In this document: positions 1 through 64,000 of the stretch, piece by piece
Numbering within the stretch: the stretch's first letter is position 1
Layout: the number at the start of each line of letters is the position of its first letter
From: Haloprofundus salilacus
GTDB lineage: Archaea > Halobacteriota > Halobacteria > Halobacteriales > Haloferacaceae
Direction: 5' to 3'
Assembly (NCBI RefSeq): GCF_020150815.1
Contig: NZ_CP083723.1
Coordinates: 310,001 to 374,000 of the forward strand
DNA: 64,000 nucleotides
Translations under genes and position numbers: made by a program
The notes under the pieces: generated by a model
Database searches by the model: none
Seen by the model: the letters and a program-made list of their open reading frames with translations, nothing else
What the model was told of the DNA's origin: nothing

Positions 1-51
1 CAAGAGCGACAACCCGACTACGACCGCAAACGCGCGGAACAGAAGTCGCAT
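1..51 (-). CDS. Start of an unidentified membrane or secreted protein (partial)
   Basis: An open minus-strand frame starts with ATG and runs off the left edge without a stop. The 17 visible residues (MRLLFRAFAVVVGLSLL) are a basic start followed by a hydrophobic stretch, as in a signal peptide or first membrane helix. It would be transcribed in the same direction as the small RAM-domain gene to its right. Too little is present to name a family, and the frame could be open by chance. Confidence 0.35.
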   Translation of the reverse strand, partial: MRLLFRAFAVVVGLSLL

Positions 52-107
52 GAGGAAACTACGTTTGGGCGGTTCAAACAGTTGTTGTCGGTGGCTCCCG
101 ATTCCGC
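52..107. other. Short intergenic stretch
   Basis: This spans the putative start at position 51 and the stop of the RAM-domain gene. I see no clear promoter or terminator in it. Confidence 0.4.
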
Positions 108-341
108 TCAGTCGTCGAGCGAGATGTACGTCTTCGTGTCGGTGACGCCCTGAAGGCTCTGAACCTCCGACGAAGCGGTCTTGAGAACGTCGTACACCTC
201 CTCGGCGTCCACCTCTACGATGAGGTCGTACGCGCCCGCGACGATGTGCGCCTCCGCCACTCGTTCGAGCTCTCGGATCGGCGCGACCAACTGCTCGGAC
301 TCTCCGGCCCCCGTCTTCACCATGATGAACGCGTGAACCAT
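108..341 (-). CDS. Stand-alone Lrp/AsnC effector-binding (RAM) domain protein
   Basis: This 77-residue protein is just the alpha/beta RAM ligand-binding domain of Lrp/AsnC regulators, without the N-terminal helix-turn-helix. It begins MVHAFIMVKTGAG, has the central AHIVAGAYDLIVEV strand-turn-strand and ends DTKTYISLD, all typical of the fold. In the family such single-domain proteins oligomerise and bind amino acids or other small ligands. It is divergently oriented from the trkA-like gene. A clear paralogue (1128-1358) lies on the other side of that gene and shares the AHIVAG and DT.TYIS.D blocks. I infer a ligand-sensing role connected with the RCK protein between them; the ligand cannot be told from sequence. 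Confidence 0.85.
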   Translation of the reverse strand: MVHAFIMVKTGAGESEQLVAPIRELERVAEAHIVAGAYDLIVEVDAEEVYDVLKTASSEVQSLQGVTDTKTYISLDD

Positions 342-404
342 CGTGGTGTGTTACTCGGTAACGTGGCAAAAAGTTTCCCCCGGGTCACGTCGGCGAACGG
401 GGGT

Positions 405-414
405 AAGGTTATTC
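405..414 (+). promoter_or_regulatory. Probable box A promoter of the trkA-like gene
   Basis: The AT-rich AGGTTATTCT sits in a GC-rich context, centred about 29 nt upstream of the ATG at 439. This is the spacing expected for a haloarchaeal leaderless transcript, and it supports that start over upstream in-frame starts. Confidence 0.5.
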
Positions 415-438
415 TCCCCCGCCGACGTACGCCGTTCC

Positions 439-1125
439 ATGCGGTTCGTTATCATTGGTGCCGGTCGTGTCGGACTTCGAACGGCGCGCGTCCTCCGGGA
501 GGAAGGCAACGACGTGACGCTCATCGAACAGGACGGAGATCAGGCCGAGCGCGCTCGCGCAAACGGTTTCGAGGTCGTCGAGGGTGACGGCTCTCGCGAG
601 CCGATACTGGAGTCGGCAGGGGTCGACGAAGCCGACGCGCTCGGCGCGCTCACGAGCGACCTCAACGTCAACTTCGCCGCCTGCATGATCGGCAAGCACT
701 ACGGCTGTCGGACGGTGATGCGCATCGACGAGGACTACCGCGAGGAGATCTACCAGAAGTACGCCAAGGAGGTGGACGAGATCGTCTACCCCGAACGACT
801 CGGCGCTATCGGCGCAAAGAACGCGCTGCTCGGCGGGTCGATTCGCGCCATCGCCGACATCGCCCAGAGCCTCCAGGTGCTTCTCATCACGATCACCGAG
901 GAGTCGCCGATGAACGGCTACACGATAAGCGAGGTCGCGCTCCCGTCGGAGTCGCGCATCCTCGCGTTCGGCAAAGACGGCGCTTCAATGGGGATTCCGC
1001 TCCCCGACGACTCGCTGGAGACCGGCGACCGGGTGGCCGTGCTCGCGGACTTCTCGGTGCTTGACGAGGTGCGCCAACTGCTCGTCGGCGACAGTTCAAT
1101 GGCCGCCGCCGTGGGGGGTGACTGA
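439..1125 (+). CDS. trkA: TrkA-family K+ channel/transporter regulatory protein (RCK_N + RCK_C)
   Basis: This 228-residue cytosolic protein has an N-terminal Rossmann NAD-binding RCK domain: FVIIGAGRVG at residues 3-12, with the acidic end of strand beta-2 in TLIEQD near residue 30. A C-terminal TrkA-C (RCK_C) domain follows from about 140 to 220, including MNGYTISEVALP and GDRVAVLA. Family members gate TrkH/KtrB-type K+ uptake or K+ channels in response to nucleotides. No membrane subunit is encoded nearby, so its partner is elsewhere. The start at 439 is chosen because the glycine-rich loop follows at once and box A lies 29 nt upstream. The next gene, another RAM protein, starts 2 nt after the stop, so the two are probably co-transcribed. 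Confidence 0.88.
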   Translation: MRFVIIGAGRVGLRTARVLREEGNDVTLIEQDGDQAERARANGFEVVEGDGSREPILESAGVDEADALGALTSDLNVNFAACMIGKHYGCRTVMRIDEDYREEIYQKYAKEVDEIVYPERLGAIGAKNALLGGSIRAIADIAQSLQVLLITITEESPMNGYTISEVALPSESRILAFGKDGASMGIPLPDDSLETGDRVAVLADFSVLDEVRQLLVGDSSMAAAVGGD

Positions 1126-1127
1126 GA

Positions 1128-1358
1128 ATGGTCACCGCCTACGTGATGGTGAAAGCCAACACCGGCGAGGCCGAGCGACTGCGCAACGAGATTTCGTCGC
1201 TCGACGGCGTCGTCGACGCCCACATCGTCGCCGGGGACGTCGACATCATCGCCAAGGTGACCGTCGACACGCCCGCGGAGGTCAAGAACATCTCCGCGAC
1301 CGAGATACAGGGCATCGACGGGGTCGAGGACACCCAGACGTACATCTCGATGGACTGA
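1128..1358 (+). CDS. Stand-alone Lrp/AsnC effector-binding (RAM) domain protein, paralogue
   Basis: This is a 76-residue RAM domain (MVTAYVMVKANTGEA, VDAHIVAGDVDIIAKV, VEDTQTYISMD) without a DNA-binding domain. It starts 2 nt after the trkA-like stop, a tight operon arrangement. Together with the divergent paralogue at 108-341, two ligand-binding modules bracket one RCK protein. Known RAM-only proteins form dimers, octamers or decamers. Whether this one binds the RCK protein, a Lrp regulator or only its ligand is unknown. Confidence 0.85.
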   Translation: MVTAYVMVKANTGEAERLRNEISSLDGVVDAHIVAGDVDIIAKVTVDTPAEVKNISATEIQGIDGVEDTQTYISMD

Positions 1359-1416
1359 ACGCGACCGCCCGTCCGCGCGAGCGGTACGGCACAGCACGCT
1401 ACGCGCTCCTTTCGTG

Positions 1417-1917
1417 CTACTCGGCGGGGTCGCTCCCTCCGGCTTGATACGCCTGCGAGAGCATCGACGACACCGGTTCAGTGTAGTCATAGCCGGGGAT
1501 GATACCCTGGGCATACGTCCCCTCGACGAAGTCGACGAGCGCGCCCGCGTCGTCGACGCCACGCCGCTCGTTGATGTCCTCGAACGACAGCTCGACGGTC
1601 GCGTGGCGGCCTTCCTCCGCGACCTCCGGGTCGAGGTCGCGTTCGACGGCGGTGACGCCGCCCACGTCGACGACGCGGAGTTCGAACGTCTCGTACCAGC
1701 CCTCCTCGACCACGTCGGCCACCTCGTCGTTGGTCACCTCGTCGAGCATCGGCACGCGGACGGTCACGTCATAGACAACGCGGCCGTCTTCGCCCGGCGA
1801 CACCTCGACCGTGCCCTCGAACGGCGTCTTCACGGATTCGTACGTCGTCTCGTCTACTCTCTCGAACGACGCGTGGTCGCGGAAGGCGCGGTGCACGCGG
1901 TCGGGAACGTCGGTCAT
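1417..1917 (-). CDS. Conserved haloarchaeal protein of unknown function
   Basis: This is an acidic 166-residue soluble protein with no signal peptide or membrane segment. It opens MTDVPDRVHRAFRDH and carries several strand-rich stretches (GRVVYDVTVRVPMLDEV, RHATVELSFEDIN). It resembles a haloarchaea-specific uncharacterised family, which I recall as DUF5813 but cannot confirm here. It is convergent with the RAM gene at 1128-1358. Gene quality (codon use, acidic composition) is good; function unknown. Confidence 0.75.
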   Translation of the reverse strand: MTDVPDRVHRAFRDHASFERVDETTYESVKTPFEGTVEVSPGEDGRVVYDVTVRVPMLDEVTNDEVADVVEEGWYETFELRVVDVGGVTAVERDLDPEVAEEGRHATVELSFEDINERRGVDDAGALVDFVEGTYAQGIIPGYDYTEPVSSMLSQAYQAGGSDPAE

Positions 1918-1969
1918 CGGTGGGAGAAGGGGCTCGCGGGAGAAAAACGACTCGCGTTGGGCGGGCCGG

Positions 1970-2488
1970 TCACCACTCCGAAAGGTCGAGACGCGTGAGC
2001 GTGATTTCAGTGTCAGCGGTGATTCTCACCGGCGCGTCGGGCGTCGTCGCCTCGACCCGCGCGGGACCGCCCCTGTACCGTTCCCCGACGCCCTTTCTCA
2101 GAAAAATCGTCTGTCCGAGTTCGACCGGCAGCGAGCGGAGTTGGTTGTGGACCATCTCTTCGATACGCGGCGTGGCAGGGAGTTTCGGCATCGCGAACGT
2201 CGAACGCTCGGCGTCCGTCGGGTCGACCGTCGTCGCCGAAACCTCGTTGCCGAGGTTGACGCCGAGATTTATCCGAAACGCGCCGTCGGTCATCACCCAC
2301 GGCGCGTCGATGTCCGCGTGTCGAACCACCTCTCCGTCTGCCGGATACGCGGCGGCGATGGCGCTCCGGTCACCGTTTCGGAGGCGAACGACGTCACCCG
2401 CCTCCAACGACAGCGACGAGAACGCGTCGCCGGAGAGTCGGACGAGGTTCGTCTCGCCCGGCCGCGCTTTGAGGACTCGGAGATTCAT
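1970..2488 (-). CDS. Stand-alone CDC48/VAT N-terminal-domain-like protein
   Basis: This 172-residue protein looks like the substrate-recognition N-domain of CDC48/VAT AAA ATPases without the ATPase rings. Residues 1-80 follow the double-psi beta-barrel pattern (VRLSGDAFSSLSLEAGDVVRL, then ...IAAAYPADGEVV..., then INLGVNLGNEVSATTV). The second half (about 95-165) could correspond to the four-stranded CDC48_2 subdomain. No Walker A or B motif is present. In the family, this domain binds substrates or adaptors of the unfoldase. A free copy could act as an adaptor or competitor of a chromosomal CDC48; that is inference. It lies 52 nt upstream of the 1417-1917 gene on the same strand. Confidence 0.6.
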   Translation of the reverse strand: MNLRVLKARPGETNLVRLSGDAFSSLSLEAGDVVRLRNGDRSAIAAAYPADGEVVRHADIDAPWVMTDGAFRINLGVNLGNEVSATTVDPTDAERSTFAMPKLPATPRIEEMVHNQLRSLPVELGQTIFLRKGVGERYRGGPARVEATTPDAPVRITADTEITLTRLDLSEW

Positions 2489-2589
2489 CGGCCGTCGATA
2501 CGAGGCATCCGACCGAGACGTTTTCGCCGACGTTCACACCGAGTGACGACAATCTACTTACAAGAGTCCGGAAACTCTTCGCTCGACAG

Positions 2590-2973
2590 ATGTTCGAGTG
2601 GCTCTTTCCGGGGTGGTCGAACCCGGCCGGTCTGGCGGCGTTCGTCGGCCTGCGAATCCTCCTCAACGTCGCGCTGACCGCGCTCGCGGCGAGAGCCGTC
2701 GGTCGGCGCGCGACTACGACCGCGGCGATGGCGGCCGGGACCGCCCTCTCCGGGACGATGCTGATACTGTTGCTCCGACCGGGCGTTCTCGGTCACACAG
2801 CGTCGTACGTCGAACTCGCCGTGCAACTCGCGATAGTTGTCCTCGGGGGCTACATCGCCTACGCCGACTGCTCCACGAAGCGACGGGTAGCCACCGTAAC
2901 TGCCCTTGTCACCGCGCTCGCGCTCCTGCTGTTTACCGTTCCAATCTACGGCGAGGCGTTCGTCGCACCCTGA
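2590..2973 (+). CDS. Small membrane protein of unknown function
   Basis: This 127-residue protein has about four predicted transmembrane helices (roughly 12-35, 40-60, 66-92 and 99-120), separated by short basic loops (RAVGRRA, STKRRV). No catalytic or binding motif stands out. A weak AT-rich element (CTACTTACA) lies around 2553-2561, within leaderless promoter distance. The ATP-grasp gene follows 95 nt later on the same strand but has its own promoter. Function unknown. Confidence 0.65.
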   Translation: MFEWLFPGWSNPAGLAAFVGLRILLNVALTALAARAVGRRATTTAAMAAGTALSGTMLILLLRPGVLGHTASYVELAVQLAIVVLGGYIAYADCSTKRRVATVTALVTALALLLFTVPIYGEAFVAP

Positions 2974-3038
2974 GACGGGTCGGCAGACGACCTGCAACCC
3001 GAACCCAGATATCGGCCCCGCTGTCCGCTATTGACGGG

Positions 3039-3047
3039 CTTTTATCG
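3039..3047 (+). promoter_or_regulatory. Box A promoter of the ATP-grasp gene
   Basis: CTTTTATCG is centred 26 nt upstream of the ATG at 3069 in an otherwise GC-rich region. It supports 3069 as the start of a leaderless mRNA rather than the much longer open frame upstream. Confidence 0.5.
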
Positions 3048-3068
3048 GTCGCACCGAAACGACCGCGC

Positions 3069-4316
3069 ATGGCAGACCGCTTTCTCGAAACCGACGACCT
3101 GCTAGAGGCCGTCGCCGAGGCGACGTTCGACCGCCCGCCGGCCGTCGTCGCCAACGCGCACATCACGGGACTGAGCGTCGCACGGGCGCTCGACGCCCAC
3201 GGCGTGCCGGTCATCGCGCTCGACCGCTCCGGCGACGGCGTCGCACCGCCGTCGGAGGCGATCGACTTCGCCGGGCGCGTCACCTACCCGCTGGACGACA
3301 GTGACGGGTTCAAGAAAGACCTCGAAGCGCTCGCCGACGCCGCTGGCACCGACCTCGTCGCGTTCGGCTGTATGGACGAGTGGGTCCACGCGTTCGCGGA
3401 CACCGAACCCGAGGGCGTCCGTCGGCCCTTCTCGGACAAGAAGGGGATCGACGCCGTGCTTGACAAGTCGTCGCTCTACCGTCTCGCAGAGGAGTTGGAG
3501 GTTCCGTACCCCGAGACGTACTGGCTCGACGAGAGCGACCCCGACGCTGCCGCGGAGGCGCTCGGCTTCCCGTTCGTGCTCAAACCCGCGCTGAAGCGCG
3601 AGGGCGAGGAGGCGCTCGGGACGAACGTGCTGGAAGTCGGCGACCGCGAGGAGCTGTACGAGACGCTCGAAGCTGCCGAAGCGGCCGACATCGAACTGCT
3701 CGCACAGGAGAAAGTGAACATCGCGCAGGGCCGCGACATGTCGCTCGCGTCATACGTCTCACCTGGCGGCGAGACTCTCTCGGTCGTCGGTAACGCGCGC
3801 GTCCGCTACCCGCTGGCGTTCGGCACCTCCTGCGTGGTCGAGACGACCGACCGACCCGAAATTCGCGAGCGTGCGCTGTCGGTGCTGGAGCGGACGGGCT
3901 ATCACGGCATCAGCGAGTCAGAGTTCGTCTACGACGCCGACCGCGAGGAGTACGTCCTCCTCGACATCAACACGCGCCCGTGGAAGTGGATATCCATGCC
4001 CGTCGCCGTCGGGGCGAACCTGCCGCTGGCCGCGTACTCGTCGGTCGTCGACGATGTGAGCTACGACGTCGCGAGCGCGGCCGACTCCGTCGACGACGGG
4101 CGCTGGGTCTACCTCCGCGACTACCTGACGCTGCTGTCGACGGACGACTCGCTCCGCGACGTGCTTTCGGGCGACGACTGGGAGGCGCTCGCCGCCGGAA
4201 GCTTCGAATCGTCGGGGACGCTGACGACGGGCGTCTACCGGCCCTCGGACCCGAAACCAACCGCGAAACTGCTGGAGACAGAGTTCAGCCGTCGCGACTA
4301 CTACTGTTCCTGCTGA
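3069..4316 (+). CDS. ATP-grasp family carboxylate-amine ligase
   Basis: This 415-residue cytosolic ATP-grasp enzyme joins a carboxylate to an amine or thiol through an acyl-phosphate. An N-terminal nucleotide-like fold (PPAVVANAHITGLSVARAL) precedes the central ATP-grasp part: LGFPFVLKPALK with the phosphate-contacting Lys near residue 175, LLAQEKVNIAQGRD, and the Mg-binding ISESEFVYD and VLLDINTRPW near residues 280-305 (Glu and Asp-x-Asn). Homologues are often in cell-surface polysaccharide loci, but no such genes are here. The substrate is unknown. The C-terminus ends in a Cys-Ser-Cys tail. The start is chosen from the box A and the loss of acidic composition upstream. Confidence 0.82.
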   Translation: MADRFLETDDLLEAVAEATFDRPPAVVANAHITGLSVARALDAHGVPVIALDRSGDGVAPPSEAIDFAGRVTYPLDDSDGFKKDLEALADAAGTDLVAFGCMDEWVHAFADTEPEGVRRPFSDKKGIDAVLDKSSLYRLAEELEVPYPETYWLDESDPDAAAEALGFPFVLKPALKREGEEALGTNVLEVGDREELYETLEAAEAADIELLAQEKVNIAQGRDMSLASYVSPGGETLSVVGNARVRYPLAFGTSCVVETTDRPEIRERALSVLERTGYHGISESEFVYDADREEYVLLDINTRPWKWISMPVAVGANLPLAAYSSVVDDVSYDVASAADSVDDGRWVYLRDYLTLLSTDDSLRDVLSGDDWEALAAGSFESSGTLTTGVYRPSDPKPTAKLLETEFSRRDYYCSC

Positions 4317-4472
4317 GCGGCGGGTTCGTTCCGCCGAGACGGGACGCCGTCTCGGTTTCCGCGACCCCTCGGCCCGGTCGAACTCGTGGATCAGACGATT
4401 GTGCCCGGTTGACGTGATTTTCCGGCGCCAACACGCAAGCCATTTCAACGCAGTATGTTGTCTGTTCAATGT

Positions 4473-4760
4473 ATGGCTGAGACAGAGGCTCGAAACAGCG
4501 TCGACCGGCTCGTCGAACTCCTCGACGACCGCCTGAAGAAATCCGAGTGGGAAATTCTCGTCGCCCTCGCCGAGGCCGACGGCCCGCTCACCGACGAGGA
4601 ACTCGCCGAGGCGACCGGCTACACCGACCGCACCGTCTCCAAGCGCGTCGACACGCTTGAAGAGCAGGTCCACGGTGGGACGCTGATTCAGCGCGACGAC
4701 GACGGCAATCCCTATCTCCACTCGCAGTTCGCCGCCGCCGTCCGTCAGCACGAATCGTAG
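4473..4760 (+). CDS. Small winged helix-turn-helix protein (MarR-like)
   Basis: A 95-residue protein formed almost entirely by a winged-helix domain. Helices include WEILVALAEADGPLTDEELAEATGY and the recognition helix TDRTVSKRVDTLEEQ, followed by a wing (TLIQRDDDGNPYLH). It is likely a local transcription regulator. It sits 85 nt upstream of the luciferase-like monooxygenase on the same strand, so that gene is a plausible target. An alternative in-frame ATG lies 18 nt upstream at 4455. I prefer 4473 because the domain begins soon after it. Confidence 0.75.
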   Translation: MAETEARNSVDRLVELLDDRLKKSEWEILVALAEADGPLTDEELAEATGYTDRTVSKRVDTLEEQVHGGTLIQRDDDGNPYLHSQFAAAVRQHES

Positions 4761-4845
4761 CCAGGCCTCGCTCTCCGTCGCCGCTACCCCACGTGAGCCG
4801 CCGGTATCGCCCACCTATTACTGTCTCTGACTCCTGTCTCCGCCA

Positions 4846-6201
4846 ATGACCGAGCGGATGCACCTCAACCTCTTCACGATGAACTCGGTGGAGCACGTCT
4901 CGCCGGGGCGGTGGACGTACCCAGGTGACCAGTCGCACCGCTACACTGACCGCGATTACTGGACCGAAGTCGCGCGAACCGCCGAACGCGGCGGCTTCGA
5001 CGCCATCTTCTTCGCCGACGTGCGCGGCATCTACGACGTGTACGGCGGCGATCGGGATTCGGCGATCCGGAACGCCATTCAGACCCCCGCGAACGACCCG
5101 CAGGCGCTCGTCCCCGCAATGGCCGAGGTGACAGACCATCTCGGCTTCGCCGTCACCCGGTCGACGACGTACACTCACCCGTACCAACTCGCGCGCGAAC
5201 TGTCGACGCTCGACCACCTCACCGACGGGCGAGTCGCGTTCAACATCGTCACCTCCTACCTGGAGAGCGCCGCCGAGAACCTCGGCCTCGACGAGCGGAT
5301 GGACAGGGAAACGAGATACGACCGCGCCGACGAGTTCATGGACGTCTGCTACGCGCTCTGGGAGGAGAGCTGGGAGGAGGACGCCGTCGTGGCCGACCGC
5401 GAGCGCGGCGTCTACGCCGACCCCGAGAAGGTCCACGCCATCGACTTCGACGGCGAGTTCTTCTCGGTGCCCGGCCCGCACAGCTGCGAGCCGTCGCCGC
5501 AGCGGACGCCCGTGCTGTATCAGGCAGGGTCGTCGGACCGCGGCCGCGACTTTGCCGCCGACAACGCCGAAGCCGTCTTCGTGAGCCAGCCGACCGAAGC
5601 GGGCACCCGAAGCTACATCGAGGACATGCGCGAACGGGCCGCCGACCGCGGCCGCGACCCCGATTCGCTGCTCTTCTTCCCGGGTATCGTCCCCATCGTC
5701 GGCGAGACGGAGGAACTCGCGCACGAGAAACACGAGAGCTTCCGCGAACACGTCAGCACCGAGGGGACGCTCACCATGCTGTCGGGATTCTTGGACATGG
5801 ACCTCTCGCAACTCGACCCCGACCAGAAGGTCGAACACATCGAGACGGACGCGATTCAGGGCGCGATGAACGCGTTCACGAAGAACGACCCCGACCGCGA
5901 GTGGACCGTCCGCGAAGTCGCCGAGTTCTCGGGGCTCGGCTCTACGTCGCCGGTCGTCGTCGGCACGCCCGAGCAGGTCGCCGACGAACTCCAGCACTGG
6001 TTCGAGGAGGTCGGCGTCCACGGCTTCAACGTCAAGGAGATTACGCGACCGGGGACGCTGAACGACTTCGTGAACCTCGTCGTGCCCGTCCTCCGCGAGC
6101 GCGGGTTAGTGCGCGAGGCGTACGAAGGCGAGACGCTGCGCGAGAACGTCCTCGGCGCGGGGCAGCGTCGGCTCCGCGAAGACCACCCGGCGAAGCAGTG
6201 A
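4846..6201 (+). CDS. Luciferase-like (LLM) flavin-dependent monooxygenase, NtaA/SnaA/DszA type
   Basis: This is a 451-residue TIM-barrel flavoenzyme that uses reduced FMN and O2. Family members oxidise nitrilotriacetate, pristinamycin, dibenzothiophene sulfone and similar compounds. Visible features are MHLNLFTMNSVEHVSPGRWTYP at the N-terminus, DYWTEVARTAERGGFDAIFFADV, the long-chain type segment FNIVTSYLESAAENLG, and VLYQAGSSDRGRDFAA, which contributes to the FMN phosphate pocket. Length matches the NtaA branch. A weak box A (CTATTACTG, about 4814-4822) lies 28 nt upstream. The neighbours are a winged-helix protein upstream and an ABC exporter downstream. The substrate is not deducible, and no flavin reductase is adjacent. 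Confidence 0.88.
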   Translation: MTERMHLNLFTMNSVEHVSPGRWTYPGDQSHRYTDRDYWTEVARTAERGGFDAIFFADVRGIYDVYGGDRDSAIRNAIQTPANDPQALVPAMAEVTDHLGFAVTRSTTYTHPYQLARELSTLDHLTDGRVAFNIVTSYLESAAENLGLDERMDRETRYDRADEFMDVCYALWEESWEEDAVVADRERGVYADPEKVHAIDFDGEFFSVPGPHSCEPSPQRTPVLYQAGSSDRGRDFAADNAEAVFVSQPTEAGTRSYIEDMRERAADRGRDPDSLLFFPGIVPIVGETEELAHEKHESFREHVSTEGTLTMLSGFLDMDLSQLDPDQKVEHIETDAIQGAMNAFTKNDPDREWTVREVAEFSGLGSTSPVVVGTPEQVADELQHWFEEVGVHGFNVKEITRPGTLNDFVNLVVPVLRERGLVREAYEGETLRENVLGAGQRRLREDHPAKQ

Positions 6202-6277
6202 GACCCGACGGAGAAAAACCCGCCCTCTCGCACCGATTGCGATGGGATTTTGTCGTCCGCGTGACCCGTAGCGTGTA

Positions 6278-8137
6278 GTGACCGACGCAGACGCGCCGTT
6301 TCAAGCGCTCGCCGCCGACGTCGAACGCCCGATACAGCGGGTGTTCGCCGAGTACGGAATGCCGGAGCTACAGTGGTTGACGCTCGGCGTCCTGACGAGT
6401 TTCCTCTCCCGGGCGGCGAATCTCGTCCCGCCCCTCCTTCTCGGTGTCACGCTGAACGCCGTCGAGTCCGGTCCGAGCGCGTACAGCCTCCCGCTCGTCC
6501 CCGACGCGTGGCTCCCGCCGGGGGTGCCGGGGCAGCTGGCGCTGTCGATAACGCTCATCGCGATCGCGTTCGTCGTCGCCGCGGTGGCGTCGTGGGGGCG
6601 GACTGTGACGCTGAACCTGTTCGCACACCGCATCGAGCACTTTCTCCGGACCGACACGTACGAGCGGATGCAGGCGCTCGACATGGCCTTTTTCGACGAC
6701 AAGCAGACCGGCGAGATAATGTCAGTGCTAAACAACGACGTGAACAATCTGGAGATGTTCTTCGACAACGCCCTAGAGAGCACCATCCGTCTCGTCGTGA
6801 TGGTGCTCGGCATCGCGGGCGTGCTGTTCTACCTCAATTGGCAACTCGCCGTCGTCACGCTCGTCTTCGTCCCGGTGCTCGCGGGCTTCACCTACTGGTT
6901 CATGACGCGCGTCGAACCCGTCTACGCCGCTGTCCGGTCAAGCGTCGGCGGTCTCAACATCCGACTGGAGAACAACCTCTCGGGTATCGACCTCATCAAG
7001 ACCACGGCGACGGAAGCGTACGAGGCCGAGCGCGTCCGCAGCGCCTCACAGGAGTACTTCGACCAGATAATGACCGTCATCAAACTCTCGGGCATCTACC
7101 AACCGGGGATGCAGTTTATTGGCGGAATGACGTTTCTGGCGACGTTCGCCGTCGGCGGCTACTGGCTGGTCGTGGGCCCGCCGCCGTACGCCAGCGGGGC
7201 GTTGCAGGTCGGGACGTTCGTCACGTTCGTCACGCTCGCCCGGGAGTTGGTCGCGCCGGTCAGCGAGTCGGGCAGCATCGTCGAGTGGTACGAGAACGCG
7301 CTCGCATCAACGCGGCGCATCTATGCGCTCCGCGACCTGCCGACGAGCATCGACGACCCGGACGCCCCCGTTTCGCTCGGCGCCGTTGAGGGGCGCGTCG
7401 AGTACGACGCGGTCTCCTTCTCCTACGACGAGAACGAGCGGGTGCTCGACGACGTGAACTTCGTCGTCGAACCGGGGGAGACGCTCGCGCTCGTCGGTCC
7501 CACGGGGGCAGGCAAGTCGACGATTCTGAAGCTCCTTCCGCGGCTCTATGACGTCGACGACGGGTCGGTTCGCGTTGACGGCGTCGACGTGCGCGACGCC
7601 CCGGTCACCGAGTTACGCGGCGCTATCGGCTACGTCGGTCAGGAGACGTTCCTCTTCGACGGCACTGTCGCCGAGAACCTCCGGTACGGGGCGTTCGACG
7701 CAACGGACGAGGAAATGGTCGACGCCGCGAAAGTCGCGGAGGCGCACGAGTTCATCGAAGAACTCGCCGACGGCTACGACACTCGCATCGGCGAGCGCGG
7801 GGTGAAGCTCTCGGGCGGCCAGCGCCAGCGACTCTCGATCGCGCGCACGGCGCTGGCGGACGCGCCGATTCTCATCCTCGACGAGGCGACGTCGGCGGTC
7901 GACACCGAGACCGAACGACGCATCCAGCGCGGGCTGGACCGACTCACCGAGGACCGGACGACGCTCGTCATCGCACACCGCCTTTCGACGGTGACGAACG
8001 CCGACCAGATTCTCGTCCTCGACGACGGGCGAATCGCCGAACGCGGGTCGCATCGGGAACTCCACGCCACCGACGGCGAGTACGCGTCGCTGTGGGCGGC
8101 GCAGGCGACGGCGTCTGCGGAGCCGCACAACAACTGA
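6278..8137 (+). CDS. ABC exporter, fused membrane and ATPase domains
   Basis: This 619-residue half-transporter of the MsbA/MDR type would act as a homodimer in the membrane. Residues about 30-330 form the six-helix transmembrane domain, with the conserved MALDMAFFDDKQTGEIMSVLNNDV coupling region. The ATPase follows, with Walker A GPTGAGKST near residue 408, the ABC signature LSGGQRQRLSIA near 512, Walker B ILILDEATSAVD near 531 and switch IAHRLSTV near 563. All catalytic residues are intact. It starts with GTG at 6278, 76 nt after the monooxygenase on the same strand. The exported substrate is unknown; export of a product of the upstream oxygenase is only a suggestion from position. Confidence 0.93.
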   Translation: MTDADAPFQALAADVERPIQRVFAEYGMPELQWLTLGVLTSFLSRAANLVPPLLLGVTLNAVESGPSAYSLPLVPDAWLPPGVPGQLALSITLIAIAFVVAAVASWGRTVTLNLFAHRIEHFLRTDTYERMQALDMAFFDDKQTGEIMSVLNNDVNNLEMFFDNALESTIRLVVMVLGIAGVLFYLNWQLAVVTLVFVPVLAGFTYWFMTRVEPVYAAVRSSVGGLNIRLENNLSGIDLIKTTATEAYEAERVRSASQEYFDQIMTVIKLSGIYQPGMQFIGGMTFLATFAVGGYWLVVGPPPYASGALQVGTFVTFVTLARELVAPVSESGSIVEWYENALASTRRIYALRDLPTSIDDPDAPVSLGAVEGRVEYDAVSFSYDENERVLDDVNFVVEPGETLALVGPTGAGKSTILKLLPRLYDVDDGSVRVDGVDVRDAPVTELRGAIGYVGQETFLFDGTVAENLRYGAFDATDEEMVDAAKVAEAHEFIEELADGYDTRIGERGVKLSGGQRQRLSIARTALADAPILILDEATSAVDTETERRIQRGLDRLTEDRTTLVIAHRLSTVTNADQILVLDDGRIAERGSHRELHATDGEYASLWAAQATASAEPHNN

Positions 8138-8283
8138 CAGCGTGCTGGCCGAAATGGTCGTGGTGCCAGACGGCCGCTATCGTGTTGGTCGAGACGACCG
8201 GTGGCTCGACTCCGGCAAACAGGCGACGGTGACTCTCAAACTGACTGACCGGTCACCCCCCTCAGGCTGCCGTCTGCGCCATG

Positions 8284-8291
8284 CTTAAGTA
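8284..8291 (+). promoter_or_regulatory. Box A element upstream of the candidate structured RNA
   Basis: CTTAAGTA lies in a non-coding region and matches the haloarchaeal TATA box consensus. Transcription would start about 25 nt downstream, near 8311, right at the first strong stem. Confidence 0.5.
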
Positions 8292-8309
8292 CACAGGGGC
8301 TCTGGGTTC

Positions 8310-8412
8310 AGGTGACGCTTCGCTTTGGAGGGCCGAAGCGTCAGCGGGGACCAATTTAGGGCGGCAAACGCTGCACCCTTGCTTTTCTCACGGGTGCGGC
8401 GTTTTCCCCTTT
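8310..8412 (+). ncRNA. Candidate structured small RNA
   Basis: Two strong stem-loops lie side by side in a stretch with no convincing ORF. Stem 1 pairs 8313-8322 with 8334-8343 (10 perfect base pairs, TGACGCTTCG with CGAAGCGTCA, 11-nt loop). Stem 2 pairs 8366-8378 with 8392-8404 (13 pairs, one G-U, 13-nt loop). Stem 2 is extended by GGGGA (8346-8350) pairing with TCCCC (8405-8409), leaving a 15-nt one-sided bulge. A box A lies just upstream, and a short TTT follows the last stem. It is not a tRNA, 5S, SRP or RNase P RNA by length or motifs. No K-turn or ACA box is evident, so I cannot assign it to the H/ACA class. Confidence 0.5.
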
Positions 8413-8535
8413 CGGACGACACAACCACCGACGAGCGGCGAGTCTCGCCGTATCAGACGCCCGTACTAGAGAAACCGAGCGGTCGCTCGGCGTCTCGTCT
8501 TCGACCATTCGCGCAACGCCTCGCAGAACTTCACG

Positions 8536-8730
8536 CTAAGGGTCCGTCGGCGGATGTCTCGCCAGTCCGTCGAACATCGCCGCCGATGCGACGGCCGTCC
8601 CGGCACCGCCGGCCAGCGAGAACGGAACGACCGTCAACGCTCCGAGCGCCCCACCGCCAAAGAGCGCGATACCCATCACGAGCAGTATCAGGTCGAACCG
8701 GCTCGGGACCGTCGAGGCGAGGTCGCTCAT
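8536..8730 (-). CDS. Small haloarchaeal membrane protein
   Basis: This 64-residue protein has a short polar N-terminus (MSDLASTVPSRFDL) and one or two hydrophobic helices (ILLVMGIALFGGGALGAL and VVPFSLAGGAGTAVASA). Similar very short proteins beginning MSDL..VPSRFDL are, as I recall, common in haloarchaea. It lies between the candidate RNA and tRNA-Leu. AT-rich DNA just upstream of the start (8737-8756) could carry its promoter. Function unknown. Confidence 0.65.
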   Translation of the reverse strand: MSDLASTVPSRFDLILLVMGIALFGGGALGALTVVPFSLAGGAGTAVASAAMFDGLARHPPTDP

Positions 8731-8846
8731 GGCTCTAATTAGATGTTATTAGCCGGGCTTGTGTAAGTTGGGACCTGTCGGAAAGCGTGAGTTTCGGCTC
8801 CGGCAGCGTCGGCGTCGCGGTGCCGCGCACGGCGTCGAAAAGCGGA

Positions 8847-8931
8847 TGCGAGGGACGAGATTTGAACTCGCGAATCCCTACGGAAGCGGGTCTTAAGCCC
8901 GCCGCTTTTGGCCTAGCTCAGCCACCCTCGC
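8847..8931 (-). tRNA. trnL-TAA: tRNA-Leu (anticodon TAA)
   Basis: On the minus strand an 85-nt cloverleaf can be drawn. The acceptor stem is GCGAGGG/CCCTCGC. The D arm contains GGCTGAGCTAGGCC. The anticodon stem GCGGG/CCCGC encloses loop CTTAAGA with anticodon TAA. A long class II variable arm follows (TTCCGTAGGGA region), then T arm GCGAG-TTCAAAT-CTCGT. The long variable arm and A discriminator (8847) agree with leucine. CCA is not encoded and no intron is visible. Confidence 0.95.
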
Positions 8932-9346
8932 GCACCCTGTCGTACTGTCGTCCCCCGCAAGTCGGTTTCGGTACGCGTTGGTCATCGGAGACGGGACCGA
9001 CCTCCGTCTCGCCTTTGACCCGCTTCGCTCGTCAGAGACTCAGCCGAATCTCGTTCGGCCTGCCTCGGACACACTTCGTTCGTCCGAGACACCGGCGAAC
9101 ACCTCGACAGACGACAGTCGCTAATGTACGAGTCGTGACGACGCTCGTGGAGGACCGTCCCATCTCGCCGCGTACAACCTCAAGAATAGTTTAGGCGTCC
9201 GAGACCGCGTTTCCGGGTTCGAGGCACACACGATGCCCTCGCAGAACCCGCGGTTCGTCACCGGAGACGGAACGGCTTCGCTGAACGACTGACGATCCGC
9301 TCCGACGGCGACTCGTCGCCGGTCCGTCGTTGGCCTGTCGCGGCGC
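8932..9346. other. Intergenic region between tRNA-Leu and the ferredoxin gene
   Basis: About 415 nt without a convincing gene. Open frames here lack haloarchaeal codon bias and are rich in Arg and Ser, as expected of shadow frames. Short palindromic strings with TTCGTTCG/TTCGCTCG are present but do not form a long stem. I see no attachment-site duplication of the tRNA end. Confidence 0.5.
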
Positions 9347-9682
9347 TCACCAATCGACGCTCAACGTCCCGTCGCCGTGGGGGTTCGGCGCGATCTCCTC
9401 GTCGGTGCGGCGGTCGATGACGTGAATGACGCCCTCGCCTTTTTTCGCTGGACAGACCTCGGCGGCCCGAACGTTCTCGTCGAGTTCGTCCTCGCCGACG
9501 TAGTACGACTTTGCCTTCGCCAGCCCGGAGGCGAGATCCATCTCCCAGTTGTCGGCGACCTCGGCGCAGCGTCCCGCGCCGAAGCACTTGTTGGCCTCGA
9601 AGATTATCTTGTACGGCTTCTCCGCTACAGGGGGACCCTCCCCGCCGAACTCGCTCGGCTTTTTGACGCCGTCGTCGCTCAT
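9347..9682 (-). CDS. Small ferredoxin with a three-cysteine cluster motif
   Basis: A 111-residue protein with C-F-G-A-G-R-C (Cys-x5-Cys) near residues 33-39 and a distal V-C-P near residue 76. These three cysteines match the single-cluster ferredoxins that carry [3Fe-4S], or a [4Fe-4S] with a non-Cys ligand, and that serve cytochrome P450s and similar oxygenases. A fourth Cys is absent. It would act as a cytosolic one-electron carrier. The start at 9682 (MSDDGVKK) is chosen because upstream sequence overlaps the acetyltransferase gene in another frame. It is the last gene of a minus-strand run after the siroheme decarboxylase and acetyltransferase genes; whether it supplies either pathway is unknown. 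Confidence 0.82.
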   Translation of the reverse strand: MSDDGVKKPSEFGGEGPPVAEKPYKIIFEANKCFGAGRCAEVADNWEMDLASGLAKAKSYYVGEDELDENVRAAEVCPAKKGEGVIHVIDRRTDEEIAPNPHGDGTLSVDW

Positions 9683-9750
9683 CAAGCGGAGATAGCGGCA
9701 GGTCGAACTTTCGTCTGTCGGTCCCGCGTCGGTGACCGTCCGCCGCCGAC

Positions 9751-10212
9751 TCACAGCGATTTCCACATCTCGACGTGCGGGATTCCCGCCTCCTCGAACA
9801 CGTCGCTCGTCGTCTCGTAGCCGAGGTCGCGGTAGAACGTCTCGACGTGGGTCTGGGCGTGAAGCCGTAGCTCTCGGACGCCGCCGTCGCTGGCGGCGCG
9901 TTCGAGCGCCTCGACCAGTCGCTTTCCCCACCCGTTCCCGCGCTCGGCTTCGAGGACGGCGACGCGTTCGACTTTCCGAACGCCGTCGTCATCGTCGACG
10001 CGGCGGAGACGCGCCGCGCCGACCGGTTCTCCGCCGTCGTAGGCGACGAACTGCAGCGTTCCCACGGCGTCGTCGTGCTCGTCCCACTCCAGTTCCTCCG
10101 GAACGCCCTGCTCGTTGACGAACACCGCCTCGCGAACGGCGAAGGCGTCCTCGCGCGCCGCCTCGCTCTCCACCGGTTCGACGCCCGTCTTCCCCGTCTT
10201 CGATCCGTTCAT
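9751..10212 (-). CDS. GNAT family N-acetyltransferase
   Basis: A 153-residue GNAT-fold protein. The acetyl-CoA pyrophosphate loop is visible as VAVLEAERGNGWGKRLVEALE (V-x5-R/G-x-G-x-G/A pattern). It is followed by LRLHAQTHVETFYRDLGYETTSD, the usual motif B with the Tyr that protonates CoA thiolate. The N-terminus VNEQGVPEELEWDEHDD resembles the ElaA/YjcF-type branch. The start codon overlaps the stop of the siroheme decarboxylase gene by 4 nt (ATGA), showing translational coupling. The substrate is not known. Confidence 0.85.
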   Translation of the reverse strand: MNGSKTGKTGVEPVESEAAREDAFAVREAVFVNEQGVPEELEWDEHDDAVGTLQFVAYDGGEPVGAARLRRVDDDDGVRKVERVAVLEAERGNGWGKRLVEALERAASDGGVRELRLHAQTHVETFYRDLGYETTSDVFEEAGIPHVEMWKSL

Positions 10213-11252
10213 TTCTCCCCGCCCACCAGTTCGTCGTACTGCGCACCGGTCTGTTTGAGCGTCTCCGTCGAGTAGAGTCGCTCGTGGTCGAACGGCAGAA
10301 ACTCCGCGGCCAGTTCGTCTATCTTCTCGTCGACGATATCGGCTTCACGGCCGTGAATCATCGTGAAGAGGTTGTACGGCCACCCTTGCTCGGGGCGGCG
10401 CGGCCGGTGATAACAGAGCGTCACGTAGGGGAGCGCGCCGACGCGCTCGCCGCGGGCGTCGAGTTCGTCGTCGGGTACGTCCCAGACGACCATGCAGTTG
10501 TTCCGAAAGCCAGTGACGACGTGGTTGACGACGCAGCCGATGCGCTTGATACAGCCGTCGTCGAGCAATCGTTTGACCGCCGCCAGCACGTCGTCGACGT
10601 CGGCGCCGACGGCGTCGGCGATATCCGCGTAGGGCGTCGCAGACAGCGGGAAGCCGTCCTGGATTTCGAGCAGAAGGTTCGCTTCCAGTTCCGAGAGGCC
10701 GCCCGTCGCCTCCTCGCTGATGCGGGTGGCGCTCACCGCGGTTTCGGCGAGACTCTCTCTCGCGAATCTGTCGTCGTTGACCACCGGAAACTCGAGGTCG
10801 ATGTAGTAGTCGGTGAGCATTGGGAGATTCAGCACCTCGCACCCCGTTCGCTCCTCGATGTCCGCCAGAATCCGGTCGCGCGTCTCCCGCGACCCCGCGG
10901 TGACGACGAACCACATGTTCCACTCGTGGTCGCGGCGGTAGTTGTGGTTCACCTGCCGGTAGCCGTTTATCACCTCGGCCACCTCGTCGAACCGTTCTTC
11001 GGGCGCTTTCACCGCCGCGAGCGTCGAACTGCCGATGACCGGCGGGTTGAGCACCGCGCCGAACCGTCGGAACACCCCCCGTTCGCGGAGTCGCTCGACC
11101 CGCGAGAGCGCCTCGTCCTCGGAGATACCGAGTTCGTCGCCGACGACGCGAAACGGCCGCGCCACGACGGGAAACTCGCTCTGGTATTCGTCGACGAGCG
11201 CGGCGTCGACATCGTCGAGGTCGGTACGCCAATCGGCGTCTACGGGACCCAT
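10209..11252 (-). CDS. ahbAB: Siroheme decarboxylase, AhbA/AhbB-like fused two-domain protein
   Basis: This 347-residue protein is a head-to-tail duplication of the Lrp/AsnC-like siroheme decarboxylase module. Each half has a winged-helix part followed by a RAM-like part. The first half carries VNHNYRRDHEWNMWFVV (about 95-111). The second carries CYHRPRRPEQGWPYNLFTMIHG (about 281-302). These His/Arg-rich signatures belong to AhbB- and AhbA-type subunits, which decarboxylate siroheme to 12,18-didecarboxysiroheme in the archaeal route to heme b. AhbA and AhbB are often separate polypeptides; here they are one chain. Automated pipelines may call it an AsnC transcription regulator, but the catalytic signatures argue for the enzyme. 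It is followed by the overlapping acetyltransferase gene. Confidence 0.85.
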   Translation of the reverse strand: MGPVDADWRTDLDDVDAALVDEYQSEFPVVARPFRVVGDELGISEDEALSRVERLRERGVFRRFGAVLNPPVIGSSTLAAVKAPEERFDEVAEVINGYRQVNHNYRRDHEWNMWFVVTAGSRETRDRILADIEERTGCEVLNLPMLTDYYIDLEFPVVNDDRFARESLAETAVSATRISEEATGGLSELEANLLLEIQDGFPLSATPYADIADAVGADVDDVLAAVKRLLDDGCIKRIGCVVNHVVTGFRNNCMVVWDVPDDELDARGERVGALPYVTLCYHRPRRPEQGWPYNLFTMIHGREADIVDEKIDELAAEFLPFDHERLYSTETLKQTGAQYDELVGGEK

Positions 11253-11476
11253 CGCCCGGAGTTAGAACGGGGTGAACCTACCAGTTTCGGACTCTCCGCG
11301 CGACGAGCGACGCAGAGCGCCCCGCAGCGTCGAAAGCGAGGTGAGTCTCGTCGAGTCAGCAGGTCGTTGTCGAGTCGTCGGATTGTCGTCGGGTCGCCGC
11401 TCGCTTACCCGACTCTTCGACGAGATTCTCGGCGGAGAGCGGGACGTTTTTGCTCCGGCCGTCCCAAGCCGCACCT

Positions 11477-12538
11477 ATGACGAACGCGACCCAGGAGTTT
11501 GGCGAGTGGCCGCTAAAACGGCTGATGACGGAAGTTTGCGGCTCCGGACACAAATCGGCCGACGACCTCACCCGCGAGCAGGCTCGAGAGGCGATGCGGC
11601 GCATCTTCGCGGGCGAACCGGACTCCACGACGCTCGGCGCGTTCTGGCTCGCGAACCGGTGGAAGCGCAACAACCCCGAAGAACTCGCCGCGTACACCGA
11701 CGAGATGTGCGCGCGCGTCGAGTACGCCGAACCAGATGCCGACCCTGTCGACTGCGGCGCGAACTACGACGGGAAGGGCCGAACGGCGATTCTCGGCGTC
11801 GCCGCGGGCGTCGTCGCGGCGGCAGCAGGCACGCCGGTCGTCACGCACTCGGGCGATCGCGTCCCGACCCAGAAACAGGACGCGTACAAGCACGTCCTCG
11901 ACGAACTCGGCGTCAGGACCGAACTCCAACCCCGAGAGTCGGCCGACATGGTCGACGAGACCGGCTTCGGCTTCTACTACCAGCCGGCGTTCAACCCGGC
12001 GGTCCACGACCTCTTCGACCGGCGCGACCAGATGGGTGTCCGGACGTTCGTCAACACCATCGAGACGCTGGCGAACCCCGCCAACGCTGATGTCCACCTC
12101 GGGTCGTTCTACCACCTCGCGTTCGCGAAGAAGGTGACCGACACGTTCGAGGCGAGCGAGCACCACGACCTCCACCGCGTCATCATGTTCCAGGGAATGG
12201 AGGGGTACGACGACATCCGCCCGGGGTACACCAAGGTGGCGGAGTGGACCGACGGCGAGTTCGAGGATTACGAGATAGAGACGCCGAACTACGGGATGGA
12301 GTTCGAGAGCGAAGATCTCGAAGTCGGCGACGTCGCCGCCGACTCCGCGCGCATCACCGAGGACGTCGTCTCCGGCGACCGCGATGACCAGTTCGCCGAC
12401 GCCGTCGCGCTGAACGCGGCGTTCCGTATCTTCGCCCGCGAGGACGCCGAGGACCTCGAAACCGGGCTGGAGATGGCCCGCGACGCCATCGCCGACGGCA
12501 GCGCCGAGGCGGTACTCGACGACCTGCGCGCGTTCTGA
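11477..12538 (+). CDS. TrpD2-like protein of the anthranilate phosphoribosyltransferase superfamily
   Basis: This 353-residue protein has the two-domain fold of anthranilate phosphoribosyltransferase: a helical N-domain (LTREQAREAMRRIFAGE, LGAFWLANRWK) then a nucleoside-phosphorylase-type domain. The canonical PRPP motif GTGGD is missing. In its place is CGANYDGKGRTAILGVAAG, and the second loop reads THSGDRVPTQKQDAYKHVLDELG rather than KHGNRSVSS. This is the pattern of the TrpD2/YbiB branch, which in bacteria binds nucleic acid rather than making tryptophan. I therefore do not call it trpD. No other trp gene is nearby. The start follows an inferred leaderless ATG at 11477. Confidence 0.72.
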   Translation: MTNATQEFGEWPLKRLMTEVCGSGHKSADDLTREQAREAMRRIFAGEPDSTTLGAFWLANRWKRNNPEELAAYTDEMCARVEYAEPDADPVDCGANYDGKGRTAILGVAAGVVAAAAGTPVVTHSGDRVPTQKQDAYKHVLDELGVRTELQPRESADMVDETGFGFYYQPAFNPAVHDLFDRRDQMGVRTFVNTIETLANPANADVHLGSFYHLAFAKKVTDTFEASEHHDLHRVIMFQGMEGYDDIRPGYTKVAEWTDGEFEDYEIETPNYGMEFESEDLEVGDVAADSARITEDVVSGDRDDQFADAVALNAAFRIFAREDAEDLETGLEMARDAIADGSAEAVLDDLRAF

Positions 12539-12687
12539 GGCTCGTTTCTCGTCCCTTCTCTCGCACCTTCATCCGCTCTCGCTTCCCGCATTTTGCGTCT
12601 CCTCTCACCCCCCTCGACTCCCCTCCAACGAGTCCCTCGATTGTCGGGACACCACCTGTTTTGTACTGCGCCACCGCAGAGCGAGCC

Positions 12688-13953
12688 ATGTCCATCGAGA
12701 ACCTCTCGCTCACCGAGATTCGACGCGACCTGCACACCTACCCCGAGGCGGGGTGGAAGGAGTTCCGAACGACCGCGCTCGTTGCCGAGGAACTCGACGG
12801 CCGCGGCTTCGACCTCCGTCTCGGACCTGACGCCGTAAACGTCGACGGCCGACTGGGCGTCCCCTCCGACGACGAACTCGCCGCGGCCGAGGAGCGCGCC
12901 CGCGACCTCGGCGCGCCCGAGTCGTACCTCGACAGGCTCGACGGCGTCTCGGGACTCGTCGCGACCAAGCAGTACGGCGACGGGTCGGGACCGACCGTCG
13001 GCGTCCGCGTCGACATGGACGCGCTCGAACGACAGGAGGCGACCGACGACGACCACCGCCCCGCCCGCGAGGGGTTCGGGTCGAAACACCCCGGCGAGAT
13101 GCACGCCTGCGGCCACGACGGCCACACCGCCATCGGCGTCGGCATCGCCCGTAAACTCGACGAAATCGGGAATTTCGACGGCACACTCAAACTGTTCTTC
13201 CAACCCGCCGAGGAGGGCGGCCGCGGCGGGAAACCGATGAGCGAGGCGGGTCACTTCGACGACGTCGACCACATGGTCGCGCTCCACCTCGGACTCGGCG
13301 AGGAGACAGGGACGGTCGTCGCAGGCTACGACAACCCGCTGTCGAACGCGAAACTCGACGTGACGTTCCTCGGCGAACCCGCCCACGCCGGCGGCGCGCC
13401 TAACGATGGCCGGAACGCGATGCAGGCGCTGGCGACCGCAGTACAGAACCTCTACGCCATCCCGCGGCACGCCGACGGCGCGACCCGCATCAACGTTGGG
13501 CAGGTCCACTCGCCGAACGCCCAGAACGTCATCAGCGAGGAAGCGCGCCTCCGCGTCGAGGTGCGCGGCGAGACGGCCGAACTGAACGAGTACATGCTTG
13601 AAAAGGCGAACCGCGTGGTCGAACACGCCGCCGCAATGCACGACTGCGAGTTCGAGACGAGTCTCTACGGGAAGACGACGACGTTCGAGAACGACGCGGA
13701 GATGGTCGACGCGGTGACGGCTGCCGCCGAGAAGGTCGACTCAGTCGACGAGATCAAGGAGCGAAAACCGTTCGGCGGCAGCGAGGACGCCTCGTATCTC
13801 ATCCGCGAGGTACAGCGAAACGGCGGGACGGCCTCGTACGTTGGCATCGGCGCGTCGAACCCGGCGGGCCACCACACCGCGTACTTCGACATCGACGAGG
13901 CGTCGCTGGACATCGGCGTCGACGTGACGTGCGAGACGATTTGCGAGCTCTGA
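12688..13953 (+). CDS. M20 family amidohydrolase/metallopeptidase
   Basis: This 421-residue cytosolic zinc-dependent hydrolase is of the M20D (AbgB/hippurate hydrolase) type. Visible metal and catalytic segments are VGVRVDMDALE (near residue 110), HACGHDGHTAIGVG near 140, the catalytic-acid region FFQPAEEGGRGGKPM near 170, and a C-terminal IGASNPAGHHTAYFDID with the last His ligand. The dimerisation domain insert starts about residue 215 (AHAGGAPNDGRNAMQAL). Such enzymes release amino acids or aryl groups from N-acyl or N-aminobenzoyl conjugates; the substrate here is unknown. The ATG at 12688 precedes SIENLSLTEIRRDLHTYPE, a normal family N-terminus. The gene is convergent with the lipoprotein gene 11 nt downstream. 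Confidence 0.88.
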   Translation: MSIENLSLTEIRRDLHTYPEAGWKEFRTTALVAEELDGRGFDLRLGPDAVNVDGRLGVPSDDELAAAEERARDLGAPESYLDRLDGVSGLVATKQYGDGSGPTVGVRVDMDALERQEATDDDHRPAREGFGSKHPGEMHACGHDGHTAIGVGIARKLDEIGNFDGTLKLFFQPAEEGGRGGKPMSEAGHFDDVDHMVALHLGLGEETGTVVAGYDNPLSNAKLDVTFLGEPAHAGGAPNDGRNAMQALATAVQNLYAIPRHADGATRINVGQVHSPNAQNVISEEARLRVEVRGETAELNEYMLEKANRVVEHAAAMHDCEFETSLYGKTTTFENDAEMVDAVTAAAEKVDSVDEIKERKPFGGSEDASYLIREVQRNGGTASYVGIGASNPAGHHTAYFDIDEASLDIGVDVTCETICEL

Positions 13954-13964
13954 GTCACGGGACG

Positions 13965-14588
13965 TTAGACGACCTCGAACAGCGCACCCAACGCTACCCG
14001 GTCGGTGTCGACGCCCCAAACAGCCCTGCTGGCATCCAGACAGTACCGCCCCGACTCGAACTCGACGCCAACAGCCGCCCGGTCGCTGTCGTACGTTCGG
14101 TCACCTTCGGTGTCGACCGGGACCGTCCACGTCCACGACTCGCCCGAGGGAATTTGGTCGGCCGGTTCCTCAATCATCTCTCTGACGTCTACGTTCTCCC
14201 ACCCGCCGTCGCGTTCGCGCCATATGGTCCATGCGAAGGGATTGATGGAGATTCGCCCGTCCAGTCGGTTGACCAGCGAGAACTCGGCTTCGTCGCCTAT
14301 TTCGACTTCTTCCGCAGACGGTCGGAGGTAGATCGCTGTCTCGGCGGTTGACTCGTGGTAACAGCCGTCAACGTCGTTGGGACACGACTCGTCGGCAAAG
14401 CGTGATTCACCCGGCGAGTCCCCGACCAGCGTCGGGTCCGGAGTTTCCGCCTCCGTCTCGGCCGGAGTCGCCATCGACGTTTCCGACTGCGTCGCCTCCG
14501 CGAGGTCTTCGTCGCTCGGAGCGAACTGACAGCCGGCGAGGCCGACGAGCATTGACGCCGACGAGGCGAGGAGGGCGCGGCGCTGCAT
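13965..14588 (-). CDS. Predicted lipoprotein of unknown function
   Basis: This 207-residue exported protein has an N-terminus MQRRALLASSASMLVGLAGC that combines an Arg pair, a hydrophobic core and a lipobox (LAGC, Cys20). It is likely lipid-anchored on the outer face of the membrane. A Thr/Glu/Ala-rich linker (about 28-55) follows. The remainder is beta-rich (EVEIGDEAEFSLVNRLDGRI, ESWTWTVPVDTEGDRTY), resembling small immunoglobulin-like extracellular domains. Three more Cys (CPNDVDGC and YCLDAS) may form disulfides. No catalytic motif is seen. Confidence 0.78.
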   Translation of the reverse strand: MQRRALLASSASMLVGLAGCQFAPSDEDLAEATQSETSMATPAETEAETPDPTLVGDSPGESRFADESCPNDVDGCYHESTAETAIYLRPSAEEVEIGDEAEFSLVNRLDGRISINPFAWTIWRERDGGWENVDVREMIEEPADQIPSGESWTWTVPVDTEGDRTYDSDRAAVGVEFESGRYCLDASRAVWGVDTDRVALGALFEVV

Positions 14589-14645
14589 GGTCGTTGCTCC
14601 GGTGCAGTCGGTATATGTCTTCTGTGGTGAACGACGAACGCCGGA

Positions 14646-15617
14646 TTATTCGACGTCCAGCAGCGCCACGCCGACGAGCGTCTGCCCCGCCGTCACCGTC
14701 GACTCCAACGCGACCGAGTAGAGCACGCCGTCGCGGTCGGCTTCGACTTCCTGGAGGACTTCGTACGTCGTCGGGTCGAACAGGCGTCCGAGGTGGTCGC
14801 CCGAGGAGACCGACTGGCCGAGTTCGACGTCGTCGTCGACGAGGAACAGCCCCGAGTCGGCGGCTTTCACGCGGCCGAGGTGGTTGCGCGCGACGGTGCC
14901 GTTCCATTCCTCTTCGTCTCCGCCTCCCTCGGCGTCGCGCATCCCCATGTGTTCGAGGACGCCGAACATTCCTTCCACACCTGCTTCTACGGCCGGTTCG
15001 ACCAACTGCTTGTTGTGCGCGAGTTCCGGCGTGATGGAGGGGATGCCCTCGCGCGTAGCGGCGACGCGGAGTTTCCCGCCGAAGTTACGCTCGCTCCACT
15101 CCGTGTCGGCGTCGTCGCCCGCGGCCTCCGCGAGAAGCAGTTCCGTACCGAATGCCTCGGCGAGCGCACGGGACTCCTCGTCGCCCTCGAGGTAGACGGT
15201 GTGGGTGAGCATGTCGGGACTACCGGTGTGGAGGTCGACGATAGCGTCGGCCTCTCCCGCGTACTCCCAGAGGCGGGCGGCGATTCGCTGGTGGAGCGAC
15301 CCGTCTGCGTCGCCCGGCCAGACGCGGTTCATGTTCGGATTGACGGAGTCGATGACTTCGGGCGTGGTGTAGGAGACGTAGTCGAACGTGAGCGGGTCGG
15401 CGACGGGGACGGCGATTACTCGTCCCTTCAGTTCGTCGTGGTCGAGTCGCTCGTGGAGGCGGCGCAGGACTTCGGTGCCGTTGACCTCGCGGCCGTGCTG
15501 TGCGGCCTGGACGTACAGCGTCGGCCCGTCTTCGTCGCCCTCGTAGGTGTGAACCGTCGTCTCGACGGGGACACCCGAGGGGAGTCGCGTGAGCGTGAGT
15601 CGCTCTGCGGTGTGCAT
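14646..15617 (-). CDS. Succinylglutamate desuccinylase/aspartoacylase family zinc hydrolase
   Basis: This 323-residue enzyme of the AstE/AspA metallocarboxypeptidase-like family hydrolyses an amide bond of an N-acylated amino acid or related compound. The zinc site is visible as YVQAAQHGREVNGTEVL (H-x2-E) near residues 35-42 and DLHTGS near 120. The Arg/Asn substrate segment NPNMNRVWPG lies near 95. A C-terminal beta-barrel domain starts at about residue 245 (LGRVKAADSGLFLVDDDVELG). The start at 15617 (MHTAERLTLTRLPSG) is preferred over the Arg/His-rich upstream extension. No neighbour suggests the pathway. Confidence 0.85.
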   Translation of the reverse strand: MHTAERLTLTRLPSGVPVETTVHTYEGDEDGPTLYVQAAQHGREVNGTEVLRRLHERLDHDELKGRVIAVPVADPLTFDYVSYTTPEVIDSVNPNMNRVWPGDADGSLHQRIAARLWEYAGEADAIVDLHTGSPDMLTHTVYLEGDEESRALAEAFGTELLLAEAAGDDADTEWSERNFGGKLRVAATREGIPSITPELAHNKQLVEPAVEAGVEGMFGVLEHMGMRDAEGGGDEEEWNGTVARNHLGRVKAADSGLFLVDDDVELGQSVSSGDHLGRLFDPTTYEVLQEVEADRDGVLYSVALESTVTAGQTLVGVALLDVE

Positions 15618-15809
15618 GATTTTCACTCGGCGTGAGGGGTGATGTATCTGCGGGTGGCGGCTGCGGTGGCGCGAAAACGGGGTCAGCGACCGAAGCGTCT
15701 CGCGGGTGGTCAAGTCCTACGGGAGCCGGTCCAGCCGAACTTCGTCCTCGGTGACGGTCTTGTGCACGCGGGCTGTCATCACAAACAGCGCCAGACGTGC
15801 TGGAGCCGC

Positions 15810-16790
15810 TCACCGGTCGGTCGCCGTCGCGGCCCCTGGCTCGCGGTCGTCGACGGAAGAGAAGTAGCTCGCTAGCGCCGGCCCGGAGACGTTGTGCCAG
15901 ACGCTGAACAGCGCCGGGGCGAGCGCAGCGGCCGGGCTAAAGAAGGCGGTCGCCAGTGCGACAGCGAGCCCGCTGTTCTGGAGACCTACCTCGAATGCGC
16001 AGGTCCGGGCGCGGTCCTCGGACATCCCGGTCGCGCGTCCGACGCCGTAACCGGCACCGAGGCCGATGGCGTTGTGCACGACGACGGCGACGACCACCGC
16101 CGCCGCGGCCGTGAGGATGTTCTCAACGTTCAGGCCGACGACGGCGGCGACGATGGCGACGATAGCCGCGACGCTCACCGCCGGGAAGACGTCCAGTCCC
16201 GCCTCGGCGACGGCGGGTGCCCGTCGGTCGAGGACGTAGCGGAGCGCGAACCCGAGCACCACCGGAATGATGACGATTTGGACGATGCTCGTGAACATCT
16301 CGAAGAACGTCACCTGCAGCTGTTCGCCCAGGAGGAAAACGACCCACGCGGGCATGATGACCGGCGCGGCGAGCGTCGTCACCGTGGTGATGGCGACCGA
16401 CAGCGCAACGTCGCCCTTCCCGAGGTAGGTCATTACGTTCGACGCCGTGCCGCCCGGCGCCGCGCCGACGAGGATGACCCCGACCGCGAGTTCCGGCGGT
16501 AGCGCCAGTAGGACGGTCAAGCCGTACGCCGCGGCCGGCATGACGAGCCACTGCGCCAGCGCGCCGATTGCGACGTCCCGCGGGCGCTCGACGAGTCTGC
16601 GAAAGTCCTCGGGGGTGAGCGTCAGTCCCATGCCGAGCATGATGACGCCGAGTAACGGCGAGATGTAGGGGGCGATCCAAGTGAAGGTGTTCGGCGTGGC
16701 CAGCGCGACGCCCGAGAACAGCAGCACCCAGACGACGAAGTACTTGCTCGCGAATCGGCTCACGCGCCGAAGCGCATCGAGCGTGCTCAT
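15810..16790 (-). CDS. Bile acid:sodium symporter (BASS) family transporter
   Basis: This 326-residue integral membrane protein has about nine or ten helices and the family signatures LLGVIMLGMGLTLTPEDFRRL (about 45-65) and VILVGAAPGGTASNVMTYLGKGDVALSVAITTVTTL (about 110-145). The latter contains the unwound Gly/Ala-Asn crossing region that binds Na+. A second crossing motif CAFEVGLQNSGLAVALATAFF occurs near 265-285. Family members import organic anions (2-keto acids, pantoate) with Na+; the substrate here is undetermined. The neighbouring same-strand gene (aspartoacylase-like, 193 nt away) is not clearly in the same operon. Confidence 0.9.
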   Translation of the reverse strand: MSTLDALRRVSRFASKYFVVWVLLFSGVALATPNTFTWIAPYISPLLGVIMLGMGLTLTPEDFRRLVERPRDVAIGALAQWLVMPAAAYGLTVLLALPPELAVGVILVGAAPGGTASNVMTYLGKGDVALSVAITTVTTLAAPVIMPAWVVFLLGEQLQVTFFEMFTSIVQIVIIPVVLGFALRYVLDRRAPAVAEAGLDVFPAVSVAAIVAIVAAVVGLNVENILTAAAAVVVAVVVHNAIGLGAGYGVGRATGMSEDRARTCAFEVGLQNSGLAVALATAFFSPAAALAPALFSVWHNVSGPALASYFSSVDDREPGAATATDR

Positions 16791-17265
16791 CGCGTCTCAC
16801 GCCGGAGTCGCCGACGTGCCGCGTCGATTTGTATCATGTACCACACCAGGATCAGGCGCTCTGGAAATATCTGTCGATGAGACAGTTGGGGGCCGCCGAT
16901 GGGATCCTCATCGTCTCACCGTACCGCTTTCGTCTCCGACACCGAGAGCACCGTCGACACCACTAGCGATACGGTGCTGCCGCCGTTGACACCGCTACCG
17001 ACACGGTCCCGTCGCCGTCGATGCCGTCTGCTCAGAGTCACCTCGTCGGTCCAGCGTCTCTCGGGTCGCTCGAACCGTCCGGGTCGTCTCGCGGACGCGA
17101 ATCTTCGGAGGGGGCGTCTCTCACCGGCGACGACAGCTACTAATCTTCATACACGTCCCTACGGTGCAGTTCGTACCCGAGTCGACGGGAGGCGAACACT
17201 ATGCACCCGAGTGAACTTCGAAGCGAACGGCCGACCGCAGTGCCCGGAGAATCGCGGGGGCGCCG
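16791..17265. other. Intergenic region before the Rieske gene
   Basis: About 475 nt between divergently oriented genes. Frames crossing it are Arg/Thr/Ser-rich and lack haloarchaeal amino acid bias. A loose repetition of GACACCG/GATACGG strings occurs around 16940-17010 but is too degenerate to call a repeat. An AT-richer stretch (CTACTAATCTTCATACA, about 17136-17152) may belong to a promoter for the Rieske gene with a leader of roughly 100 nt. Confidence 0.45.
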
Positions 17266-18126
17266 ATGAGCGACGTCGATACCGATGTCTACCCGTCGCC
17301 GACCAAACGGCGGCGGTTCGTCAAAGGGGTCGTCGGAGCCAGCGCGCTCACCGGACTCGCGGTGATCGGTGAGGCGACGGTCGACCTGACGACGAATCCG
17401 ACCGGCGAAGGTGGCGGAATCACCGAGTACTACGGTATCGACGTCGTCGGCGGTCCGGCACCCAGGGGAATGCCACAGATACCCGTCGAAATCGACGACG
17501 AAGGCTACCTCCGGGGCGTCTGGCCGTCCGTGGAGACCGTCGGCGGCGGCGCCGACGCGGCACCGGTCGCTCGAACGCAGTTGGGCGGTATTGTGTACAG
17601 CAACGAGTGGTTCCAGTACTGCGGCGTCGAGACCGCCCCGGGCGTCGACCCGACGACCGAGGAGGACAACTACTTCAGATACGCTGAGTCCAGTCAGTAC
17701 GAGTGGCAGAACCAGGAGGTGTCGCCGAACGACCGAGTCAACGTCGCAGATTTCGAGGACTATGAGACGTGGGGGAACGGAATCGGTCAGGAGGGCGTCG
17801 GCAAGCCCGCACTCGTCACGTGGCGGTCGACGAACGTCGAAGACTCTGCGGCCGTCATCCCCGTCCAACTCATCAGAAGCGTCCGCATCGAGCGAGCGGC
17901 GCAGGACAACCAGTGGATGCGGGCCAGCACCCAACAGGGGTTCATCGCCATCCTCGACAAATGCACCCACTTCTGCTGCGTCCCCGGCTACAAGATAGAC
18001 CCGGCGAGCGCGCGATTCGGCGCCGCGAACGGCATCTACTGTCCGTGTCACCAGTCCGTCTACGATCCGTTCGTCGTCTCGCGGCAGTCGTTCGTCGCGT
18101 TTCCCCGACCCGAGGGGGACGAGTAG
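17266..18126 (+). CDS. Rieske [2Fe-2S] iron-sulfur protein, Tat-exported and membrane-anchored
   Basis: This 286-residue protein has an N-terminal twin-arginine motif (KRRRFVKGVVG, residues 12-22) and a hydrophobic helix (ASALTGLAVIG), so it is probably folded in the cytoplasm and anchored by its uncleaved Tat signal. The C-terminal Rieske domain has both cluster-binding boxes: CTHFCCVPG (about 237-245) and CPCHQSVYDPF (about 264-274), with two Cys and two His ligands. It resembles quinol-cytochrome c reductase Rieske subunits. No cytochrome b gene is adjacent. The next gene, 51 nt downstream, encodes a four-helix membrane protein. It is either a subunit of a complex encoded elsewhere or an independent electron carrier. 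Confidence 0.88.
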   Translation: MSDVDTDVYPSPTKRRRFVKGVVGASALTGLAVIGEATVDLTTNPTGEGGGITEYYGIDVVGGPAPRGMPQIPVEIDDEGYLRGVWPSVETVGGGADAAPVARTQLGGIVYSNEWFQYCGVETAPGVDPTTEEDNYFRYAESSQYEWQNQEVSPNDRVNVADFEDYETWGNGIGQEGVGKPALVTWRSTNVEDSAAVIPVQLIRSVRIERAAQDNQWMRASTQQGFIAILDKCTHFCCVPGYKIDPASARFGAANGIYCPCHQSVYDPFVVSRQSFVAFPRPEGDE

Positions 18127-18177
18127 TGTGACGAACCTAGCGCCCGACAGCGACGGAAAACCGACCGGGGTGACGGT

Positions 18178-18624
18178 ATGACGGTGGCCGACCAGTCCAC
18201 ACCCGAACGCTCGGCGCGAGCAGCGCCTCGTCTCCTCGTCGCTCTCGCCTCGCTCGGCGTCTTTCTCGCCGTCTTCCTCCCCTTTTTAGACCGAGGAACT
18301 GGCATCTGGGTGTACTACTCTGCGTCGGTTCTCGGCCCGCTCACCGTCGGTGTGCTCGGGGTACTCGTCCTCCTCGTCGTCGGGGCCGGACCGCTCACCT
18401 CGATGAGTCCGGCCACGCTCGCAGGCGTCGCCCTCGGTGGGAGCGTCGCGATGGTTATCGTCGCCGCGTTCTGGGCTCTCTCGGTCCGCCACGAGGTCGT
18501 CCTGTCGCTCTCGCGGCTTGACCTGTTCGCCTACCACCGCTGGATTCTCCTCGGACTGACGCTCGTCGCCCTCGCGGGCGCGGTCTGGTACGCGGTGGCG
18601 GCGAGGGGTCGGTCGACGGCGTAG
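18178..18624 (+). CDS. Four-helix membrane protein, haloarchaeal, unknown function
   Basis: This 148-residue protein has a short polar N-terminus and about four transmembrane helices (roughly 19-40, 46-70, 78-98 and 118-142). The loops carry no metal-binding or catalytic signature; one His-Glu and one Tyr-His-Arg pair lie near the membrane. It starts 51 nt after the Rieske gene and is probably co-transcribed. It could anchor or accompany the Rieske protein; this rests on position only. Confidence 0.7.
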   Translation: MTVADQSTPERSARAAPRLLVALASLGVFLAVFLPFLDRGTGIWVYYSASVLGPLTVGVLGVLVLLVVGAGPLTSMSPATLAGVALGGSVAMVIVAAFWALSVRHEVVLSLSRLDLFAYHRWILLGLTLVALAGAVWYAVAARGRSTA

Positions 18625-18763
18625 CGCCGACCAGCGATCCCGTCTGTACGGTCGCTCTCTCGCCCCGTTTCGGCGTCGCTCGATGCATCGGCCGAGGCGC
18701 CGCCGCCGTTCCCGACGGCGACACGTCAACGGGCTTTTCACCCCCGGAGTCAACGGGACGGGT

Positions 18764-19297
18764 ATGGCCGACCAGGAGAACCCTGACAACCCGACAGCGG
18801 TACTCAAAACCAATCACGGCGACATCACCGTCGAACTGTTTGAAGAGCGCGTTCCGCGCACCGTCGAGAACTTCGTCGGTCTCGCGACGGGCCAGAAGGA
18901 GTGGACGGATCCCGAGACGGGCGAGACGAAAGACGGCGAACCGCTGTACGACGACGTGCAGTTTCACCGCATCATCGAGGGCTTCATGATTCAGGGCGGC
19001 GACCCGACCGGAACCGGTCGCGGCGGTCCCGGCTACCAGTTCGACGACGAGTTCCACGACGAACTCGGCCACGACGGTCCCGGCGTACTCTCGATGGCGA
19101 ACTCCGGTCCGAACACGAACGGTTCGCAGTTCTTCATCACGCTCGACGCCCAGCCGCACCTCGACGGCCGCCACTCGGTGTTCGGGAAGGTCATCGACGG
19201 GATGGACGTCGTCCGCGAAATCGGTTCGGTGCCAACCGGCCGCAACGACAAACCGACAGAGGACGTCGTCCTCGAATCGGTCGCGATTTACCGATAG
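18764..19297 (+). CDS. Cyclophilin-type peptidyl-prolyl cis-trans isomerase
   Basis: This is a 177-residue cytosolic cyclophilin. Active-site segments are present: VQFHRIIEGFMIQGGDPTGTGRGGPGYQF (about 64-92, including the catalytic Arg in FHRII and the Phe-Met-Gln trio), LSMANSGPNTNGSQFFIT (about 108-125) and LDGRHSVFGKVIDGMDVV. It catalyses proline isomerisation during protein folding. The insert KEWTDPETGETKDGEPL near residues 43-60 is usual for prokaryotic and haloarchaeal members. The ATG at 18764 is chosen over the basic upstream extension. A run of six T follows the stop. Confidence 0.93.
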   Translation: MADQENPDNPTAVLKTNHGDITVELFEERVPRTVENFVGLATGQKEWTDPETGETKDGEPLYDDVQFHRIIEGFMIQGGDPTGTGRGGPGYQFDDEFHDELGHDGPGVLSMANSGPNTNGSQFFITLDAQPHLDGRHSVFGKVIDGMDVVREIGSVPTGRNDKPTEDVVLESVAIYR

Positions 19298-19314
19298 TTC
19301 GGCACCGACAGTCG

Positions 19315-19320
19315 TTTTTT
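19315..19320 (+). terminator. Oligo-T transcription terminator after the cyclophilin gene
   Basis: TTTTTT lies 18 nt after the stop codon in GC-rich DNA, matching the T-tract termination signal used by archaeal RNA polymerase. Confidence 0.6.
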
Positions 19321-19368
19321 AGGGCCGTCCACTGTGGTTGCGCGTCGACATAAATCGTCGCGGAAACG

Positions 19369-19377
19369 CTTATATGC
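19369..19377 (+). promoter_or_regulatory. Box A promoter
   Basis: GCTTATATG lies about 30 nt upstream of the ATG at 19405 and would give a short or leaderless mRNA. The adjoining upstream DNA is GC-rich. Confidence 0.55.
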
Positions 19378-19404
19378 GAGAGTGGTAGACAGTCACATGC
19401 ACAG

Positions 19405-19749
19405 ATGTTCGAACGATTCTCCAGCGGCTACTACCTCGGTAAACTGTACGTCGAACCACACGACTGCGACCGCCCTACGATCCACCGAGCGGACCACGAG
19501 CGGATGAACGAGCAACTGTACCTCACCGGCGATGGCGTCGAGCGACTCGACGCGCCGCTGGTGATGAAACTCGACACGACTCACTTCCCCGTCCTCGGCG
19601 ACGACGACGTGCCGACGGGGACGCTCGCGCTCCCCGAATCGATGGCGACCGACGACCTGCCGGACTCCTGTGAGGTGTTCCTCGCGACGGCCGACCGCGC
19701 CTCCGAACTGCTCCGATACGCCGGCTACGAGGCACCGACCGGTACCTGA
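19405..19749 (+). CDS. Conserved haloarchaeal protein of unknown function
   Basis: This 114-residue soluble protein begins MFERFSSGYYLGKLYVEPHDCD and is acidic throughout. Its start pattern is that of a haloarchaea-specific family which I recall as DUF5802, not verified here. There are no membrane helices, Cys clusters or nucleotide motifs; two His and a lone Cys lie in the N-terminal half. It is monocistronic, with its own box A, between the cyclophilin gene and the Vms1-like gene. Confidence 0.8.
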   Translation: MFERFSSGYYLGKLYVEPHDCDRPTIHRADHERMNEQLYLTGDGVERLDAPLVMKLDTTHFPVLGDDDVPTGTLALPESMATDDLPDSCEVFLATADRASELLRYAGYEAPTGT

Positions 19750-19829
19750 GCGGACCGCTGGCGTCCCCGCGCGACTCCACTCGCCGCCGACCCCCGCAGT
19801 TGAAGTCCCCGGCCCCCACCTCTCGGGGT

Positions 19830-20723
19830 ATGCTCGACGAGTTGCTCGGCCGCGCCGAGTTGAAGCGGCGCATCGAGGAACTGGAGGAGGAGAAGCACCA
19901 CCTCGAACGCCGCGCCGCCGCCGAAGAGGAGCGCAGAGCCGACGCCGTCACCGCCCGACAGGAGGCCGAAGAGCGTGTCAACCGTCTCGAAGACCGCATC
20001 GCCGAACTCGACGACCGGGTTGAGCGACTGCAGGGCGAGGAGGAGTCAGAGCTGGATTTTCGCGGAACCGAGACGCTCCGCGGCGCTCGCCTCGACGAGG
20101 TGCTCGACCGTCTCCGCTCGTTCCGGACCGGTCAGGAGGGAGCGCTCACCGCGATGGTCGGCGACGACTCGGTGCCGGACGCTGTCGAGGAGGCGCTTGG
20201 CGAACGCGCAGCACTGGTCCGTCGCGCCGCGCCGTGTCTCGTCTACACCGACGACGCCGGACTCGTGAACGCGGCGCTCTCGCCGCCGCGTTCCCCCGAG
20301 CGCGTCTGCGAGTGGGGCCAGTCGTTCCGGGTGGAGGCGTCGTGGTTCCGACCGACCGGTCGCTTCGCGTTCGCCGTCGCCCGCGCCGACCTGTTCGCGC
20401 TCGGCGAGTACGACGGCCGCGAGCGCCTCTCCGAGCGCGGGTTCGAGAGCGACGTGAAGGAGAAACACTCGAAGGGCGGGTTCTCGCAGTCGCGATTCGA
20501 GCGCATCCGCGACGGTCAGATAGCCGACCACGTCGAGAAGTGTCGCGAAGCGATCGCCGACAGCGACGCCGAGACGACGATTCTCGTCGGCGACCGCGAG
20601 GTGGTCCGCGAATTGCGCGACGCCGTCGACGTGACCGCGACGAGCGACGCGGGCGGATCGCCCGAGGAGGCTTTAGACGAGGGATTCCGCGACTTCTGGG
20701 CGACGAAACTCTCACTTCTGTAG
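19830..20723 (+). CDS. Vms1/Ankzf1-like peptidyl-tRNA hydrolase or release factor (archaeal Vms1)
   Basis: This 297-residue protein starts with a charged coiled coil (about residues 8-73, KRRIEELEEEKHHLERRAAA onward). An eRF1-like catalytic domain follows, carrying KHSKGGFSQSRFERIRDGQ (about 211-229). The GGFSQ segment is the Vms1 counterpart of the eRF1 GGQ motif and includes the conserved Gln. The C-terminal part (ETTILVGDREVVRELRDA) resembles eRF1 domain 3. In eukaryotes Vms1 cuts peptidyl-tRNA on stalled 60S subunits during ribosome quality control; an equivalent rescue role is inferred here. The start at 19830 (MLDELLGRAELKRRIEELEEE) is the first ATG of the coiled coil. Confidence 0.8.
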   Translation: MLDELLGRAELKRRIEELEEEKHHLERRAAAEEERRADAVTARQEAEERVNRLEDRIAELDDRVERLQGEEESELDFRGTETLRGARLDEVLDRLRSFRTGQEGALTAMVGDDSVPDAVEEALGERAALVRRAAPCLVYTDDAGLVNAALSPPRSPERVCEWGQSFRVEASWFRPTGRFAFAVARADLFALGEYDGRERLSERGFESDVKEKHSKGGFSQSRFERIRDGQIADHVEKCREAIADSDAETTILVGDREVVRELRDAVDVTATSDAGGSPEEALDEGFRDFWATKLSLL

Positions 20724-20781
20724 CTCTCGCCGCTTCGGTCGGCACTCGTGTAGCGTTGCGGCACATCGAACCGCTGGCAAC

Positions 20782-20791
20782 CGATTTATCA
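20782..20791 (+). promoter_or_regulatory. Box A promoter of the dgcN-dgcA operon
   Basis: CGATTTATCA is centred 28 nt upstream of the ATG at 20815. It supports that start over the GTG 12 nt earlier and a leaderless bicistronic transcript. Confidence 0.5.
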
Positions 20792-20814
20792 CATCCTGCC
20801 GCGTGCACCCGGAT

Positions 20815-21858
20815 ATGACCGCTACCGGGACCGAAAGTCGCCGTATTGTCGTCCTCGCCCACGAGAAGTTCCCCGACCGCGCGAAAACCGCGACGGGCGT
20901 AATGCGCTACGGAAACGACGAAATCGTCGCCGTACTCGACCGCGACCGCGCCGGAACGCGCGTCCGCGACCACCGGGCGGACCTGCCCGACGCGCCCGTC
21001 GTCGCCTCGTTCGAGGACGTATCGAAGCCCGAAACGGTCGACGCGCTCCTCGTCGGTATCGCGCCCATCGGCGGCGGGTTCGACGAGACGTGGCGGCCGG
21101 ACGTTCGCGCCGCCATCGGATCCGGCTGCGACGTTATCGCCGGACTTCACTACTTCCTCGAAGACGACGAGGAGTTCGCCGCGCTCGCCGCCGACCACGG
21201 CGTCGAACTCGTCGACGTGCGCAAGCCCGACCCCGACCTCACCGTCGCGCAGGGCGTCGCCGACCAGGTGTCGGCGGAGGTGGTGCTCACCGTCGGCACC
21301 GACTGTTCGGTCGGGAAGATGACGGCGACGCTCGAACTGGTCGAGGCCGCCCGCGAGGCGGGTATCGACGCGGCGTTCGTCCCGACCGGCCAGACGGGAA
21401 TCATGATTTCGGGGTGGGGCCATCCCATCGACCGCGTAGTGAGCGACTTCACCGCGGGGGCCGTCGAAGAGATGATTCTCGAAATCGGCGACGACCACGA
21501 GATGCTGTTCGTCGAAGGGCAAGGAAGCATCGTCCACCCGGCGTACTCGGCGGTCACCTGCGGCATCCTCCACGGGTCGATGGCCGACAAACTCGTGCTC
21601 TGCCACGAGGCGGGCCGCGAGGCGATTCACGGCTACGAGTCGTTCTCGCTCCCGCCGCTGTCGGAGTACGTCGACCTTTACGAGTCGCTCGGGTCGGCGG
21701 TCCACGAGACCGAAGTCGTCGCCGGGGCGCTCAACACGTCGGCGCTCTCGGACGCCGACGCCGCGGCCGCCGCCGAGGAGTACGGGGACGAACTCGGCGT
21801 CCCCGCGAGCGACCCCGTCCGCTTCGGGTGCGACGAGATTCTGGAGGCGCTTCGGTGA
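20815..21858 (+). CDS. dgcN: DUF1611 family protein, DgcN-like N-acyltransferase
   Basis: This 347-residue protein has an N-terminal Rossmann-like domain (IVVLAHEKFPDRAKTATGVMRYG) and a C-terminal P-loop-like domain with VGTDCSVGKMTATLEL (about 160-175). DUF1611 members paired with an enolase-superfamily racemase are DgcN, reported to acetylate D-glutamate. Other conserved stretches are VPTGQTGIMISGWGHPIDRVVSDFTAGAVE and FVEGQGSIVHPAYSAVTCG. The stop overlaps the start of the next gene by 4 nt, so translation is coupled. By analogy the pair would convert D-Glu to N-acetyl-D-Glu and then to N-acetyl-L-Glu; activity in haloarchaea is inferred. Confidence 0.82.
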   Translation: MTATGTESRRIVVLAHEKFPDRAKTATGVMRYGNDEIVAVLDRDRAGTRVRDHRADLPDAPVVASFEDVSKPETVDALLVGIAPIGGGFDETWRPDVRAAIGSGCDVIAGLHYFLEDDEEFAALAADHGVELVDVRKPDPDLTVAQGVADQVSAEVVLTVGTDCSVGKMTATLELVEAAREAGIDAAFVPTGQTGIMISGWGHPIDRVVSDFTAGAVEEMILEIGDDHEMLFVEGQGSIVHPAYSAVTCGILHGSMADKLVLCHEAGREAIHGYESFSLPPLSEYVDLYESLGSAVHETEVVAGALNTSALSDADAAAAAEEYGDELGVPASDPVRFGCDEILEALR

Positions 21859-22895
21859 TTCTCACCTCGGAGTTCGAGCGCGTCGAACTGCCGCTCGAAC
21901 ACCCGTTCACCATCTCCCGTTCGACGCAGGAGGTCGCCGAGAACGTCGTCGTAAAACTCACTGACGGCGGCGGGATGACCGGCGTCGGCGCGGCCGCCCC
22001 TTCGAGACACTACGGCGAGACAGCCGACACCGTCGAGGCGGTGCTGCCGGAACTGCTCGACGTGGTCGAGCGCGTCGGCGACCCCCACGCCTTCGACCGC
22101 ATCGAGCGCCGGATGCGTGAGCGCGTCGAACGGAACCCGGCCGCCCGCTGCGCGGTCAGCATCGCCTTACACGACCTCGCGGCCAAGCGCCTCGGCGTTC
22201 CGCTCTACCGGATGTGGGGCCTCGATCCCGACGACTGTCCGCCCTCCTCCTTTACTATCGGTCTCGACACGACCGAGCGCGTCCGCGAGAAGACCGAGGA
22301 TGCCGTCGATTCGGGGTACAGCGTGCTGAAGATCAAACTCGGCACCGACCGCGACGAAGAGCTCGTCGAAGCCGTCCGCGACGCCGCGCCCGAGGCGACG
22401 CTCCGCGTCGACGCCAACGAGGCGTGGACGCCGCACGAGGCCGTCCGGAAGAGCGAGATGCTCGCCGACCACGACGTGGAGTTTCTCGAGCAACCGGTTC
22501 CGGCGTCTGACCCCGAGGGGTTGAAGTTCGTCTACGAGCGCAGCGCGCTCCCCGTCGCCGCAGACGAGTCCTGCGTCACGCTCGCCGACGTACCGGCGAT
22601 CGCAGACCGTGCGGACATCGCGAACATCAAACTGATGAAGTGCGGCGGCCTGCGAGAGGCGAATCGGATGATTCACACGGCACGGGCGCACGGTCTGGAG
22701 GTGATGCTCGGCTGTATGGTCGAGACGAACGCCGCTATCGCCGCCGCATGCCACCTGGCGCCGCTTCTCGATTATGCGGACCTCGACGGGTCGCTCCTGC
22801 TCTCGTCGGACCCGTACGCCGGCGTCGATCTCTCGGAAGGGACAATTCGTCTCGAAGACGTGGGGCAGACGGGAACCGGCGCACGACTCCGATAG
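21855..22895 (+). CDS. dgcA: Enolase-superfamily dipeptide epimerase / DgcA-like racemase
   Basis: This is a 346-residue mandelate-racemase/muconate-lactonizing-type enzyme. An N-terminal capping domain (FERVELPLEHPFTISRST) precedes the TIM barrel. Catalytic residues are visible: the KxK in YSVLKIKLG (about 157-165), the metal ligands in RVDANEAW, LEQPV and AADESC (about 186, 212 and 238), and the opposite Lys in NIKLMKCGG (about 260). This set defines the Ala-Glu epimerase/NAAAR-like subgroup. It starts with GTG overlapping the dgcN stop. The linked gene favours N-acetyl-glutamate racemisation over dipeptide epimerisation, but both remain possible. Confidence 0.87.
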   Translation: MILTSEFERVELPLEHPFTISRSTQEVAENVVVKLTDGGGMTGVGAAAPSRHYGETADTVEAVLPELLDVVERVGDPHAFDRIERRMRERVERNPAARCAVSIALHDLAAKRLGVPLYRMWGLDPDDCPPSSFTIGLDTTERVREKTEDAVDSGYSVLKIKLGTDRDEELVEAVRDAAPEATLRVDANEAWTPHEAVRKSEMLADHDVEFLEQPVPASDPEGLKFVYERSALPVAADESCVTLADVPAIADRADIANIKLMKCGGLREANRMIHTARAHGLEVMLGCMVETNAAIAAACHLAPLLDYADLDGSLLLSSDPYAGVDLSEGTIRLEDVGQTGTGARLR

Positions 22896-22914
22896 CGGGA
22901 GTGAGACGATCCGT

Positions 22915-22935
22915 GCCGGGAATTTTTCTCCCGGC
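22915..22935 (+). terminator. Hairpin terminator downstream of dgcA
   Basis: GCCGGGA (22915-22921) pairs with TCCCGGC (22929-22935) around a T-rich loop, 20 nt after the dgcA stop and 18 nt before the stop of the convergent gene. Either transcript could use it. Confidence 0.5.
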
Positions 22936-22952
22936 CCCGACCGTCTCGTTTC

Positions 22953-23990
22953 TCAGTCCCAGCTGATGTCGTCCGTTCGGTCGGTCTCTCGGAGGATGAA
23001 CGGCCCGATGGCGAGCGTCCGCTTTGCGACCGTCGCGATGCGGAGGATGTACGACAGCAGGAGCAGAAACGGTGCGAGCGTCACCGTTGTCGCCGCCGAG
23101 ACGATCCAGACGAGGTTGTCGACACCGAGCGTCCGCCCCGGGAACTGCGTCGGGTCGACGTACAGCATCATCGAAACGGTCACCACGAGCGCGGGAAGCG
23201 CGGCGTAGAGCAGGACGCGCGAGAGGTTGACGAGTTCCCATTGGAAGTAAAGCGTCTTGAAGTGCTCGCGGGCCGGGCCGAAGAACTTCAACACGTCGAT
23301 GACGTCGGCCAGTGCCTCGTGGGTCTCGTCGGTGAGATCGTCGTAGCTCTGTTCGAGTTGCCGCGCTTCGTATATCTTCCACGAGTAGTTGAAGTTGAGC
23401 GCGGCGAACAGCACGTCGAACGTCCCGAACTGGGCTTCGTTGAGCTGTTCGCCGACCGCGGTCGCGTTGTTGGTCAGGCTCTCGACGAAGTCTCGGATGT
23501 TCTCTTTGGCCTCTTCGTCACGCTCGTCCGACACAGCGTCGCCGAGGTCGTTGGCGTGCGTTTGCAGGCCGTCTAGCAGTGTCTCCAAAAACGAGGCGGG
23601 GTCGGGTGGCATGATGTTCCCGTCTACGTACGCCTCAACGTCCTCGCGAAAGTCGAGCGACCCGCTCATCCGGCCGCGCTGGTCGCCGAGCGGCCCCAAC
23701 TCCTGCGAGAGAACGAGCTGATTGAACGTGACGACGAGGGTAACACCCGTGACGACAGAGTTCACCATCGGCGAGAACAGCCACCACAGCGCGTTGTAGT
23801 TGGAGATGACGCGGCGAATCGGCGCGAGTTGCGCGTACCCCAGTAGGACGAGCGTAGCGAAGATCCCGAAGGCGACGATACCCGCGACGACCCATCGGTT
23901 GGCGTTCATCAAAAACCAAAGCTTCCAGCGACTCTCCTCGACTCGGCCCCGCATGGTGTCTTTGGGACTCGAGTCGTCGGAATCAACCAT
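22953..23990 (-). CDS. Membrane protein with a large cytoplasmic central domain, unknown function
   Basis: This 345-residue protein has two membrane helices near the N-terminus (about 37-60 and 76-100), a long soluble, acidic and helical middle (about 105-255), and two more helices near the C-terminus (about 262-285 and 298-325). The middle contains FLETLLDGLQTHANDLGDAV and NNATAVGEQLNEAQFGTFDVLFAALNFNYSWKIYEAR. The layout is loosely like bestrophin-type or other four-helix membrane proteins, but no family signature is certain. The start at 23990 is chosen over an upstream GTG. It is read in the same direction as, and follows, the pspA-like gene. Confidence 0.72.
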   Translation of the reverse strand: MVDSDDSSPKDTMRGRVEESRWKLWFLMNANRWVVAGIVAFGIFATLVLLGYAQLAPIRRVISNYNALWWLFSPMVNSVVTGVTLVVTFNQLVLSQELGPLGDQRGRMSGSLDFREDVEAYVDGNIMPPDPASFLETLLDGLQTHANDLGDAVSDERDEEAKENIRDFVESLTNNATAVGEQLNEAQFGTFDVLFAALNFNYSWKIYEARQLEQSYDDLTDETHEALADVIDVLKFFGPAREHFKTLYFQWELVNLSRVLLYAALPALVVTVSMMLYVDPTQFPGRTLGVDNLVWIVSAATTVTLAPFLLLLSYILRIATVAKRTLAIGPFILRETDRTDDISWD

Positions 23991-24083
23991 ACGGACTGTT
24001 CGGCAAGGCGGCATATAGAACTCGTGGCGGCACGACCGCGGAGCCGGGGGACCCGACGACTCCGCTCCGATTCCGAACGTCGG

Positions 24084-24923
24084 CTACTCCGCGCGCGACT
24101 CCTCTTCGTTCTCCAGATCTTCGAGTTCGGCTTCGGCGTCGCCGCTCGCCTCCTCGGAGTCCAACTCCTCCAGTTGGGCGTCTATCTCCTCGTCGCTGGC
24201 AGTGTCGTCCGCTTCGGTGCTCGACGACTTGCCCATCTCGGCCTTCAGCGTCTCCAGTTCGCTGTCGACTTCGCCGCCGCTTCGCATCGAGTCGAGTTCC
24301 CGGTCGATGGAGTCCTTGTCCGATAGCGCGTCGTCGAACGCGCCCGTGTCCTGCAGTTCGTCCATCGCCGCCGAGCGCGCCTCCATGTCGTCGGTCCGCT
24401 CCTCAGCGCGTTCGATGGCGCGGCCCACGTCCTCCATCTCGTCGCCGACGCCGGTCATCGCCTCCGAGACGCGGGTGGACGCCTCCGCCGCCTCGTAGCG
24501 TGCCTTCATCGTCTCCTTCTTCGTGCGGAATTCCTCGATGCGGTTCTCCAGCTGGTTCTTCTTGTCGACGAGGTCGTCCTGCGTGTTCTGCAGTTGCGCG
24601 ATCTGACCCTCCAACTCCTCGATCTGGGTCATCTTCGACTGTTTCTTCTCTAAGGCTTTCCGGGCGAGGTCCTCGCGGTCCTGTCGGACGGCCTCGCGGG
24701 CCTGTTCGTTGTGCTTCTCGACGTTCTCTTCGAGACGGCGTTTCTGTATCTCCAGTCGCTTCTTCTGGGTCGTCAGGTCGGCGATCCCCTGCTTGACGTC
24801 CTGGAGTTCGTCGCGCATCTGCTCGTAGGAGTAGTCGAGCGTCTCGTTCGGGTTTTCCGCGCGGTTGAGGAGGGCGTTGATTTTCGACCGCACGACGTAC
24901 GACATCCGCGAGAGTATTCCCAT
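24084..24923 (-). CDS. pspA: PspA/IM30 family protein
   Basis: This 279-residue coiled-coil protein starts MGILSRMSYVVRSKINALLNRAENPNETLDYSYEQMRDELQ, the standard amphipathic helix and first repeat of PspA/IM30/Vipp1. A long helix-rich core follows (about 25-215, rich in Gln, Glu, Lys and Arg). A very acidic C-terminal tail ends DAEAELEDLENEEESRAE. Family members are ESCRT-III-like membrane-remodelling proteins that stabilise stressed membranes. It is transcribed divergently from the hydrolase gene at 24976, and the two appear to share a TATA-like element between them. Confidence 0.92.
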   Translation of the reverse strand: MGILSRMSYVVRSKINALLNRAENPNETLDYSYEQMRDELQDVKQGIADLTTQKKRLEIQKRRLEENVEKHNEQAREAVRQDREDLARKALEKKQSKMTQIEELEGQIAQLQNTQDDLVDKKNQLENRIEEFRTKKETMKARYEAAEASTRVSEAMTGVGDEMEDVGRAIERAEERTDDMEARSAAMDELQDTGAFDDALSDKDSIDRELDSMRSGGEVDSELETLKAEMGKSSSTEADDTASDEEIDAQLEELDSEEASGDAEAELEDLENEEESRAE

Positions 24924-24942
24924 ATCTCCACCTTGTGTACGC

Positions 24943-24952
24943 TGGCCTTAAA
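24943..24952. promoter_or_regulatory. Two-way TATA-like element between pspA and the hydrolase gene
   Basis: CCTTAAAACC reads as TTTTAAGG on the minus strand. It is centred about 25 nt upstream of the pspA start (24923) and 28 nt upstream of GTG 24976 on the plus strand. This geometry fits leaderless mRNAs in both directions from one AT-rich core. Confidence 0.5.
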
Positions 24953-24975
24953 ACCTCATGCGAACAAGGTTTCCC

Positions 24976-25608
24976 GTGACAGATTCGGAGACAGTGCTGA
25001 TTCCGGGCGGGAGAGACGTTCGCGGAACGCTCGACGAGAGCAGCGATAACGACGAAAACGACGAACCGTTCGACCACGTGGTCGTCGCCTGCCCGCCGCA
25101 CCCCCAACACCGCGGCCACCGCGGCGACGAACGACTTGTCGCCGTCGCCGACGCGCTCACCGAGGCGGGAGTCGACTGCCTCCGCTTCGACTACGGCGCG
25201 TGGGACGAGGGCCGCGGCGAGCGAACCGACGCGTTGAACGCGCTCGACTGGGCCGCCGAGCGGTACGATTCTGTAGCTTTGTTCGGCTTCAGTTTCGGCG
25301 GCGCGATCGCGCTCCTCGCCGCGGCCGCCGCCCGCGACACCGTCGACCCGGTGGCCGTGAGCGCGCTTGCTCCGGCCGCTCGGCTCCCTGCTGACCTCGA
25401 CGCGGCGGCCGCGCTCTACGAGATTCGCGCGCCGGTGCAGGTGGTGTACGCCACGCGCGACAGGACCGCAGAGTGGGAACCGGTCGTCGACGGGGCGCGC
25501 GAACTCGACTGTGAGGTCGTCGGGATGGAGGCCGACCACTTCTTCATCGGCCAGTCGGCGAAGGTGGCGGAGACTGTGGGCGAGTTTCTGGTGTCGAAGT
25601 TTGCGTGA
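24976..25608 (+). CDS. Alpha/beta hydrolase family protein
   Basis: This 210-residue alpha/beta hydrolase of the dienelactone-hydrolase or short-esterase type has the nucleophile elbow GFSFGGA (Ser near residue 100). A preceding HPQHRGHRGDERLVAVADAL segment may supply the oxyanion site. Asp in YATRDRTAEWEP and His in EADHFFIGQ complete a plausible triad. An in-frame ATG lies upstream at 24958. I favour GTG 24976 because the box A would then be 28 nt upstream; with ATG 24958 it would be only 10 nt away. Its stop abuts the stop of the convergent TFS gene with no spacing. The substrate is unknown. Confidence 0.8.
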   Translation: MTDSETVLIPGGRDVRGTLDESSDNDENDEPFDHVVVACPPHPQHRGHRGDERLVAVADALTEAGVDCLRFDYGAWDEGRGERTDALNALDWAAERYDSVALFGFSFGGAIALLAAAAARDTVDPVAVSALAPAARLPADLDAAAALYEIRAPVQVVYATRDRTAEWEPVVDGARELDCEVVGMEADHFFIGQSAKVAETVGEFLVSKFA

Positions 25609-25932
25609 CTAGTTGTACCCGCGCCACCGCTTCCCACACGACTTGCACTTGAAGAACCGCGTCGGCGGTTCGTCGGCCGACGCGGTCTGCTTGATGGTGT
25701 ACCACGCTTCGCCGTGACCGCACTTGTCGCAAGTCACGTCGTTGGCGGTCGGTTTCCCCTCAAAGTCCGCGCCCTCCTCGGTCTCGATGACCTCGCTGTC
25801 GGTCTGCGATTCAGTGGAGACGAACTCGGCGGCGCGCTCCTCGTCGCGGTCGGCGCTCGCGCCGCAACTGGTACAGACCATCGCGCCGTCCTGGTTCACC
25901 ATCATCGAACCGCAGTCGTCGCAGAACTGCAT
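25609..25932 (-). CDS. tfs: Transcription factor S (TFS), RNA polymerase cleavage factor
   Basis: This 107-residue protein has two zinc ribbons. The N-terminal one (CDDCGSMM, then CTSCG) resembles RPB9. The C-terminal one (CDKCGHGEAWY, then FKCKSCGKRW) has the TFIIS-type hairpin ASADEPPTRFFKC carrying the Asp-Glu pair that enters the polymerase secondary channel to activate RNA cleavage. An acidic linker (about 38-65) joins them. It rescues backtracked or arrested RNA polymerase. The start at 25932 (MQFCDDCG) is chosen over an upstream extension. It is the third gene of a same-strand run with two uncharacterised proteins. Confidence 0.9.
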   Translation of the reverse strand: MQFCDDCGSMMVNQDGAMVCTSCGASADRDEERAAEFVSTESQTDSEVIETEEGADFEGKPTANDVTCDKCGHGEAWYTIKQTASADEPPTRFFKCKSCGKRWRGYN

Positions 25933-25962
25933 ACCGTCGCCTACTCGCTCCGGCCCCAAAGG

Positions 25963-26562
25963 TCAGTCGGAGCCGTTTCGATCCGACCCGTCCCGTCGCC
26001 CGTCGTCGTGTCGGGCGCTCCCGTCTCCGGATGCGTCTGCGACGGCGTGCGCCGACCGCCGACTGGTTCCGGCGCTGCTCTCGTCGTCGACTATCGGGCA
26101 GTTGCGGACCCGAAAGCGCTCGAAGCCGACCGTCTCGACGATGTCGGTTCCTTCGTGAGAACAGCCGAACTCCGGCGGCGACTCGAAGTGCGGGCAGGTC
26201 TGGCAGTAGTGGCGCTTCGAGACGACGTACGTCTCGCCCTCGTCGGCTTCGACGGCGGGCGTCGTGTCGGCGTTCGGCGCATCGAGGGCGGCGTCCCCTT
26301 CCGCGACGGCGTCGGCCCACTCGTCGACGACCGAGGCGTCGAACGTGTCCGCGCCGGTGGTTCCGTCGCCACCGACTCCGTCATCGACGGCCGATTCGAG
26401 CGACTCCCACGGGTCCGCGGCGTCGGCGTCGTACGTCGGGAGTTCGTCGAACGGGTCGGGTTCGTCGTCGCTCCGCGCGTCGAGGCGGTCGACACCGCCG
26501 TCGTGGTCGTTTCGCTCGCCTTCGCCGTTTCGGCCGACGCCGTCGGGGCGGTCCTCAGACAT
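25963..26562 (-). CDS. Acidic protein with a Cys/His cluster, unknown function
   Basis: This 199-residue, very acidic and mostly low-complexity protein has one compact ordered-looking segment: YVVSKRHYCQTCPHFESPPEFGCSHEGTDIVETVGFERFRVRNCPI (about 112-158). It has a CxxC, Cys-Ser-His and a final Cys, suggesting a zinc or iron-sulfur site. The flanking regions are Asp/Gly/Ser-rich and probably disordered. It overlaps the coiled-coil/zinc-ribbon gene upstream by 8 nt and lies 30 nt before TFS, so the three genes are likely one transcription unit. No family name can be given. Confidence 0.72.
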   Translation of the reverse strand: MSEDRPDGVGRNGEGERNDHDGGVDRLDARSDDEPDPFDELPTYDADAADPWESLESAVDDGVGGDGTTGADTFDASVVDEWADAVAEGDAALDAPNADTTPAVEADEGETYVVSKRHYCQTCPHFESPPEFGCSHEGTDIVETVGFERFRVRNCPIVDDESSAGTSRRSAHAVADASGDGSARHDDGRRDGSDRNGSD

Positions 26563-27376
26563 CGGCGTCGGTCAGCGGGAGGGGAGTGTCAGTTTCCGAT
26601 TCGGCTTCGATCGTCAGCGTCGCCGACCCGAACGGCCAGCTCGCGGGTTCGACGCCGGCGAACGACGCCCCGCAGTGCGGACACGTCGGCGACGAGAGCA
26701 AGCCCAGATGCACCGCCTCGCCGCAGTCCGCGCAGACGGCCCTGCTCACGCCGTTTCGGTGCGCGGCTTCGAGAAACTCGTCGAGCGCGCGTCGGTCCGC
26801 TGCTGCGGACTCCGCTCGGGACATCCGCTCGCGAAGGTCGACCGTCGTCCGCGCGAGCGTCGTCAGTCGTTGCTCCAGCGTGTCGACCCGGTCGAACAGT
26901 TCCTCGAACGTCTCCGATTCTTCTACTAACTCCGAGTCGATGGTCTCGGAAAGCGCCTCGACCCGCCGTTCGAGCGATTCTACGTCGGCGTTCGCCCGCG
27001 CCGCAGCCTGCCGAATCTGTGGGTGCTCGTGGTCGTTCGGCGCTTTTTCGTCCGTCTCGCGCTTCACCTGAACGACCCGGCTGCGAACGTCGTCGATTTT
27101 CTCGTCGACGTTCGACTGGACGCCGTCGACCCGGTCGTCGAGCGCGTCGAGTCGCGTCGTGAGCGTGTCGAGCGCCGACTCGAACTCCGAGGGATCTACG
27201 TCCGAGAGGTCCGCGTCCGACGGCTGTTCGCCGTCGGCCGAGCGGTCGGCGAATACCTCCGCCTCCGGCGCGTCGGCGCCGTTTTCGGTCCCTTCTTTCC
27301 CGTCGCGTTGCGACTCGACCGGTGCCGTCGACTCTAACGCCGCCTCGTCGCTCGGTTCCGCCCGGTCGTCAGCCAT
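26555..27376 (-). CDS. Coiled-coil protein with C-terminal zinc ribbon, unknown function
   Basis: This 273-residue protein has a disordered acidic N-terminus (about 1-50) and a long coiled coil (about 55-205, heptad-rich: LTTRLDALDDRVDGVQSNVDEKIDDV, NADVESLERRVEALSETI). A treble-clef-like zinc ribbon follows (AVCADCGEAVHLGLLSSPTCPHCG, about 218-241). Such architecture suits a structural or adaptor protein. It is first in a run that ends with TFS. The 8-nt overlap with the next gene indicates translational coupling. Function unknown. Confidence 0.75.
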   Translation of the reverse strand: MADDRAEPSDEAALESTAPVESQRDGKEGTENGADAPEAEVFADRSADGEQPSDADLSDVDPSEFESALDTLTTRLDALDDRVDGVQSNVDEKIDDVRSRVVQVKRETDEKAPNDHEHPQIRQAAARANADVESLERRVEALSETIDSELVEESETFEELFDRVDTLEQRLTTLARTTVDLRERMSRAESAAADRRALDEFLEAAHRNGVSRAVCADCGEAVHLGLLSSPTCPHCGASFAGVEPASWPFGSATLTIEAESETDTPLPLTDADV

Positions 27377-27415
27377 CTGAAATAGCTCTGTGCGTCTCGT
27401 GTCTTAAAGCTTCGC

Positions 27416-28252
27416 TCACCGTATCTTTCGAACGTCGCTCACGTCGAGTCCCGACTCCGCGATTTCGACCTCGAAACGGACGATGTTCTCGCCCTCGATG
27501 CGCGAGAGGACGCCGCGGAACTCCTCGACGACCATCGTCCGAGCGCGTTTCGACCCACCGGACTCCCACCGGAAGCGGAGCGTCCCACCTGCGGCGTCGG
27601 TCAACAGCCCTAACTCCTGCGGACCGAGCGTCTCCTCGTTCACGAGCAGGATTATTAGTCCGCCCCACTGGTGGGCGGCCTTTCGGAGACCTTTCATCAC
27701 CATCGCGATGTCCGACCAGGACATATTTTCGGAGATCGCGCCGACGAGGTCGGTGATGGAGTCGACGAGGACCAGGTTCCCGGGCGCGTGTTCGCCGAGA
27801 TACTCGCCGAGCGCGCTCAGCACGTCTTCGCGACTGTGTTGCTTCCCCAAGTCGCGGATGGTGGACGTCTCGCCCACGTACCACTCGCGGGGAATCGGAC
27901 TCAACTGGAAGTACTCGGCGGAAAAGTCGCGAAATCGAATCTTCGAGAGCGCGGCGTCGACGATGTCGTCGGCCATCGTATACGCCATCTCCCGGCCGAT
28001 GTACTCCTCGTCGGTCGTAAACGAGAGGTAGTGTACCTCCTCGGGGAGGCGCGTGTTGCCGCCGAGAGCGCCGTAGTACAACTCGAACAGGTCGTCGTCG
28101 GCGTGCGCCAGCCCGTTCATCGCCGCACTCGTCTGCAGAAACTCCCGCGCGCCTGCCCCGGACTCGCCCGACAGGAGGACGACGTTGCCCGGCGGCGCGC
28201 CCCCGCCGATGACGGAGTCGAAGCGCGAGACGCCGAAGGGGATGTTCTCCAT
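27416..28252 (-). CDS. RecA/RAD55-superfamily protein with a degenerate Walker A (HTR-like)
   Basis: This 278-residue protein has the RecA/KaiC fold: VVLLSGESGAGAREFLQTSA at about 24-43, and a Walker B-like GNLVLVDSITDLVG near 170. In the P-loop the usual Lys-Ser/Thr is Ala-Arg (GAGAR), so ATP hydrolysis may be weak or absent. The C-terminal strand set (GTLRFRWESGGSKRARTMVVEEF) is the KaiC-like end. Related haloarchaeal proteins have been called HTR-like because of linkage to transducers. Here it lies between the coiled-coil gene and a GHMP gene, with no transducer nearby. The start at 28252 (MENIPFGVSRFDSVIGGGAPPG) is typical. Confidence 0.83.
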   Translation of the reverse strand: MENIPFGVSRFDSVIGGGAPPGNVVLLSGESGAGAREFLQTSAAMNGLAHADDDLFELYYGALGGNTRLPEEVHYLSFTTDEEYIGREMAYTMADDIVDAALSKIRFRDFSAEYFQLSPIPREWYVGETSTIRDLGKQHSREDVLSALGEYLGEHAPGNLVLVDSITDLVGAISENMSWSDIAMVMKGLRKAAHQWGGLIILLVNEETLGPQELGLLTDAAGGTLRFRWESGGSKRARTMVVEEFRGVLSRIEGENIVRFEVEIAESGLDVSDVRKIR

Positions 28253-28317
28253 GCCCGCCCGTCGGCGGCCGCCGGGATAGTCGTTACGCCGAACAGTCCA
28301 TGATCTCGACACGTTCG

Positions 28318-29304
28318 TCACTCGATTCGTGCGCCGACGTTCCGCGGCACGGAGACGAACACGTCGCCGTCGAGTCCGGCCGCCGCCAGCGCCGTCTCGC
28401 CGGCTTCCTGCGCGGCGTCGGCGCGCGCGGCGTCGGTGACGCCGTACACCGCCGGCCCCCACGAGGACTGCCCGGCGCCGTACACCGACGGGGCGTCGGA
28501 GAGCGACGCGACGAGCTCGCCGACCGGCGGGCGGTAGACGCCGCCCTGTTCGTCGGCGTACCACGCGCCGTTGAGGCGGCCGATTTCGGCGACTGCCTCG
28601 CCGAACCGCTCGGGGGCGTCGGCCGCGACGGCGGGCAGCACTTCTCTGACGACGGTTCCCGCAACCCTGTCGGCGATAGTCGGGTCGGCGCGTTCGACGG
28701 CAGCGCGCATGCTCGCGTCCTCGTCGGCGTCGCTCTTCCCGGGCGCGGCGTCTGGGAGCACGACCAAGAACCGCCAGTCGTCGGGGAGGCGATGCGCGGC
28801 GGCCACCGCCGGAACGTCCCACTCGCCGTCCGCGGGTCTGTCGGCGGTGAAGCGCGCCGTCGGGTGGCCGGCGTCGAGGACGAATCCCCCCGACTCGAAC
28901 GCCGCGACGCCGACGCCGGAGCGACCGCCGCGGCCCAACGCCGGCGCGTTCGCCCGAACGTCGGGTGCGCGGTCGTACGCTAACGCGACGCCCGTAAAGA
29001 CGGAGAGTGCCAGTTGCGTCCCGCTGCCGAGACCCATGTGCCGCGGCAACGACGACTCGACGCGAACCCTCGCACCGGGAACGTCGAGCAACTCGGTCGC
29101 GCGGGCGGCGTACTCGCGAACGGTCTCGGCCCGCGCGTCGACGCCCGCGGCGAGGTCGACCGTCACCGCGTCGTCGGGAACGATGTCGACGACGAGTTCG
29201 GGCGCGTTGAGTGCGACGCCGAGCGCGCCGTACAACCGCTCGTGGGCGAGACTCAGGTTACAGAAGCCGAAGTGGAGTCGCCCGAAGGCGGTGACGCGCG
29301 TCAT
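28318..29304 (-). CDS. Beta-ribofuranosylaminobenzene 5'-phosphate synthase-like GHMP protein
   Basis: This 328-residue protein has the GHMP-kinase fold with VTAFGRLHFGFCNLS at the N-terminus and ESSLPRHMGLGSGTQLALSVF (about 84-104), the form of the ATP loop seen in beta-RFAP synthase. In methanogens that enzyme condenses PRPP with 4-aminobenzoate (or hydroxybenzoate) in tetrahydromethanopterin synthesis. Haloarchaea are generally thought to use folates, so the product here is uncertain. Conserved FVLDAGHP and GAGQSSWGPAVYG segments are intact, so it looks functional. It is monocistronic or linked to the RecA-like gene 65 nt downstream. Confidence 0.8.
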   Translation of the reverse strand: MTRVTAFGRLHFGFCNLSLAHERLYGALGVALNAPELVVDIVPDDAVTVDLAAGVDARAETVREYAARATELLDVPGARVRVESSLPRHMGLGSGTQLALSVFTGVALAYDRAPDVRANAPALGRGGRSGVGVAAFESGGFVLDAGHPTARFTADRPADGEWDVPAVAAAHRLPDDWRFLVVLPDAAPGKSDADEDASMRAAVERADPTIADRVAGTVVREVLPAVAADAPERFGEAVAEIGRLNGAWYADEQGGVYRPPVGELVASLSDAPSVYGAGQSSWGPAVYGVTDAARADAAQEAGETALAAAGLDGDVFVSVPRNVGARIE

Positions 29305-29372
29305 GGCACGCCGTTGGGAACGTCGTGGTATCGGGATTTCGACGGTGGCAACGCTGGACGGTGTTTTTTTGA

Positions 29373-29690
29373 CTACGACGGCAGCGGACAGAGACTCGCG
29401 GTGAAGACGGCCACCTCGTCGGTGTCGTTGCGCGCGCCGTGGACGACACCACGCTCGTGGAGGACAACGCCCGGCGCGTCGACCGCTTCCTCGTCGTCGC
29501 CCTGAATCACGGTTACGGTCCCGCGGAGGACGTGAAAGACGTTCGTGCTGTCGGCGTGCTCGTGCGCCGAGAGTTCCGCGTCGGGGCCGAGCGCGAACGT
29601 CTTCACCAGCACGTCGTCGGTGACGACCAGTTCTGCCGTCTCGACTGCTCCCTCCTCTGGGTCGAGGTCTTCGAGTCGGTCGAGTGTCAT
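29373..29690 (-). CDS. Small cupin-domain protein
   Basis: This 105-residue single cupin has motif 1 as HEHADSTNVFHVLRG (His ligands near residues 43, 45 and 53). Motif 2 is PGVVLHERGVVHGARN with His near 76 and 82. The metal ligands are mostly present, so it probably binds a divalent metal and may be an isomerase, dioxygenase or sensor. The substrate cannot be guessed. It is on the same strand as the GHMP gene 68 nt downstream. Confidence 0.8.
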   Translation of the reverse strand: MTLDRLEDLDPEEGAVETAELVVTDDVLVKTFALGPDAELSAHEHADSTNVFHVLRGTVTVIQGDDEEAVDAPGVVLHERGVVHGARNDTDEVAVFTASLCPLPS

Positions 29691-29817
29691 GCGCGTGACG
29701 ACGGCGGCGCGGTGAATAAGCGTGGTGTCGCGCCGCGGCGCGCGAGCGCATCATCGAGCGTGAACGTCGTTCCGACCCGTCCCGTCGTTTACCTCGCTCG
29801 CCTCCGTACGTTCCACG

Positions 29818-30177
29818 ATGGACACAGACCGTATTCCCGACGGCTGGTACGAGGAGTCCGACTCCGAGTTCGTCGACCAGAAGTACGACCCTCGGCCGGT
29901 CACCGTCTTCCGGCACGTCGACCACGGCGCGACGCTCGTAGCGATGCCGTCGGAGCCGAACACCGAACACACCGAGACCGACACCTACCGCCTCGCGGTC
30001 GCTCGCGAGGAGACGTCGAACTTCGGCGACGTGGAGCCGTTCGCCGAAGTACACGGCGACGACGCAGCGCTCGACGCCGCCGAGACGTTCGCGAAGGCGT
30101 ACAACGCCGAGGGTGGCGGCGACGCGGGTATCGAAGCGGGAAAGCGGGCGGTGTCGGACGAGCAAGAAGCGGGGTAG
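29818..30177 (+). CDS. Haloarchaeal protein of unknown function
   Basis: This 119-residue acidic soluble protein begins MDTDRIPDGWYEESDSEFVDQKYDPRPVTVFRHVDHG, then has beta-strand pairs (ATLVAMPSEP, TYRLAVAREE) and a helical C-terminus (DAALDAAETFAKAYNAE). There are no Cys residues, membrane segments or known motifs. It is isolated: divergent from the cupin gene and convergent with the small Rossmann-like gene 14 nt away. Confidence 0.72.
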   Translation: MDTDRIPDGWYEESDSEFVDQKYDPRPVTVFRHVDHGATLVAMPSEPNTEHTETDTYRLAVAREETSNFGDVEPFAEVHGDDAALDAAETFAKAYNAEGGGDAGIEAGKRAVSDEQEAG

Positions 30178-30191
30178 CGAGCGGACGCGAG

Positions 30192-30509
30192 TTAGACGAG
30201 TTCCTCGGCGACGACCGACGCCGAGAGCAGTTTCGGGTCGACCGCGAGGTCTGCCTGTCCCTTTGCGAACTCCGGCAACGACTGGTTCGCGTAGACGACG
30301 ACGCGAACGTCGGGATTCAGTTCCTTCGCCAGCGGAATCGCCGTCGCCTCCGCTACGTCGGTGAGGACGACGAGCTCGGCTTCGACGATACCGGCGTCTT
30401 CGAGCGCCGGGCGGGTGACGACGCCCTCGATGCGCGCGAGTTCGACGCCCTCGTCGGCGAGCGCGTCGGCCAGTCCGTCTTCGTCGGGACCGCAGAGTAT
30501 CGCCTTCAT
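30192..30509 (-). CDS. Small Rossmann-like (TrkA-N-like) protein, unknown function
   Basis: This 105-residue alpha/beta protein has the strand pattern of a minimal Rossmann fold: MKAILCGPDEDGLADALADEG, ARIEGVVTRPALEDA, AELVVLTDVAEATAIPLAKELNPDVRVVVYANQSLPEFAKGQADLAVDP. The glycine-rich turn (CGPDEDG) is not a clear dinucleotide motif. It follows the GMP-synthase gene by only 1 nt on the same strand, so it belongs to the pyrG-guaA(B) transcription unit. A role in nucleotide sensing is only a suggestion from position. Confidence 0.75.
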   Translation of the reverse strand: MKAILCGPDEDGLADALADEGVELARIEGVVTRPALEDAGIVEAELVVLTDVAEATAIPLAKELNPDVRVVVYANQSLPEFAKGQADLAVDPKLLSASVVAEELV

Positions 30510-30510
30510 C

Positions 30511-31427
30511 TCACTCGTACTCGATGGTCGCGGGCGGCTTGTGCGTCACGTCGTAGACGACGCGTGCGACGTTGTCGTTCGTCCCGGTGATTCGGCTCTG
30601 GATGCGCTGGAGCGTCTCCCAACTGAGTTCCTGAGCGCGGGCGGTCATCCCGTCTCGACTCTCGACGGAGCGGACGGCGACGATCCAGCCGTGGACCCGG
30701 TTGTCGCCCTTCACGCCGGTGCCTTTGCCGACGACGGCGGCGAACGCTTGCCACGGGTCGTACTCCTCTAACTCCTCTTCGACGACGTGGCAGGCTTCGC
30801 GCGCCACTTCGACTTTCTCCTGGGTCACCTCGCCGATGACGCGGACCGCGAGGCCCGGTCCGGGGAACGGCATCCGCTCGGCGACGACCTCCTCCAAATC
30901 GAGCGCGCGGGCGACCTCGCGGACTTCGTCCTTGTAGAGGTCGCGGACGGGTTCAACGATGCCCTCGAAGTCGACCACGTCGGGCAGACCGCCGACGTTG
31001 TGGTGCGACTTGATGCCGCCTTCGCTCTCGATGCGGTCGGGGTAGATTGTCCCCTGCACGAGGTAGTCGGCGTCGGTCTCCTTCGCCTCGCGCTCGAACT
31101 CGCGGATGAACTGCTCGCCGATGACCTCCCGTTTGACCTCGGGGTCGACGACGCCCGAAAGCGCGTCGAAGAACCGTTCGTGGGCGTCGACGACGCGGAG
31201 GCTCTCCATGAAGCTGAATATTTCGCGGATGCCCTCGGTTTCGCCTTTCCGCATCAGGCCGGTGTCGACGTAGACGGGCGTCAGCTGCTCGCCGATGGCG
31301 CGGTAGGCGAGCGCGGCAGCGACCGAGGAGTCGACGCCGCCGGAGAGCGCGATGACCGCGTTGGCGTCGCCCACTTCGTCTCGGATTTCGGCGACGGCTT
31401 CCTCGATGAACGACTCGGCGTCGACCA

Positions 31428-31428
<1 letters not shown>
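30511..31428 (-). CDS. guaAb: GMP synthase (glutamine-hydrolysing) subunit B, ATP-pyrophosphatase domain
   Basis: This 305-residue subunit holds the ATP-PPase and dimerisation domains of GMP synthase; archaea encode the glutaminase as a separate protein. The PP-loop [14 protein letters not shown] lies at about 27-40, and [22 protein letters not shown] and [15 protein letters not shown] form the XMP site. The C-terminal dimerisation end is [15 protein letters not shown]. It converts XMP to GMP using ammonia from the partner. The ATG shares one base with the stop of pyrG upstream (TGATG), showing coupled translation of two purine and pyrimidine amidotransferase enzymes. Confidence 0.95.
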
Positions 31429-33110
<1,682 letters not shown>

Positions 33111-33312
33111 TCACGTGCAAACGTTTGCGAGAGGCCCACAAATCCACGCTTTCTGAGGGGTAAGCCGAGTACCGATTCTGCGCCCCGTCTCTGCTGTTTC
33201 TGTGCCACTTTCGCCGTCGAAACCGCTCGCTGGTTTCAAAGTACGACACCATCAATCATTCCTGACGCCGGCCGGCAGAAACGTCTATCCGCCTGCCCGT
33301 CTATGGACGAAC

Positions 33313-34092
33313 GTGCCGCCGACTCACGACTACCACGTTCACTCGACGTACTCGGACGGCAAGTTCCTCTATCGGATGCTGCGCGCCGCCGAGGACGCCG
33401 GACTCGACGCCGTCGGGTTCGCCGACCACTGCAACGCCTCCGCTCGCGAGGAGGCCCGAGAGCGAACGTACCAGCTCGGATTCAACCTCGACCTGACGTA
33501 CCCGCGTCGACGGGCGGCCATCGACTCGCTCCGCGAGCAGTTCGACGTCCGCATCTTCGACGCCGTCGAGATGGACTACGACCCGCGCGACGAGGACGAG
33601 ATTCGCACCTTCCTCGACGACGCTGGGTTCGACTACGCCGTCGGGAGCGTCCACCGCCTCGACGGGACCAACGTCCACACGGAGGGCTTCTTCGCGGCGA
33701 AGTCCGAGACCGAACAGCAGACGTACGTCGACGACTACTTCGACAAGCTCGTCTCGCTCGTCGACTCGGAACTGTTCGAGATCGCCGCCCACGTCGACCT
33801 GGTCGAACGAAACCCCGCGCTCCGCGGCTACGCCACCCCGAGTCACTACGAGCGCGTCGCGGACGCGTTCGAACGCTCGCGGACGGTTCCCGAAATCAAC
33901 GCCGGGCGCGTCCTTCGCGACTACGGAGAGATTCACCCCTCGCCGCCGCTTCTCCAACTGCTGCTCGAACGCGGCGTCGGGTTCACAGTCGGCACCGACT
34001 CCCACCGCCCGCGCGAACTCAGAGAGCGATTGCCGGTGCTTCTCGACCACTTCGAGGAGTACGAAATCGAACCGGTTCGACTGTTCGACTGA
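33313..34092 (+). CDS. PHP-domain phosphoesterase (HisK-like)
   Basis: This 259-residue metal-dependent phosphoesterase has the PHP signature set: DYHVHSTYSDG at the N-terminus, GFADHCNAS near 37, a Glu/Asp site in AVEMDYDPR near 80, SVHRLDG near 112, AAHVDLVERN near 155, and GTDSHRP near 230. The architecture matches histidinol-phosphatase-like PHP proteins, though many relatives act on other phosphates, so the substrate is unsure. The frame is open upstream, but GTG 33313 places the first metal motif five residues in, as expected. The upstream 238-nt spacer shows no gene. Confidence 0.85.
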   Translation: MPPTHDYHVHSTYSDGKFLYRMLRAAEDAGLDAVGFADHCNASAREEARERTYQLGFNLDLTYPRRRAAIDSLREQFDVRIFDAVEMDYDPRDEDEIRTFLDDAGFDYAVGSVHRLDGTNVHTEGFFAAKSETEQQTYVDDYFDKLVSLVDSELFEIAAHVDLVERNPALRGYATPSHYERVADAFERSRTVPEINAGRVLRDYGEIHPSPPLLQLLLERGVGFTVGTDSHRPRELRERLPVLLDHFEEYEIEPVRLFD

Positions 34093-34136
34093 CGGTTACT
34101 CGTCGACGTCCGCCGTCTCCGCCGCCTCGTTCGCGT

Positions 34137-35219
34137 CTACTCGTTTTCCGCCCGGATATCCCCGTCCTCCGCCCGCACGTCCTCGTCTGTTCGTTCGACG
34201 CCCGGTACCTCCAGAATCAGGTCGGCACCGAACGCGCTCGCGGGCGTCTGATAGCCCGTCGGCGCGTCGTCGTCGAGCGTCTTCTCCGTGCAGAGCACCG
34301 CCGTCTCGGCCGTGAGCGCGTAAGCGTGCGGCGTCCGGAGCCGCGAGACGACGCGTTCGCCGTCTTCGGCGGTCGCCTCGCCCCAGACGTACACCGTCGC
34401 GTCCGCTCGCTCCTCGGCGCTCGGGTTCTCTGCGTAGCGGTCGGCCAGCCGTTTGAGCAGCCGTTTCGCCCGTTTCGTGTCGAGCAGCGGAGCGAGATAC
34501 CGCTGGAGTTTCATCGTCCGCCGCGTCGATTCCGGAAACGTCGAGTACACCTCGACGTTCGGGATGCCTGTCGTCGTGTACGCCGTCGAGACGTCGCCCC
34601 ACGGGATGGTGACGGCAGTGCGCCACCCCCGACCGAAGTCGATCTCGCGCGTCTTCCACCCGCTCGGAACCTGGTGGAGTCGGCCGTCTTCGCGAATCGC
34701 ACCGCCCTCCCCGAGACCCTCGATAGCCGTCTTCAGCGTCCCCGTCGACAGCGACCCCGAGGTGTCGAAGCCGAGCGCGAGGTGGGTCGCCTCCGGCAGC
34801 CGCTCGGCAAGGTGGGCGGCGAGACAGTCGGTCGGCACCACGTCGAACCCGACCCCCGGCAGGAGCGTGACACTCGCCTCCTCGGCCTCGTCGCTTCGGC
34901 GTTTCAGGCGCTCGAACACCTGAATCTCGCCGGTGATGTCGAGGTAGTTCGCCCCCACCTCGAGGCAGGCATCGACCATCGGTTCGGCCGTCTCCGAGAA
35001 CGGCCCGGCGCAGTTCAACACGGTGTGGGCGTCGCCGATGCGGTCGGCGACGGTGTCGAGGGAGGCGACGCGGGCGCGAACCCCGAGTTCGTCGGCTTGG
35101 TCGGTCACCTTCTCGGCGTCTCGGCCGACGAGAATCGGGTCGAGGCCACGCTCGACAGCCGTTTCGGCGACGAGCGACCCAGTGTACCCGTACGAGCCGT
35201 AGATGACGAGTTCGGACAT
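34137..35219 (-). CDS. Saccharopine-dehydrogenase-like NAD(P)-binding protein (trans-acting enoyl reductase type)
   Basis: This 360-residue protein has a Rossmann fold at the extreme N-terminus (VIYGSYGYTGSLVAETAVERG, GxxGxxG at about 8-13). TVLNCAGPFSETAEPMVDACLEVGANYLDITGE (about 70-102) is diagnostic of the SDR-like saccharopine dehydrogenase/enoyl reductase family. The closest characterised relatives are mycobacterial trans-acting enoyl reductases of lipid synthesis. In haloarchaea a role in isoprenoid or lipid reduction is possible but unproven. The C-terminus is acidic and probably disordered. It is divergent from the aldo/keto reductase gene. Confidence 0.82.
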   Translation of the reverse strand: MSELVIYGSYGYTGSLVAETAVERGLDPILVGRDAEKVTDQADELGVRARVASLDTVADRIGDAHTVLNCAGPFSETAEPMVDACLEVGANYLDITGEIQVFERLKRRSDEAEEASVTLLPGVGFDVVPTDCLAAHLAERLPEATHLALGFDTSGSLSTGTLKTAIEGLGEGGAIREDGRLHQVPSGWKTREIDFGRGWRTAVTIPWGDVSTAYTTTGIPNVEVYSTFPESTRRTMKLQRYLAPLLDTKRAKRLLKRLADRYAENPSAEERADATVYVWGEATAEDGERVVSRLRTPHAYALTAETAVLCTEKTLDDDAPTGYQTPASAFGADLILEVPGVERTDEDVRAEDGDIRAENE

Positions 35220-35337
35220 GTGTCACCGTACGAGAGCGCGGATGTTGGGCGTTGCGGCGCCTCTCACTGGGCGGGCGCGAAGCAGACGACTCTGCCGAGA
35301 CCGGAGACTTTTGGCGTCGCCTCCTCGAAGTGGACCC

Positions 35338-36138
35338 ATGGACTTTCCGCGACTCGGACTCGGCACGTACCAGAACACGGACCTCGACCAGTGCGCGACG
35401 AGCGTCGAGACGGCCATCGACGTCGGCTACCGCCATATCGACACCGCGCAGGGCTACGACAACGAGGAAGCCGTCGGCGACGGGATCGATTCGGCGGATA
35501 TCGACCGAGACGACCTGTTCGTCGCCACCAAACTCGACACCGCGAATCTCGGCTACGACGACGTCATCGAGACGGGCCGTGAGAGCGCCGAGAAACTCGG
35601 TGTCGACACCATCGACCTGCTGTACGTCCACTGGCCGCTGAACACCTACGACCCCGAGGAGACGCTTCCGGCGCTCGACGAACTCCGCGACGAGGGCGTC
35701 ATCGAGCACGTCGGTCTGAGCAACTTCCGCCCCGACCAACTTGACGAGGCGAACGACCACCTCGACGCGCCCATCTTCGCTCACCAGGTCGAGATGCACC
35801 CGATGCTCCAGCAGGAGGAGCTCCGCGAGTACGCCCGCGAGGACGACCACTGGCTGGTCGCGTACTGTCCCATCGCCCGCAACGACGTCGCCGAAGTCCC
35901 CGAGATTCAAGACGTCGCCGAGAAGCACGAGGCGACGCCCGCGCAGGTGAGTCTCGCGTGGTTGCTCTCGAAGGACGAAGTCGCGCCGATCCCGAAGGCG
36001 ACCGGCGAGGACCACATCCGCCAGAACTTCGAGGTGAAGGAACTCGAACTCGACGACAAGGACGTCTCGACCATCGACGCGCTCGATCGCGAGGAGCGCA
36101 TCGTCGACTTCGACGACGCGCCGTGGAACCAGGTCTGA
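35338..36138 (+). CDS. Aldo/keto reductase
   Basis: This 266-residue NADPH-dependent TIM-barrel oxidoreductase has the full AKR tetrad: Asp and Tyr in YRHIDTAQGYDNEEAVG (about 33-50), Lys in VATKLD (near 66) and His in LLYVHWP (near 100). The C-terminal cofactor loop PIPKATGEDHIRQN is present near 220. It would reduce an aldehyde or ketone; the physiological substrate is unknown. The ATG at 35338 begins MDFPRLGLGTYQN, a canonical family start. Confidence 0.92.
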   Translation: MDFPRLGLGTYQNTDLDQCATSVETAIDVGYRHIDTAQGYDNEEAVGDGIDSADIDRDDLFVATKLDTANLGYDDVIETGRESAEKLGVDTIDLLYVHWPLNTYDPEETLPALDELRDEGVIEHVGLSNFRPDQLDEANDHLDAPIFAHQVEMHPMLQQEELREYAREDDHWLVAYCPIARNDVAEVPEIQDVAEKHEATPAQVSLAWLLSKDEVAPIPKATGEDHIRQNFEVKELELDDKDVSTIDALDREERIVDFDDAPWNQV

Positions 36139-36382
36139 GCGCCCGAACGGGTAATTTCGACGCGGTCTCGACCGCGTAATTACTTTCACCGTGGTTGGCT
36201 TGCGCTTATTGCAGCGAGAGCCGTCTGAGTAAAACGCGAGCATCAGCAGTCGTCGGTGGTGGGACACCGACGCAGTGCTCGTTCCCCTGAGGAGGATTGA
36301 GCATGTGGAGAAAGACGCGTTTACGACAAAGGCGTTTCGACGAACAGCACGAGAGATACCGTCGCGTTGGCGGAGGTGCACG

Positions 36383-36775
36383 ATGAGCGACGCCGACGAA
36401 GGCGAGAACGGCGAAAGCGACGAGAACACCGAGAGCAGCGAGGCCTCGGAGGACCCCGAGAACATCGGCGGAGACGCGACCGCCGAAAACAGGGAGGGCG
36501 CCGGGAGCGCCGGAAGCGACGAAAGGGACGGGAGCGTCGGAAGTGACGAAAACGCCGAGAGCGCTGCGAGACGGGGTCAAACCCGCACGGTCGTTGCCGT
36601 CGCGCTCCTCTTCTCGCTGCTCGGCGCGACGCTCCCGCGGTTGGCGAGCGGCGACCCGCTCGCGGCGTGGGAGGTTCTCCTACTCTCGACGCTCGGTCTC
36701 GCGGCGGGCGTCGCGACGCTCGGCGGGGACTCGGTTCGAACCGCCGCCGCCGTGTTTCGCGAGAGCGGCCCGTAG
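36383..36775 (+). CDS. Acidic-tailed small membrane protein, unknown function
   Basis: A 130-residue protein with an unusually long acidic low-complexity N-terminus (about residues 1-65, rich in Glu, Asp, Ser and Gly in loose repeats). Two hydrophobic helices follow (about 72-92 and 98-118). The DNA of the acidic part is built from GAA/GAC/AGC-type codons and is repetitive. An upstream in-frame GTG at 36275 would add a basic extension unlike haloarchaeal proteins. Function unknown; it is convergent with the MFS gene. Confidence 0.6.
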   Translation: MSDADEGENGESDENTESSEASEDPENIGGDATAENREGAGSAGSDERDGSVGSDENAESAARRGQTRTVVAVALLFSLLGATLPRLASGDPLAAWEVLLLSTLGLAAGVATLGGDSVRTAAAVFRESGP

Positions 36776-36804
36776 CAGACGCACACAGTCGGCGTCTCCG
36801 TCGG

Positions 36805-37983
36805 TCAGGCGACGGGTCGTCCCAGCGCCCGCATCGCCCCCGCGCCGACGACCAACACGACACCGAACAGCGCCAGCGCGCCGAGCGGTGACGTCGCGTC
36901 GGCGACGACGCCGCCGATAACCTCGAACGGGACCGCCGCCAGCGAGTAAACCATCGACGCCGAGGAGAGCACCGTCGCCCGGCCGACCGAGTCGATGCGG
37001 TCGTTCAGATACTGGTTGCCGAGCGTGACCGAGGCGGTGTTGACCGCGCGGGCAACGAAGAACGCCGGAACGGCGAGGATCGGCGCGACCCACAGCGCCG
37101 CGAACAGCGCGCCCACGAGGAACGGCACCGCGGCGAACCAGCGACGGATGCCGACCCGGCGGCGGAGCCAACCGGTCCGGTAGCTCACGGCGGCGGCGAC
37201 GAGCGTGAACCCCGCGTAGACGACACCGACGGCGGTTTTCGTCGCCGACTCGGGGACGCCCGCCGCGAGCGCGACGTCCTGAGCGACTGGCTGGTCGAAG
37301 ATGTACGTCATCTGGACGACGCCGAACAGCAGCGCGAAGTAGAGCACGAACGCCCGCAGCGGCGGCCTCGCGAGCCGTTCGCGAATCACGCGGACCGCCG
37401 CGGCGACGGTGAAGGTGTCGGCGTCTTCGTCGCCGGTCTCCGGCACCGACAGAAGCACGGGGATGCCGAGCGCCGTCACCGCCGCCGTCGCGAAGAACGG
37501 CAACCGAAAGCTGTCGTCCGCCAGCGCCCCGCCTACGGGGGCGGTCAGCGCGCCGACAGCGAGACCGAGCGCCGTCGCGCGACCCTTGACGGCGGCGAAC
37601 TCCGCGGTCGCGTTCCGTTCGGCCAGCAGTTCGTAGAGCCACGCGTCGTCGCTGCCGGAGCGGAACGTCTGGCCGACGGCCCAGCCCCCGTAGACAAGCG
37701 CGAACTCCCAGAACGTCGTCGACAGCCCCATCCCGGCGGTCGCGAGCGTGACGACGACGGTTCCGACGAGCATGCCGTTGCGTCGCCCGATTCGGTCGCC
37801 GACGTAGCCCGTCGGTATCTCGGCGGCGACGAGTCCGACCCACCAGACTGCGTTGAGAAGCCCGACCTCCGCGAACGAGAGCCCTTGCGCGCGAACGAAC
37901 AGAATCCAGATGGCGGCGGTGAAACTCGCGTACGTCGTCGTCACGTAGGCGAAGTATTTGGCGTAGACGCTGAACCGGACCAT
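36805..37983 (-). CDS. MFS family transporter
   Basis: A 392-residue membrane protein with about 12 predicted helices in two six-helix halves. It carries the MFS loop 2-3 motif EIPTGYVGDRIGRRNGMLVG (about 56-75, G-x-x-x-D-R-x-G-R-R). The inter-domain loop holds PETGDEDADTFTVAAAVRVIRERLARPP (about 185-215). It resembles the drug/solute efflux branch. The substrate cannot be inferred, and neighbours give no clue. Confidence 0.9.
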   Translation of the reverse strand: MVRFSVYAKYFAYVTTTYASFTAAIWILFVRAQGLSFAEVGLLNAVWWVGLVAAEIPTGYVGDRIGRRNGMLVGTVVVTLATAGMGLSTTFWEFALVYGGWAVGQTFRSGSDDAWLYELLAERNATAEFAAVKGRATALGLAVGALTAPVGGALADDSFRLPFFATAAVTALGIPVLLSVPETGDEDADTFTVAAAVRVIRERLARPPLRAFVLYFALLFGVVQMTYIFDQPVAQDVALAAGVPESATKTAVGVVYAGFTLVAAAVSYRTGWLRRRVGIRRWFAAVPFLVGALFAALWVAPILAVPAFFVARAVNTASVTLGNQYLNDRIDSVGRATVLSSASMVYSLAAVPFEVIGGVVADATSPLGALALFGVVLVVGAGAMRALGRPVA

Positions 37984-38116
37984 CTTCCGGCGTGACCAAC
38001 CGGCGTCAACCGTTCTAAGCTATCGGTTCGCGGCCGTCGCCGACGGCGGAGTAGTTCACCCCTCCCCGCCGGTCGACGGACGCCGACGAGGGCTCACGTC
38101 CCACTCTCGACTTTGT

Positions 38117-38125
38117 ACTAAGTAT
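38117..38125 (+). promoter_or_regulatory. Box A promoter of the E1 alpha/beta operon
   Basis: ACTAAGTAT is centred about 30 nt upstream of the ATG at 38151 and would give a very short leader for the dicistronic E1 transcript. Confidence 0.5.
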
Positions 38126-38150
38126 CTCCTCGCTGTACAGTTCCATACTC

Positions 38151-39227
38151 ATGCCGCGAGAAACTGTCTTCGAACACTCGATAGACCACGTGGAGGTGTT
38201 GGCCCCCGACGGGAGCGTCGACTCGGAGTTGGACCCGGAGCTTTCCGAGGACGACCTGCTCGAGATGTACTGGACGATGAAACGGTCCCGGCGGCTCGAC
38301 GAGCGCGCTATCGCCCTCCAGCGACGGGGTGAGCTCGGAACGTACGCGCCCGCCACCGGACAGGAGGCCGCGCAGGTCGGCAGCGCCCACGCGCTCGCCG
38401 ACGAGGACTGGATGGTGACGTCGTTCCGCGAGAGCCCCGCCTACCTCGCCCGGGAGACGCCGCCGCACATGCTGCTGTGGTACGCGATGGGGATGGAAGA
38501 AGGCGCTGCGACTCCGCGCGAGAGTCGGAACATGCCGCCGTCGATTCCGGTCGGGTCGCAGGCGCTGCACGGGGCCGGACTGGGGTGGGCACAGGAGATC
38601 GCCGACGAGAGTGCCGCGTCGCTCGTCTACTTCGGCGACGGTGCGACTTCGGAGGGCGACGTGTACGAGGCGACCAACCTCGCCGGCGTCTTCGACGCCC
38701 ACACCGTCTTTCTCTGTCAGAACAACCAGTACGCCATCTCGGTCCCCCGCGCGCAGCAGACCCGCGCGGAGACGCTGGCGCAGAAAGCCGTCGCCGCCGG
38801 TATCGAGGGCGTCCAGGTCGACGGAAACGACGTGCTCGGCACCTACGCGGTGGTTCGCGACGCCCTCGAGAGCGCCCGCGACGGCAACCCGGTGTTCGTC
38901 GAGGCGTTAACATATCGCCGCTCGCTGCACACCACCTCCGACGACCCGTCCGTGTATCGCAAAGAGGAGGAGGAAGACGAGTGGGAGACGCGCGACCCCA
39001 TCGCGCGGTTCGAGACGTACCTCCGCGACCGCGGGGTTCTGGACGACGACCGTATCTCGGACGTCGAGGCGTCCGTCGAAGACGAACTCCGCGAGGAGAT
39101 CCGACTGGCGAACGAGGGACGCGAGGCGGTCGACCCCGAGGAGATGTTCGACTACGTCTTCGAGGCGAAGTTTCCGGAGTTAGAGCGCCAGCGCGCCGCG
39201 TTCAGGGGGGAAAACGATGGCCGATAA
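38151..39227 (+). CDS. 2-oxoacid dehydrogenase E1 component, alpha subunit
   Basis: This 358-residue thiamine-diphosphate enzyme subunit (pyruvate or branched-chain 2-oxoacid dehydrogenase E1 alpha) has the TPP motif GDGATSEGDVYEATNLAGVFDAHTVFLCQNNQYAIS at about 162-197 (GDG...NN). The phosphorylation-loop-like region YRRSLHTTSDDPSVYRKEEE lies near 255. MKRSRRLDERAIALQRRGELGTYAPATGQEA opens the catalytic fold. It overlaps the beta-subunit gene by 11 nt. Neither an E2 acyltransferase nor E3 gene follows, so the complex must borrow them or work differently. Substrate specificity (pyruvate versus branched-chain) cannot be fixed by eye. Confidence 0.93.
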   Translation: MPRETVFEHSIDHVEVLAPDGSVDSELDPELSEDDLLEMYWTMKRSRRLDERAIALQRRGELGTYAPATGQEAAQVGSAHALADEDWMVTSFRESPAYLARETPPHMLLWYAMGMEEGAATPRESRNMPPSIPVGSQALHGAGLGWAQEIADESAASLVYFGDGATSEGDVYEATNLAGVFDAHTVFLCQNNQYAISVPRAQQTRAETLAQKAVAAGIEGVQVDGNDVLGTYAVVRDALESARDGNPVFVEALTYRRSLHTTSDDPSVYRKEEEEDEWETRDPIARFETYLRDRGVLDDDRISDVEASVEDELREEIRLANEGREAVDPEEMFDYVFEAKFPELERQRAAFRGENDGR

Positions 39228-40185
39228 GCAGCGACTCGTCGAGGCCGTCCGAAACACGCTGTTCGAGGAGATGCAACGCGACGAGGGAGTCGTCGTCTAC
39301 GGGCAGGACGTCGGCAGAAACGGCGGCGTCTTCAGAGCGACGCAGGGGCTCATCGACGAGTACCCGAACCGTGTCTACGACGCCCCGGTCGCCGAAGCGG
39401 GTATCGTCGGCCTCGGCGTCGGTCTCGCCGCCTACGGCTTCACGCCTGTCCCCGAGATCGAGTTCTCGGGGTTCATGTTGCAGGCGTTCCACCAGATACA
39501 GCAGCACGTCGCCCGCCTGCGGAGCCGGACGCGCGGCGAACTCAACTGTCCGATGACCATCCGCGCACCGTACGGCGGCGGCATCCACGCGCTCGAACAC
39601 CACTCCGAGAGTTTCGAGGCTGGATACGCTCACACCCCGGGGCTGAAAGTCGTCGTCCCGTCGACCCCCGCCGACGCGAAGGGACTGCTGACGACCGCCA
39701 TCCGCGACCCGGACCCGGTCGTCTTCTTCGAGCCGACGCGCCTCTACCGAGCGTTCCGCGAGGAGATTCCCGACGGCGACCACACAGTCCCGCTCGGCGA
39801 GGCCGACGTGGTTCAGGAGGGCGAGGACGTGACGGTGGTGGCGTGGGGAGCGATGCGCCACCGCGCGCTCGACGCGGCCGAGGACGTCGACGCGAGCGTC
39901 GAGGTTATCGACCCGAGGAGCATAGTCCCCTTCGACACCGAGACGGTGCTAGAGTCGATTCGGAAGACCGGTCGGTGTGTCGTCGTCCACGAAGCGCCCA
40001 AAACGGGAGGAATGGCCGCCGAGATAATCGCCCGCATCAACGACCGGGCGCTCTACTACCTCGAAACGCCGGTCCAGCGGGTCACGGGCTACGACGTGCC
40101 GTACCCGCTGTTCGCCAGAGAGGACGAGTACGTTCCGGACGAAGACCGGATTCGACGGGGTATCGAGCGGGCGCTGTCAGGCTAA
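39217..40185 (+). CDS. 2-oxoacid dehydrogenase E1 component, beta subunit
   Basis: This 322-residue partner of the alpha subunit forms the heterotetrameric E1. Conserved stretches are VVYGQDVGRNGGVFRATQGL (about 27-46), APVAEAGIVGLGVGLAAYG with the catalytic Glu (near 65), EIEFSGFMLQAFHQIQQHVARLR and IRAPYGGGIHALEHHSES. The C-terminal domain has VVHEAPKTGGMAAEIIARI near 265. It starts 11 nt inside the end of the alpha gene. The downstream gene is convergent, so the operon contains E1 only. Confidence 0.93.
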   Translation: MADKQRLVEAVRNTLFEEMQRDEGVVVYGQDVGRNGGVFRATQGLIDEYPNRVYDAPVAEAGIVGLGVGLAAYGFTPVPEIEFSGFMLQAFHQIQQHVARLRSRTRGELNCPMTIRAPYGGGIHALEHHSESFEAGYAHTPGLKVVVPSTPADAKGLLTTAIRDPDPVVFFEPTRLYRAFREEIPDGDHTVPLGEADVVQEGEDVTVVAWGAMRHRALDAAEDVDASVEVIDPRSIVPFDTETVLESIRKTGRCVVVHEAPKTGGMAAEIIARINDRALYYLETPVQRVTGYDVPYPLFAREDEYVPDEDRIRRGIERALSG

Positions 40186-40209
40186 CCCGACTCGCGCGCT
40201 TCCGCTCCG

Positions 40210-40470
40210 CTACGCAGCGTCGTCGTTGCGTTCCATGTAGTCGCGCGCCGCCGAGAGCGCCTTGTCGAACTCCGTCGGGTTCTCGGTCAGCGGGGTCTGA
40301 TGCGACGCCGCGAGTTCGTCGCGCGGCACGGAGTACGCGGTCCAGCCGTCGCCTTCTCGGGTGCAGACGACGCGCTCGTCGGGACCGAGCCACGAGCGAA
40401 CGTCGTCGTCGCTCTCCTCGGTCTCCCAGCCGGACGGTGCCTCCTCGGGGTGATCGGTGGGGGAGCTCAT
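40210..40470 (-). CDS. Small acidic haloarchaeal protein, unknown function
   Basis: This 86-residue acidic protein runs GWETEESDDDVRSWLGPDERVVCTREGDGWTAYSVPRDELAASHQTPLTENPTEFDKALSAARDYME. The centre has a compact beta pattern, followed by a C-terminal helix. There are no metal-binding or membrane features. The start at 40470 (MSSPTDHPEE) is preferred, because upstream sequence lies within the divergent regulator's promoter and coding start. It is convergent with the E1 beta gene 24 nt away. Confidence 0.68.
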   Translation of the reverse strand: MSSPTDHPEEAPSGWETEESDDDVRSWLGPDERVVCTREGDGWTAYSVPRDELAASHQTPLTENPTEFDKALSAARDYMERNDDAA

Positions 40471-40600
40471 CTCGGGAGGGTAGTCCGGTTCCAGACGGAT
40501 AGCTGTTCGCCGCCTGCCCTCGGCGTCGTCACTGAAGCGAACTTCAGTAACGAGACCAAGGGACGCAACGGTTTTGTCCCGGGCATCGAAACGTGTTGAC

Positions 40601-41518
40601 ATGAGCCAACCTGTCGAAAGCGAGTCGGCGGTCCCCGACGACGCCGGCATCGCCCCTGCTGAGGCGTTCGCCCTCCTCGGCAACGACACGCGAATCGAGA
40701 TTCTTCAGGCGCTTTTGGACGAGGACGGCTCCGAAGAACCGGTGTCGTTCTCGGAACTGTACGATCGCGTCGACATCGACGACAGCGCCCACTTCAACTA
40801 CCACCTGAAGAAGCTCACTGACCACTTCGTCCGCCGAACCGACGAGGGGTACTCCTTTCGCTACCCCGGCTGGAAGGTGGTCCGCGCCGTCTTCGCGGGG
40901 ACGTTCACCGACCGCGCCGAACTCGACCCGTTCGACGCCGAGGGCGACTGTTACGACTGCGGCGGCGACCTGCAGGCGTGGTACGCCGAGGAACGGCTCA
41001 CCATCGCCTGCGGCGACTGCGGGACGATACACGTCAGCTACCCGTTCCCCCCGGGGGGGCTGGACGACCGGACGCCCGAAGAACTGCTGCAGGCGTTCCA
41101 CCACCACGTCCGCCACCACTACTGTCTGGCCGCAGACGGCGTCTGTCCCGAGTGCATGGGTCGGATGGAGACGACGCTCAGCCGAGAGACCGAGTATCCC
41201 GGTCTCGACGTGCAGGTGACCCACGAGTGCCGCCGGTGTCACAACCGCCTGCACTCAGCCGTCGGTCTCAACCTGTTGGACAACGCCGACGTGATGACGT
41301 TCCACGCCGAGCGCGGCGTCGACTTGAGCACGCGGCCGTTCTGGACGTTCCCGTGGTGCGTCAGCGACCGGCGGACCGAAATCGTCTCCTGCGACCCTCT
41401 GGAGGTCCGACTCGACATCCCCTGCGGCGGCGACTCGATGTGTGTCGTCCTCGACGACTCGCTGAACGTCCTCGACGTAGATGGCTGTGCGCGGCCGGTC
41501 GGCGCGGCCGAAGAGTAG
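40601..41518 (+). CDS. Winged-helix (ArsR-like) protein with zinc-binding cysteines
   Basis: This 305-residue protein begins with an ArsR-type winged helix (AFALLGNDTRIEILQALLDED, VSFSELYDRVDIDDSAHFNYHLKKLTDHFVRR, about 22-82). The remainder carries three Cys-pair sites: CYDCGGD...CGDCGTIHV (about 111-138), CPECMGRM...CRRCHNRL (about 180-220), and lone Cys near the C-terminus. These probably form zinc ribbons. This layout is frequent among haloarchaeal HTH/zinc proteins. The ATG at 40601 is preceded by promoter-like spacing. Targets are unknown; the FNT gene downstream is a candidate by position. Confidence 0.83.
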   Translation: MSQPVESESAVPDDAGIAPAEAFALLGNDTRIEILQALLDEDGSEEPVSFSELYDRVDIDDSAHFNYHLKKLTDHFVRRTDEGYSFRYPGWKVVRAVFAGTFTDRAELDPFDAEGDCYDCGGDLQAWYAEERLTIACGDCGTIHVSYPFPPGGLDDRTPEELLQAFHHHVRHHYCLAADGVCPECMGRMETTLSRETEYPGLDVQVTHECRRCHNRLHSAVGLNLLDNADVMTFHAERGVDLSTRPFWTFPWCVSDRRTEIVSCDPLEVRLDIPCGGDSMCVVLDDSLNVLDVDGCARPVGAAEE

Positions 41519-41711
41519 CCCGCCGAATCGCCGAACCGCCGAACCAACGCAGGACGCAGCACTATCTCGACGCGACGAAGCGACGTGTAGATTTTCGGTT
41601 CCGTCGGCGGGTACCGCACTGTGCCGAATAATTACGTACGAGGCGACCGTCTTTTCGATATGGTTACGCCATCGACTCCATCGCTCGTCGCGATCAAAGG
41701 CGGTCGGTACT

Positions 41712-42524
41712 GTGGCTGAACCGGACGGGGGCGAGACGCCGGCACGATTCTTCGGCGAGCAGCTTCCGGTGCGCGAGATCCTCGAGATGCAGATCGACGA
41801 GGGGTTACACGAGATGAACCGCGAACTCGACGGGCTGTTTCTCTCGGGGCTGTCGGCGGGGCTCGACATCGGGTTCGGACCGCTGCTGATGGCCGTCGTG
41901 CTCACGCTTTCCGCCGGCAGCTACGGCGACCTGCCGACCGAAGTGCTGCTCGCCAGCGCCTACTCCATCGGCTTCATCTTCGTCGTTCTCGGGCGGTCGG
42001 AGCTGTTCACCGAACACACGACGCTGGCGGTGCTCCCCGTCATCGACGGACAGGCCTCGTGGAGCGACCTCGGACGGCTCTGGTCGGTGATATTCGCGAG
42101 CAACGTGCTCGGCGGACTTGTGTTCACGGCGTTCGTCGTGACCGTCATCCCGGACCTCGGCGTCGCCAACCCCGAATCGTTCGTCACCGTCGCCGAGAAA
42201 CTCGTCCACCACAGCAGCTCGGGGATGTTCTGGTCGGCCGTCCTCGCCGGCTGGTTGATGGGACTGCTCTCGTGGCTCGTCACCGCCGCGCAGGGGACGA
42301 TGAGCCGCGTGCTCATCGTCTGGCTCGTGACGGCCTCCATCGGCATCCTCCACCTCCCGCACTCCATCGCAGGCAACGTTGAGGTGCTGTTCGGCCTGTT
42401 TATCGCCCCCGAGATAACGTTCGCCGACTACGGCCGGTTCCTGGTACTCGCGACGCTCGGCAACGCAGTCGGCGGGTCGGTGTTCGTCGCCCTCCTGAAG
42501 TACGGACACGTGAGTCGAGGGTGA
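41712..42524 (+). CDS. Formate/nitrite transporter (FNT) family channel
   Basis: This 270-residue protein of the FocA/NirC family has about six membrane helices (the first near 40-63, with FLSGLSAGLDIGFGPLLMAVV). It has the conserved re-entrant segments GRSELFTEHTTLAVLPV (about 96-112) and TAAQGTMSRVLIVWLVT with IGILHLPHSIAGNVEVLFG (about 205-225), containing the central His. FNT pentamers conduct formate, nitrite, hydrosulfide or similar monovalent anions. The substrate is unknown; no formate or nitrite enzyme is adjacent. It starts with GTG 41712 (VAEPDGGETPARFFG), because upstream frame is low-quality. Confidence 0.88.
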   Translation: MAEPDGGETPARFFGEQLPVREILEMQIDEGLHEMNRELDGLFLSGLSAGLDIGFGPLLMAVVLTLSAGSYGDLPTEVLLASAYSIGFIFVVLGRSELFTEHTTLAVLPVIDGQASWSDLGRLWSVIFASNVLGGLVFTAFVVTVIPDLGVANPESFVTVAEKLVHHSSSGMFWSAVLAGWLMGLLSWLVTAAQGTMSRVLIVWLVTASIGILHLPHSIAGNVEVLFGLFIAPEITFADYGRFLVLATLGNAVGGSVFVALLKYGHVSRG

Positions 42525-42747
42525 CGAACACGGCTCCGAGAGGGTCGGGCGGCGACTACGGCGTCGCCCGGTGAACGTCCGCGGGAACGAGAGCCGAAGC
42601 GTTTGCGGGAGCGGGAGTCGAGATGGGTGGCCACACCCGTCCCTGAATGTCAGTCCGCACCTCCCTTCTAGGGAAGCGACGGAAAGAACGCTCTGGCCCG
42701 ATAGTCGAAAGGCGAGAGAGGTACTCTCGCTCGATATCGGACCGAGA

Positions 42748-44316
42748 CTATCGCCCGTCGTACGCCACGTCACCGTCGACGACGGTCATCGCCACGTCGA
42801 TGTCGGAAATCGCGTCCGACCGTTCCCACGGCGAGTCGTCGAGAACGGTCAAGTCGGCTCGTTTACCCACCTCGACGGTTCCCAGCCAATTCTCGTCGAA
42901 TCCGGCGTACGCCGCGCCGAGCGTGTACGCCCGCAGCGCCTCGGTGACGCCGAGACGCTGGCTCTCGGCGGGCGCGTTGACCGCCCAGTGGACGCCCAAA
43001 AGCGGGTCTAGCGGCATGCAGTCCGACCCGAACGCGAGCGGCGCGCCCGCGTCGAGCAACGCGGGGTAACGGTTCGTTTCCGTTCGTCTGTCGCCGAGTC
43101 GCGCTTCGTACAGTCCGCCCTCGTCGGCCCACTTCAAGAAATTGGGCTGGACGGAGGCGACGACCCCCATCTCGGCGAACCGCTCGATAGCCTCGTCGGA
43201 GGCGAGTTCGACGTGTTCGACGCGGTGGCGCATCTCTCTTGGGTTCTCGGTGTCCGCGTAGGCATCCAACACGGCGTCGACGGCCTCGTCGCCGATAGCG
43301 TGCGCCGTCACCTGAAAGCCGGCGTCGTCGGCGCGGGCGACGATGTCGTTCAGTTCCTCGGGACCGACGACCCACTGGCCAGTCGCCCCGTCGGCGTCGC
43401 TGTACGGTTCCGAGAGCTTCGCGGTCCGACCGCCGAAACTCCCGTCGGTGTAGCTCTTTATCGCGCCCGTCCGGACCATCTCGCTGCCGTGGTTCGTCCG
43501 CAGCCCCGCCTCGCAGAGCGCGTCGAGGTGGTCGGCCCAATAGTTGACGCGGACGCGAAGCGAGAGGTCGCCCGCGAGGTCCATCTCGCGGTATACCTGC
43601 GGCGCGCGCGAGTGCCGGACCATGTCGTGGACGCCCGTCACGCCGAGTTCGTTGGCCCGACGCTGCGCGGCGTCAAGCAGTTCTCGCATATCTCCGACGT
43701 CGGGTTCAACGGCCTCGAAGACGGGGTCAACGGCCTCCTCAACGACGACGCCGGTCGGTTCGCCGCCCTCGGTCTGCACGTCACCGTCGGGCATCCCGTC
43801 GCGACAGCGGTCGAGCGCAACCGAGTTGAGCGACGCGACGTGCATGTCCTCACGGAACGCGACGACAGGCCGACTGTCCGAGACGGCGTCGAGCTCCTCG
43901 CGGGTGAGATAGCGCGACTCGGTCCACGCGCTCTCGTCGTAGCCATAGCCCTGAATCCAGTCGTCCGGACCCACGTCGGCGGCGCGCTCGCGCAGGCGGT
44001 CGACGGCCTCGTCGGGTCCGGACGCCCCCGAGAGGTTCGCGTGGACGAGGTATCGGCCGGTCATCGAGAGGTGGACGTGCGCGTCGACGAAGCCAGGGAG
44101 GACGACGCGGCCGTCGAGGTCGACGATTTCGGTCTCTGCCCCGGCGAGGAACTCCACGTCGTACGTCGATCCGAGGCGGACGATGTCGCCGTCTCGCACG
44201 GCGAGCGCGTCGTACACCTCGTCGGCGTCGTCGCCTTCGGCGGTTCGACCCGCGGCGTCGTCGGTGAGAGTGTGAATCTCCCCGTCGACGAGTACGAGGT
44301 CTGCGGCGTCGGTCAT
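42748..44316 (-). CDS. Amidohydrolase family 3 (YtcJ-like) protein
   Basis: This 522-residue metal-dependent hydrolase has the amidohydrolase signature GFVDAHVHLSMTGRYL (HxH at about 75-90). HDMVRHSRAPQVY follows in the barrel, then TAHAIGDEAVDAVLDAY (about 342-358), HRVEHVELASDEA and the Asp motif FGSDCMPLDPLLG near 440. The small beta-sandwich domain is split between the N-terminal LVLVDGEIHTL and the C-terminal KRADLTVLDDSPWE. An acidic insert (residues about 21-40) is haloarchaeal. YtcJ relatives are often uncharacterised, and the substrate is unknown. The start at 44316 (MTDAADLVLVDG) is used. Confidence 0.9.
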   Translation of the reverse strand: MTDAADLVLVDGEIHTLTDDAAGRTAEGDDADEVYDALAVRDGDIVRLGSTYDVEFLAGAETEIVDLDGRVVLPGFVDAHVHLSMTGRYLVHANLSGASGPDEAVDRLRERAADVGPDDWIQGYGYDESAWTESRYLTREELDAVSDSRPVVAFREDMHVASLNSVALDRCRDGMPDGDVQTEGGEPTGVVVEEAVDPVFEAVEPDVGDMRELLDAAQRRANELGVTGVHDMVRHSRAPQVYREMDLAGDLSLRVRVNYWADHLDALCEAGLRTNHGSEMVRTGAIKSYTDGSFGGRTAKLSEPYSDADGATGQWVVGPEELNDIVARADDAGFQVTAHAIGDEAVDAVLDAYADTENPREMRHRVEHVELASDEAIERFAEMGVVASVQPNFLKWADEGGLYEARLGDRRTETNRYPALLDAGAPLAFGSDCMPLDPLLGVHWAVNAPAESQRLGVTEALRAYTLGAAYAGFDENWLGTVEVGKRADLTVLDDSPWERSDAISDIDVAMTVVDGDVAYDGR

Positions 44317-44451
44317 GGTGGTGCTGGCGCGTGGGAGCGCCAAAATCGTTCGGGAACCGGCTTTTCGGTTCGCGGCGACGGTCGCTGGGGGACGTGTCGC
44401 TAACGAGATGGCGGTTCGCTAACTGAACGGCCATTCGCTACGGGGCGCTTC
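44317..44451. other. Spacer upstream of the amidohydrolase gene
   Basis: Within this 135-nt stretch GCGCGTGGGAGCGC is a short stem, and GTTCGCTAAC and CATTCGCTAC strings repeat loosely. No box A is obvious for the amidohydrolase, so it may depend on the promoter near 44554. Confidence 0.4.
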
Positions 44452-44529
44452 TCAACGCTCGTTCGCGAGCACGCCCAGTATATCATCGTACAAGCCGACA
44501 CTGACAAGCTCCGGAGCCGTTTCGTTCAT
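44452..44529 (-). pseudogene. 25-codon ORF with strong promoter; truncated helix-turn-helix protein or leader peptide
   Basis: From ATG 44529 a short frame reads MNETAPELVSVGLYDDILGVLANER and stops. The end resembles the first helix of haloarchaeal winged-helix proteins of the DDIFxLLxNERRR type (DUF7344-like), cut off right after NER. No continuation is found in the other frames. A convincing box A (44548-44559) lies upstream, so it is probably transcribed toward the amidohydrolase gene. It may be the remnant of a regulator, a small protein or a leader ORF. The sequence likeness is short, so this is tentative. Confidence 0.4.
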
Positions 44530-44547
44530 CACCGACTCGAAAGCCGC

Positions 44548-44559
44548 AAATAAATATAA
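44548..44559 (-). promoter_or_regulatory. Strong box A on the minus strand
   Basis: On the minus strand the sequence reads TTATATTTATTT, the clearest TATA element in the window. It is centred 25 nt upstream of ATG 44529 and would serve the short ORF and possibly the amidohydrolase beyond it. Confidence 0.6.
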
Positions 44560-44681
44560 GATAACTGTGGTTTCCGCTACTACAACTCCACTGTTGTTAC
44601 GCGAATAGCAACGTCGTTCGGCCTCGAACCGAGGGTTTTGGTGACCCGAGCGAGGTTGCACGTAAGTTCGTCCCCAACTCA

Positions 44682-44690
44682 TTTTAAAAG
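44682..44690 (+). promoter_or_regulatory. Box A element upstream of hmgA
   Basis: TTTTAAAAG is a good TATA match about 100 nt upstream of the hmgA ATG and would give a leader of roughly 75 nt. Within that leader the octamer CGATACTC occurs twice, at 44731 and 44751, 20 nt apart, and could be a regulatory site or a second promoter. Confidence 0.5.
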
Positions 44691-44788
44691 TACGCGTCGG
44701 CGTCGGGCAGTCCCGGCGTCGTCCGCGTTCCGATACTCGAGAAATCGAATCGATACTCCTTAGCGACCGCCGAGACGAACTGTCCCCC

Positions 44789-46030
44789 ATGACCGACTCC
44801 GCCGCGCCGAATCCGGACGCCGCCGAGGCCGAAGCCCTCGCCGACCGCGTCCGCGACGGCGATTTCAGACTCCACGAACTCGAAGCGCACGCCGACGCCG
44901 ACACCGCGGCGGCGGCCCGCCGACTCCTCGTCGAAGAACAGTCGGATGCGTCGCTCGACGCCGTCGGCGACTACAGCTTCCCGGCCGAGCAGGCCGACCC
45001 GAACATCGAGAACATGGTCGGCGCGGCCCAGATTCCGCTGGGCGTCGTCGGCCCCGTCACGGTCGACGGCGGCGCGCTCTCCGGCGAGCGCTACCTCCCG
45101 CTGGCGACGACCGAAGGGGCGCTGCTCGCCTCCGTCAACCGCGGCCTCTCTGTCGTCGACGCCGCGGGCGGCGCACGAGCGCGCGTTACTAAGTCCGGCA
45201 TGACCCGCGCACCCGTCTTCCGCGTCGCCGACGTGGTCGAGGCCGAAGCGCTCGTCTCGTGGGTGCGCGACAACGAACCAGCGTTGAAAGAAGCGGCCGA
45301 AGAGACGACCAATCACGGCGAACTGTTGGACGTAACGCCGTACGTCGTCGGCAACTCCGTCTTTCTGCGCTTCCGCTACGACACGAAGGACGCGATGGGG
45401 ATGAACATGGTCACCATCGCCACGCAGGCCGCCTGCGACGTGGTCGAGGAGGAGACGACGGCCTCGCTCGTTGCGCTGTCGGGCAACCTCTGCACTGACA
45501 AGAAACCCGCCGCCATCAACGCCGTCGAGGGTAGAGGGAGAAGTGTCACGGCGGACGTGACGATTCCGCGCGAGATCGTCGAAGAGCGACTCCACACGAC
45601 CCCCGAAGCCGTCGCCGAAATCAACACGCGAAAGAACCTCGTCGGCAGCGCCAAAGCCGGAAGCCTCGGTTTCAACGCCCACGTTGCCAACGTCGTCGCC
45701 GCGATGTTCCTCGCGACCGGGCAGGACGCCGCGCAGGTCGTCGAAGGCTCGAACGCCATCACGACGGCCGAAGTACAGGGCGGAGATCTCTACGTCTCCG
45801 TCTCGCTGGCGAGTCTCGAAGTCGGCACCGTCGGCGGTGGCACGAAACTGCCGACGCAGGCTGAAGGACTGGACGTGCTCGGCGTCCGCGGCGGCGGCGA
45901 CCCCGCCGGAGCGAACGCTGACGCGCTCGCCGAAGCTATCGCCGTCGGGTCGCTCGCGGGCGAACTTTCGCTTCTGGCGGCGCTCGGGTCGCGGCATCTG
46001 TCGAGCGCCCACGAGGAACTGGGTCGGTAG
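44789..46030 (+). CDS. hmgA: HMG-CoA reductase (class I, NADPH)
   Basis: This 413-residue soluble enzyme makes mevalonate, the first committed step to archaeal isoprenoid lipids. Catalytic segments are intact: ENMVGAAQIPLGVVGP, LPLATTEGALLASVNRG (catalytic Glu near 111), FRYDTKDAMGMNMVTIATQ (Asp near 204), DKKPAAIN (Lys near 238) and LGFNAHVANVVAAMFLATGQDAAQVVEGSNAIT. The final SSAHEELGR is also present. In haloarchaea this enzyme is the target of mevinolin/simvastatin, and its gene is used as a resistance marker. Length is normal. Regulation may involve the unusually long leader. Confidence 0.97.
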   Translation: MTDSAAPNPDAAEAEALADRVRDGDFRLHELEAHADADTAAAARRLLVEEQSDASLDAVGDYSFPAEQADPNIENMVGAAQIPLGVVGPVTVDGGALSGERYLPLATTEGALLASVNRGLSVVDAAGGARARVTKSGMTRAPVFRVADVVEAEALVSWVRDNEPALKEAAEETTNHGELLDVTPYVVGNSVFLRFRYDTKDAMGMNMVTIATQAACDVVEEETTASLVALSGNLCTDKKPAAINAVEGRGRSVTADVTIPREIVEERLHTTPEAVAEINTRKNLVGSAKAGSLGFNAHVANVVAAMFLATGQDAAQVVEGSNAITTAEVQGGDLYVSVSLASLEVGTVGGGTKLPTQAEGLDVLGVRGGGDPAGANADALAEAIAVGSLAGELSLLAALGSRHLSSAHEELGR

Positions 46031-46061
46031 CTCCGGGCGAGGAGAGAGCCCGTCGCATCTC

Positions 46062-46592
46062 TCAGAGCGAGCGGTACCGTCCGCGGCTCTCCGACACCTC
46101 GCCGCCGAGCGTGAGCTTCTCCAGAATGTCTCGCGCCTTCTCCGCGGGGACGCCGCGCTCTGCGGCGTAGCTGACGACTTCCTCTTCTGTGGGTCGCTCC
46201 TGCTCTTTCACTGCCTCCTCGACGAGTTCGCGCCGCGATTTGCTCGAAGACGTGGACCGCGACGACGTATCGCCCGCGGCGGCGACTTCCTCGGCGTCGA
46301 GACCCGACCGTTCGAGATACTCGTGGTCGGAGATGTGGGCGTCGTCGAGTTGCGTCTCCATCTCCGAGACTGAGTCGAGGTTCGAGAACGCCTCCGACGC
46401 GCCCTGCTTCTCTGCGAGTATCGCCGAGCGGACCTGTCGGGCGGCGTCGTGGTCCTCGGCGGTGTACATCTGCCGGAGCTTCTTCGTCTGGTGGCGCTTG
46501 CCGCAGCGCGAACACTGCGCCGACGCCTGTTCGCGCGGGTTCTCAATTATCCAGATGTTCGAACACCCGTTACAGCCGACGACGGCGTACAT
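46062..46592 (-). CDS. Zinc-ribbon protein with C-terminal helical domain (haloarchaeal)
   Basis: This 176-residue protein has an N-terminal zinc ribbon (VVGCNGCSNIWII...QCSRCGKRHQTKKLR, about 5-40), a charged helical centre, a Ser-rich linker (TSSRSTSSSKSRRE) and a C-terminal winged-helix-like part (PTEEEVVSYAAERGVPAEKARDILEKLTLGGEVSESRGRYRSL). The C-terminal part resembles the Mcm-associated or RPA-linked helix-turn-helix found in archaeal replication accessory proteins. I recall such proteins as DUF5817, not verified. A nucleic-acid-related role is likely. It is convergent with hmgA. Confidence 0.75.
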   Translation of the reverse strand: MYAVVGCNGCSNIWIIENPREQASAQCSRCGKRHQTKKLRQMYTAEDHDAARQVRSAILAEKQGASEAFSNLDSVSEMETQLDDAHISDHEYLERSGLDAEEVAAAGDTSSRSTSSSKSRRELVEEAVKEQERPTEEEVVSYAAERGVPAEKARDILEKLTLGGEVSESRGRYRSL

Positions 46593-46728
46593 GTCTCGCT
46601 GTGGTCGGGCGGCGGGTTTGAATCTACTGCTCGCCCCCGAAACTATCGACAGAGGCGACTGTCACCGCGACCCGGCAGAAACGATTTACTCCTAAGCGTT
46701 GCCGTTTGTCCGTGAGCAGTGACCATCT

Positions 46729-47529
46729 GTGGGAGTGACCAGTACGCTTCGAACCGTCGTCCGCGTCGCGCGCGACCGAAATATCACGTTTCTCGCGGCG
46801 GGATTCGCTCACTACGCGCTCCAGTCGCTCATTCCGCTAACCATCCTCGTGTTCGCCGTCGCCACGTTTCTCGGCGAGGGCCAAGTGGTGACGCAACTAC
46901 TGAACCAGGTGAGCGCGTACACCTCCGAGAGCGGCCGACAGGTGCTCGAACAGGCGTTGACCAGTTCCGCGGGTCGTAGAGGCGCGAGTATCGCCGGTCT
47001 CGGATTCCTGCTCTGGGGGGCGTTGAAGATGTTTCGCGGTCTTTCGCAGGCGTTCGGCGAAGTGTACGGTAGCTTCCACTCCATCGGCTTCTTCCGACGG
47101 TTGTTCGACGGACTGCTCGTGCTCGTCGTCGTACTCGTCGCGATCGGACTCATGGCCGGCGCAGGTATCGTCGTCACGTTCGTCGACCTCTCGATTCCCT
47201 ACCCGGCGATCGTGACGACGCTCTCGCTTTTCGTACTCCTCGTCTTGATTCTCCTGCCGATATACTACATCCTCCCGCCGGTCCCCGTCACGTTCAGACA
47301 CATCGTCCCCGGCACCGTCGTCGCCGCCGGTGGGTGGATTCTCCTCCAACTGGGCTTTCTGTACTACGCGCAGAACGCCTCGCAGTACCAGGCCTACGGC
47401 GTCCTCGGCGCGGTGTTGCTGTTCGTGACGTGGCTCTACCTCGGGGGCATCCTCGTCCTCCTCGGCGCGGTGGTCAACGTCGTCATCGAACGGCCGACGC
47501 CGTACGCGGAACTCCGTGCGCCGCGCTAG
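46729..47529 (+). CDS. YihY/BrkB family membrane protein
   Basis: This 266-residue protein has about six transmembrane helices. The family motifs are present: the N-terminal FLAAGFAHYALQSLIPLTILVFA (about 22-44), LGFLLWGALKMFRGLSQAFGEVYG (about 87-110), and YILPPVPVTFRHIVPGTVVAAGGWILLQ (about 182-210). It was once called ribonuclease BN, wrongly; its function is unknown. A box A-like CGATTTACTCC lies near 46682-46692. GTG 46729 is used, but GTG 46735 is equally possible. Confidence 0.88.
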   Translation: MGVTSTLRTVVRVARDRNITFLAAGFAHYALQSLIPLTILVFAVATFLGEGQVVTQLLNQVSAYTSESGRQVLEQALTSSAGRRGASIAGLGFLLWGALKMFRGLSQAFGEVYGSFHSIGFFRRLFDGLLVLVVVLVAIGLMAGAGIVVTFVDLSIPYPAIVTTLSLFVLLVLILLPIYYILPPVPVTFRHIVPGTVVAAGGWILLQLGFLYYAQNASQYQAYGVLGAVLLFVTWLYLGGILVLLGAVVNVVIERPTPYAELRAPR

Positions 47530-47559
47530 CTTTATTCGGTCGGAGCGCAGTCACAGTCT

Positions 47560-47898
47560 ATGGAACGACTGTCGCTGTCGGACGTAGAGACGACCGAAGC
47601 AGTGCCCGACGTTCACCTCGCGCAACTCGCCGCGGGCGAGGAGATGAGCGTCCAGCACTTCCACATCGCCGCTGGGGCCTCGGTGCCCGAACACGATCAC
47701 CCGCACGAGCAGACGGGCTACATCACCCAGGGAACGCTGACGTTCGTCGTCGACGGGGAGGAGATTCGCGTCACCGAGGGTGACTCCTACGTCATCCCCG
47801 GCGGCGAACCCCATAGCGCCGAGAACCGCGGCGACGAACCCGTCCGCGGCGTCGACATCTTCAGCCCGCCGCGCGTGAATCCCGACTGGCAGGAGTAA
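47560..47898 (+). CDS. Small cupin-domain protein
   Basis: This 112-residue monocupin has complete metal-binding motifs: PEHDHPHEQTGYITQG (His, His and Glu at about 47-53) and PGGEPHSAEN (His near 90). The MERLSLSDVETTEAVPDVHLAQLAAG N-terminus is seen in haloarchaeal members. It could be a metal-dependent isomerase, lyase or dioxygenase, or a sugar/carboxylate binder. A box A (GCTTTATTCG, about 47529-47538) is 27 nt upstream of the ATG, so it has its own leaderless promoter. Confidence 0.88.
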   Translation: MERLSLSDVETTEAVPDVHLAQLAAGEEMSVQHFHIAAGASVPEHDHPHEQTGYITQGTLTFVVDGEEIRVTEGDSYVIPGGEPHSAENRGDEPVRGVDIFSPPRVNPDWQE

Positions 47899-48060
47899 CG
47901 TTCGAGAAAGCCGCCCGACGAGTCGCCGAGAAGGGATTACGAGTTCCCAGCAGGAACAGTAGATCGTCGTCTTTGAACGTCTCTGTCGGAACGTTCACCC
48001 GCGAAAAACCGGAGATTTACCGATTAGCCGGGATACTCCCTACGACAGCTTCCGTATGTT

Positions 48061-48079
48061 TTCGCGGCTCCGCCGCGAA
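48061..48079 (-). terminator. Second hairpin downstream of icd
   Basis: TTCGCGGC (48061-48068) pairs with GCCGCGAA (48072-48079) around a 3-nt loop. It lies just beyond the hairpin that contains the icd stop codon. Confidence 0.5.
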
Positions 48080-48084
48080 GGTGA

Positions 48085-48109
48085 GAAAAGCTCTCTACGA
48101 GAGCTTTTC
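48085..48109 (-). terminator. icd: Hairpin overlapping the icd stop codon
   Basis: GAAAAGCTCTC (48085-48095) and GAGAGCTTTTC (48099-48109) form an 11-bp perfect palindrome with a 3-nt loop. The icd stop (TAG, 48097-48095) sits in the loop, so the last codons form one arm. The minus-strand transcript ends the stem with a TTTTC run. Confidence 0.6.
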
Positions 48110-49354
48110 AATGTTCTCGACGACTGCGTCGGCAAACTCGCTCGTGGCGAGTTTGTTGCCGCCCTCGATCTGGCGGTGGAGGTCGTAGGTCACGTTACCG
48201 GAGGAGATCGTCTCCTCGACGGCGTCCTTGACGAGCTGGCCGGCGTCCTTCCAGCCCATGTACTCGAGCATCAGGCGACCGGAGAGGATCATCGCCGTCG
48301 GGTTGACCTTGTCCTGACCGGCGTACTTCGGCGCGCTGCCGTGGACCGGTTCGGCGAGACAGCGGGCGGTACCGAAGTTCGCGCCGGGCGCGATGCCGAG
48401 GCCGCCGATCTGCGCGCCGGCGGCGTCGGACATGTAGTCGCCGTTGAGGTTCATCGTCGCGATGACGTCGTACTGCTCCGTGCGTGTGAGGAGTTGCTGG
48501 AGCATGTTGTCGGCGATACGGTCCTTGACGACGATCTTGTCCTCGGGACGCTCACCGTCGTACTCCTCCCAGAGTTCGTCCTCGGTGATGGTCTGGTCGT
48601 ACTCCTCCTCAGCAACCTCGTAACCCCAGTCGCGGAACGCCGCCTCGGTGAACTTCATGATGTTGCCCTTGTGGACGAGCGTGACCGAGGGTCGGTCGTT
48701 CTCGATGGCGTAGTCGATGGCCTCGCGGACGAGGCGTTTCGAGCCGAACTCCGTGATGGGCTTGACGCCGATGCCGACGGGACCGTCGTGGATGACGCCG
48801 GTGGCGCCCATCTCGTCTTCGACGAAGTTCCGGACCTTCTCGACTTCGTCGGTGCCGGCTTCCCACTCGATACCGGCGTACACGTCTTCGGTGTTCTCTC
48901 GGAACGTGACCATGTCCATCTTCTCGGGATGTTTGACCGGCGACGGGACGCCGTCGATGTGGTAGGTCGGGCGAACGTTCGCGTACAGGTCGAGCTTCTG
49001 GCGGAGCGCGACGTTGAGCGAACGGAAGCCCGCGCCGACGGGCGTCGTCAGCGGACCCTTTATGGCGACGTTGAACTCCTTGATGGCGTTGACCGTGTCG
49101 TCTGGGAGGTTCTCGTCGTACTTCTCGCGGGCGGACTCACCGGCGTAGACGCGCATCCAGGAGATAGAGCGGCCCGTCGCCTCTGCGGCGGCGTCGAGTA
49201 CTTTCTGCGCGGCCGGACCGACGTCTGTACCGATTCCGTCCCCGTGGATGATGGGGATGATGGGGTTCTCCGGAACGTCGAGTTCGCCGGCCTCCTCGTC
49301 GGCGACCGTAATCTTCTGGCCCTCCTCAGGGACCTTGACCTGATCGTAGCTCAT
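48095..49354 (-). CDS. icd: Isocitrate dehydrogenase, NADP-dependent
   Basis: This 419-residue TCA-cycle enzyme oxidises isocitrate to 2-oxoglutarate. The substrate loop KGPLTTPVGAGFRSLNVALRQKLDLYANVRP spans about 97-127, FRENTEDVYAGIEWE lies near 155, and DYMSDAAGAQIGGLGIAPGANFG holds the metal-binding Asp residues. HGSAPKYAGQDKVNPTA near 340-356 has the Lys-Tyr pair that selects NADP over NAD in this family. Length is normal. The 413-nt upstream region contains GGCAAAATATTACCG on the minus strand as a possible promoter. Confidence 0.96.
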   Translation of the reverse strand: MSYDQVKVPEEGQKITVADEEAGELDVPENPIIPIIHGDGIGTDVGPAAQKVLDAAAEATGRSISWMRVYAGESAREKYDENLPDDTVNAIKEFNVAIKGPLTTPVGAGFRSLNVALRQKLDLYANVRPTYHIDGVPSPVKHPEKMDMVTFRENTEDVYAGIEWEAGTDEVEKVRNFVEDEMGATGVIHDGPVGIGVKPITEFGSKRLVREAIDYAIENDRPSVTLVHKGNIMKFTEAAFRDWGYEVAEEEYDQTITEDELWEEYDGERPEDKIVVKDRIADNMLQQLLTRTEQYDVIATMNLNGDYMSDAAGAQIGGLGIAPGANFGTARCLAEPVHGSAPKYAGQDKVNPTAMILSGRLMLEYMGWKDAGQLVKDAVEETISSGNVTYDLHRQIEGGNKLATSEFADAVVENIEKLS

Positions 49355-49767
49355 GAACAACGGTGAGTTTTCGAGGCAGCGTAAAAGGCCTGCCGTTCTG
49401 CAGTTCCGGCGGTAATATTTTGCCGAACACGCCGACGCTAGCACGTAACACGGGCGGCTGGCCTCTGTGGTAACCGCACACCTCGGCCGACGTTTTCTCA
49501 CAGAGTGTCTGCAGGACTGGGATGTAAAGCCCAATATTTCCTAAGACGTGCCTGCGTGGACGAATCTCTCGAATTTCGGACGGCTGACGCAGCGACGCGT
49601 AAGCGCTGAATAACTATTTCGGCGCTTTCGGTAGCTAACTCGCCGAGAGAATGCCTCTCGAACCGGGCGAAGTCGAGATAACAGGGCCGGATAGCTACTA
49701 CTCTGCGATTATTTCATGGCCTTAGGCAACGAGTTAAAGTCTCTTGGGGCCGTTTCTCCACGTGCCC
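49355..49767. other. Intergenic region between icd and the MscS-related gene
   Basis: About 413 nt shared by two divergent genes. On the minus strand CAAAATATTACC (about 49413-49424) may be the icd promoter. On the plus strand GAGTTAAAGTC (about 49730-49740) lies 33 nt before ATG 49768. Frames inside are short and Arg/Ser-rich. I see no gene. Confidence 0.5.
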
Positions 49768-50565
49768 ATGTCGAAGACAAACATCGGTACGTGCAATGAC
49801 AACGAATACACGACGAACGCGGCGTTGGTTCCGCTGTTCGTCGTCCTGCAGTTCGGTATCCCGGATTTCCTCCAGGAGACCATCTCGACGATCATCGCGT
49901 TCATCCCGCGACTCATCGGCGCAGCCATCATCCTCCTCATCGGGTGGATAATCGGGCGCGTCGTCGCCCGAGTCGTCTCCGCGATCGTCGATAGAAGCGA
50001 ACTCGATGAGATGGTACTCCGAACGCCAGTCGGCCGCGCGCTCGGAAACAGCGAGCAAGCCGTCTCGAACACGTTCGGTAAGTTGGCGGCGTGGTACGTC
50101 TACCTGCTCGCCATTCTCGCGGCGGCGAACGCGCTCGCCATCACCGTGCTCTCGCAGTGGATAACGACGGCTGTCTCGTACCTGCCCGCGTTCATCGCCG
50201 GATTGGCCGTCATCATCCTCGGCTTCGTCGTCGCCGACTTCATCGCCCGCGTGGTCCGGCAGAGTTCCGCGACCTCCCAGGGTGGCGTCTCGACGATACT
50301 GGCCGACGGCGTCCGGATGTTCCTCTACTTCACGGTACTCGTCATCGGTCTCGACACGATGGGGTTCAACGTGCAGGTGCTGTACATCCTCGCGCGGGCC
50401 GTGGCGTACGGCATCGGTGCCGCCATCGCCATCGGTCTCGGCCTCGCCATCGGTCTCGGCGCTCGCGGCTGGGTCGGCGAGAACATCGACCAGTGGGCCA
50501 GCCAGAGCAAGCGCGCCGCGCCCAGCATGAACGACCAGTCCCAGCAGCCTAGCTCCGACGACTGA
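49768..50565 (+). CDS. Membrane protein related to mechanosensitive channels (TM-helix repeat type)
   Basis: This 265-residue membrane protein has helices at about 20-38, 38-60, 90-115, 125-150 and 170-225. It carries the repeat II..IP..IGA.IILLIGWIIGRVVARVV (about 40-66) and YLPAFIAGLAVIILGFVVADFIARVV (about 135-160). These belong to the conserved TM-helix repeat family (CmpX-like) related to MscS. A classic MscS beta domain is absent, so channel activity is uncertain. The tail SKRAAPSMNDQSQQPSSDD is polar. The start at 49768 (MSKTNIGTCN) is chosen over an upstream TTG. Confidence 0.82.
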   Translation: MSKTNIGTCNDNEYTTNAALVPLFVVLQFGIPDFLQETISTIIAFIPRLIGAAIILLIGWIIGRVVARVVSAIVDRSELDEMVLRTPVGRALGNSEQAVSNTFGKLAAWYVYLLAILAAANALAITVLSQWITTAVSYLPAFIAGLAVIILGFVVADFIARVVRQSSATSQGGVSTILADGVRMFLYFTVLVIGLDTMGFNVQVLYILARAVAYGIGAAIAIGLGLAIGLGARGWVGENIDQWASQSKRAAPSMNDQSQQPSSDD

Positions 50566-50582
50566 TCGAGAACCGACGACTC

Positions 50583-50617
50583 GGCCCGTACTGCGGGCCC
50601 GGTGCGGTCTCTTTTTT
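50583..50617 (+). terminator. Hairpin plus oligo-T terminator after the MscS-related gene
   Basis: GGCCCG (50583-50588) pairs with CGGGCC (50594-50599). A TTTTTT run follows at 50612-50617, 47 nt after the stop. Confidence 0.6.
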
Positions 50618-50779
50618 GAGCGGTCGAGAGTCAGTGACGGAGGAGCGTCCACGCCACCTGACCGCAGTGTGTCCCATCACCCCGAAAGCGCCGTGCTCGA
50701 AACGAATGGTTTCCTCGGGTCGCCGACCGTCGCAAATGAGTCTGTTACATATGGCGGTCCGGTGAACCGTGAGTTCGAC

Positions 50780-51640
50780 ATGCACGTCATCGTACACGGC
50801 GGCGCGGGCGGCACGCCGGACGAACCCGAACCCCGACAGGCGACGTTGGACGAGGCGGCCGAGACCGGCGCGGCGCTGTCGACGCCGCTTTCCGCCGTCG
50901 AGGAGGCAGTGAAGCTTCTGGAGTCGAATGACCGGTTCAACGCGGGTGTCGGAGGCGCGGTCCAGTCGGACGGCGTCGTCCGAACCGACGCGGGCGTGAT
51001 GACCAGCGACCGCGAAACGGGCGCGGCAGCGAGCATGGCGGGCGTCGAACACGCCGTCTCTGCGGCGCGCGTCGTCGCCGAGGAGACGCCGCACGTCCTC
51101 GTCGTCGGCGACCACGCCGTCGACCTCGCGGCAGACTACGGCGTCGAGACGGGCGTCGACCTCCTGACCGAGAAGAGTCGTGAGCGCTGGAACGACAGCG
51201 ACGCCCCCGAGGGAAGCCCCGCGGAACATCTGCAGTGGCTCCGCGAACGGTTTGGCGGCCACGACACGGTAGGGGCCGTCGCCGGCGACGGCGAGACGTT
51301 CGCCGCCGCCACCTCGACAGGCGGGCGCTGGTTCGCCCTCGCCGGACGCGTCGGCGACGTGCCTCAGATCGGCTCGGGGTTCTACTGCGCGCCTGCCGGC
51401 GGCGCGAGCGCGACCGGTGCGGGCGAAGACATCGCGAAGGCGACGCTCTCGCGCCGGGCGGTTCGACACCTCGAAGCGGGGTTGGGCGCGCAGGCGGCCG
51501 CCGACCGCGCGATGGCGGAGTTCGGCGAACTCACCGGTTCCGACGCCGGCGTCATCGTTCTCGACGACAATGGGGCGGGAAGCGCGTTCAACACCGACGG
51601 GATGCAGACGAGCGTCGCAACGAGCGCCGCGTTGCGGTGA
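50780..51640 (+). CDS. Isoaspartyl peptidase / L-asparaginase, Ntn-hydrolase (type 2)
   Basis: This 286-residue N-terminal-nucleophile hydrolase precursor has RFNAGVGGAVQSDGVVRTDAGVMTSD and the maturation site GGHDTVGAVAGDGETFAAATSTGGRW (Thr near residue 165). Autocleavage before this Thr would yield alpha and beta subunits with Thr as nucleophile. MHVIVHGGAGGTPDEPEP is the standard start (ATG 50780). It hydrolyses isoaspartyl peptides or asparagine in protein turnover. The N-terminal stretch AATG-type TGG loop and SFNTDGMQ-type end (SAFNTDGMQTSVA) are present. Confidence 0.9.
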   Translation: MHVIVHGGAGGTPDEPEPRQATLDEAAETGAALSTPLSAVEEAVKLLESNDRFNAGVGGAVQSDGVVRTDAGVMTSDRETGAAASMAGVEHAVSAARVVAEETPHVLVVGDHAVDLAADYGVETGVDLLTEKSRERWNDSDAPEGSPAEHLQWLRERFGGHDTVGAVAGDGETFAAATSTGGRWFALAGRVGDVPQIGSGFYCAPAGGASATGAGEDIAKATLSRRAVRHLEAGLGAQAAADRAMAEFGELTGSDAGVIVLDDNGAGSAFNTDGMQTSVATSAALR

Positions 51641-51694
51641 CTGCGGTCGTCCGGTCGTTCGCGGACGCGTCGCTCTCCGGTCGAGTCGTCGCCG

Positions 51695-51700
51695 AAAAAA
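51695..51700 (-). terminator. Oligo-T terminator of the secreted-protein gene
   Basis: On the minus strand TTTTTT follows the stop at 51729 by about 29 nt in GC-rich DNA. It may also serve antisense readthrough from the asparaginase side. Confidence 0.5.
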
Positions 51701-51728
51701 GAGATCTGCTTCGACGAGAGGTCGTCAG

Positions 51729-53219
51729 TTAGTTTCCGCTGTCGTTACCGCTGTTTCCGTTACCGCCGCTGTTTCCGTTGCCGCTGTCGTTCCCGGCGTC
51801 GCCGCTGTTACCGGGTGCGGTGTCGTTGGCGGAGACGGGAACCGTGTAGGTCGTCTTCGACGTGGTAACGATGTGCTGCGGCGAGTTCGTCCGCTCGAGT
51901 GCGGTCTGGCTCGGGCCGCGGACTTCGAGTTCTACCTGCTGAGTCTCGCCGGGTTCGAGCACGACCAGTTCACTGGTCGGTGCGCCGAGACCGGCGCGGT
52001 AGGAGATGCTGTCTGCGACCGTCTCGTTCGTCGGGTTGACCACCGTCACGGTGACGTTGTACGTCTCGTCGGCCGAGATTTCGGACGGTCCTTCGACGCC
52101 GGTGACGGCGAGACTGTCCCACTGCGGCGCGACGCGAACCGACGTCGTGCCGGTCGTCATCGACTCGACTTCGGCGGTGCCGACGTCGACGGCGTCGACG
52201 ACGACGACGTTGCCGCCGGCGCCGTCACCGACCTGCCGGGCGTCGTCGGGCAATCGATCGACCGCGCCCTGGACCTGGTCGTCGGATACGTTAGACTCGT
52301 CGAGCGTCGAGCGGATGGTCTCCGTGGAGTCGGTGAGTTCCTGGGATTCCTCCTCGGTCACTTCACCGTCTTCTATCGCCTCGCGGACGTTCGCAAGCTC
52401 CGTCTTCAGCTGAACGTACTGCTCGTCGGTGAACTGCTCGCGGTTTTCGTCGATAGCCATCTCCGCTCGGTCGATAGCCTGCAGCGCTTGGTCGGTGTTC
52501 TCACCGAGCGAGAAGTTCTCCGTTCCCTCCATGTCGTCGAACGCCGATGGCGTCGGCGTCGACTGCTGGAGCGTCTGGATGGTCAGCGAGTCGACTTCCA
52601 TTTCGTCGACGTTGACCTCGCGGACGAGGACCGTCGTCGCGTTGGAGTCGCCCGTCTGCGCCGAGTCGCCCTCGCCGGCCATCGAATCGTTTTCACTGGC
52701 CGCCGAGTCGCTCTCGTTGGCCGCCGAGTCGCTCTCGTTGGCCGTCGAGCCGTCGGACGCGCTGTCGTTCGAGAGGAGACCGGTCTGGTCGTCCTCAACG
52801 CTCACGTCGTTGACCGAGAGCGTGTCGACGCGGAGAGTGCCGATGACCACGCTACCGACGCTCTCGTTCGAGTCGAGGTAGCCGCGCGCTTGGGCCTCGT
52901 TGATGTCGTCGTCCTGGACCTCGATATCCTCGATGGAGACGCCGCTGACCTGGATGCTGTCGAAGGAGGCGTCCTCGAAGACACCCTCCTCGACGGTCCC
53001 TTGGTCACCGATCTCCACCTGCTGGACGACTAACCGCTCGACCGTGACGTTCTCGACGGTTCCGCCGTCTACCTGTAGCTCACTCACCGAAACGTCGGTG
53101 AACGTTACATTCTCGTCTGCCGTCGTCGCCGCACCGCCCATCGCGGGTTGAACGCCTGCTGTTACCAGCAGAAGCGCGGTTACTAACGCGACGGCCGTCC
53201 GTATGGTTGTGGAACTCAC
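51729..53219 (-). CDS. Large secreted acidic glycoprotein, unknown function
   Basis: This 496-residue exported protein has a signal peptide (about 1-30, hydrophobic core AVALVTALLLVTAG). Residues about 40-100 have a dense Val/Ile alternation (SVSELQVDGGTVENVTVERLVVQQVEIGD...GVSIEDIEV), like a beta-helix or beta-sandwich. A low-complexity Ser/Asp/Asn/Ala run (about 130-175) follows, coded in part by a 21-bp direct repeat. Then come a helical hairpin region (about 220-300), an Ig-like domain (about 355-460, ETYNVTVTVVNPTNETVA) and a Gly/Asn/Ser tail. Many N-x-S/T sequons suggest N-glycosylation. GTG 53219 is chosen because the box A is 26 nt upstream. Confidence 0.8.
   Translation of the reverse strand: MSSTTIRTAVALVTALLLVTAGVQPAMGGAATTADENVTFTDVSVSELQVDGGTVENVTVERLVVQQVEIGDQGTVEEGVFEDASFDSIQVSGVSIEDIEVQDDDINEAQARGYLDSNESVGSVVIGTLRVDTLSVNDVSVEDDQTGLLSNDSASDGSTANESDSAANESDSAASENDSMAGEGDSAQTGDSNATTVLVREVNVDEMEVDSLTIQTLQQSTPTPSAFDDMEGTENFSLGENTDQALQAIDRAEMAIDENREQFTDEQYVQLKTELANVREAIEDGEVTEEESQELTDSTETIRSTLDESNVSDDQVQGAVDRLPDDARQVGDGAGGNVVVVDAVDVGTAEVESMTTGTTSVRVAPQWDSLAVTGVEGPSEISADETYNVTVTVVNPTNETVADSISYRAGLGAPTSELVVLEPGETQQVELEVRGPSQTALERTNSPQHIVTTSKTTYTVPVSANDTAPGNSGDAGNDSGNGNSGGNGNSGNDSGN
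52699..52745. repeat. 21-bp direct repeat in the secreted-protein gene
   Basis: GGCCGCCGAGTCGCTCTCGTT occurs twice in tandem, with a degenerate third copy. It encodes Ala-Asn-Glu-Ser-Asp-Ser-Ala-type units on the minus strand. Such repeats can expand and contract. Confidence 0.7.
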
Positions 53220-53662
53220 GCTTTCAAACACCGCTGATTCGATAATAAACCAGAACGGCTGTTTTCACCCCACATGCGGAGCTTATCTCGCTAGCCTGTC
53301 ACTGTACCGTCACCGGGTTTTCTGCGAAAAGCTCTAATTACTGACTGTAGACTGACATTCTCGGCGGCTCGAACGAGGCCGCGCGACGGATCTCGGTCGC
53401 CGGAGATTGACCGCCTCGCTCGTCGCAGGACGCCGGTTTGGGAACGGCGTCTGCCGACCCCGATGAACGTCCGCCGAACCGCCGGCGCGACGCGACTCAC
53501 TGGTCGTCGACGAACACGTCGTCGTGGTCGACCGTCAACTCGCGATTGTGGCTCTCGGCCGCCGGTACCGGTTCCTCGTCGGGGGCGGCCCGGCGTGTCG
53601 CTCCACTGCGTCGCCCCGCTGTCCCGCAACCTCTTTGCCCCGGTCGGTCAAAGCCTGCGGGT
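53220..53662. other. Intergenic region between the secreted protein and map genes
   Basis: About 443 nt. The minus-strand box A TTTATTATC (53241-53249) serves the secreted-protein gene. The rest is GC-rich. Minus-strand frames ending near 53291 and 53497 are Arg-rich and start without promoters, so I do not call them genes. No strong structure was seen. Confidence 0.5.
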
Positions 53663-54553
53663 ATGAGCATCGGACATCTCGACGACGAGACGGTCGAAAA
53701 GTACCGCGAGGCGGGCGACATCCTCCGAACCGTGTTGGACGAGTCCGCGGAGATGATCGAACCAGGCGTAACGCAGCTCGAAGTCGCCGAGTACGCCGAA
53801 TCGCGCATCAAGGAACTCGGCGGGGGGTGGGCGTTCCCGGTCAACATCAGCGTCGACGAGGAGGCGTCGCACGCGACGCCCGCCCGCGACGACGACACCG
53901 AGTTCGGCGAGGAGATGGTCTGTCTGGATGTCGGCGTCCACGTCGACGGCTACGTCGCCGACGCCGCCGTCACCGTCGACCTTACGGGGAACCCCGAACT
54001 CGTCGAAGCCTCCGAGGAGGCGCTCGCCGCCGCACTCGACGCTATCGAACCCGGTGTGGAGACGGGTGCCGTCGGCGCGGAGATCGAGGACGTGATCCGC
54101 GGCTACGGCTACACGCCGATTCTGAACCTCTCCGGTCACGGCGTCGAGCAGTGGGACGCCCACACCGGGCCGAACATCCCCAACCGCGGCGCGGAGCGCG
54201 GCGTCGAACTCCAAGTCGGCGACGTGGTCGCCGTCGAACCGTTCGCGACCGACGGCAGCGGCAAAGTGACCGAGGGTGCGAAAACCGAGATTTACAGCCT
54301 CGAAAACGACCGCTCGGTCCGCAACCGACAGGCTCGACAGGTGCTCGACCACGTGAAAGAGCACTACCGCACGCTCCCCTTCGCGGCCCGGTGGCTCGAC
54401 GTTCCCCGCGCGGAGATGGCGATTCGCCGCCTCGAACAGAACCACGTTCTCCACGGCTACCCGGTGCTGAAGGAGGAGGATAGCCGTCTCGTCAGCCAGG
54501 CCGAACACACCGTCATCGTCACCGAGGACGGGTGCGAGATTACGACCAACTGA
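53663..54553 (+). CDS. map: Methionine aminopeptidase (type II, archaeal)
   Basis: This 296-residue dinuclear metalloenzyme removes the initiator methionine. Ligands are visible: His in ISVDEEASHATPARDDD (near 72), Asp in CLDVGVHVDGYVADAAVTVDL (about 92 and 103), His in LNLSGHGVEQWDAHTGPNIPN (near 161), Glu in VAVEPFAT (near 194) and Glu in SQAEHTVIV (near 281). The about 60-residue helical insert typical of type II (NRQARQVLDHVKEHYRTLPFAARWLDVPR) is present. The ATG at 53663 starts MSIGHLDDETVEKYREAG, the usual N-terminus. Confidence 0.95.
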   Translation: MSIGHLDDETVEKYREAGDILRTVLDESAEMIEPGVTQLEVAEYAESRIKELGGGWAFPVNISVDEEASHATPARDDDTEFGEEMVCLDVGVHVDGYVADAAVTVDLTGNPELVEASEEALAAALDAIEPGVETGAVGAEIEDVIRGYGYTPILNLSGHGVEQWDAHTGPNIPNRGAERGVELQVGDVVAVEPFATDGSGKVTEGAKTEIYSLENDRSVRNRQARQVLDHVKEHYRTLPFAARWLDVPRAEMAIRRLEQNHVLHGYPVLKEEDSRLVSQAEHTVIVTEDGCEITTN

Positions 54554-54633
54554 GCCGGTAGCTGCGGAAACGCACGTAACTCCGCTTCGGTCCTGTGAAA
54601 AGAATCGTCTCGACGGCTTCGGCCGGTCGCCGC

Positions 54634-55104
54634 TTACGCGCCAACGGCGCCGAGCAGTTCGTCGTACTCCGGTTCGTTGTCCGGTTCGTCGGCTTCCCAC
54701 GCGTAGGTGATTTCGCTGTCGTCGTTGACAACGTACACCGCGCGGTTCGCGACGCCGTGCAGACCCAGTTCTTCGACGTCGATTTCGAGGTCGTACGACT
54801 GAATCGTCTCCCGGCTCATGTTGCTGACGAGCGGGAACGAGAGGTCGTACTCCTCGCGGAACGCGTTCAGCGTGAACGGCGAGTCGGCGCTCAGACCGTA
54901 CACCGACGCGTCGGCTTCCTCGAACTCGTCGATGTGCTCTTCGAGCGAGGTCATCTCGTTCGTACACGGCGGGGTGAACGCGCCCGGGAAGAACGCGAGT
55001 ACGAGCGAACCGTCGTCAACCCGCTCCGAGAGCGTGAACTCCTCGACGTCGCCGTTTGCCACTTTGTTCGTGAACTCGAGTGCGTCGTCGCCTACCGAGA
55101 CCAT
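54634..55104 (-). CDS. Peroxiredoxin (AhpC/TSA type, AhpE-like)
   Basis: This is a 156-residue thiol peroxidase with the peroxidatic motif VLAFFPGAFTPPCTNEM (P-x3-T-x2-C, Cys near residue 46). There is no obvious resolving Cys, so it is probably a 1-Cys (AhpE-like) or partner-dependent enzyme. VYGLSADSPFTLNAFREEYDLSFPLVSNM and ANRAVYVVNDDSEITYAWEADEPDNEPEYDELL are typical. It detoxifies peroxides in the cytosol. Start 55104 (MVSVGDDALEFTNK) is preferred over the upstream GTG. Confidence 0.92.
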   Translation of the reverse strand: MVSVGDDALEFTNKVANGDVEEFTLSERVDDGSLVLAFFPGAFTPPCTNEMTSLEEHIDEFEEADASVYGLSADSPFTLNAFREEYDLSFPLVSNMSRETIQSYDLEIDVEELGLHGVANRAVYVVNDDSEITYAWEADEPDNEPEYDELLGAVGA

Positions 55105-55293
55105 ATCCGGCAGTTGGGGCGAGACGCGGATAAACCGCTCACAGGCCACCACGTTCGCCGCGAGCGTGAGACGTAAACCGACGGGGCCGTCCGTCGGGGA
55201 CGTTGTCCGTGGTTTCGTACGCTCCCCGGCGGGGAACGCGGAACGTCGCCGCTCTCGGGTGCTTCGAACGCCGGGAAAAACCGAACCCGTTCA

Positions 55294-55491
55294 CTACGCG
55301 TTGTTCATCCGCTGGGTCTTCTCCGTCCCGCAGACGCCGCAGACCGAGATGCGGTAGGGTTCGCGCGAGAACTCCGCGTTCTCCCGCTTCTGGCTCTCGG
55401 TTCGAATTTCGACACGGACGTTGTGAGTCGTCTCCCGCCCGCAGCGGTCACACGTCTCTGCCACCCCATCGGGTTCGGGTTTCGTCGCCAT
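55294..55491 (-). CDS. Small zinc beta-ribbon protein
   Basis: This 65-residue protein has two Cys pairs: TCDRCGRETTHNV (near 14-17) and ISVCGVCGTEKTQRMN (near 51-54). They would bind one zinc in a beta-ribbon. The compact body VRVEIRTESQKRENAEFSREPYR lies between them. Such mini zinc proteins are numerous in haloarchaea and, where studied, affect diverse phenotypes; the function of this one is unknown. The start at 55491 (MATKPEPDG) is chosen. Confidence 0.82.
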   Translation of the reverse strand: MATKPEPDGVAETCDRCGRETTHNVRVEIRTESQKRENAEFSREPYRISVCGVCGTEKTQRMNNA

Positions 55492-55923
55492 TTCAGGCAA
55501 CAGTATGGGTGAATTACGAATAAAGACACATCTCCGTTCCATCGATTTTCGACCGTTCATCGCAAGACGGCGTCGGGATGACCCCCCGTTCGGAGGGGTA
55601 CTGTTCAAACGGTTTATCGGCGTAAGACGGACGGTAAAACCGTCGTCGACCCCGTTCGTCGCCGTTCTCGGTATCGGTCGCCGCGGTCGTGTGGGCCGTC
55701 GCGTCCGTGCAGAACTGCCGGCGTTCGTGTAGAACCATCAGCGTTCGTGCAAATCCGTCGACGCCTACCCGGAACCGTTCGCGTCCGGAACCGTCGGCGG
55801 TCGTACAGAACTGTCGACGTTCGTGCGGACCTCCCGGCGTCGTCCGAGGCGACCGGCAGTTGCGGAGTAGAACTGACGTCGGCGGTGAGATACGCCTAAG
55901 CGAGTGGCGACTAAGACCGTACC
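55492..55923. other. Intergenic region before the HIT gene
   Basis: About 432 nt without a convincing gene. Its distal part carries the degenerate 20-bp tandem repeat described separately. TACGCCTAAGCGAGTGG (about 55888-55904) could be the HIT promoter, about 25 nt from ATG 55924. Confidence 0.5.
55702..55837 (+). repeat. Degenerate 20-bp tandem repeat
   Basis: Seven adjoining units can be aligned with a period of 20 bp (one of 16 bp). They are variants of CGTTCGTGCAGAACTGTCGA at 55702, 55722, 55742, 55762, 55782, 55798 and 55818. Spacing is conserved better than sequence. They lie in non-coding DNA about 90 nt upstream of the HIT gene. Confidence 0.65.
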
Positions 55924-56466
55924 ATGGACCAACTGTTCGCGCCGTGGCGCATCGAGTGGGTCGAACGCGACACCGACGGCAGCGACGGCGGGTGTCCGTT
56001 CTGCACGCTCTCCGAGGACGACGCCGACAGAGAGAACCGCATCGTCGCGCGGAGCGACCGCTGTTTCGTCCTCCTGAACAACTATCCGTACAACCCCGGC
56101 CACGTGATGGTCATCCCCTACCGTCACACCGGCGAGTACGCCGACCTCAACGACGCGGACCTGCTCGACCACGCGCGCCTCAAACAGCGGACGTTCGAGG
56201 CGCTTCGGACCGCCTCCGGTCCGGACGCGTTCAACGCCGGACTCAACCTCGGCGGTGCCGCCGGCGGTTCTATCGACGATCACGTTCACACCCACGTCGT
56301 CCCCCGGTGGTCCGGCGACACGAACTTCATGCCTGTCATCGGCGACACGAAAGTGCTCGTCGAAGCGCTCGAAGATAGCTACGACCGCCTCCACGACGCG
56401 TTCGCCGAGCAGGACGGCGCGGCGAGCAGAGGCGACGACGACGCCGTCCAGCTTCGGTTCGACTGA
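55924..56466 (+). CDS. HIT family nucleotide hydrolase/transferase
   Basis: This 180-residue protein has the HIT catalytic motif IDDHVHTHVVPRW (H-x-H-x-H, near residues 119-123). An upstream YNPGHVMVIPYRHTGEYADL matches the family core. A possible zinc site GGCPFCTL (CxxC near 23-26) is typical of the Fhit/Ap4A-hydrolase-like branch. It likely cleaves dinucleoside polyphosphates or AMP conjugates. It is flanked on both sides by degenerate tandem repeats and has no operon partner. Confidence 0.9.
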   Translation: MDQLFAPWRIEWVERDTDGSDGGCPFCTLSEDDADRENRIVARSDRCFVLLNNYPYNPGHVMVIPYRHTGEYADLNDADLLDHARLKQRTFEALRTASGPDAFNAGLNLGGAAGGSIDDHVHTHVVPRWSGDTNFMPVIGDTKVLVEALEDSYDRLHDAFAEQDGAASRGDDDAVQLRFD

Positions 56467-56501
56467 CGCGACGGGAACTCGTGTTCGCTCCCATCTCTCG
56501 G

Positions 56502-56570
56502 CGAACGGTCCGCCGCCGAACCGTCGACCGCCGGCGAACCGTCCGCTGCCGCCGAACCACCCGCTGTCTG
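56502..56570 (+). repeat. Degenerate 18-bp tandem repeat after the HIT gene
   Basis: Four units, variants of CGAACCGTCCGCTGCCGC, start at 56502 (15 bp), 56517, 56535 and 56553. They begin 36 nt after the HIT stop in non-coding DNA and share CCGAACCGTC-like blocks with one unit of the upstream repeat. Confidence 0.6.
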
Positions 56571-56652
56571 TGACACGCCTCGCGCTGGGCGAATCACCAG
56601 CGCTGACGGTCAGTTCAAAGCACCTTTGAGCGACGGTGTCCTACGACGACCG

Positions 56653-57588
56653 ATGGACCGGCAGACCGTCGTCAGGCGCGTCGGGGTAGTCGTCCTCGCG
56701 GCCAACCTCGCGCTCGCCGTGGCGAAAGGGGCGGTGTGGTACCCCACCGGAAGCCTCGCCGTCGGTTCGGAGGCGGTCAACAGCCTCTCGGACGCCGTCT
56801 ACAGCTTCGTCGTCCTCGCCGGTCTCTACATCACGACGCAACCGCCGGATCTCGACCACCCCCACGGCCACGAGCGAATCGAACCGTTCGTCTCGCTGTT
56901 CGTTGCCGTCGGCATCTTCGCCGCGGGCGGTGCGGTGCTGTGGCAAGCCGTCCAGTCAGTGCTCACGGGTAGCTACGGCGGGACCGTTGGTCTCACCGCC
57001 GTCGGCGTCCTCGTCGCCAGCGCCCTCGTAAAGTACGTTCTCTACCAGTACTGCCTCCGGGTCGGCGAGGCGCAGAACTCGCCTGCGCTCGTCGCCGCCG
57101 CGCTCGACAACCGAAACGACATCCTCACCGCGAGCGCGGCGCTCGTCGGCGTACTCGGCACCCGGGTCGGCGTTCCGGTTCTCGACCCGGTCGCCGCCGC
57201 CGTCGTCTCCGTCGGCATCGGCTACACCGGCTACGAAATCGTCCGCGACAACGTCGACTATCTCGTCGGCCGTGCGCCGCCGGAGGACCTCCGCGGCGAA
57301 ATCCTTCGCCGGGCGCTCTCGCACGAAGACGTTCGCGGCGCGCACGACGTCGTCGCGCACTACGTCGGCCCGGAGATAGACGTGAGCCTCCACATCGAAG
57401 TCGAAGGCGACATGACCGTCCGCGAGGCGCATGACATCGAGACGGACGTGGTCACGTCGATCCGCGAGATTTCGGAGGTCGACGACGTGTTCGTCCACAT
57501 CGATCCGAAGGAGCTCGGCGAGTGGAAAGACGACGACGAAACAGACCGGTTAGCGAGATGGACGGGCGTCGACAGCCGACGACGGTAA
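56653..57588 (+). CDS. Cation diffusion facilitator (CDF) family metal transporter
   Basis: This 311-residue protein has six membrane helices (first about 13-32, last about 168-190) and a C-terminal ferredoxin-like metal-binding domain (about 210-300, VVAHYVGPEIDVSLHIEVEGDMTVREAHDIETDVV). The helix 5 motif DNRND (DxxxD) is canonical, while the helix 2 site reads EAVNSLSD with Asn where His or Asp is usual. Histidines near LDHPHGHERIEP lie in the loop. It exports divalent metal ions against H+. The ATG at 56653 is taken over an upstream TTG. Confidence 0.87.
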   Translation: MDRQTVVRRVGVVVLAANLALAVAKGAVWYPTGSLAVGSEAVNSLSDAVYSFVVLAGLYITTQPPDLDHPHGHERIEPFVSLFVAVGIFAAGGAVLWQAVQSVLTGSYGGTVGLTAVGVLVASALVKYVLYQYCLRVGEAQNSPALVAAALDNRNDILTASAALVGVLGTRVGVPVLDPVAAAVVSVGIGYTGYEIVRDNVDYLVGRAPPEDLRGEILRRALSHEDVRGAHDVVAHYVGPEIDVSLHIEVEGDMTVREAHDIETDVVTSIREISEVDDVFVHIDPKELGEWKDDDETDRLARWTGVDSRRR

Positions 57589-57615
57589 ATCTCCGACAGC
57601 GCTCTTCTCGCTCAC

Positions 57616-58212
57616 TCAGAGCACACCTGTGACGACGAGGCGAAGCCACCCGAGCATCGGCACGCCGACGTTCGCTTTCGCGCGAACCTGCTCGGTCCGC
57701 ACCGGGTCGATGGAGTCGGTCGCCTGGTCGTAGTACTCGTTGCCGTCGCCTTTCGTGACGTATCCGGCGTGCGGAGCGGGGCAGTTGGCCAGTTCCGTGC
57801 AGTCGTCGACGCCGGGCGGAATCGCCGAGGAGTCGGCGCGTTGGTACCAGTTCTCGCCCGCCTCGACGCGGAAGTGCGCCCGGCGGAGCGTCGGCGCGCC
57901 GTCCCGCTCGGGACCGTCGAAGGCGACGACGTCGCCCGGTTCGCCGAATCGCTCGTAGGCGCTCGATTCGGCTTCCTCGACGGTCGTCACGCCGTCGGGA
58001 CCGGCCGTCCCGTCGTCGTAGCGGCTGACGTCGGTGACGAAGACGAGGTCACCCCTGTCGAGATTCGGTTGCATGCTCGCGCTCTCGACGGCGACCATCG
58101 GCGGCCAGACGCCAGCGACGGCGAACAGCGCCACGCCGACGACCCCCAGTGCGGCGAGCACACCGAAAAACTCCCGAGAAACGGGGTCACCGCTTTCTCT
58201 CGTTCCTGACAC
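57616..58212 (-). CDS. Signal peptidase I (S26), paralogue with displaced His
   Basis: This 198-residue membrane-anchored protease-like protein has an N-terminal helix (FFGVLAALGVVGVALFAVAGV) and the catalytic-Ser box VESASMQPNLDRGDLVFV. After the usual segment DVVAFDGPERDGAP the expected PxxxHRA reads TLRRAHF, so His is not at the standard position but three residues later. KGDGNEYYDQ with the conserved Asp is present. Thus Ser and Asp remain and the general base may be altered. It is a tandem paralogue of the 58286-58879 gene. GTG 58212 is chosen from a box A (CACTTAGC, 58233-58240); GTG 58227 is possible. Confidence 0.82.
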   Translation of the reverse strand: MSGTRESGDPVSREFFGVLAALGVVGVALFAVAGVWPPMVAVESASMQPNLDRGDLVFVTDVSRYDDGTAGPDGVTTVEEAESSAYERFGEPGDVVAFDGPERDGAPTLRRAHFRVEAGENWYQRADSSAIPPGVDDCTELANCPAPHAGYVTKGDGNEYYDQATDSIDPVRTEQVRAKANVGVPMLGWLRLVVTGVL

Positions 58213-58285
58213 GGCCGGCGGTACCACGAGTAGCTAAGTGTAGATTGGGGTGGATCGAGGGTCGGCCGGTCCGGACGCCGAGGGG

Positions 58286-58879
58286 TTACGGGCAACCGAC
58301 GTCGTCGAGCGTCGCCGACCCTTCGACGACGAGGCGAACCCAGCCGACACACGGGAGGCGGAGTCCCGCTTTCGCGCGGATCCACTCGTGTTTGACCACG
58401 GGGGCGATACCTTTCGCCTGGTCGTAGTGGTCGTTCGCGTCGCCTTTCGTCACGTAGCCGTCGTACGGCGCGGGGCAGTTCCGGAGTTCGTCGCAGCTAT
58501 CGGCGGTTACCGGGAGGTACGACCGATTCGCCCGGTCGTACCAGTTCTCGCCTGCCTCGACCCGGAAGCGGGCGCGGTGTATTATCGGCGTTCCGCGGTT
58601 CGGTGCCTCGTAGATTATCACGTCGCCGTCGCCGACGAAGCGCCGGTAGTCGCCGTCGTCGTCGGTGGTCACGACCCCCGCCGCGTCGGCGCCCGACCCC
58701 GAGAACCGGTCGGTGGCGGTGACGACGACCATGTCGCCTCTCTGCATGTGCGGGTCCATGCTCCCGCTCTCGATGGCGACCATCGGCGGCCACACGCCGG
58801 TCACCAACACGAGCACGAGAAACACCGCGATGACGGCGGCGACGGGTTGGAGGACGTCGTAGAGGAGGGAACGAGGCAT
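58286..58879 (-). CDS. Signal peptidase I (S26, Sec11-type)
   Basis: This 197-residue archaeal signal peptidase has one N-terminal membrane helix (VAAVIAVFLVLVLVTGVW). The catalytic set is complete: Ser in AIESGSMDPHMQRGDMV (near 41), His in TPIIHRARFRV (near 97) and Asp in VTKGDANDHYDQA (near 145). The active site would face outward and cleave Sec-exported proteins. It lies 73 nt upstream of the divergent paralogue on the same strand, an evident duplication. The acidic insert DGDYRRFVGDGD between Ser and His motifs is haloarchaeal. Confidence 0.92.
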   Translation of the reverse strand: MPRSLLYDVLQPVAAVIAVFLVLVLVTGVWPPMVAIESGSMDPHMQRGDMVVVTATDRFSGSGADAAGVVTTDDDGDYRRFVGDGDVIIYEAPNRGTPIIHRARFRVEAGENWYDRANRSYLPVTADSCDELRNCPAPYDGYVTKGDANDHYDQAKGIAPVVKHEWIRAKAGLRLPCVGWVRLVVEGSATLDDVGCP

Positions 58880-58930
58880 CTATTCGGGAGTGCGTGGCAG
58901 TAAGCAAGAGCGTTGCGGGACGGTGTCGGT

Positions 58931-59932
58931 TCAGTCGCTCGAATCGGCGGTCGTTTCCGTCGTCGACGCTGTCCCGAGGTCGACCGTCTCCGACGCCGAG
59001 ACCATCCCGTCGACGCTCGCGGTCACGAGTCCGTCCTCGCCGCCGGTGTACTCGGTGCTGAAGCCCTGGCTCCACTCGACGTGTCCGCCCGCGTCGACGT
59101 TGTCGCGAACGACGGTCGACTCGTCGTCGTCGGCGATGCCGGTCGTCGGCCAGTACACCGCCGCGAGGAACTCGCCATCGACGTTACTGACGTTCTCGGC
59201 GACCAGCGAGAGTTCGACGCTCGTACCGTCGTTTATCACTTCGGTTTCGAATGATTGCAACTCGAACGTCGGCGCGCGACGCCTGAGTTCTGAAACGGCG
59301 TCCGCCGGAAGCGACCACTCGGCGGTGTCGTCGCCGCGTCGACAACGAATCGTGGCGTCGTTCGCGTCCAGCGGCGACGGTGGTTCGAAGACCACCCAGC
59401 CGACCTGTTCGCTCTCGGGATACGCGTACGGGTCGTCGTACTGAATCTCCCCGCGTCCGGCGAGCATCGTCGTGTACGCGCCTTCGGTCCGTGTCTCAAC
59501 TTTGACCGCGGAGTACGTCGTTCCCGCCGCTGATAGCTCGAACGCGTCGTATTCGGGTTCCGCGACGGCGTTCACGCCCGATCCGTCGTCGCTTTGCACC
59601 TCGGCGACGACGAACTGTCGGTCCTCGGGGGCGAGCACGCCGCCGGACCCCATGATAGAGTCGTAGGCGACCGCCTTCTCGACGGTCGGGTTCGCGACGG
59701 CGACCTGCACGTCGCCGAGCGTTCGTATCGACGACTCGGGAAGCGTGAACGCCGCGTTCGATGCCGGGGTCGTGCTGTTCTCCCCGGACGGGTCGGGACT
59801 GGTCGTCGGCGTCGCCGTCGTCGACGAACTGCCGTCGTCTCCCGACTCTGTCGGGAGGGCGGTACACCCGGCGGTGAGACCGACCGCTGCGAGTCCGGTC
59901 GCACGCAAAAAGTGACGTCTGGAGGGCGTCAT
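58931..59932 (-). CDS. Predicted lipoprotein of unknown function
   Basis: This 333-residue exported protein has an N-terminus MTPSRRHFLRATGLAAVGLTAGC with a twin-arginine motif (SRRHFLR) and a lipobox (TAGC, Cys23), so it is a Tat-exported lipoprotein. A Ser/Thr/Pro-rich linker follows (about 28-60). Two beta-rich domains come next: one with VAVANPTVEKAVAYDSIMGSGG and QFVVAEVQSDDGSG, and a second with TSVELSLVAENVSNVDGEFLAAVYW and GFSTEYTGGEDGLVTASVDG. No enzyme motif is visible. It lies between the signal peptidases and the methylthiotransferase. Confidence 0.8.
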   Translation of the reverse strand: MTPSRRHFLRATGLAAVGLTAGCTALPTESGDDGSSSTTATPTTSPDPSGENSTTPASNAAFTLPESSIRTLGDVQVAVANPTVEKAVAYDSIMGSGGVLAPEDRQFVVAEVQSDDGSGVNAVAEPEYDAFELSAAGTTYSAVKVETRTEGAYTTMLAGRGEIQYDDPYAYPESEQVGWVVFEPPSPLDANDATIRCRRGDDTAEWSLPADAVSELRRRAPTFELQSFETEVINDGTSVELSLVAENVSNVDGEFLAAVYWPTTGIADDDESTVVRDNVDAGGHVEWSQGFSTEYTGGEDGLVTASVDGMVSASETVDLGTASTTETTADSSD

Positions 59933-59983
59933 CACTCAAGACTGTCAGGTGTGTTGGTAAATGCTTTCTCCCACTACCGACCG

Positions 59984-61234
59984 TTAAATTGGTTCACCGA
60001 ACGCGTACACGGTCTGGTGCCCCGTCACCTCGACTTCGAGGAAGTCGCCGGGTTCGACGCCGTGGTCCGAGGCGTTCTGGACGATAATCTGTCGGTACGC
60101 GCCGTCGCGACATTTCACCGAGTCGCCGACGCCCTCCTCGACGACGAGCACCTCCTGCTGTGTGCCGACCATCGCCTCGTACGCCTCGCCGACGATTTCC
60201 ATCTTCAGTTCCGACATCGCCTTCGAGCGCTCTTTCTTGATTGTGCCGCCGAGACCTTTCATGTCGGCGGCGTCCGTCCCGGGGCGCTTCGAGAAACGCG
60301 TGATGTTCACCTTCTCGGGGCGAATCTCCTTGAACAAGGCCATGCTCTGGGCGTGGTCGTGCTCGGTCTCGGTGGGAAAGCCGACGATGAAGTCCGTCGA
60401 GAGCGTCCAGTAGTCGAGTTTGTCGTCGAAGACTTCGACGATGTCGAGGAACTTGTCGACGCGGTGCTGTCGCCGCATCTCTTCGAGCACGTCGTCGCTG
60501 CCCGACTGGACGGGGAGGTGGATGAAGTTGTAGAGCTTCTCGTTCTCCGCGAACACCTCGGCGAGTTCCTCGCGGATGCCGTGGATACCTCCCGGGTTGG
60601 CCATCCCGACTCGAACCCGAAAGTCGCCCTCGATGTCGCAGATGCAGTCGAGTAGTTCCGGAAGCTTTCGTTCACCCGTGTCCCAGCCGTAGACACCGGT
60701 GTCCTGGCCGGTGACGCGGATCTCCGTCGCCCCGGCGTGGACGAGCGCTCGAGCCTTCTCGACGTTCTCCTCGACGGGCGGCGAGTCGATGCGCCCGGTG
60801 GCGAACTTCGTGATGCAGTACGAGCAGTTCGACATGCAACCGCGGGCGATGGGGAGGATGCCGACCTGTCCGTCGAGGACGGGTTGAGTGTCCGGGGTGA
60901 CGGTCGGACACTCGCCGTTCATCGCCGCGTTCGGGACATCGTCCCAGTGGAGCACCTCGGCGTCGATGCCAGCCTCGCGGAACTCGTCGCCCTGCGCGAG
61001 CGCCATGCAGCCGGTGATGATGAGGTCCGCTGTCTCCTTCTCCAGTTCCTGCGCCCGGCGAATCATGTTGCGCTCGGTCTTCTCGACGACCGTGCAGGTG
61101 TTGAGGATGGCCACGTCGGCCTCCTCGGGTCCGTCGGCGGGGTGGTGGCCGCCGTCGCGCAGCGCCTGCTCGATGTGACGGCTCTCACCCCGATTCGACG
61201 TGCAACCGTAGGTTTCGATGTGGTACCGGGCCAT
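59984..61234 (-). CDS. tRNA (t6A37) methylthiotransferase, MtaB/CDKAL1 type
   Basis: This 416-residue radical-SAM enzyme adds a methylthio group to t6A at position 37 of tRNA. The N-terminal domain (UPF0004) has three Cys (ETYGCTSNRGES, LNTCTVVEKTE, ITGCMALAQGDE) for one [4Fe-4S] cluster. The radical-SAM core has GCMSNCSYCITKFATGR (CxxxCxxC). A C-terminal TRAM domain ends HQTVYAFGEPI. Length and motifs match the archaeal branch. It would act in the cytosol on tRNAs decoding ANN codons. The neighbours on either side are lipoprotein genes. Confidence 0.93.
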   Translation of the reverse strand: MARYHIETYGCTSNRGESRHIEQALRDGGHHPADGPEEADVAILNTCTVVEKTERNMIRRAQELEKETADLIITGCMALAQGDEFREAGIDAEVLHWDDVPNAAMNGECPTVTPDTQPVLDGQVGILPIARGCMSNCSYCITKFATGRIDSPPVEENVEKARALVHAGATEIRVTGQDTGVYGWDTGERKLPELLDCICDIEGDFRVRVGMANPGGIHGIREELAEVFAENEKLYNFIHLPVQSGSDDVLEEMRRQHRVDKFLDIVEVFDDKLDYWTLSTDFIVGFPTETEHDHAQSMALFKEIRPEKVNITRFSKRPGTDAADMKGLGGTIKKERSKAMSELKMEIVGEAYEAMVGTQQEVLVVEEGVGDSVKCRDGAYRQIIVQNASDHGVEPGDFLEVEVTGHQTVYAFGEPI

Positions 61235-61336
61235 TCGCTTGTGGGTGGTATCGGGTCTGCGGGCAAAAGCGCGACGATTGGGGGCGGTTCGTAGGCCGTC
61301 TTCGAGACTGCTTTCGAGCGTCTCGTGTCCTTCCGA

Positions 61337-61346
61337 AAATATATCA
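61337..61346 (+). promoter_or_regulatory. Box A promoter of the beta-propeller lipoprotein gene
   Basis: AAATATATCA is centred about 28 nt upstream of ATG 61370. It supports that start and a leaderless mRNA. Confidence 0.6.
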
Positions 61347-61369
61347 CGAGTCCGGACGCACGGTCAGTG

Positions 61370-62554
61370 ATGCCCTCTAGACGACAGGTTCTCGCGGCGG
61401 TCGGTGCGGCGGGAAGCTTCGGCGTAGCCGGATGTATCGCGTCGGAGTATCGCGGTTCAGAACCCGACACGGCCGCACGTGGCGACGAAAATACGCAGGC
61501 AGACTGGCCCCGACCCGCGTTCGACGCTGGGTGGACGAGTTACAACCCGAACCCGGTCGGTCCGCACTCAAATCCCACGGAGCGGTGGTCGACCGAGCTT
61601 CCCGGTCTTCCGACGGGACGCCCCGTCGTCGCGGACGGAACCGTCTTTGTCCCGTGTTCCGGTGATCTCCTCGCACTCGATGCAGAGTCGGGCGAGGAGC
61701 GCTGGCACGCCGGCGACGAAGACGACCACTATCTCCGCTCGCCGTTGGTCCACGGGGGGACCGTGTACACCGCGTCGGGCGGCGGGCGAGCGTTCGCCGT
61801 CGACGCGGAGACGGGCGAGGAACTGTGGACCGCCGAAACCGACGCCAGTGCCGCCACAGTGCCGACGCTCGACCGCCACGGCGAGGCGTTCTTCGTCGGC
61901 GATAGCGACGGGACGATATACGCGTTCGATGCCGAATCCGGCGACGAGCAGTGGCGACGTAACGTCTTCGGTGTCGCAACTCGACTCGTCGCGCGGCACG
62001 GTGTCCTGACGGTCGGAACCGAAGGCGGCGAGGTGTACGCGCTCGACCCGTACGGAGAGCGCGGCTACTGGCGGACCAAACTCGGCGGCGCGGTGCAGGC
62101 GCTCGCGGTCAAAAACAGCGACGTGTTCGCCGGGGGATTCGGCGGCCCCCTCGCGCGACTTCAGTCCGGCGCCTTCGCCGGAACGCCCCGCTGGGAGAGC
62201 GACGCCGTCACCGCCCACCGGTCGCTCGTGGTCGCGAACGACGCCGTCTTCGGCACCGACGGGACGGGACTTACCGCAGTCGACGCGGCTTCGGGCGAAA
62301 CCCGCTGGACAGTCGGGGACGACTACTTCTCGGGACCCGCCGCAGCGGGCGAGATACTCTACGTCGGCGGCGAGAGCCGCGTGGATGCCTACGCGCTCGA
62401 CGGCGGCGTCGGCGTCGACGACGTTCGATTCGGCGCCAAACGGTGGTCGTTCGATCTGGAGGGCGGCGTTCAGGAGGGTCTCGCCGTCGCCGACGGCGCG
62501 GTTTTCGCGCTGACCACTACTGAAGATAAATCACGGGCGTACGCTATCGAGTAA
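61370..62554 (+). CDS. PQQ-like beta-propeller lipoprotein
   Basis: This 394-residue exported protein has a signal (SRRQVLAAVGAAGSFGVAGC) carrying a Tat-like RR and a lipobox (VAGC, Cys22). The body is a PQQ-type (BamB-like) propeller: about seven blades with A-x-D-x-x-x-G-x-x-x-W signatures, for example LALDAESGEERWHA, FAVDAETGEELWTA, YAFDAESGDEQWRR, TAVDAASGETRWTV and FDLEGGVQEG. No PQQ ligands or enzyme active site are obvious, so it may be a binding or scaffold protein on the cell surface. It is isolated between the methylthiotransferase and transporter genes. Confidence 0.88.
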   Translation: MPSRRQVLAAVGAAGSFGVAGCIASEYRGSEPDTAARGDENTQADWPRPAFDAGWTSYNPNPVGPHSNPTERWSTELPGLPTGRPVVADGTVFVPCSGDLLALDAESGEERWHAGDEDDHYLRSPLVHGGTVYTASGGGRAFAVDAETGEELWTAETDASAATVPTLDRHGEAFFVGDSDGTIYAFDAESGDEQWRRNVFGVATRLVARHGVLTVGTEGGEVYALDPYGERGYWRTKLGGAVQALAVKNSDVFAGGFGGPLARLQSGAFAGTPRWESDAVTAHRSLVVANDAVFGTDGTGLTAVDAASGETRWTVGDDYFSGPAAAGEILYVGGESRVDAYALDGGVGVDDVRFGAKRWSFDLEGGVQEGLAVADGAVFALTTTEDKSRAYAIE

Positions 62555-62593
62555 AAGTGACGACGGGCACGGACTCCGGTCGGGAGCGGTCGT

Positions 62594-64000
62594 TCAGTCG
62601 TCGTCCGACGCCGACCCGGAGCCGAACAGCCGGCTGAGCAGCGACCGCTCGCTCGGGCGCTCGGCGAGCAGCACCGAACACTCCACCTCGTCGACGATGT
62701 CGTAGACGAGCGACCCGGTCAACAGTCGCGAGAGCAGGCCGCGTTCGGTCGCGCCGATGACGACCATCGACATCTCCTCGGAGTGGCGGCCGATGGCACC
62801 CTCGACGTCGCCGGAGACGTCGACGCGAATCTCGGCGTCTTCGATGTCCCGTTCTTCGGCCCACTCGCGGAGGAACGTCTCGCCCGCTTCGCGCTCGTCC
62901 TCGCCGTCGACGACGTAGAGCAGCGAGACGTTCGAACCCTGGTTGAGCAGGACGCGCGCGACCTCTGCGCTGAGGTCGGAGTCGCCGCCGCCTGCCGTCG
63001 GGACCAGCACGTCAGAGGGGTCGAACCCCTCGTCTTTCAGCACGAGGAAGTCGCACGGCAGGTTCCCGGCGAGTTCGCCGAGCGTCCCCTCGACGCGGCC
63101 GGCCGACCAGAACGGCGAGCCGCCCCAGCCCATCACGACGAGGTCAGCGCGGTGGTCGCGGGCGGCGTCGAACACCTCCTCGACGGAGCGGTGAGAGACG
63201 ATGGTCTGCGTCTCGACGGGTGCGCCGAACGTCTCCGCGTCCTCGCGGGCGGCCGCCAGCAACTTCTCGGATTCGGCGTCGATCTGCTCGACGCGCTCGG
63301 CCCCGGCCGACAGCGGCACCTGGTCCGGGACGGTGACGATGTGAACGGCTTCGACTGTCCCGCCGCGAGCCGTCGCCAGCAGACTCGCGAGTTCGATGAG
63401 GTGTTTCTCCGTTCGCGGGTTCGAGAGCGGGACCATGACGCGGTAGTCGCCGCCGTCGGGTTTGACCGTGCTGGCAGCTGAGACGGCCGCGTCGGGCATC
63501 TCCTCCGAACGTGAGAGGATGTACCGACTGAGTAGCCCGCCTGTCTCGACTTTCTCACGCGCGTAGACGAAGTACCACACCACTGCGCCCAGGACAAACA
63601 CCGCCGACAGCGCGATCTCGATGTCGTCCATGAACGCGACGAGTCCGAGTGACAGCAGCGCCCCTGCGATGGGCGTCACCGGGTAGAACGGCACGCGGAA
63701 CTCCGGGTCGTAATCGACGGCGTCGGACTCGCGGAAGACGATGAGTGCGGCGTTCATCAGCGCGTAAACGATGAGGTGCAGTACGCTCGCCGCCTTCGCC
63801 AACACCGCAAGGTCCTGGCCCAAAGCCGAGATAAAGACGATGATGATGAGTCCGGTCACCAGAATCGAGCGGTACGGCGTCGCGAACCTCGGGTGAATCT
63901 TGTTGAGCCAGTTCGTGACGATTTTTTCGCGACCCATCGCGAAGTTGATGCGCGCAGACGCGAGAATCGAGGCGTTCGCCGATGACGCCGTCGCCAACAG
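62594..64000 (-). CDS. APC family amino acid transporter with two UspA domains (partial)
   Basis: The minus-strand gene runs beyond the right edge, so its N-terminus is missing; 468 residues are visible. The first about 150 hold the C-terminal membrane helices of an APC permease ([34 protein letters not shown]..., [21 protein letters not shown]). Two UspA-type domains follow: [21 protein letters not shown] (about 205-330) and [27 protein letters not shown] to [33 protein letters not shown] (about 345-450). The UspA domains probably sense nucleotides or stress and regulate transport. The substrate is unknown. Confidence 0.9.

Follow-up and report, generated by a model that had tools for sequence, protein, structure and literature searches.

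The conservation of haloarchaeal small RNAs (sRNAs) has been stated to be extremely low: of 27 deleted sRNAs of Haloferax volcanii, 22 are confined to the species, while H225.2R was found in 19 further haloarchaeal genomes and hts10 in 18 (PMC3956466). Elsewhere, a study of vesicles reported HVO_2908s and H3.2 as common to H. volcanii and Hbt. salinarum (PMC10927574), and an RNA-seq study reported a very abundant 111-nt intergenic RNA (PMC5892119). H. volcanii also has a two-hairpin H/ACA RNA. In Methanosarcina, sRNA162 (PMC3510493) is a standalone archaeal sRNA combining hairpins with single-stranded seed regions, and sRNA154 is reportedly a trans-acting sRNA of the same type.

The RNA described here, one copy of which lies in the 64,000-nt stretch of Haloprofundus salilacus DNA that was analysed (the window), resembles H225.2R and hts10, the few reported as widely conserved, in being a small intergenic haloarchaeal RNA, and shows the opposite of the extremely low conservation noted in that catalogue. 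A parallel might also be struck with SRP RNA, RNase P RNA and 6S RNA, which are likewise near-universal in their clade, structured and built on a conserved core; it differs from these in having no Rfam match at either threshold. In a scan of the window with Rfam 15, only a tRNA-Leu (8847-8931) reaches the curated thresholds, and the permissive threshold adds two chance-level matches far below gathering scores. The sequence-only reading had held the locus to be unlike tRNA, 5S, SRP and RNase P RNA, and this stands, no Rfam family matching it. It shares with the archaeal H/ACA guide RNAs the presence of two hairpins within ~100 nt. As a candidate, an H/ACA guide was rejected: there is no guide pocket, the 5′ stem forming 9-10 continuous pairs in all copies, no ANA box follows either hairpin (the 5′ hairpin is followed by AGCGGGGACC), and no kink-turn signature is present. 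A C/D guide was likewise rejected, boxes C (RUGAUGA) and D (CUGA) being absent from the conserved core. With Methanosarcina sRNA162 and sRNA154 it would share, if transcribed on its own as inferred, the layout of a standalone archaeal sRNA with hairpins and single-stranded stretches; it differs in that the covariance model built here has no match among the Halobacteriota sampled beyond the order Halobacteriales, and neither sRNA162 nor sRNA154 is known to be related to it in sequence.

The core sequence was not found printed in the literature searched, nor was a description of the family found there. Single members may nonetheless have been detected already as transcripts. H. volcanii should carry this RNA, which may be H225.2R or hts10, and the same possibility extends to HVO_2908s, H3.2 and the 111-nt RNA; no sequence comparison backs any of these identities.

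An RNA spanning the Halobacteriales

The covariance model recovers the window copy at 8310-8416 with 105.7 bits and detects the RNA in 284 of 293 Halobacteriales genomes, or 253 of the 255 of good quality. The nine genomes lacking it belong to three families (f2, f9 and f11), and a more sensitive search confirmed the absence in seven of them. In a phylum-wide sample of 197 genomes, all 32 with a match are Halobacteriales, and none of the sampled Halobacteriota outside that order has one. BLAST with a 161-base query found matches in 55 of 60 related genomes; beyond the genus, only 8312-8367 is held in common, at ~90-100% identity, with the flanks lost. An exact 26-mer from the core occurs in at least 119 contig stretches, the 80 named ones all being haloarchaeal. 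A pattern leaving the stem arm free (TGGAGGGCN{5,14}AGCGGGGACC) is present in 282 of the 293 genomes, with its reversed control scoring 0 in every genome; only four of its listed matches, in a few genomes, carry a different stem arm. What is retained is a core of ~36 nt (stem, loop and linker) that is mostly constant, with a 3′ hairpin that is free in sequence.

Positions 8310 to ~8412 of the window hold one member of a noncoding RNA family that spans this haloarchaeal order. Its conservation, structure, promoter, taxonomic range and two syntenic sites are shown; its expression is inferred. The earlier reading, which had proposed a noncoding, structured RNA some 100 nt long and served by a promoter of its own, is supported in its structure and promoter, the transcript remaining an inference, and it underestimated the reach of the RNA, which is near-universal in the order rather than a local curiosity. 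Among viral contigs the exact core is absent, and no phage record has it either. A looser pattern gave 28 matches in viruses, none with the stem, and these were judged to be chance.

Promoter, hairpins and linker

Table 1. Positions of the RNA gene and its parts in the window
Feature	Position	Strand	Remarks
Small noncoding RNA	8310..~8412	+	~100 nt; exact 3′ end not fixed
Promoter, with BRE region and TATA box	8275..8291	+	box A CTTAAGTA at 8284-8291
Inferred transcription start	8310	+	A of conserved CA; C-A at -5/-4, archaeal TATA spacing
5′ hairpin	8313..8343	+	stem 8313-8322 with 8334-8343; loop 8323-8333 CUUUGGAGGGC
Linker AGCGGGGACCAAUUUAGGGCGGC	8343..8365	+	invariant over its first ten bases
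3′ hairpin	8366..8404	+	13 bp with one G-U pair; T-rich end after

Across 175 copies, a CGnTA-like BRE occupies -37 to -33 from the 5′ stem, its C-G falling at -37/-36 and its A at -33, and the TATA box has the consensus TTTAAGT at -30 to -24 from the first stem base. A TTWAW motif was found in 126 copies, and in 119 of them its spacing to the 5′ stem is exactly 30 nt. The start was placed, by inference from the sequence, at the conserved CA because its distance from the TATA box is the one usual in archaea; the C at -5 and the A at -4 are each kept in 72% of copies, and the interval from box A to the start shows no conservation. The box A proposed in the sequence-only reading (Table 1) held, with a conserved spacing. 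The additional outer helix of 5 bp that it drew was not supported as a part of the transcript: it appears when the whole stretch is folded as a single sequence, but its 5′ arm (~8295-8299) falls ahead of the inferred start, in the unconserved interval after the TATA box. As a separate observation, in the copies at site II, one of the two genomic sites described below (window 8260-8291; Halorubrum loci L056, L059, L073 and L080), the promoter is overlapped by a CTGCCGnnnnCGGCACGCTTAAG-like stretch that is missing from site I copies and is possibly the site of a regulator.

The 5′ stem of the window copy, TGACGCTTCG/CGAAGCGTCA, can be read directly as the perfect 10-bp helix that had been claimed for it, and in the form GACGCUUCG/CGAAGCGUC it is the same in nearly all primary copies. 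The loop ends in UGGAGGGC. Among 186 copies its variants are CUUGGAGGGC (87), CUUUGGAGGGC (58), UCUGGAGGGC (36) and, rarely, longer forms (5), and in 186 sense copies its length is 10 nt in 123, 11 nt in 62 and 12 nt in one. The linker opens with AGCGGGGACC in 183 of the 186 copies sharing the stem, and its remainder, most often AAUUCAGGGCGGC, gives way to other sequence in some clades. Since the stem hardly varies in the main alignment, its support as a helix comes from a few divergent extra copies with compensated arms: GACGCUCCG/CGGAGCGUC (L216, L217), GCGCUCUG/CAGAGCGU (L196, L220), UGCGCUUCG/CGAAGCGCA (L195, L219) and GCGCUCCG/CGGAGCGU (L256). Some extra copies were found by patterns demanding the loop and linker, so the conservation of those elements in such copies is partly by construction.

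The 3′ hairpin presents the reverse picture of free sequence under a retained shape. In the window its stem, AAACGCTGCACCC/GGGTGCGGCGTTT, pairs 8366-8378 with 8392-8404, the G-U pair being 8372-8398, so that the claimed 13-bp stem with a G-U pair also held; a T-rich stretch at 8402-8412 is likely the termination zone. Covariation across relatives had, like the Rfam scan, been proposed as a check in the sequence-only reading, and compensatory changes proved abundant: over 100 distinct copies, two-sided changes are seen at all 14 of the 14 modelled pairs of this hairpin. Such changes fill 477 cells, compared with 157 when shuffled; the covariation score reaches 0.503, compared with 0.118 for shuffles, and slid controls rise no higher than 0.096. 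It might be objected that an alignment fitted by a covariance model leans towards its own structure; the slid controls still reach only about one-fifth or less of the score. MAFFT with RNAalifold alone missed this hairpin, its arms being out of register, and covariance-model fitting recovered the pairing. The folding energy of the stretch is -60.5 kcal/mol, with one of 200 dinucleotide shuffles being as good (z -4.1). Taken alone this would be weak proof; it is the covariation across relatives that furnishes real support.

Two genomic sites and the divergent extra copies

The RNA is found at two gene neighborhoods: site I, present in all RNA-bearing families, and site II, confined to the one two-copy family, which we take to be the Haloferacaceae from named loci such as those of Haloferax, Halorubrum and Halegenticoccus. 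At site I, the upstream side holds a conserved small ORF together with a gene that is DUF7117-like or of another kind, and downstream there is often an antisense amphi-Trp gene, a PadR-family regulator of ~91-101 aa similar to Halobacterium RosR (PDB 6qfd, E 3e-25), and then AI-2E-type or MgtC-type genes. Site II has a luciferase-like monooxygenase or TrkA-type gene upstream and often a ferredoxin-like gene downstream. The neighbors which we take to be DUF7117, AI-2E, MgtC, FolD, TrkA and Lrp were named by reading their sequences. Because its form is unchanged between the two sites, the RNA is not the leader of one gene.

The window copy is the site II, or second, copy of the Haloferacaceae. 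It is preceded by an NtaA/DmoA-type luciferase-like monooxygenase gene (4846-6201) and an MsbA-like ABC transporter gene (6278-8137), and is followed by a small reverse-strand ORF, the tRNA-Leu (on the minus strand) and a weak ferredoxin-like protein. In several relatives ~100 nt separates the end of the monooxygenase gene from the RNA; the window has the MsbA-like transporter gene between the two. The site I copy of the same genome (C1:926985-927084) is flanked by two RosR-like PadR regulators (L031 2261-2545 and 3719-4024), and a 48-aa ORF (L031 2780-2926; MRDEAEIREQYEFLKAELDDEEMRHERVKQMFTYYKRALGWVLEEEHI) ends ~60 nt upstream of it. ORFs similar to the latter occur at many loci, and it has no Pfam or NCBIfam match.

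Divergent extra copies of the core are seen on plasmid pHLAC01 of Halorubrum lacusprofundi (L194 2496-2600) and on a plasmid of Haloarcula sp. GH36 (L193 2503-2593), with further ones at L195/L219, L196/L220, L255 and L256. The extra copies have other promoters and 3′ parts, and are located on plasmids and, for one genome, next to a phrog_35116 virus-family protein; they are possibly versions of the host RNA carried by mobile elements. A TRAM-domain protein, of an RNA-binding type, is found near one of them (L220 914-1351), and another TRAM-domain protein is annotated near the pHLAC01 copy (L194 178-591).

Proposed roles and the alternatives

In the reading that we prefer, the RNA acts in trans, with its 5′ hairpin and linker docking a conserved partner. 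We regard this as an evenly balanced proposition, in which expression, partner and function are all inferred. A strong archaeal promoter of its own would drive a standalone noncoding RNA; the 5′ hairpin, the loop ending in UGGAGGGC and the single-stranded AGCGGGGACC would form one recognition module; and the 3′ hairpin with the T-rich end would protect and terminate the transcript, a role needing shape only. The module would dock one conserved macromolecule, either a protein or the ribosome, in a ribonucleoprotein (RNP) of the housekeeping type or a stress RNP. A single conserved partner is favored over pairing with varied mRNAs because the stem sequence hardly drifts. Of the two kinds of partner, the ribosome is without sequence support, since pairing of the loop and linker with the rRNA operon gives duplex energies no better than those of shuffled queries; the 16S/23S/5S operon contains no exact complement reaching 9 nt, and the apparent SD-like GGAGG forms no more than 5 bp with the anti-SD. 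A bolder version, which we hold to be less likely than not, would see here an unclassified core haloarchaeal RNA with a reach like that of SRP or 6S RNA, forming the RNA part of an unknown RNP. If this is true, the partner in that RNP reads the hairpin, the UGGAGGGC loop and the AGCGGGGACC linker.

The best-surviving rival, towards which we lean modestly negative, is a trans-acting base-pairing sRNA whose G-rich loop (UUGGAGGG) and linker (AGCGGGGACC) serve as seeds for C-rich mRNA sites. Known haloarchaeal and methanogen sRNAs act in this way; the layout, with seeds in loop and linker and a terminator-like 3′ hairpin, matches that of many regulatory sRNAs; the seeds are kept where the stem changes, with the caveat that the search pattern partly demanded them; and duplicates with different upstream sequences fit differential regulation. 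Against it, the stem sequence is near-invariant too, and no target was found: the complement of 12 nt of the linker, searched in 40 genomes, recurs almost only at the RNA genes, i.e., in the RNA copies themselves with a few scattered single matches, which disfavors one conserved long antisense target. That search used one 12-mer, and many-target seeds of 6-9 nt are not excluded by it.

It is unlikely that the RNA is a cis-acting leader, attenuator or 3′ UTR element, e.g., of the RosR-like PadR gene that lies downstream at the ancestral site. In about half of the copies collected from that site, the RNA is indeed followed by a PadR-type gene on the same strand, usually within some 100-650 nt; however, the second copy of the Haloferacaceae, including that of the window, has other neighbors, an antisense amphi-Trp gene often intervenes between the RNA and PadR, and the RNA has its own promoter and T-rich end. 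A DNA element, such as a protein-binding inverted repeat or a recombination site, finds some footing in the near-invariant inverted repeat of the 5′ stem, but can be all but set aside given that the asymmetric loop and linker are conserved equally, the 3′ hairpin covaries in an RNA-like manner and a promoter sits at a fixed distance upstream of each copy examined. Similarly remote is a very small protein gene starting from a GTG at the RNA head, for although the window sequence (GTG ACG CTT ... TAG) gives an open frame of 15 codons, this start is not maintained across copies, no codon position is better conserved than the others and the 10/11/12-nt loops shift the frame between invariant blocks, so that no reading frame is conserved. 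The ATG at 8281 comes immediately ahead of box A and thus of the point where transcription is inferred to begin; the earlier claim of no plausible ORF held, none being conserved across copies.

Returning to the RNA itself, the fact that a ~36-nt core scarcely changes while the rest drifts indicates an essential or near-essential partner. The conserved RNA matches no Rfam 15 family; the family, its structure and its range are shown, and its function is inferred only. The covariance model made here allows the RNA to be annotated in any haloarchaeal genome, and model strains with few copies make its function directly testable. In light of the published view from H. volcanii that sRNA genes are hardly conserved (PMC3956466), this RNA stands out as one present in nearly the whole order.
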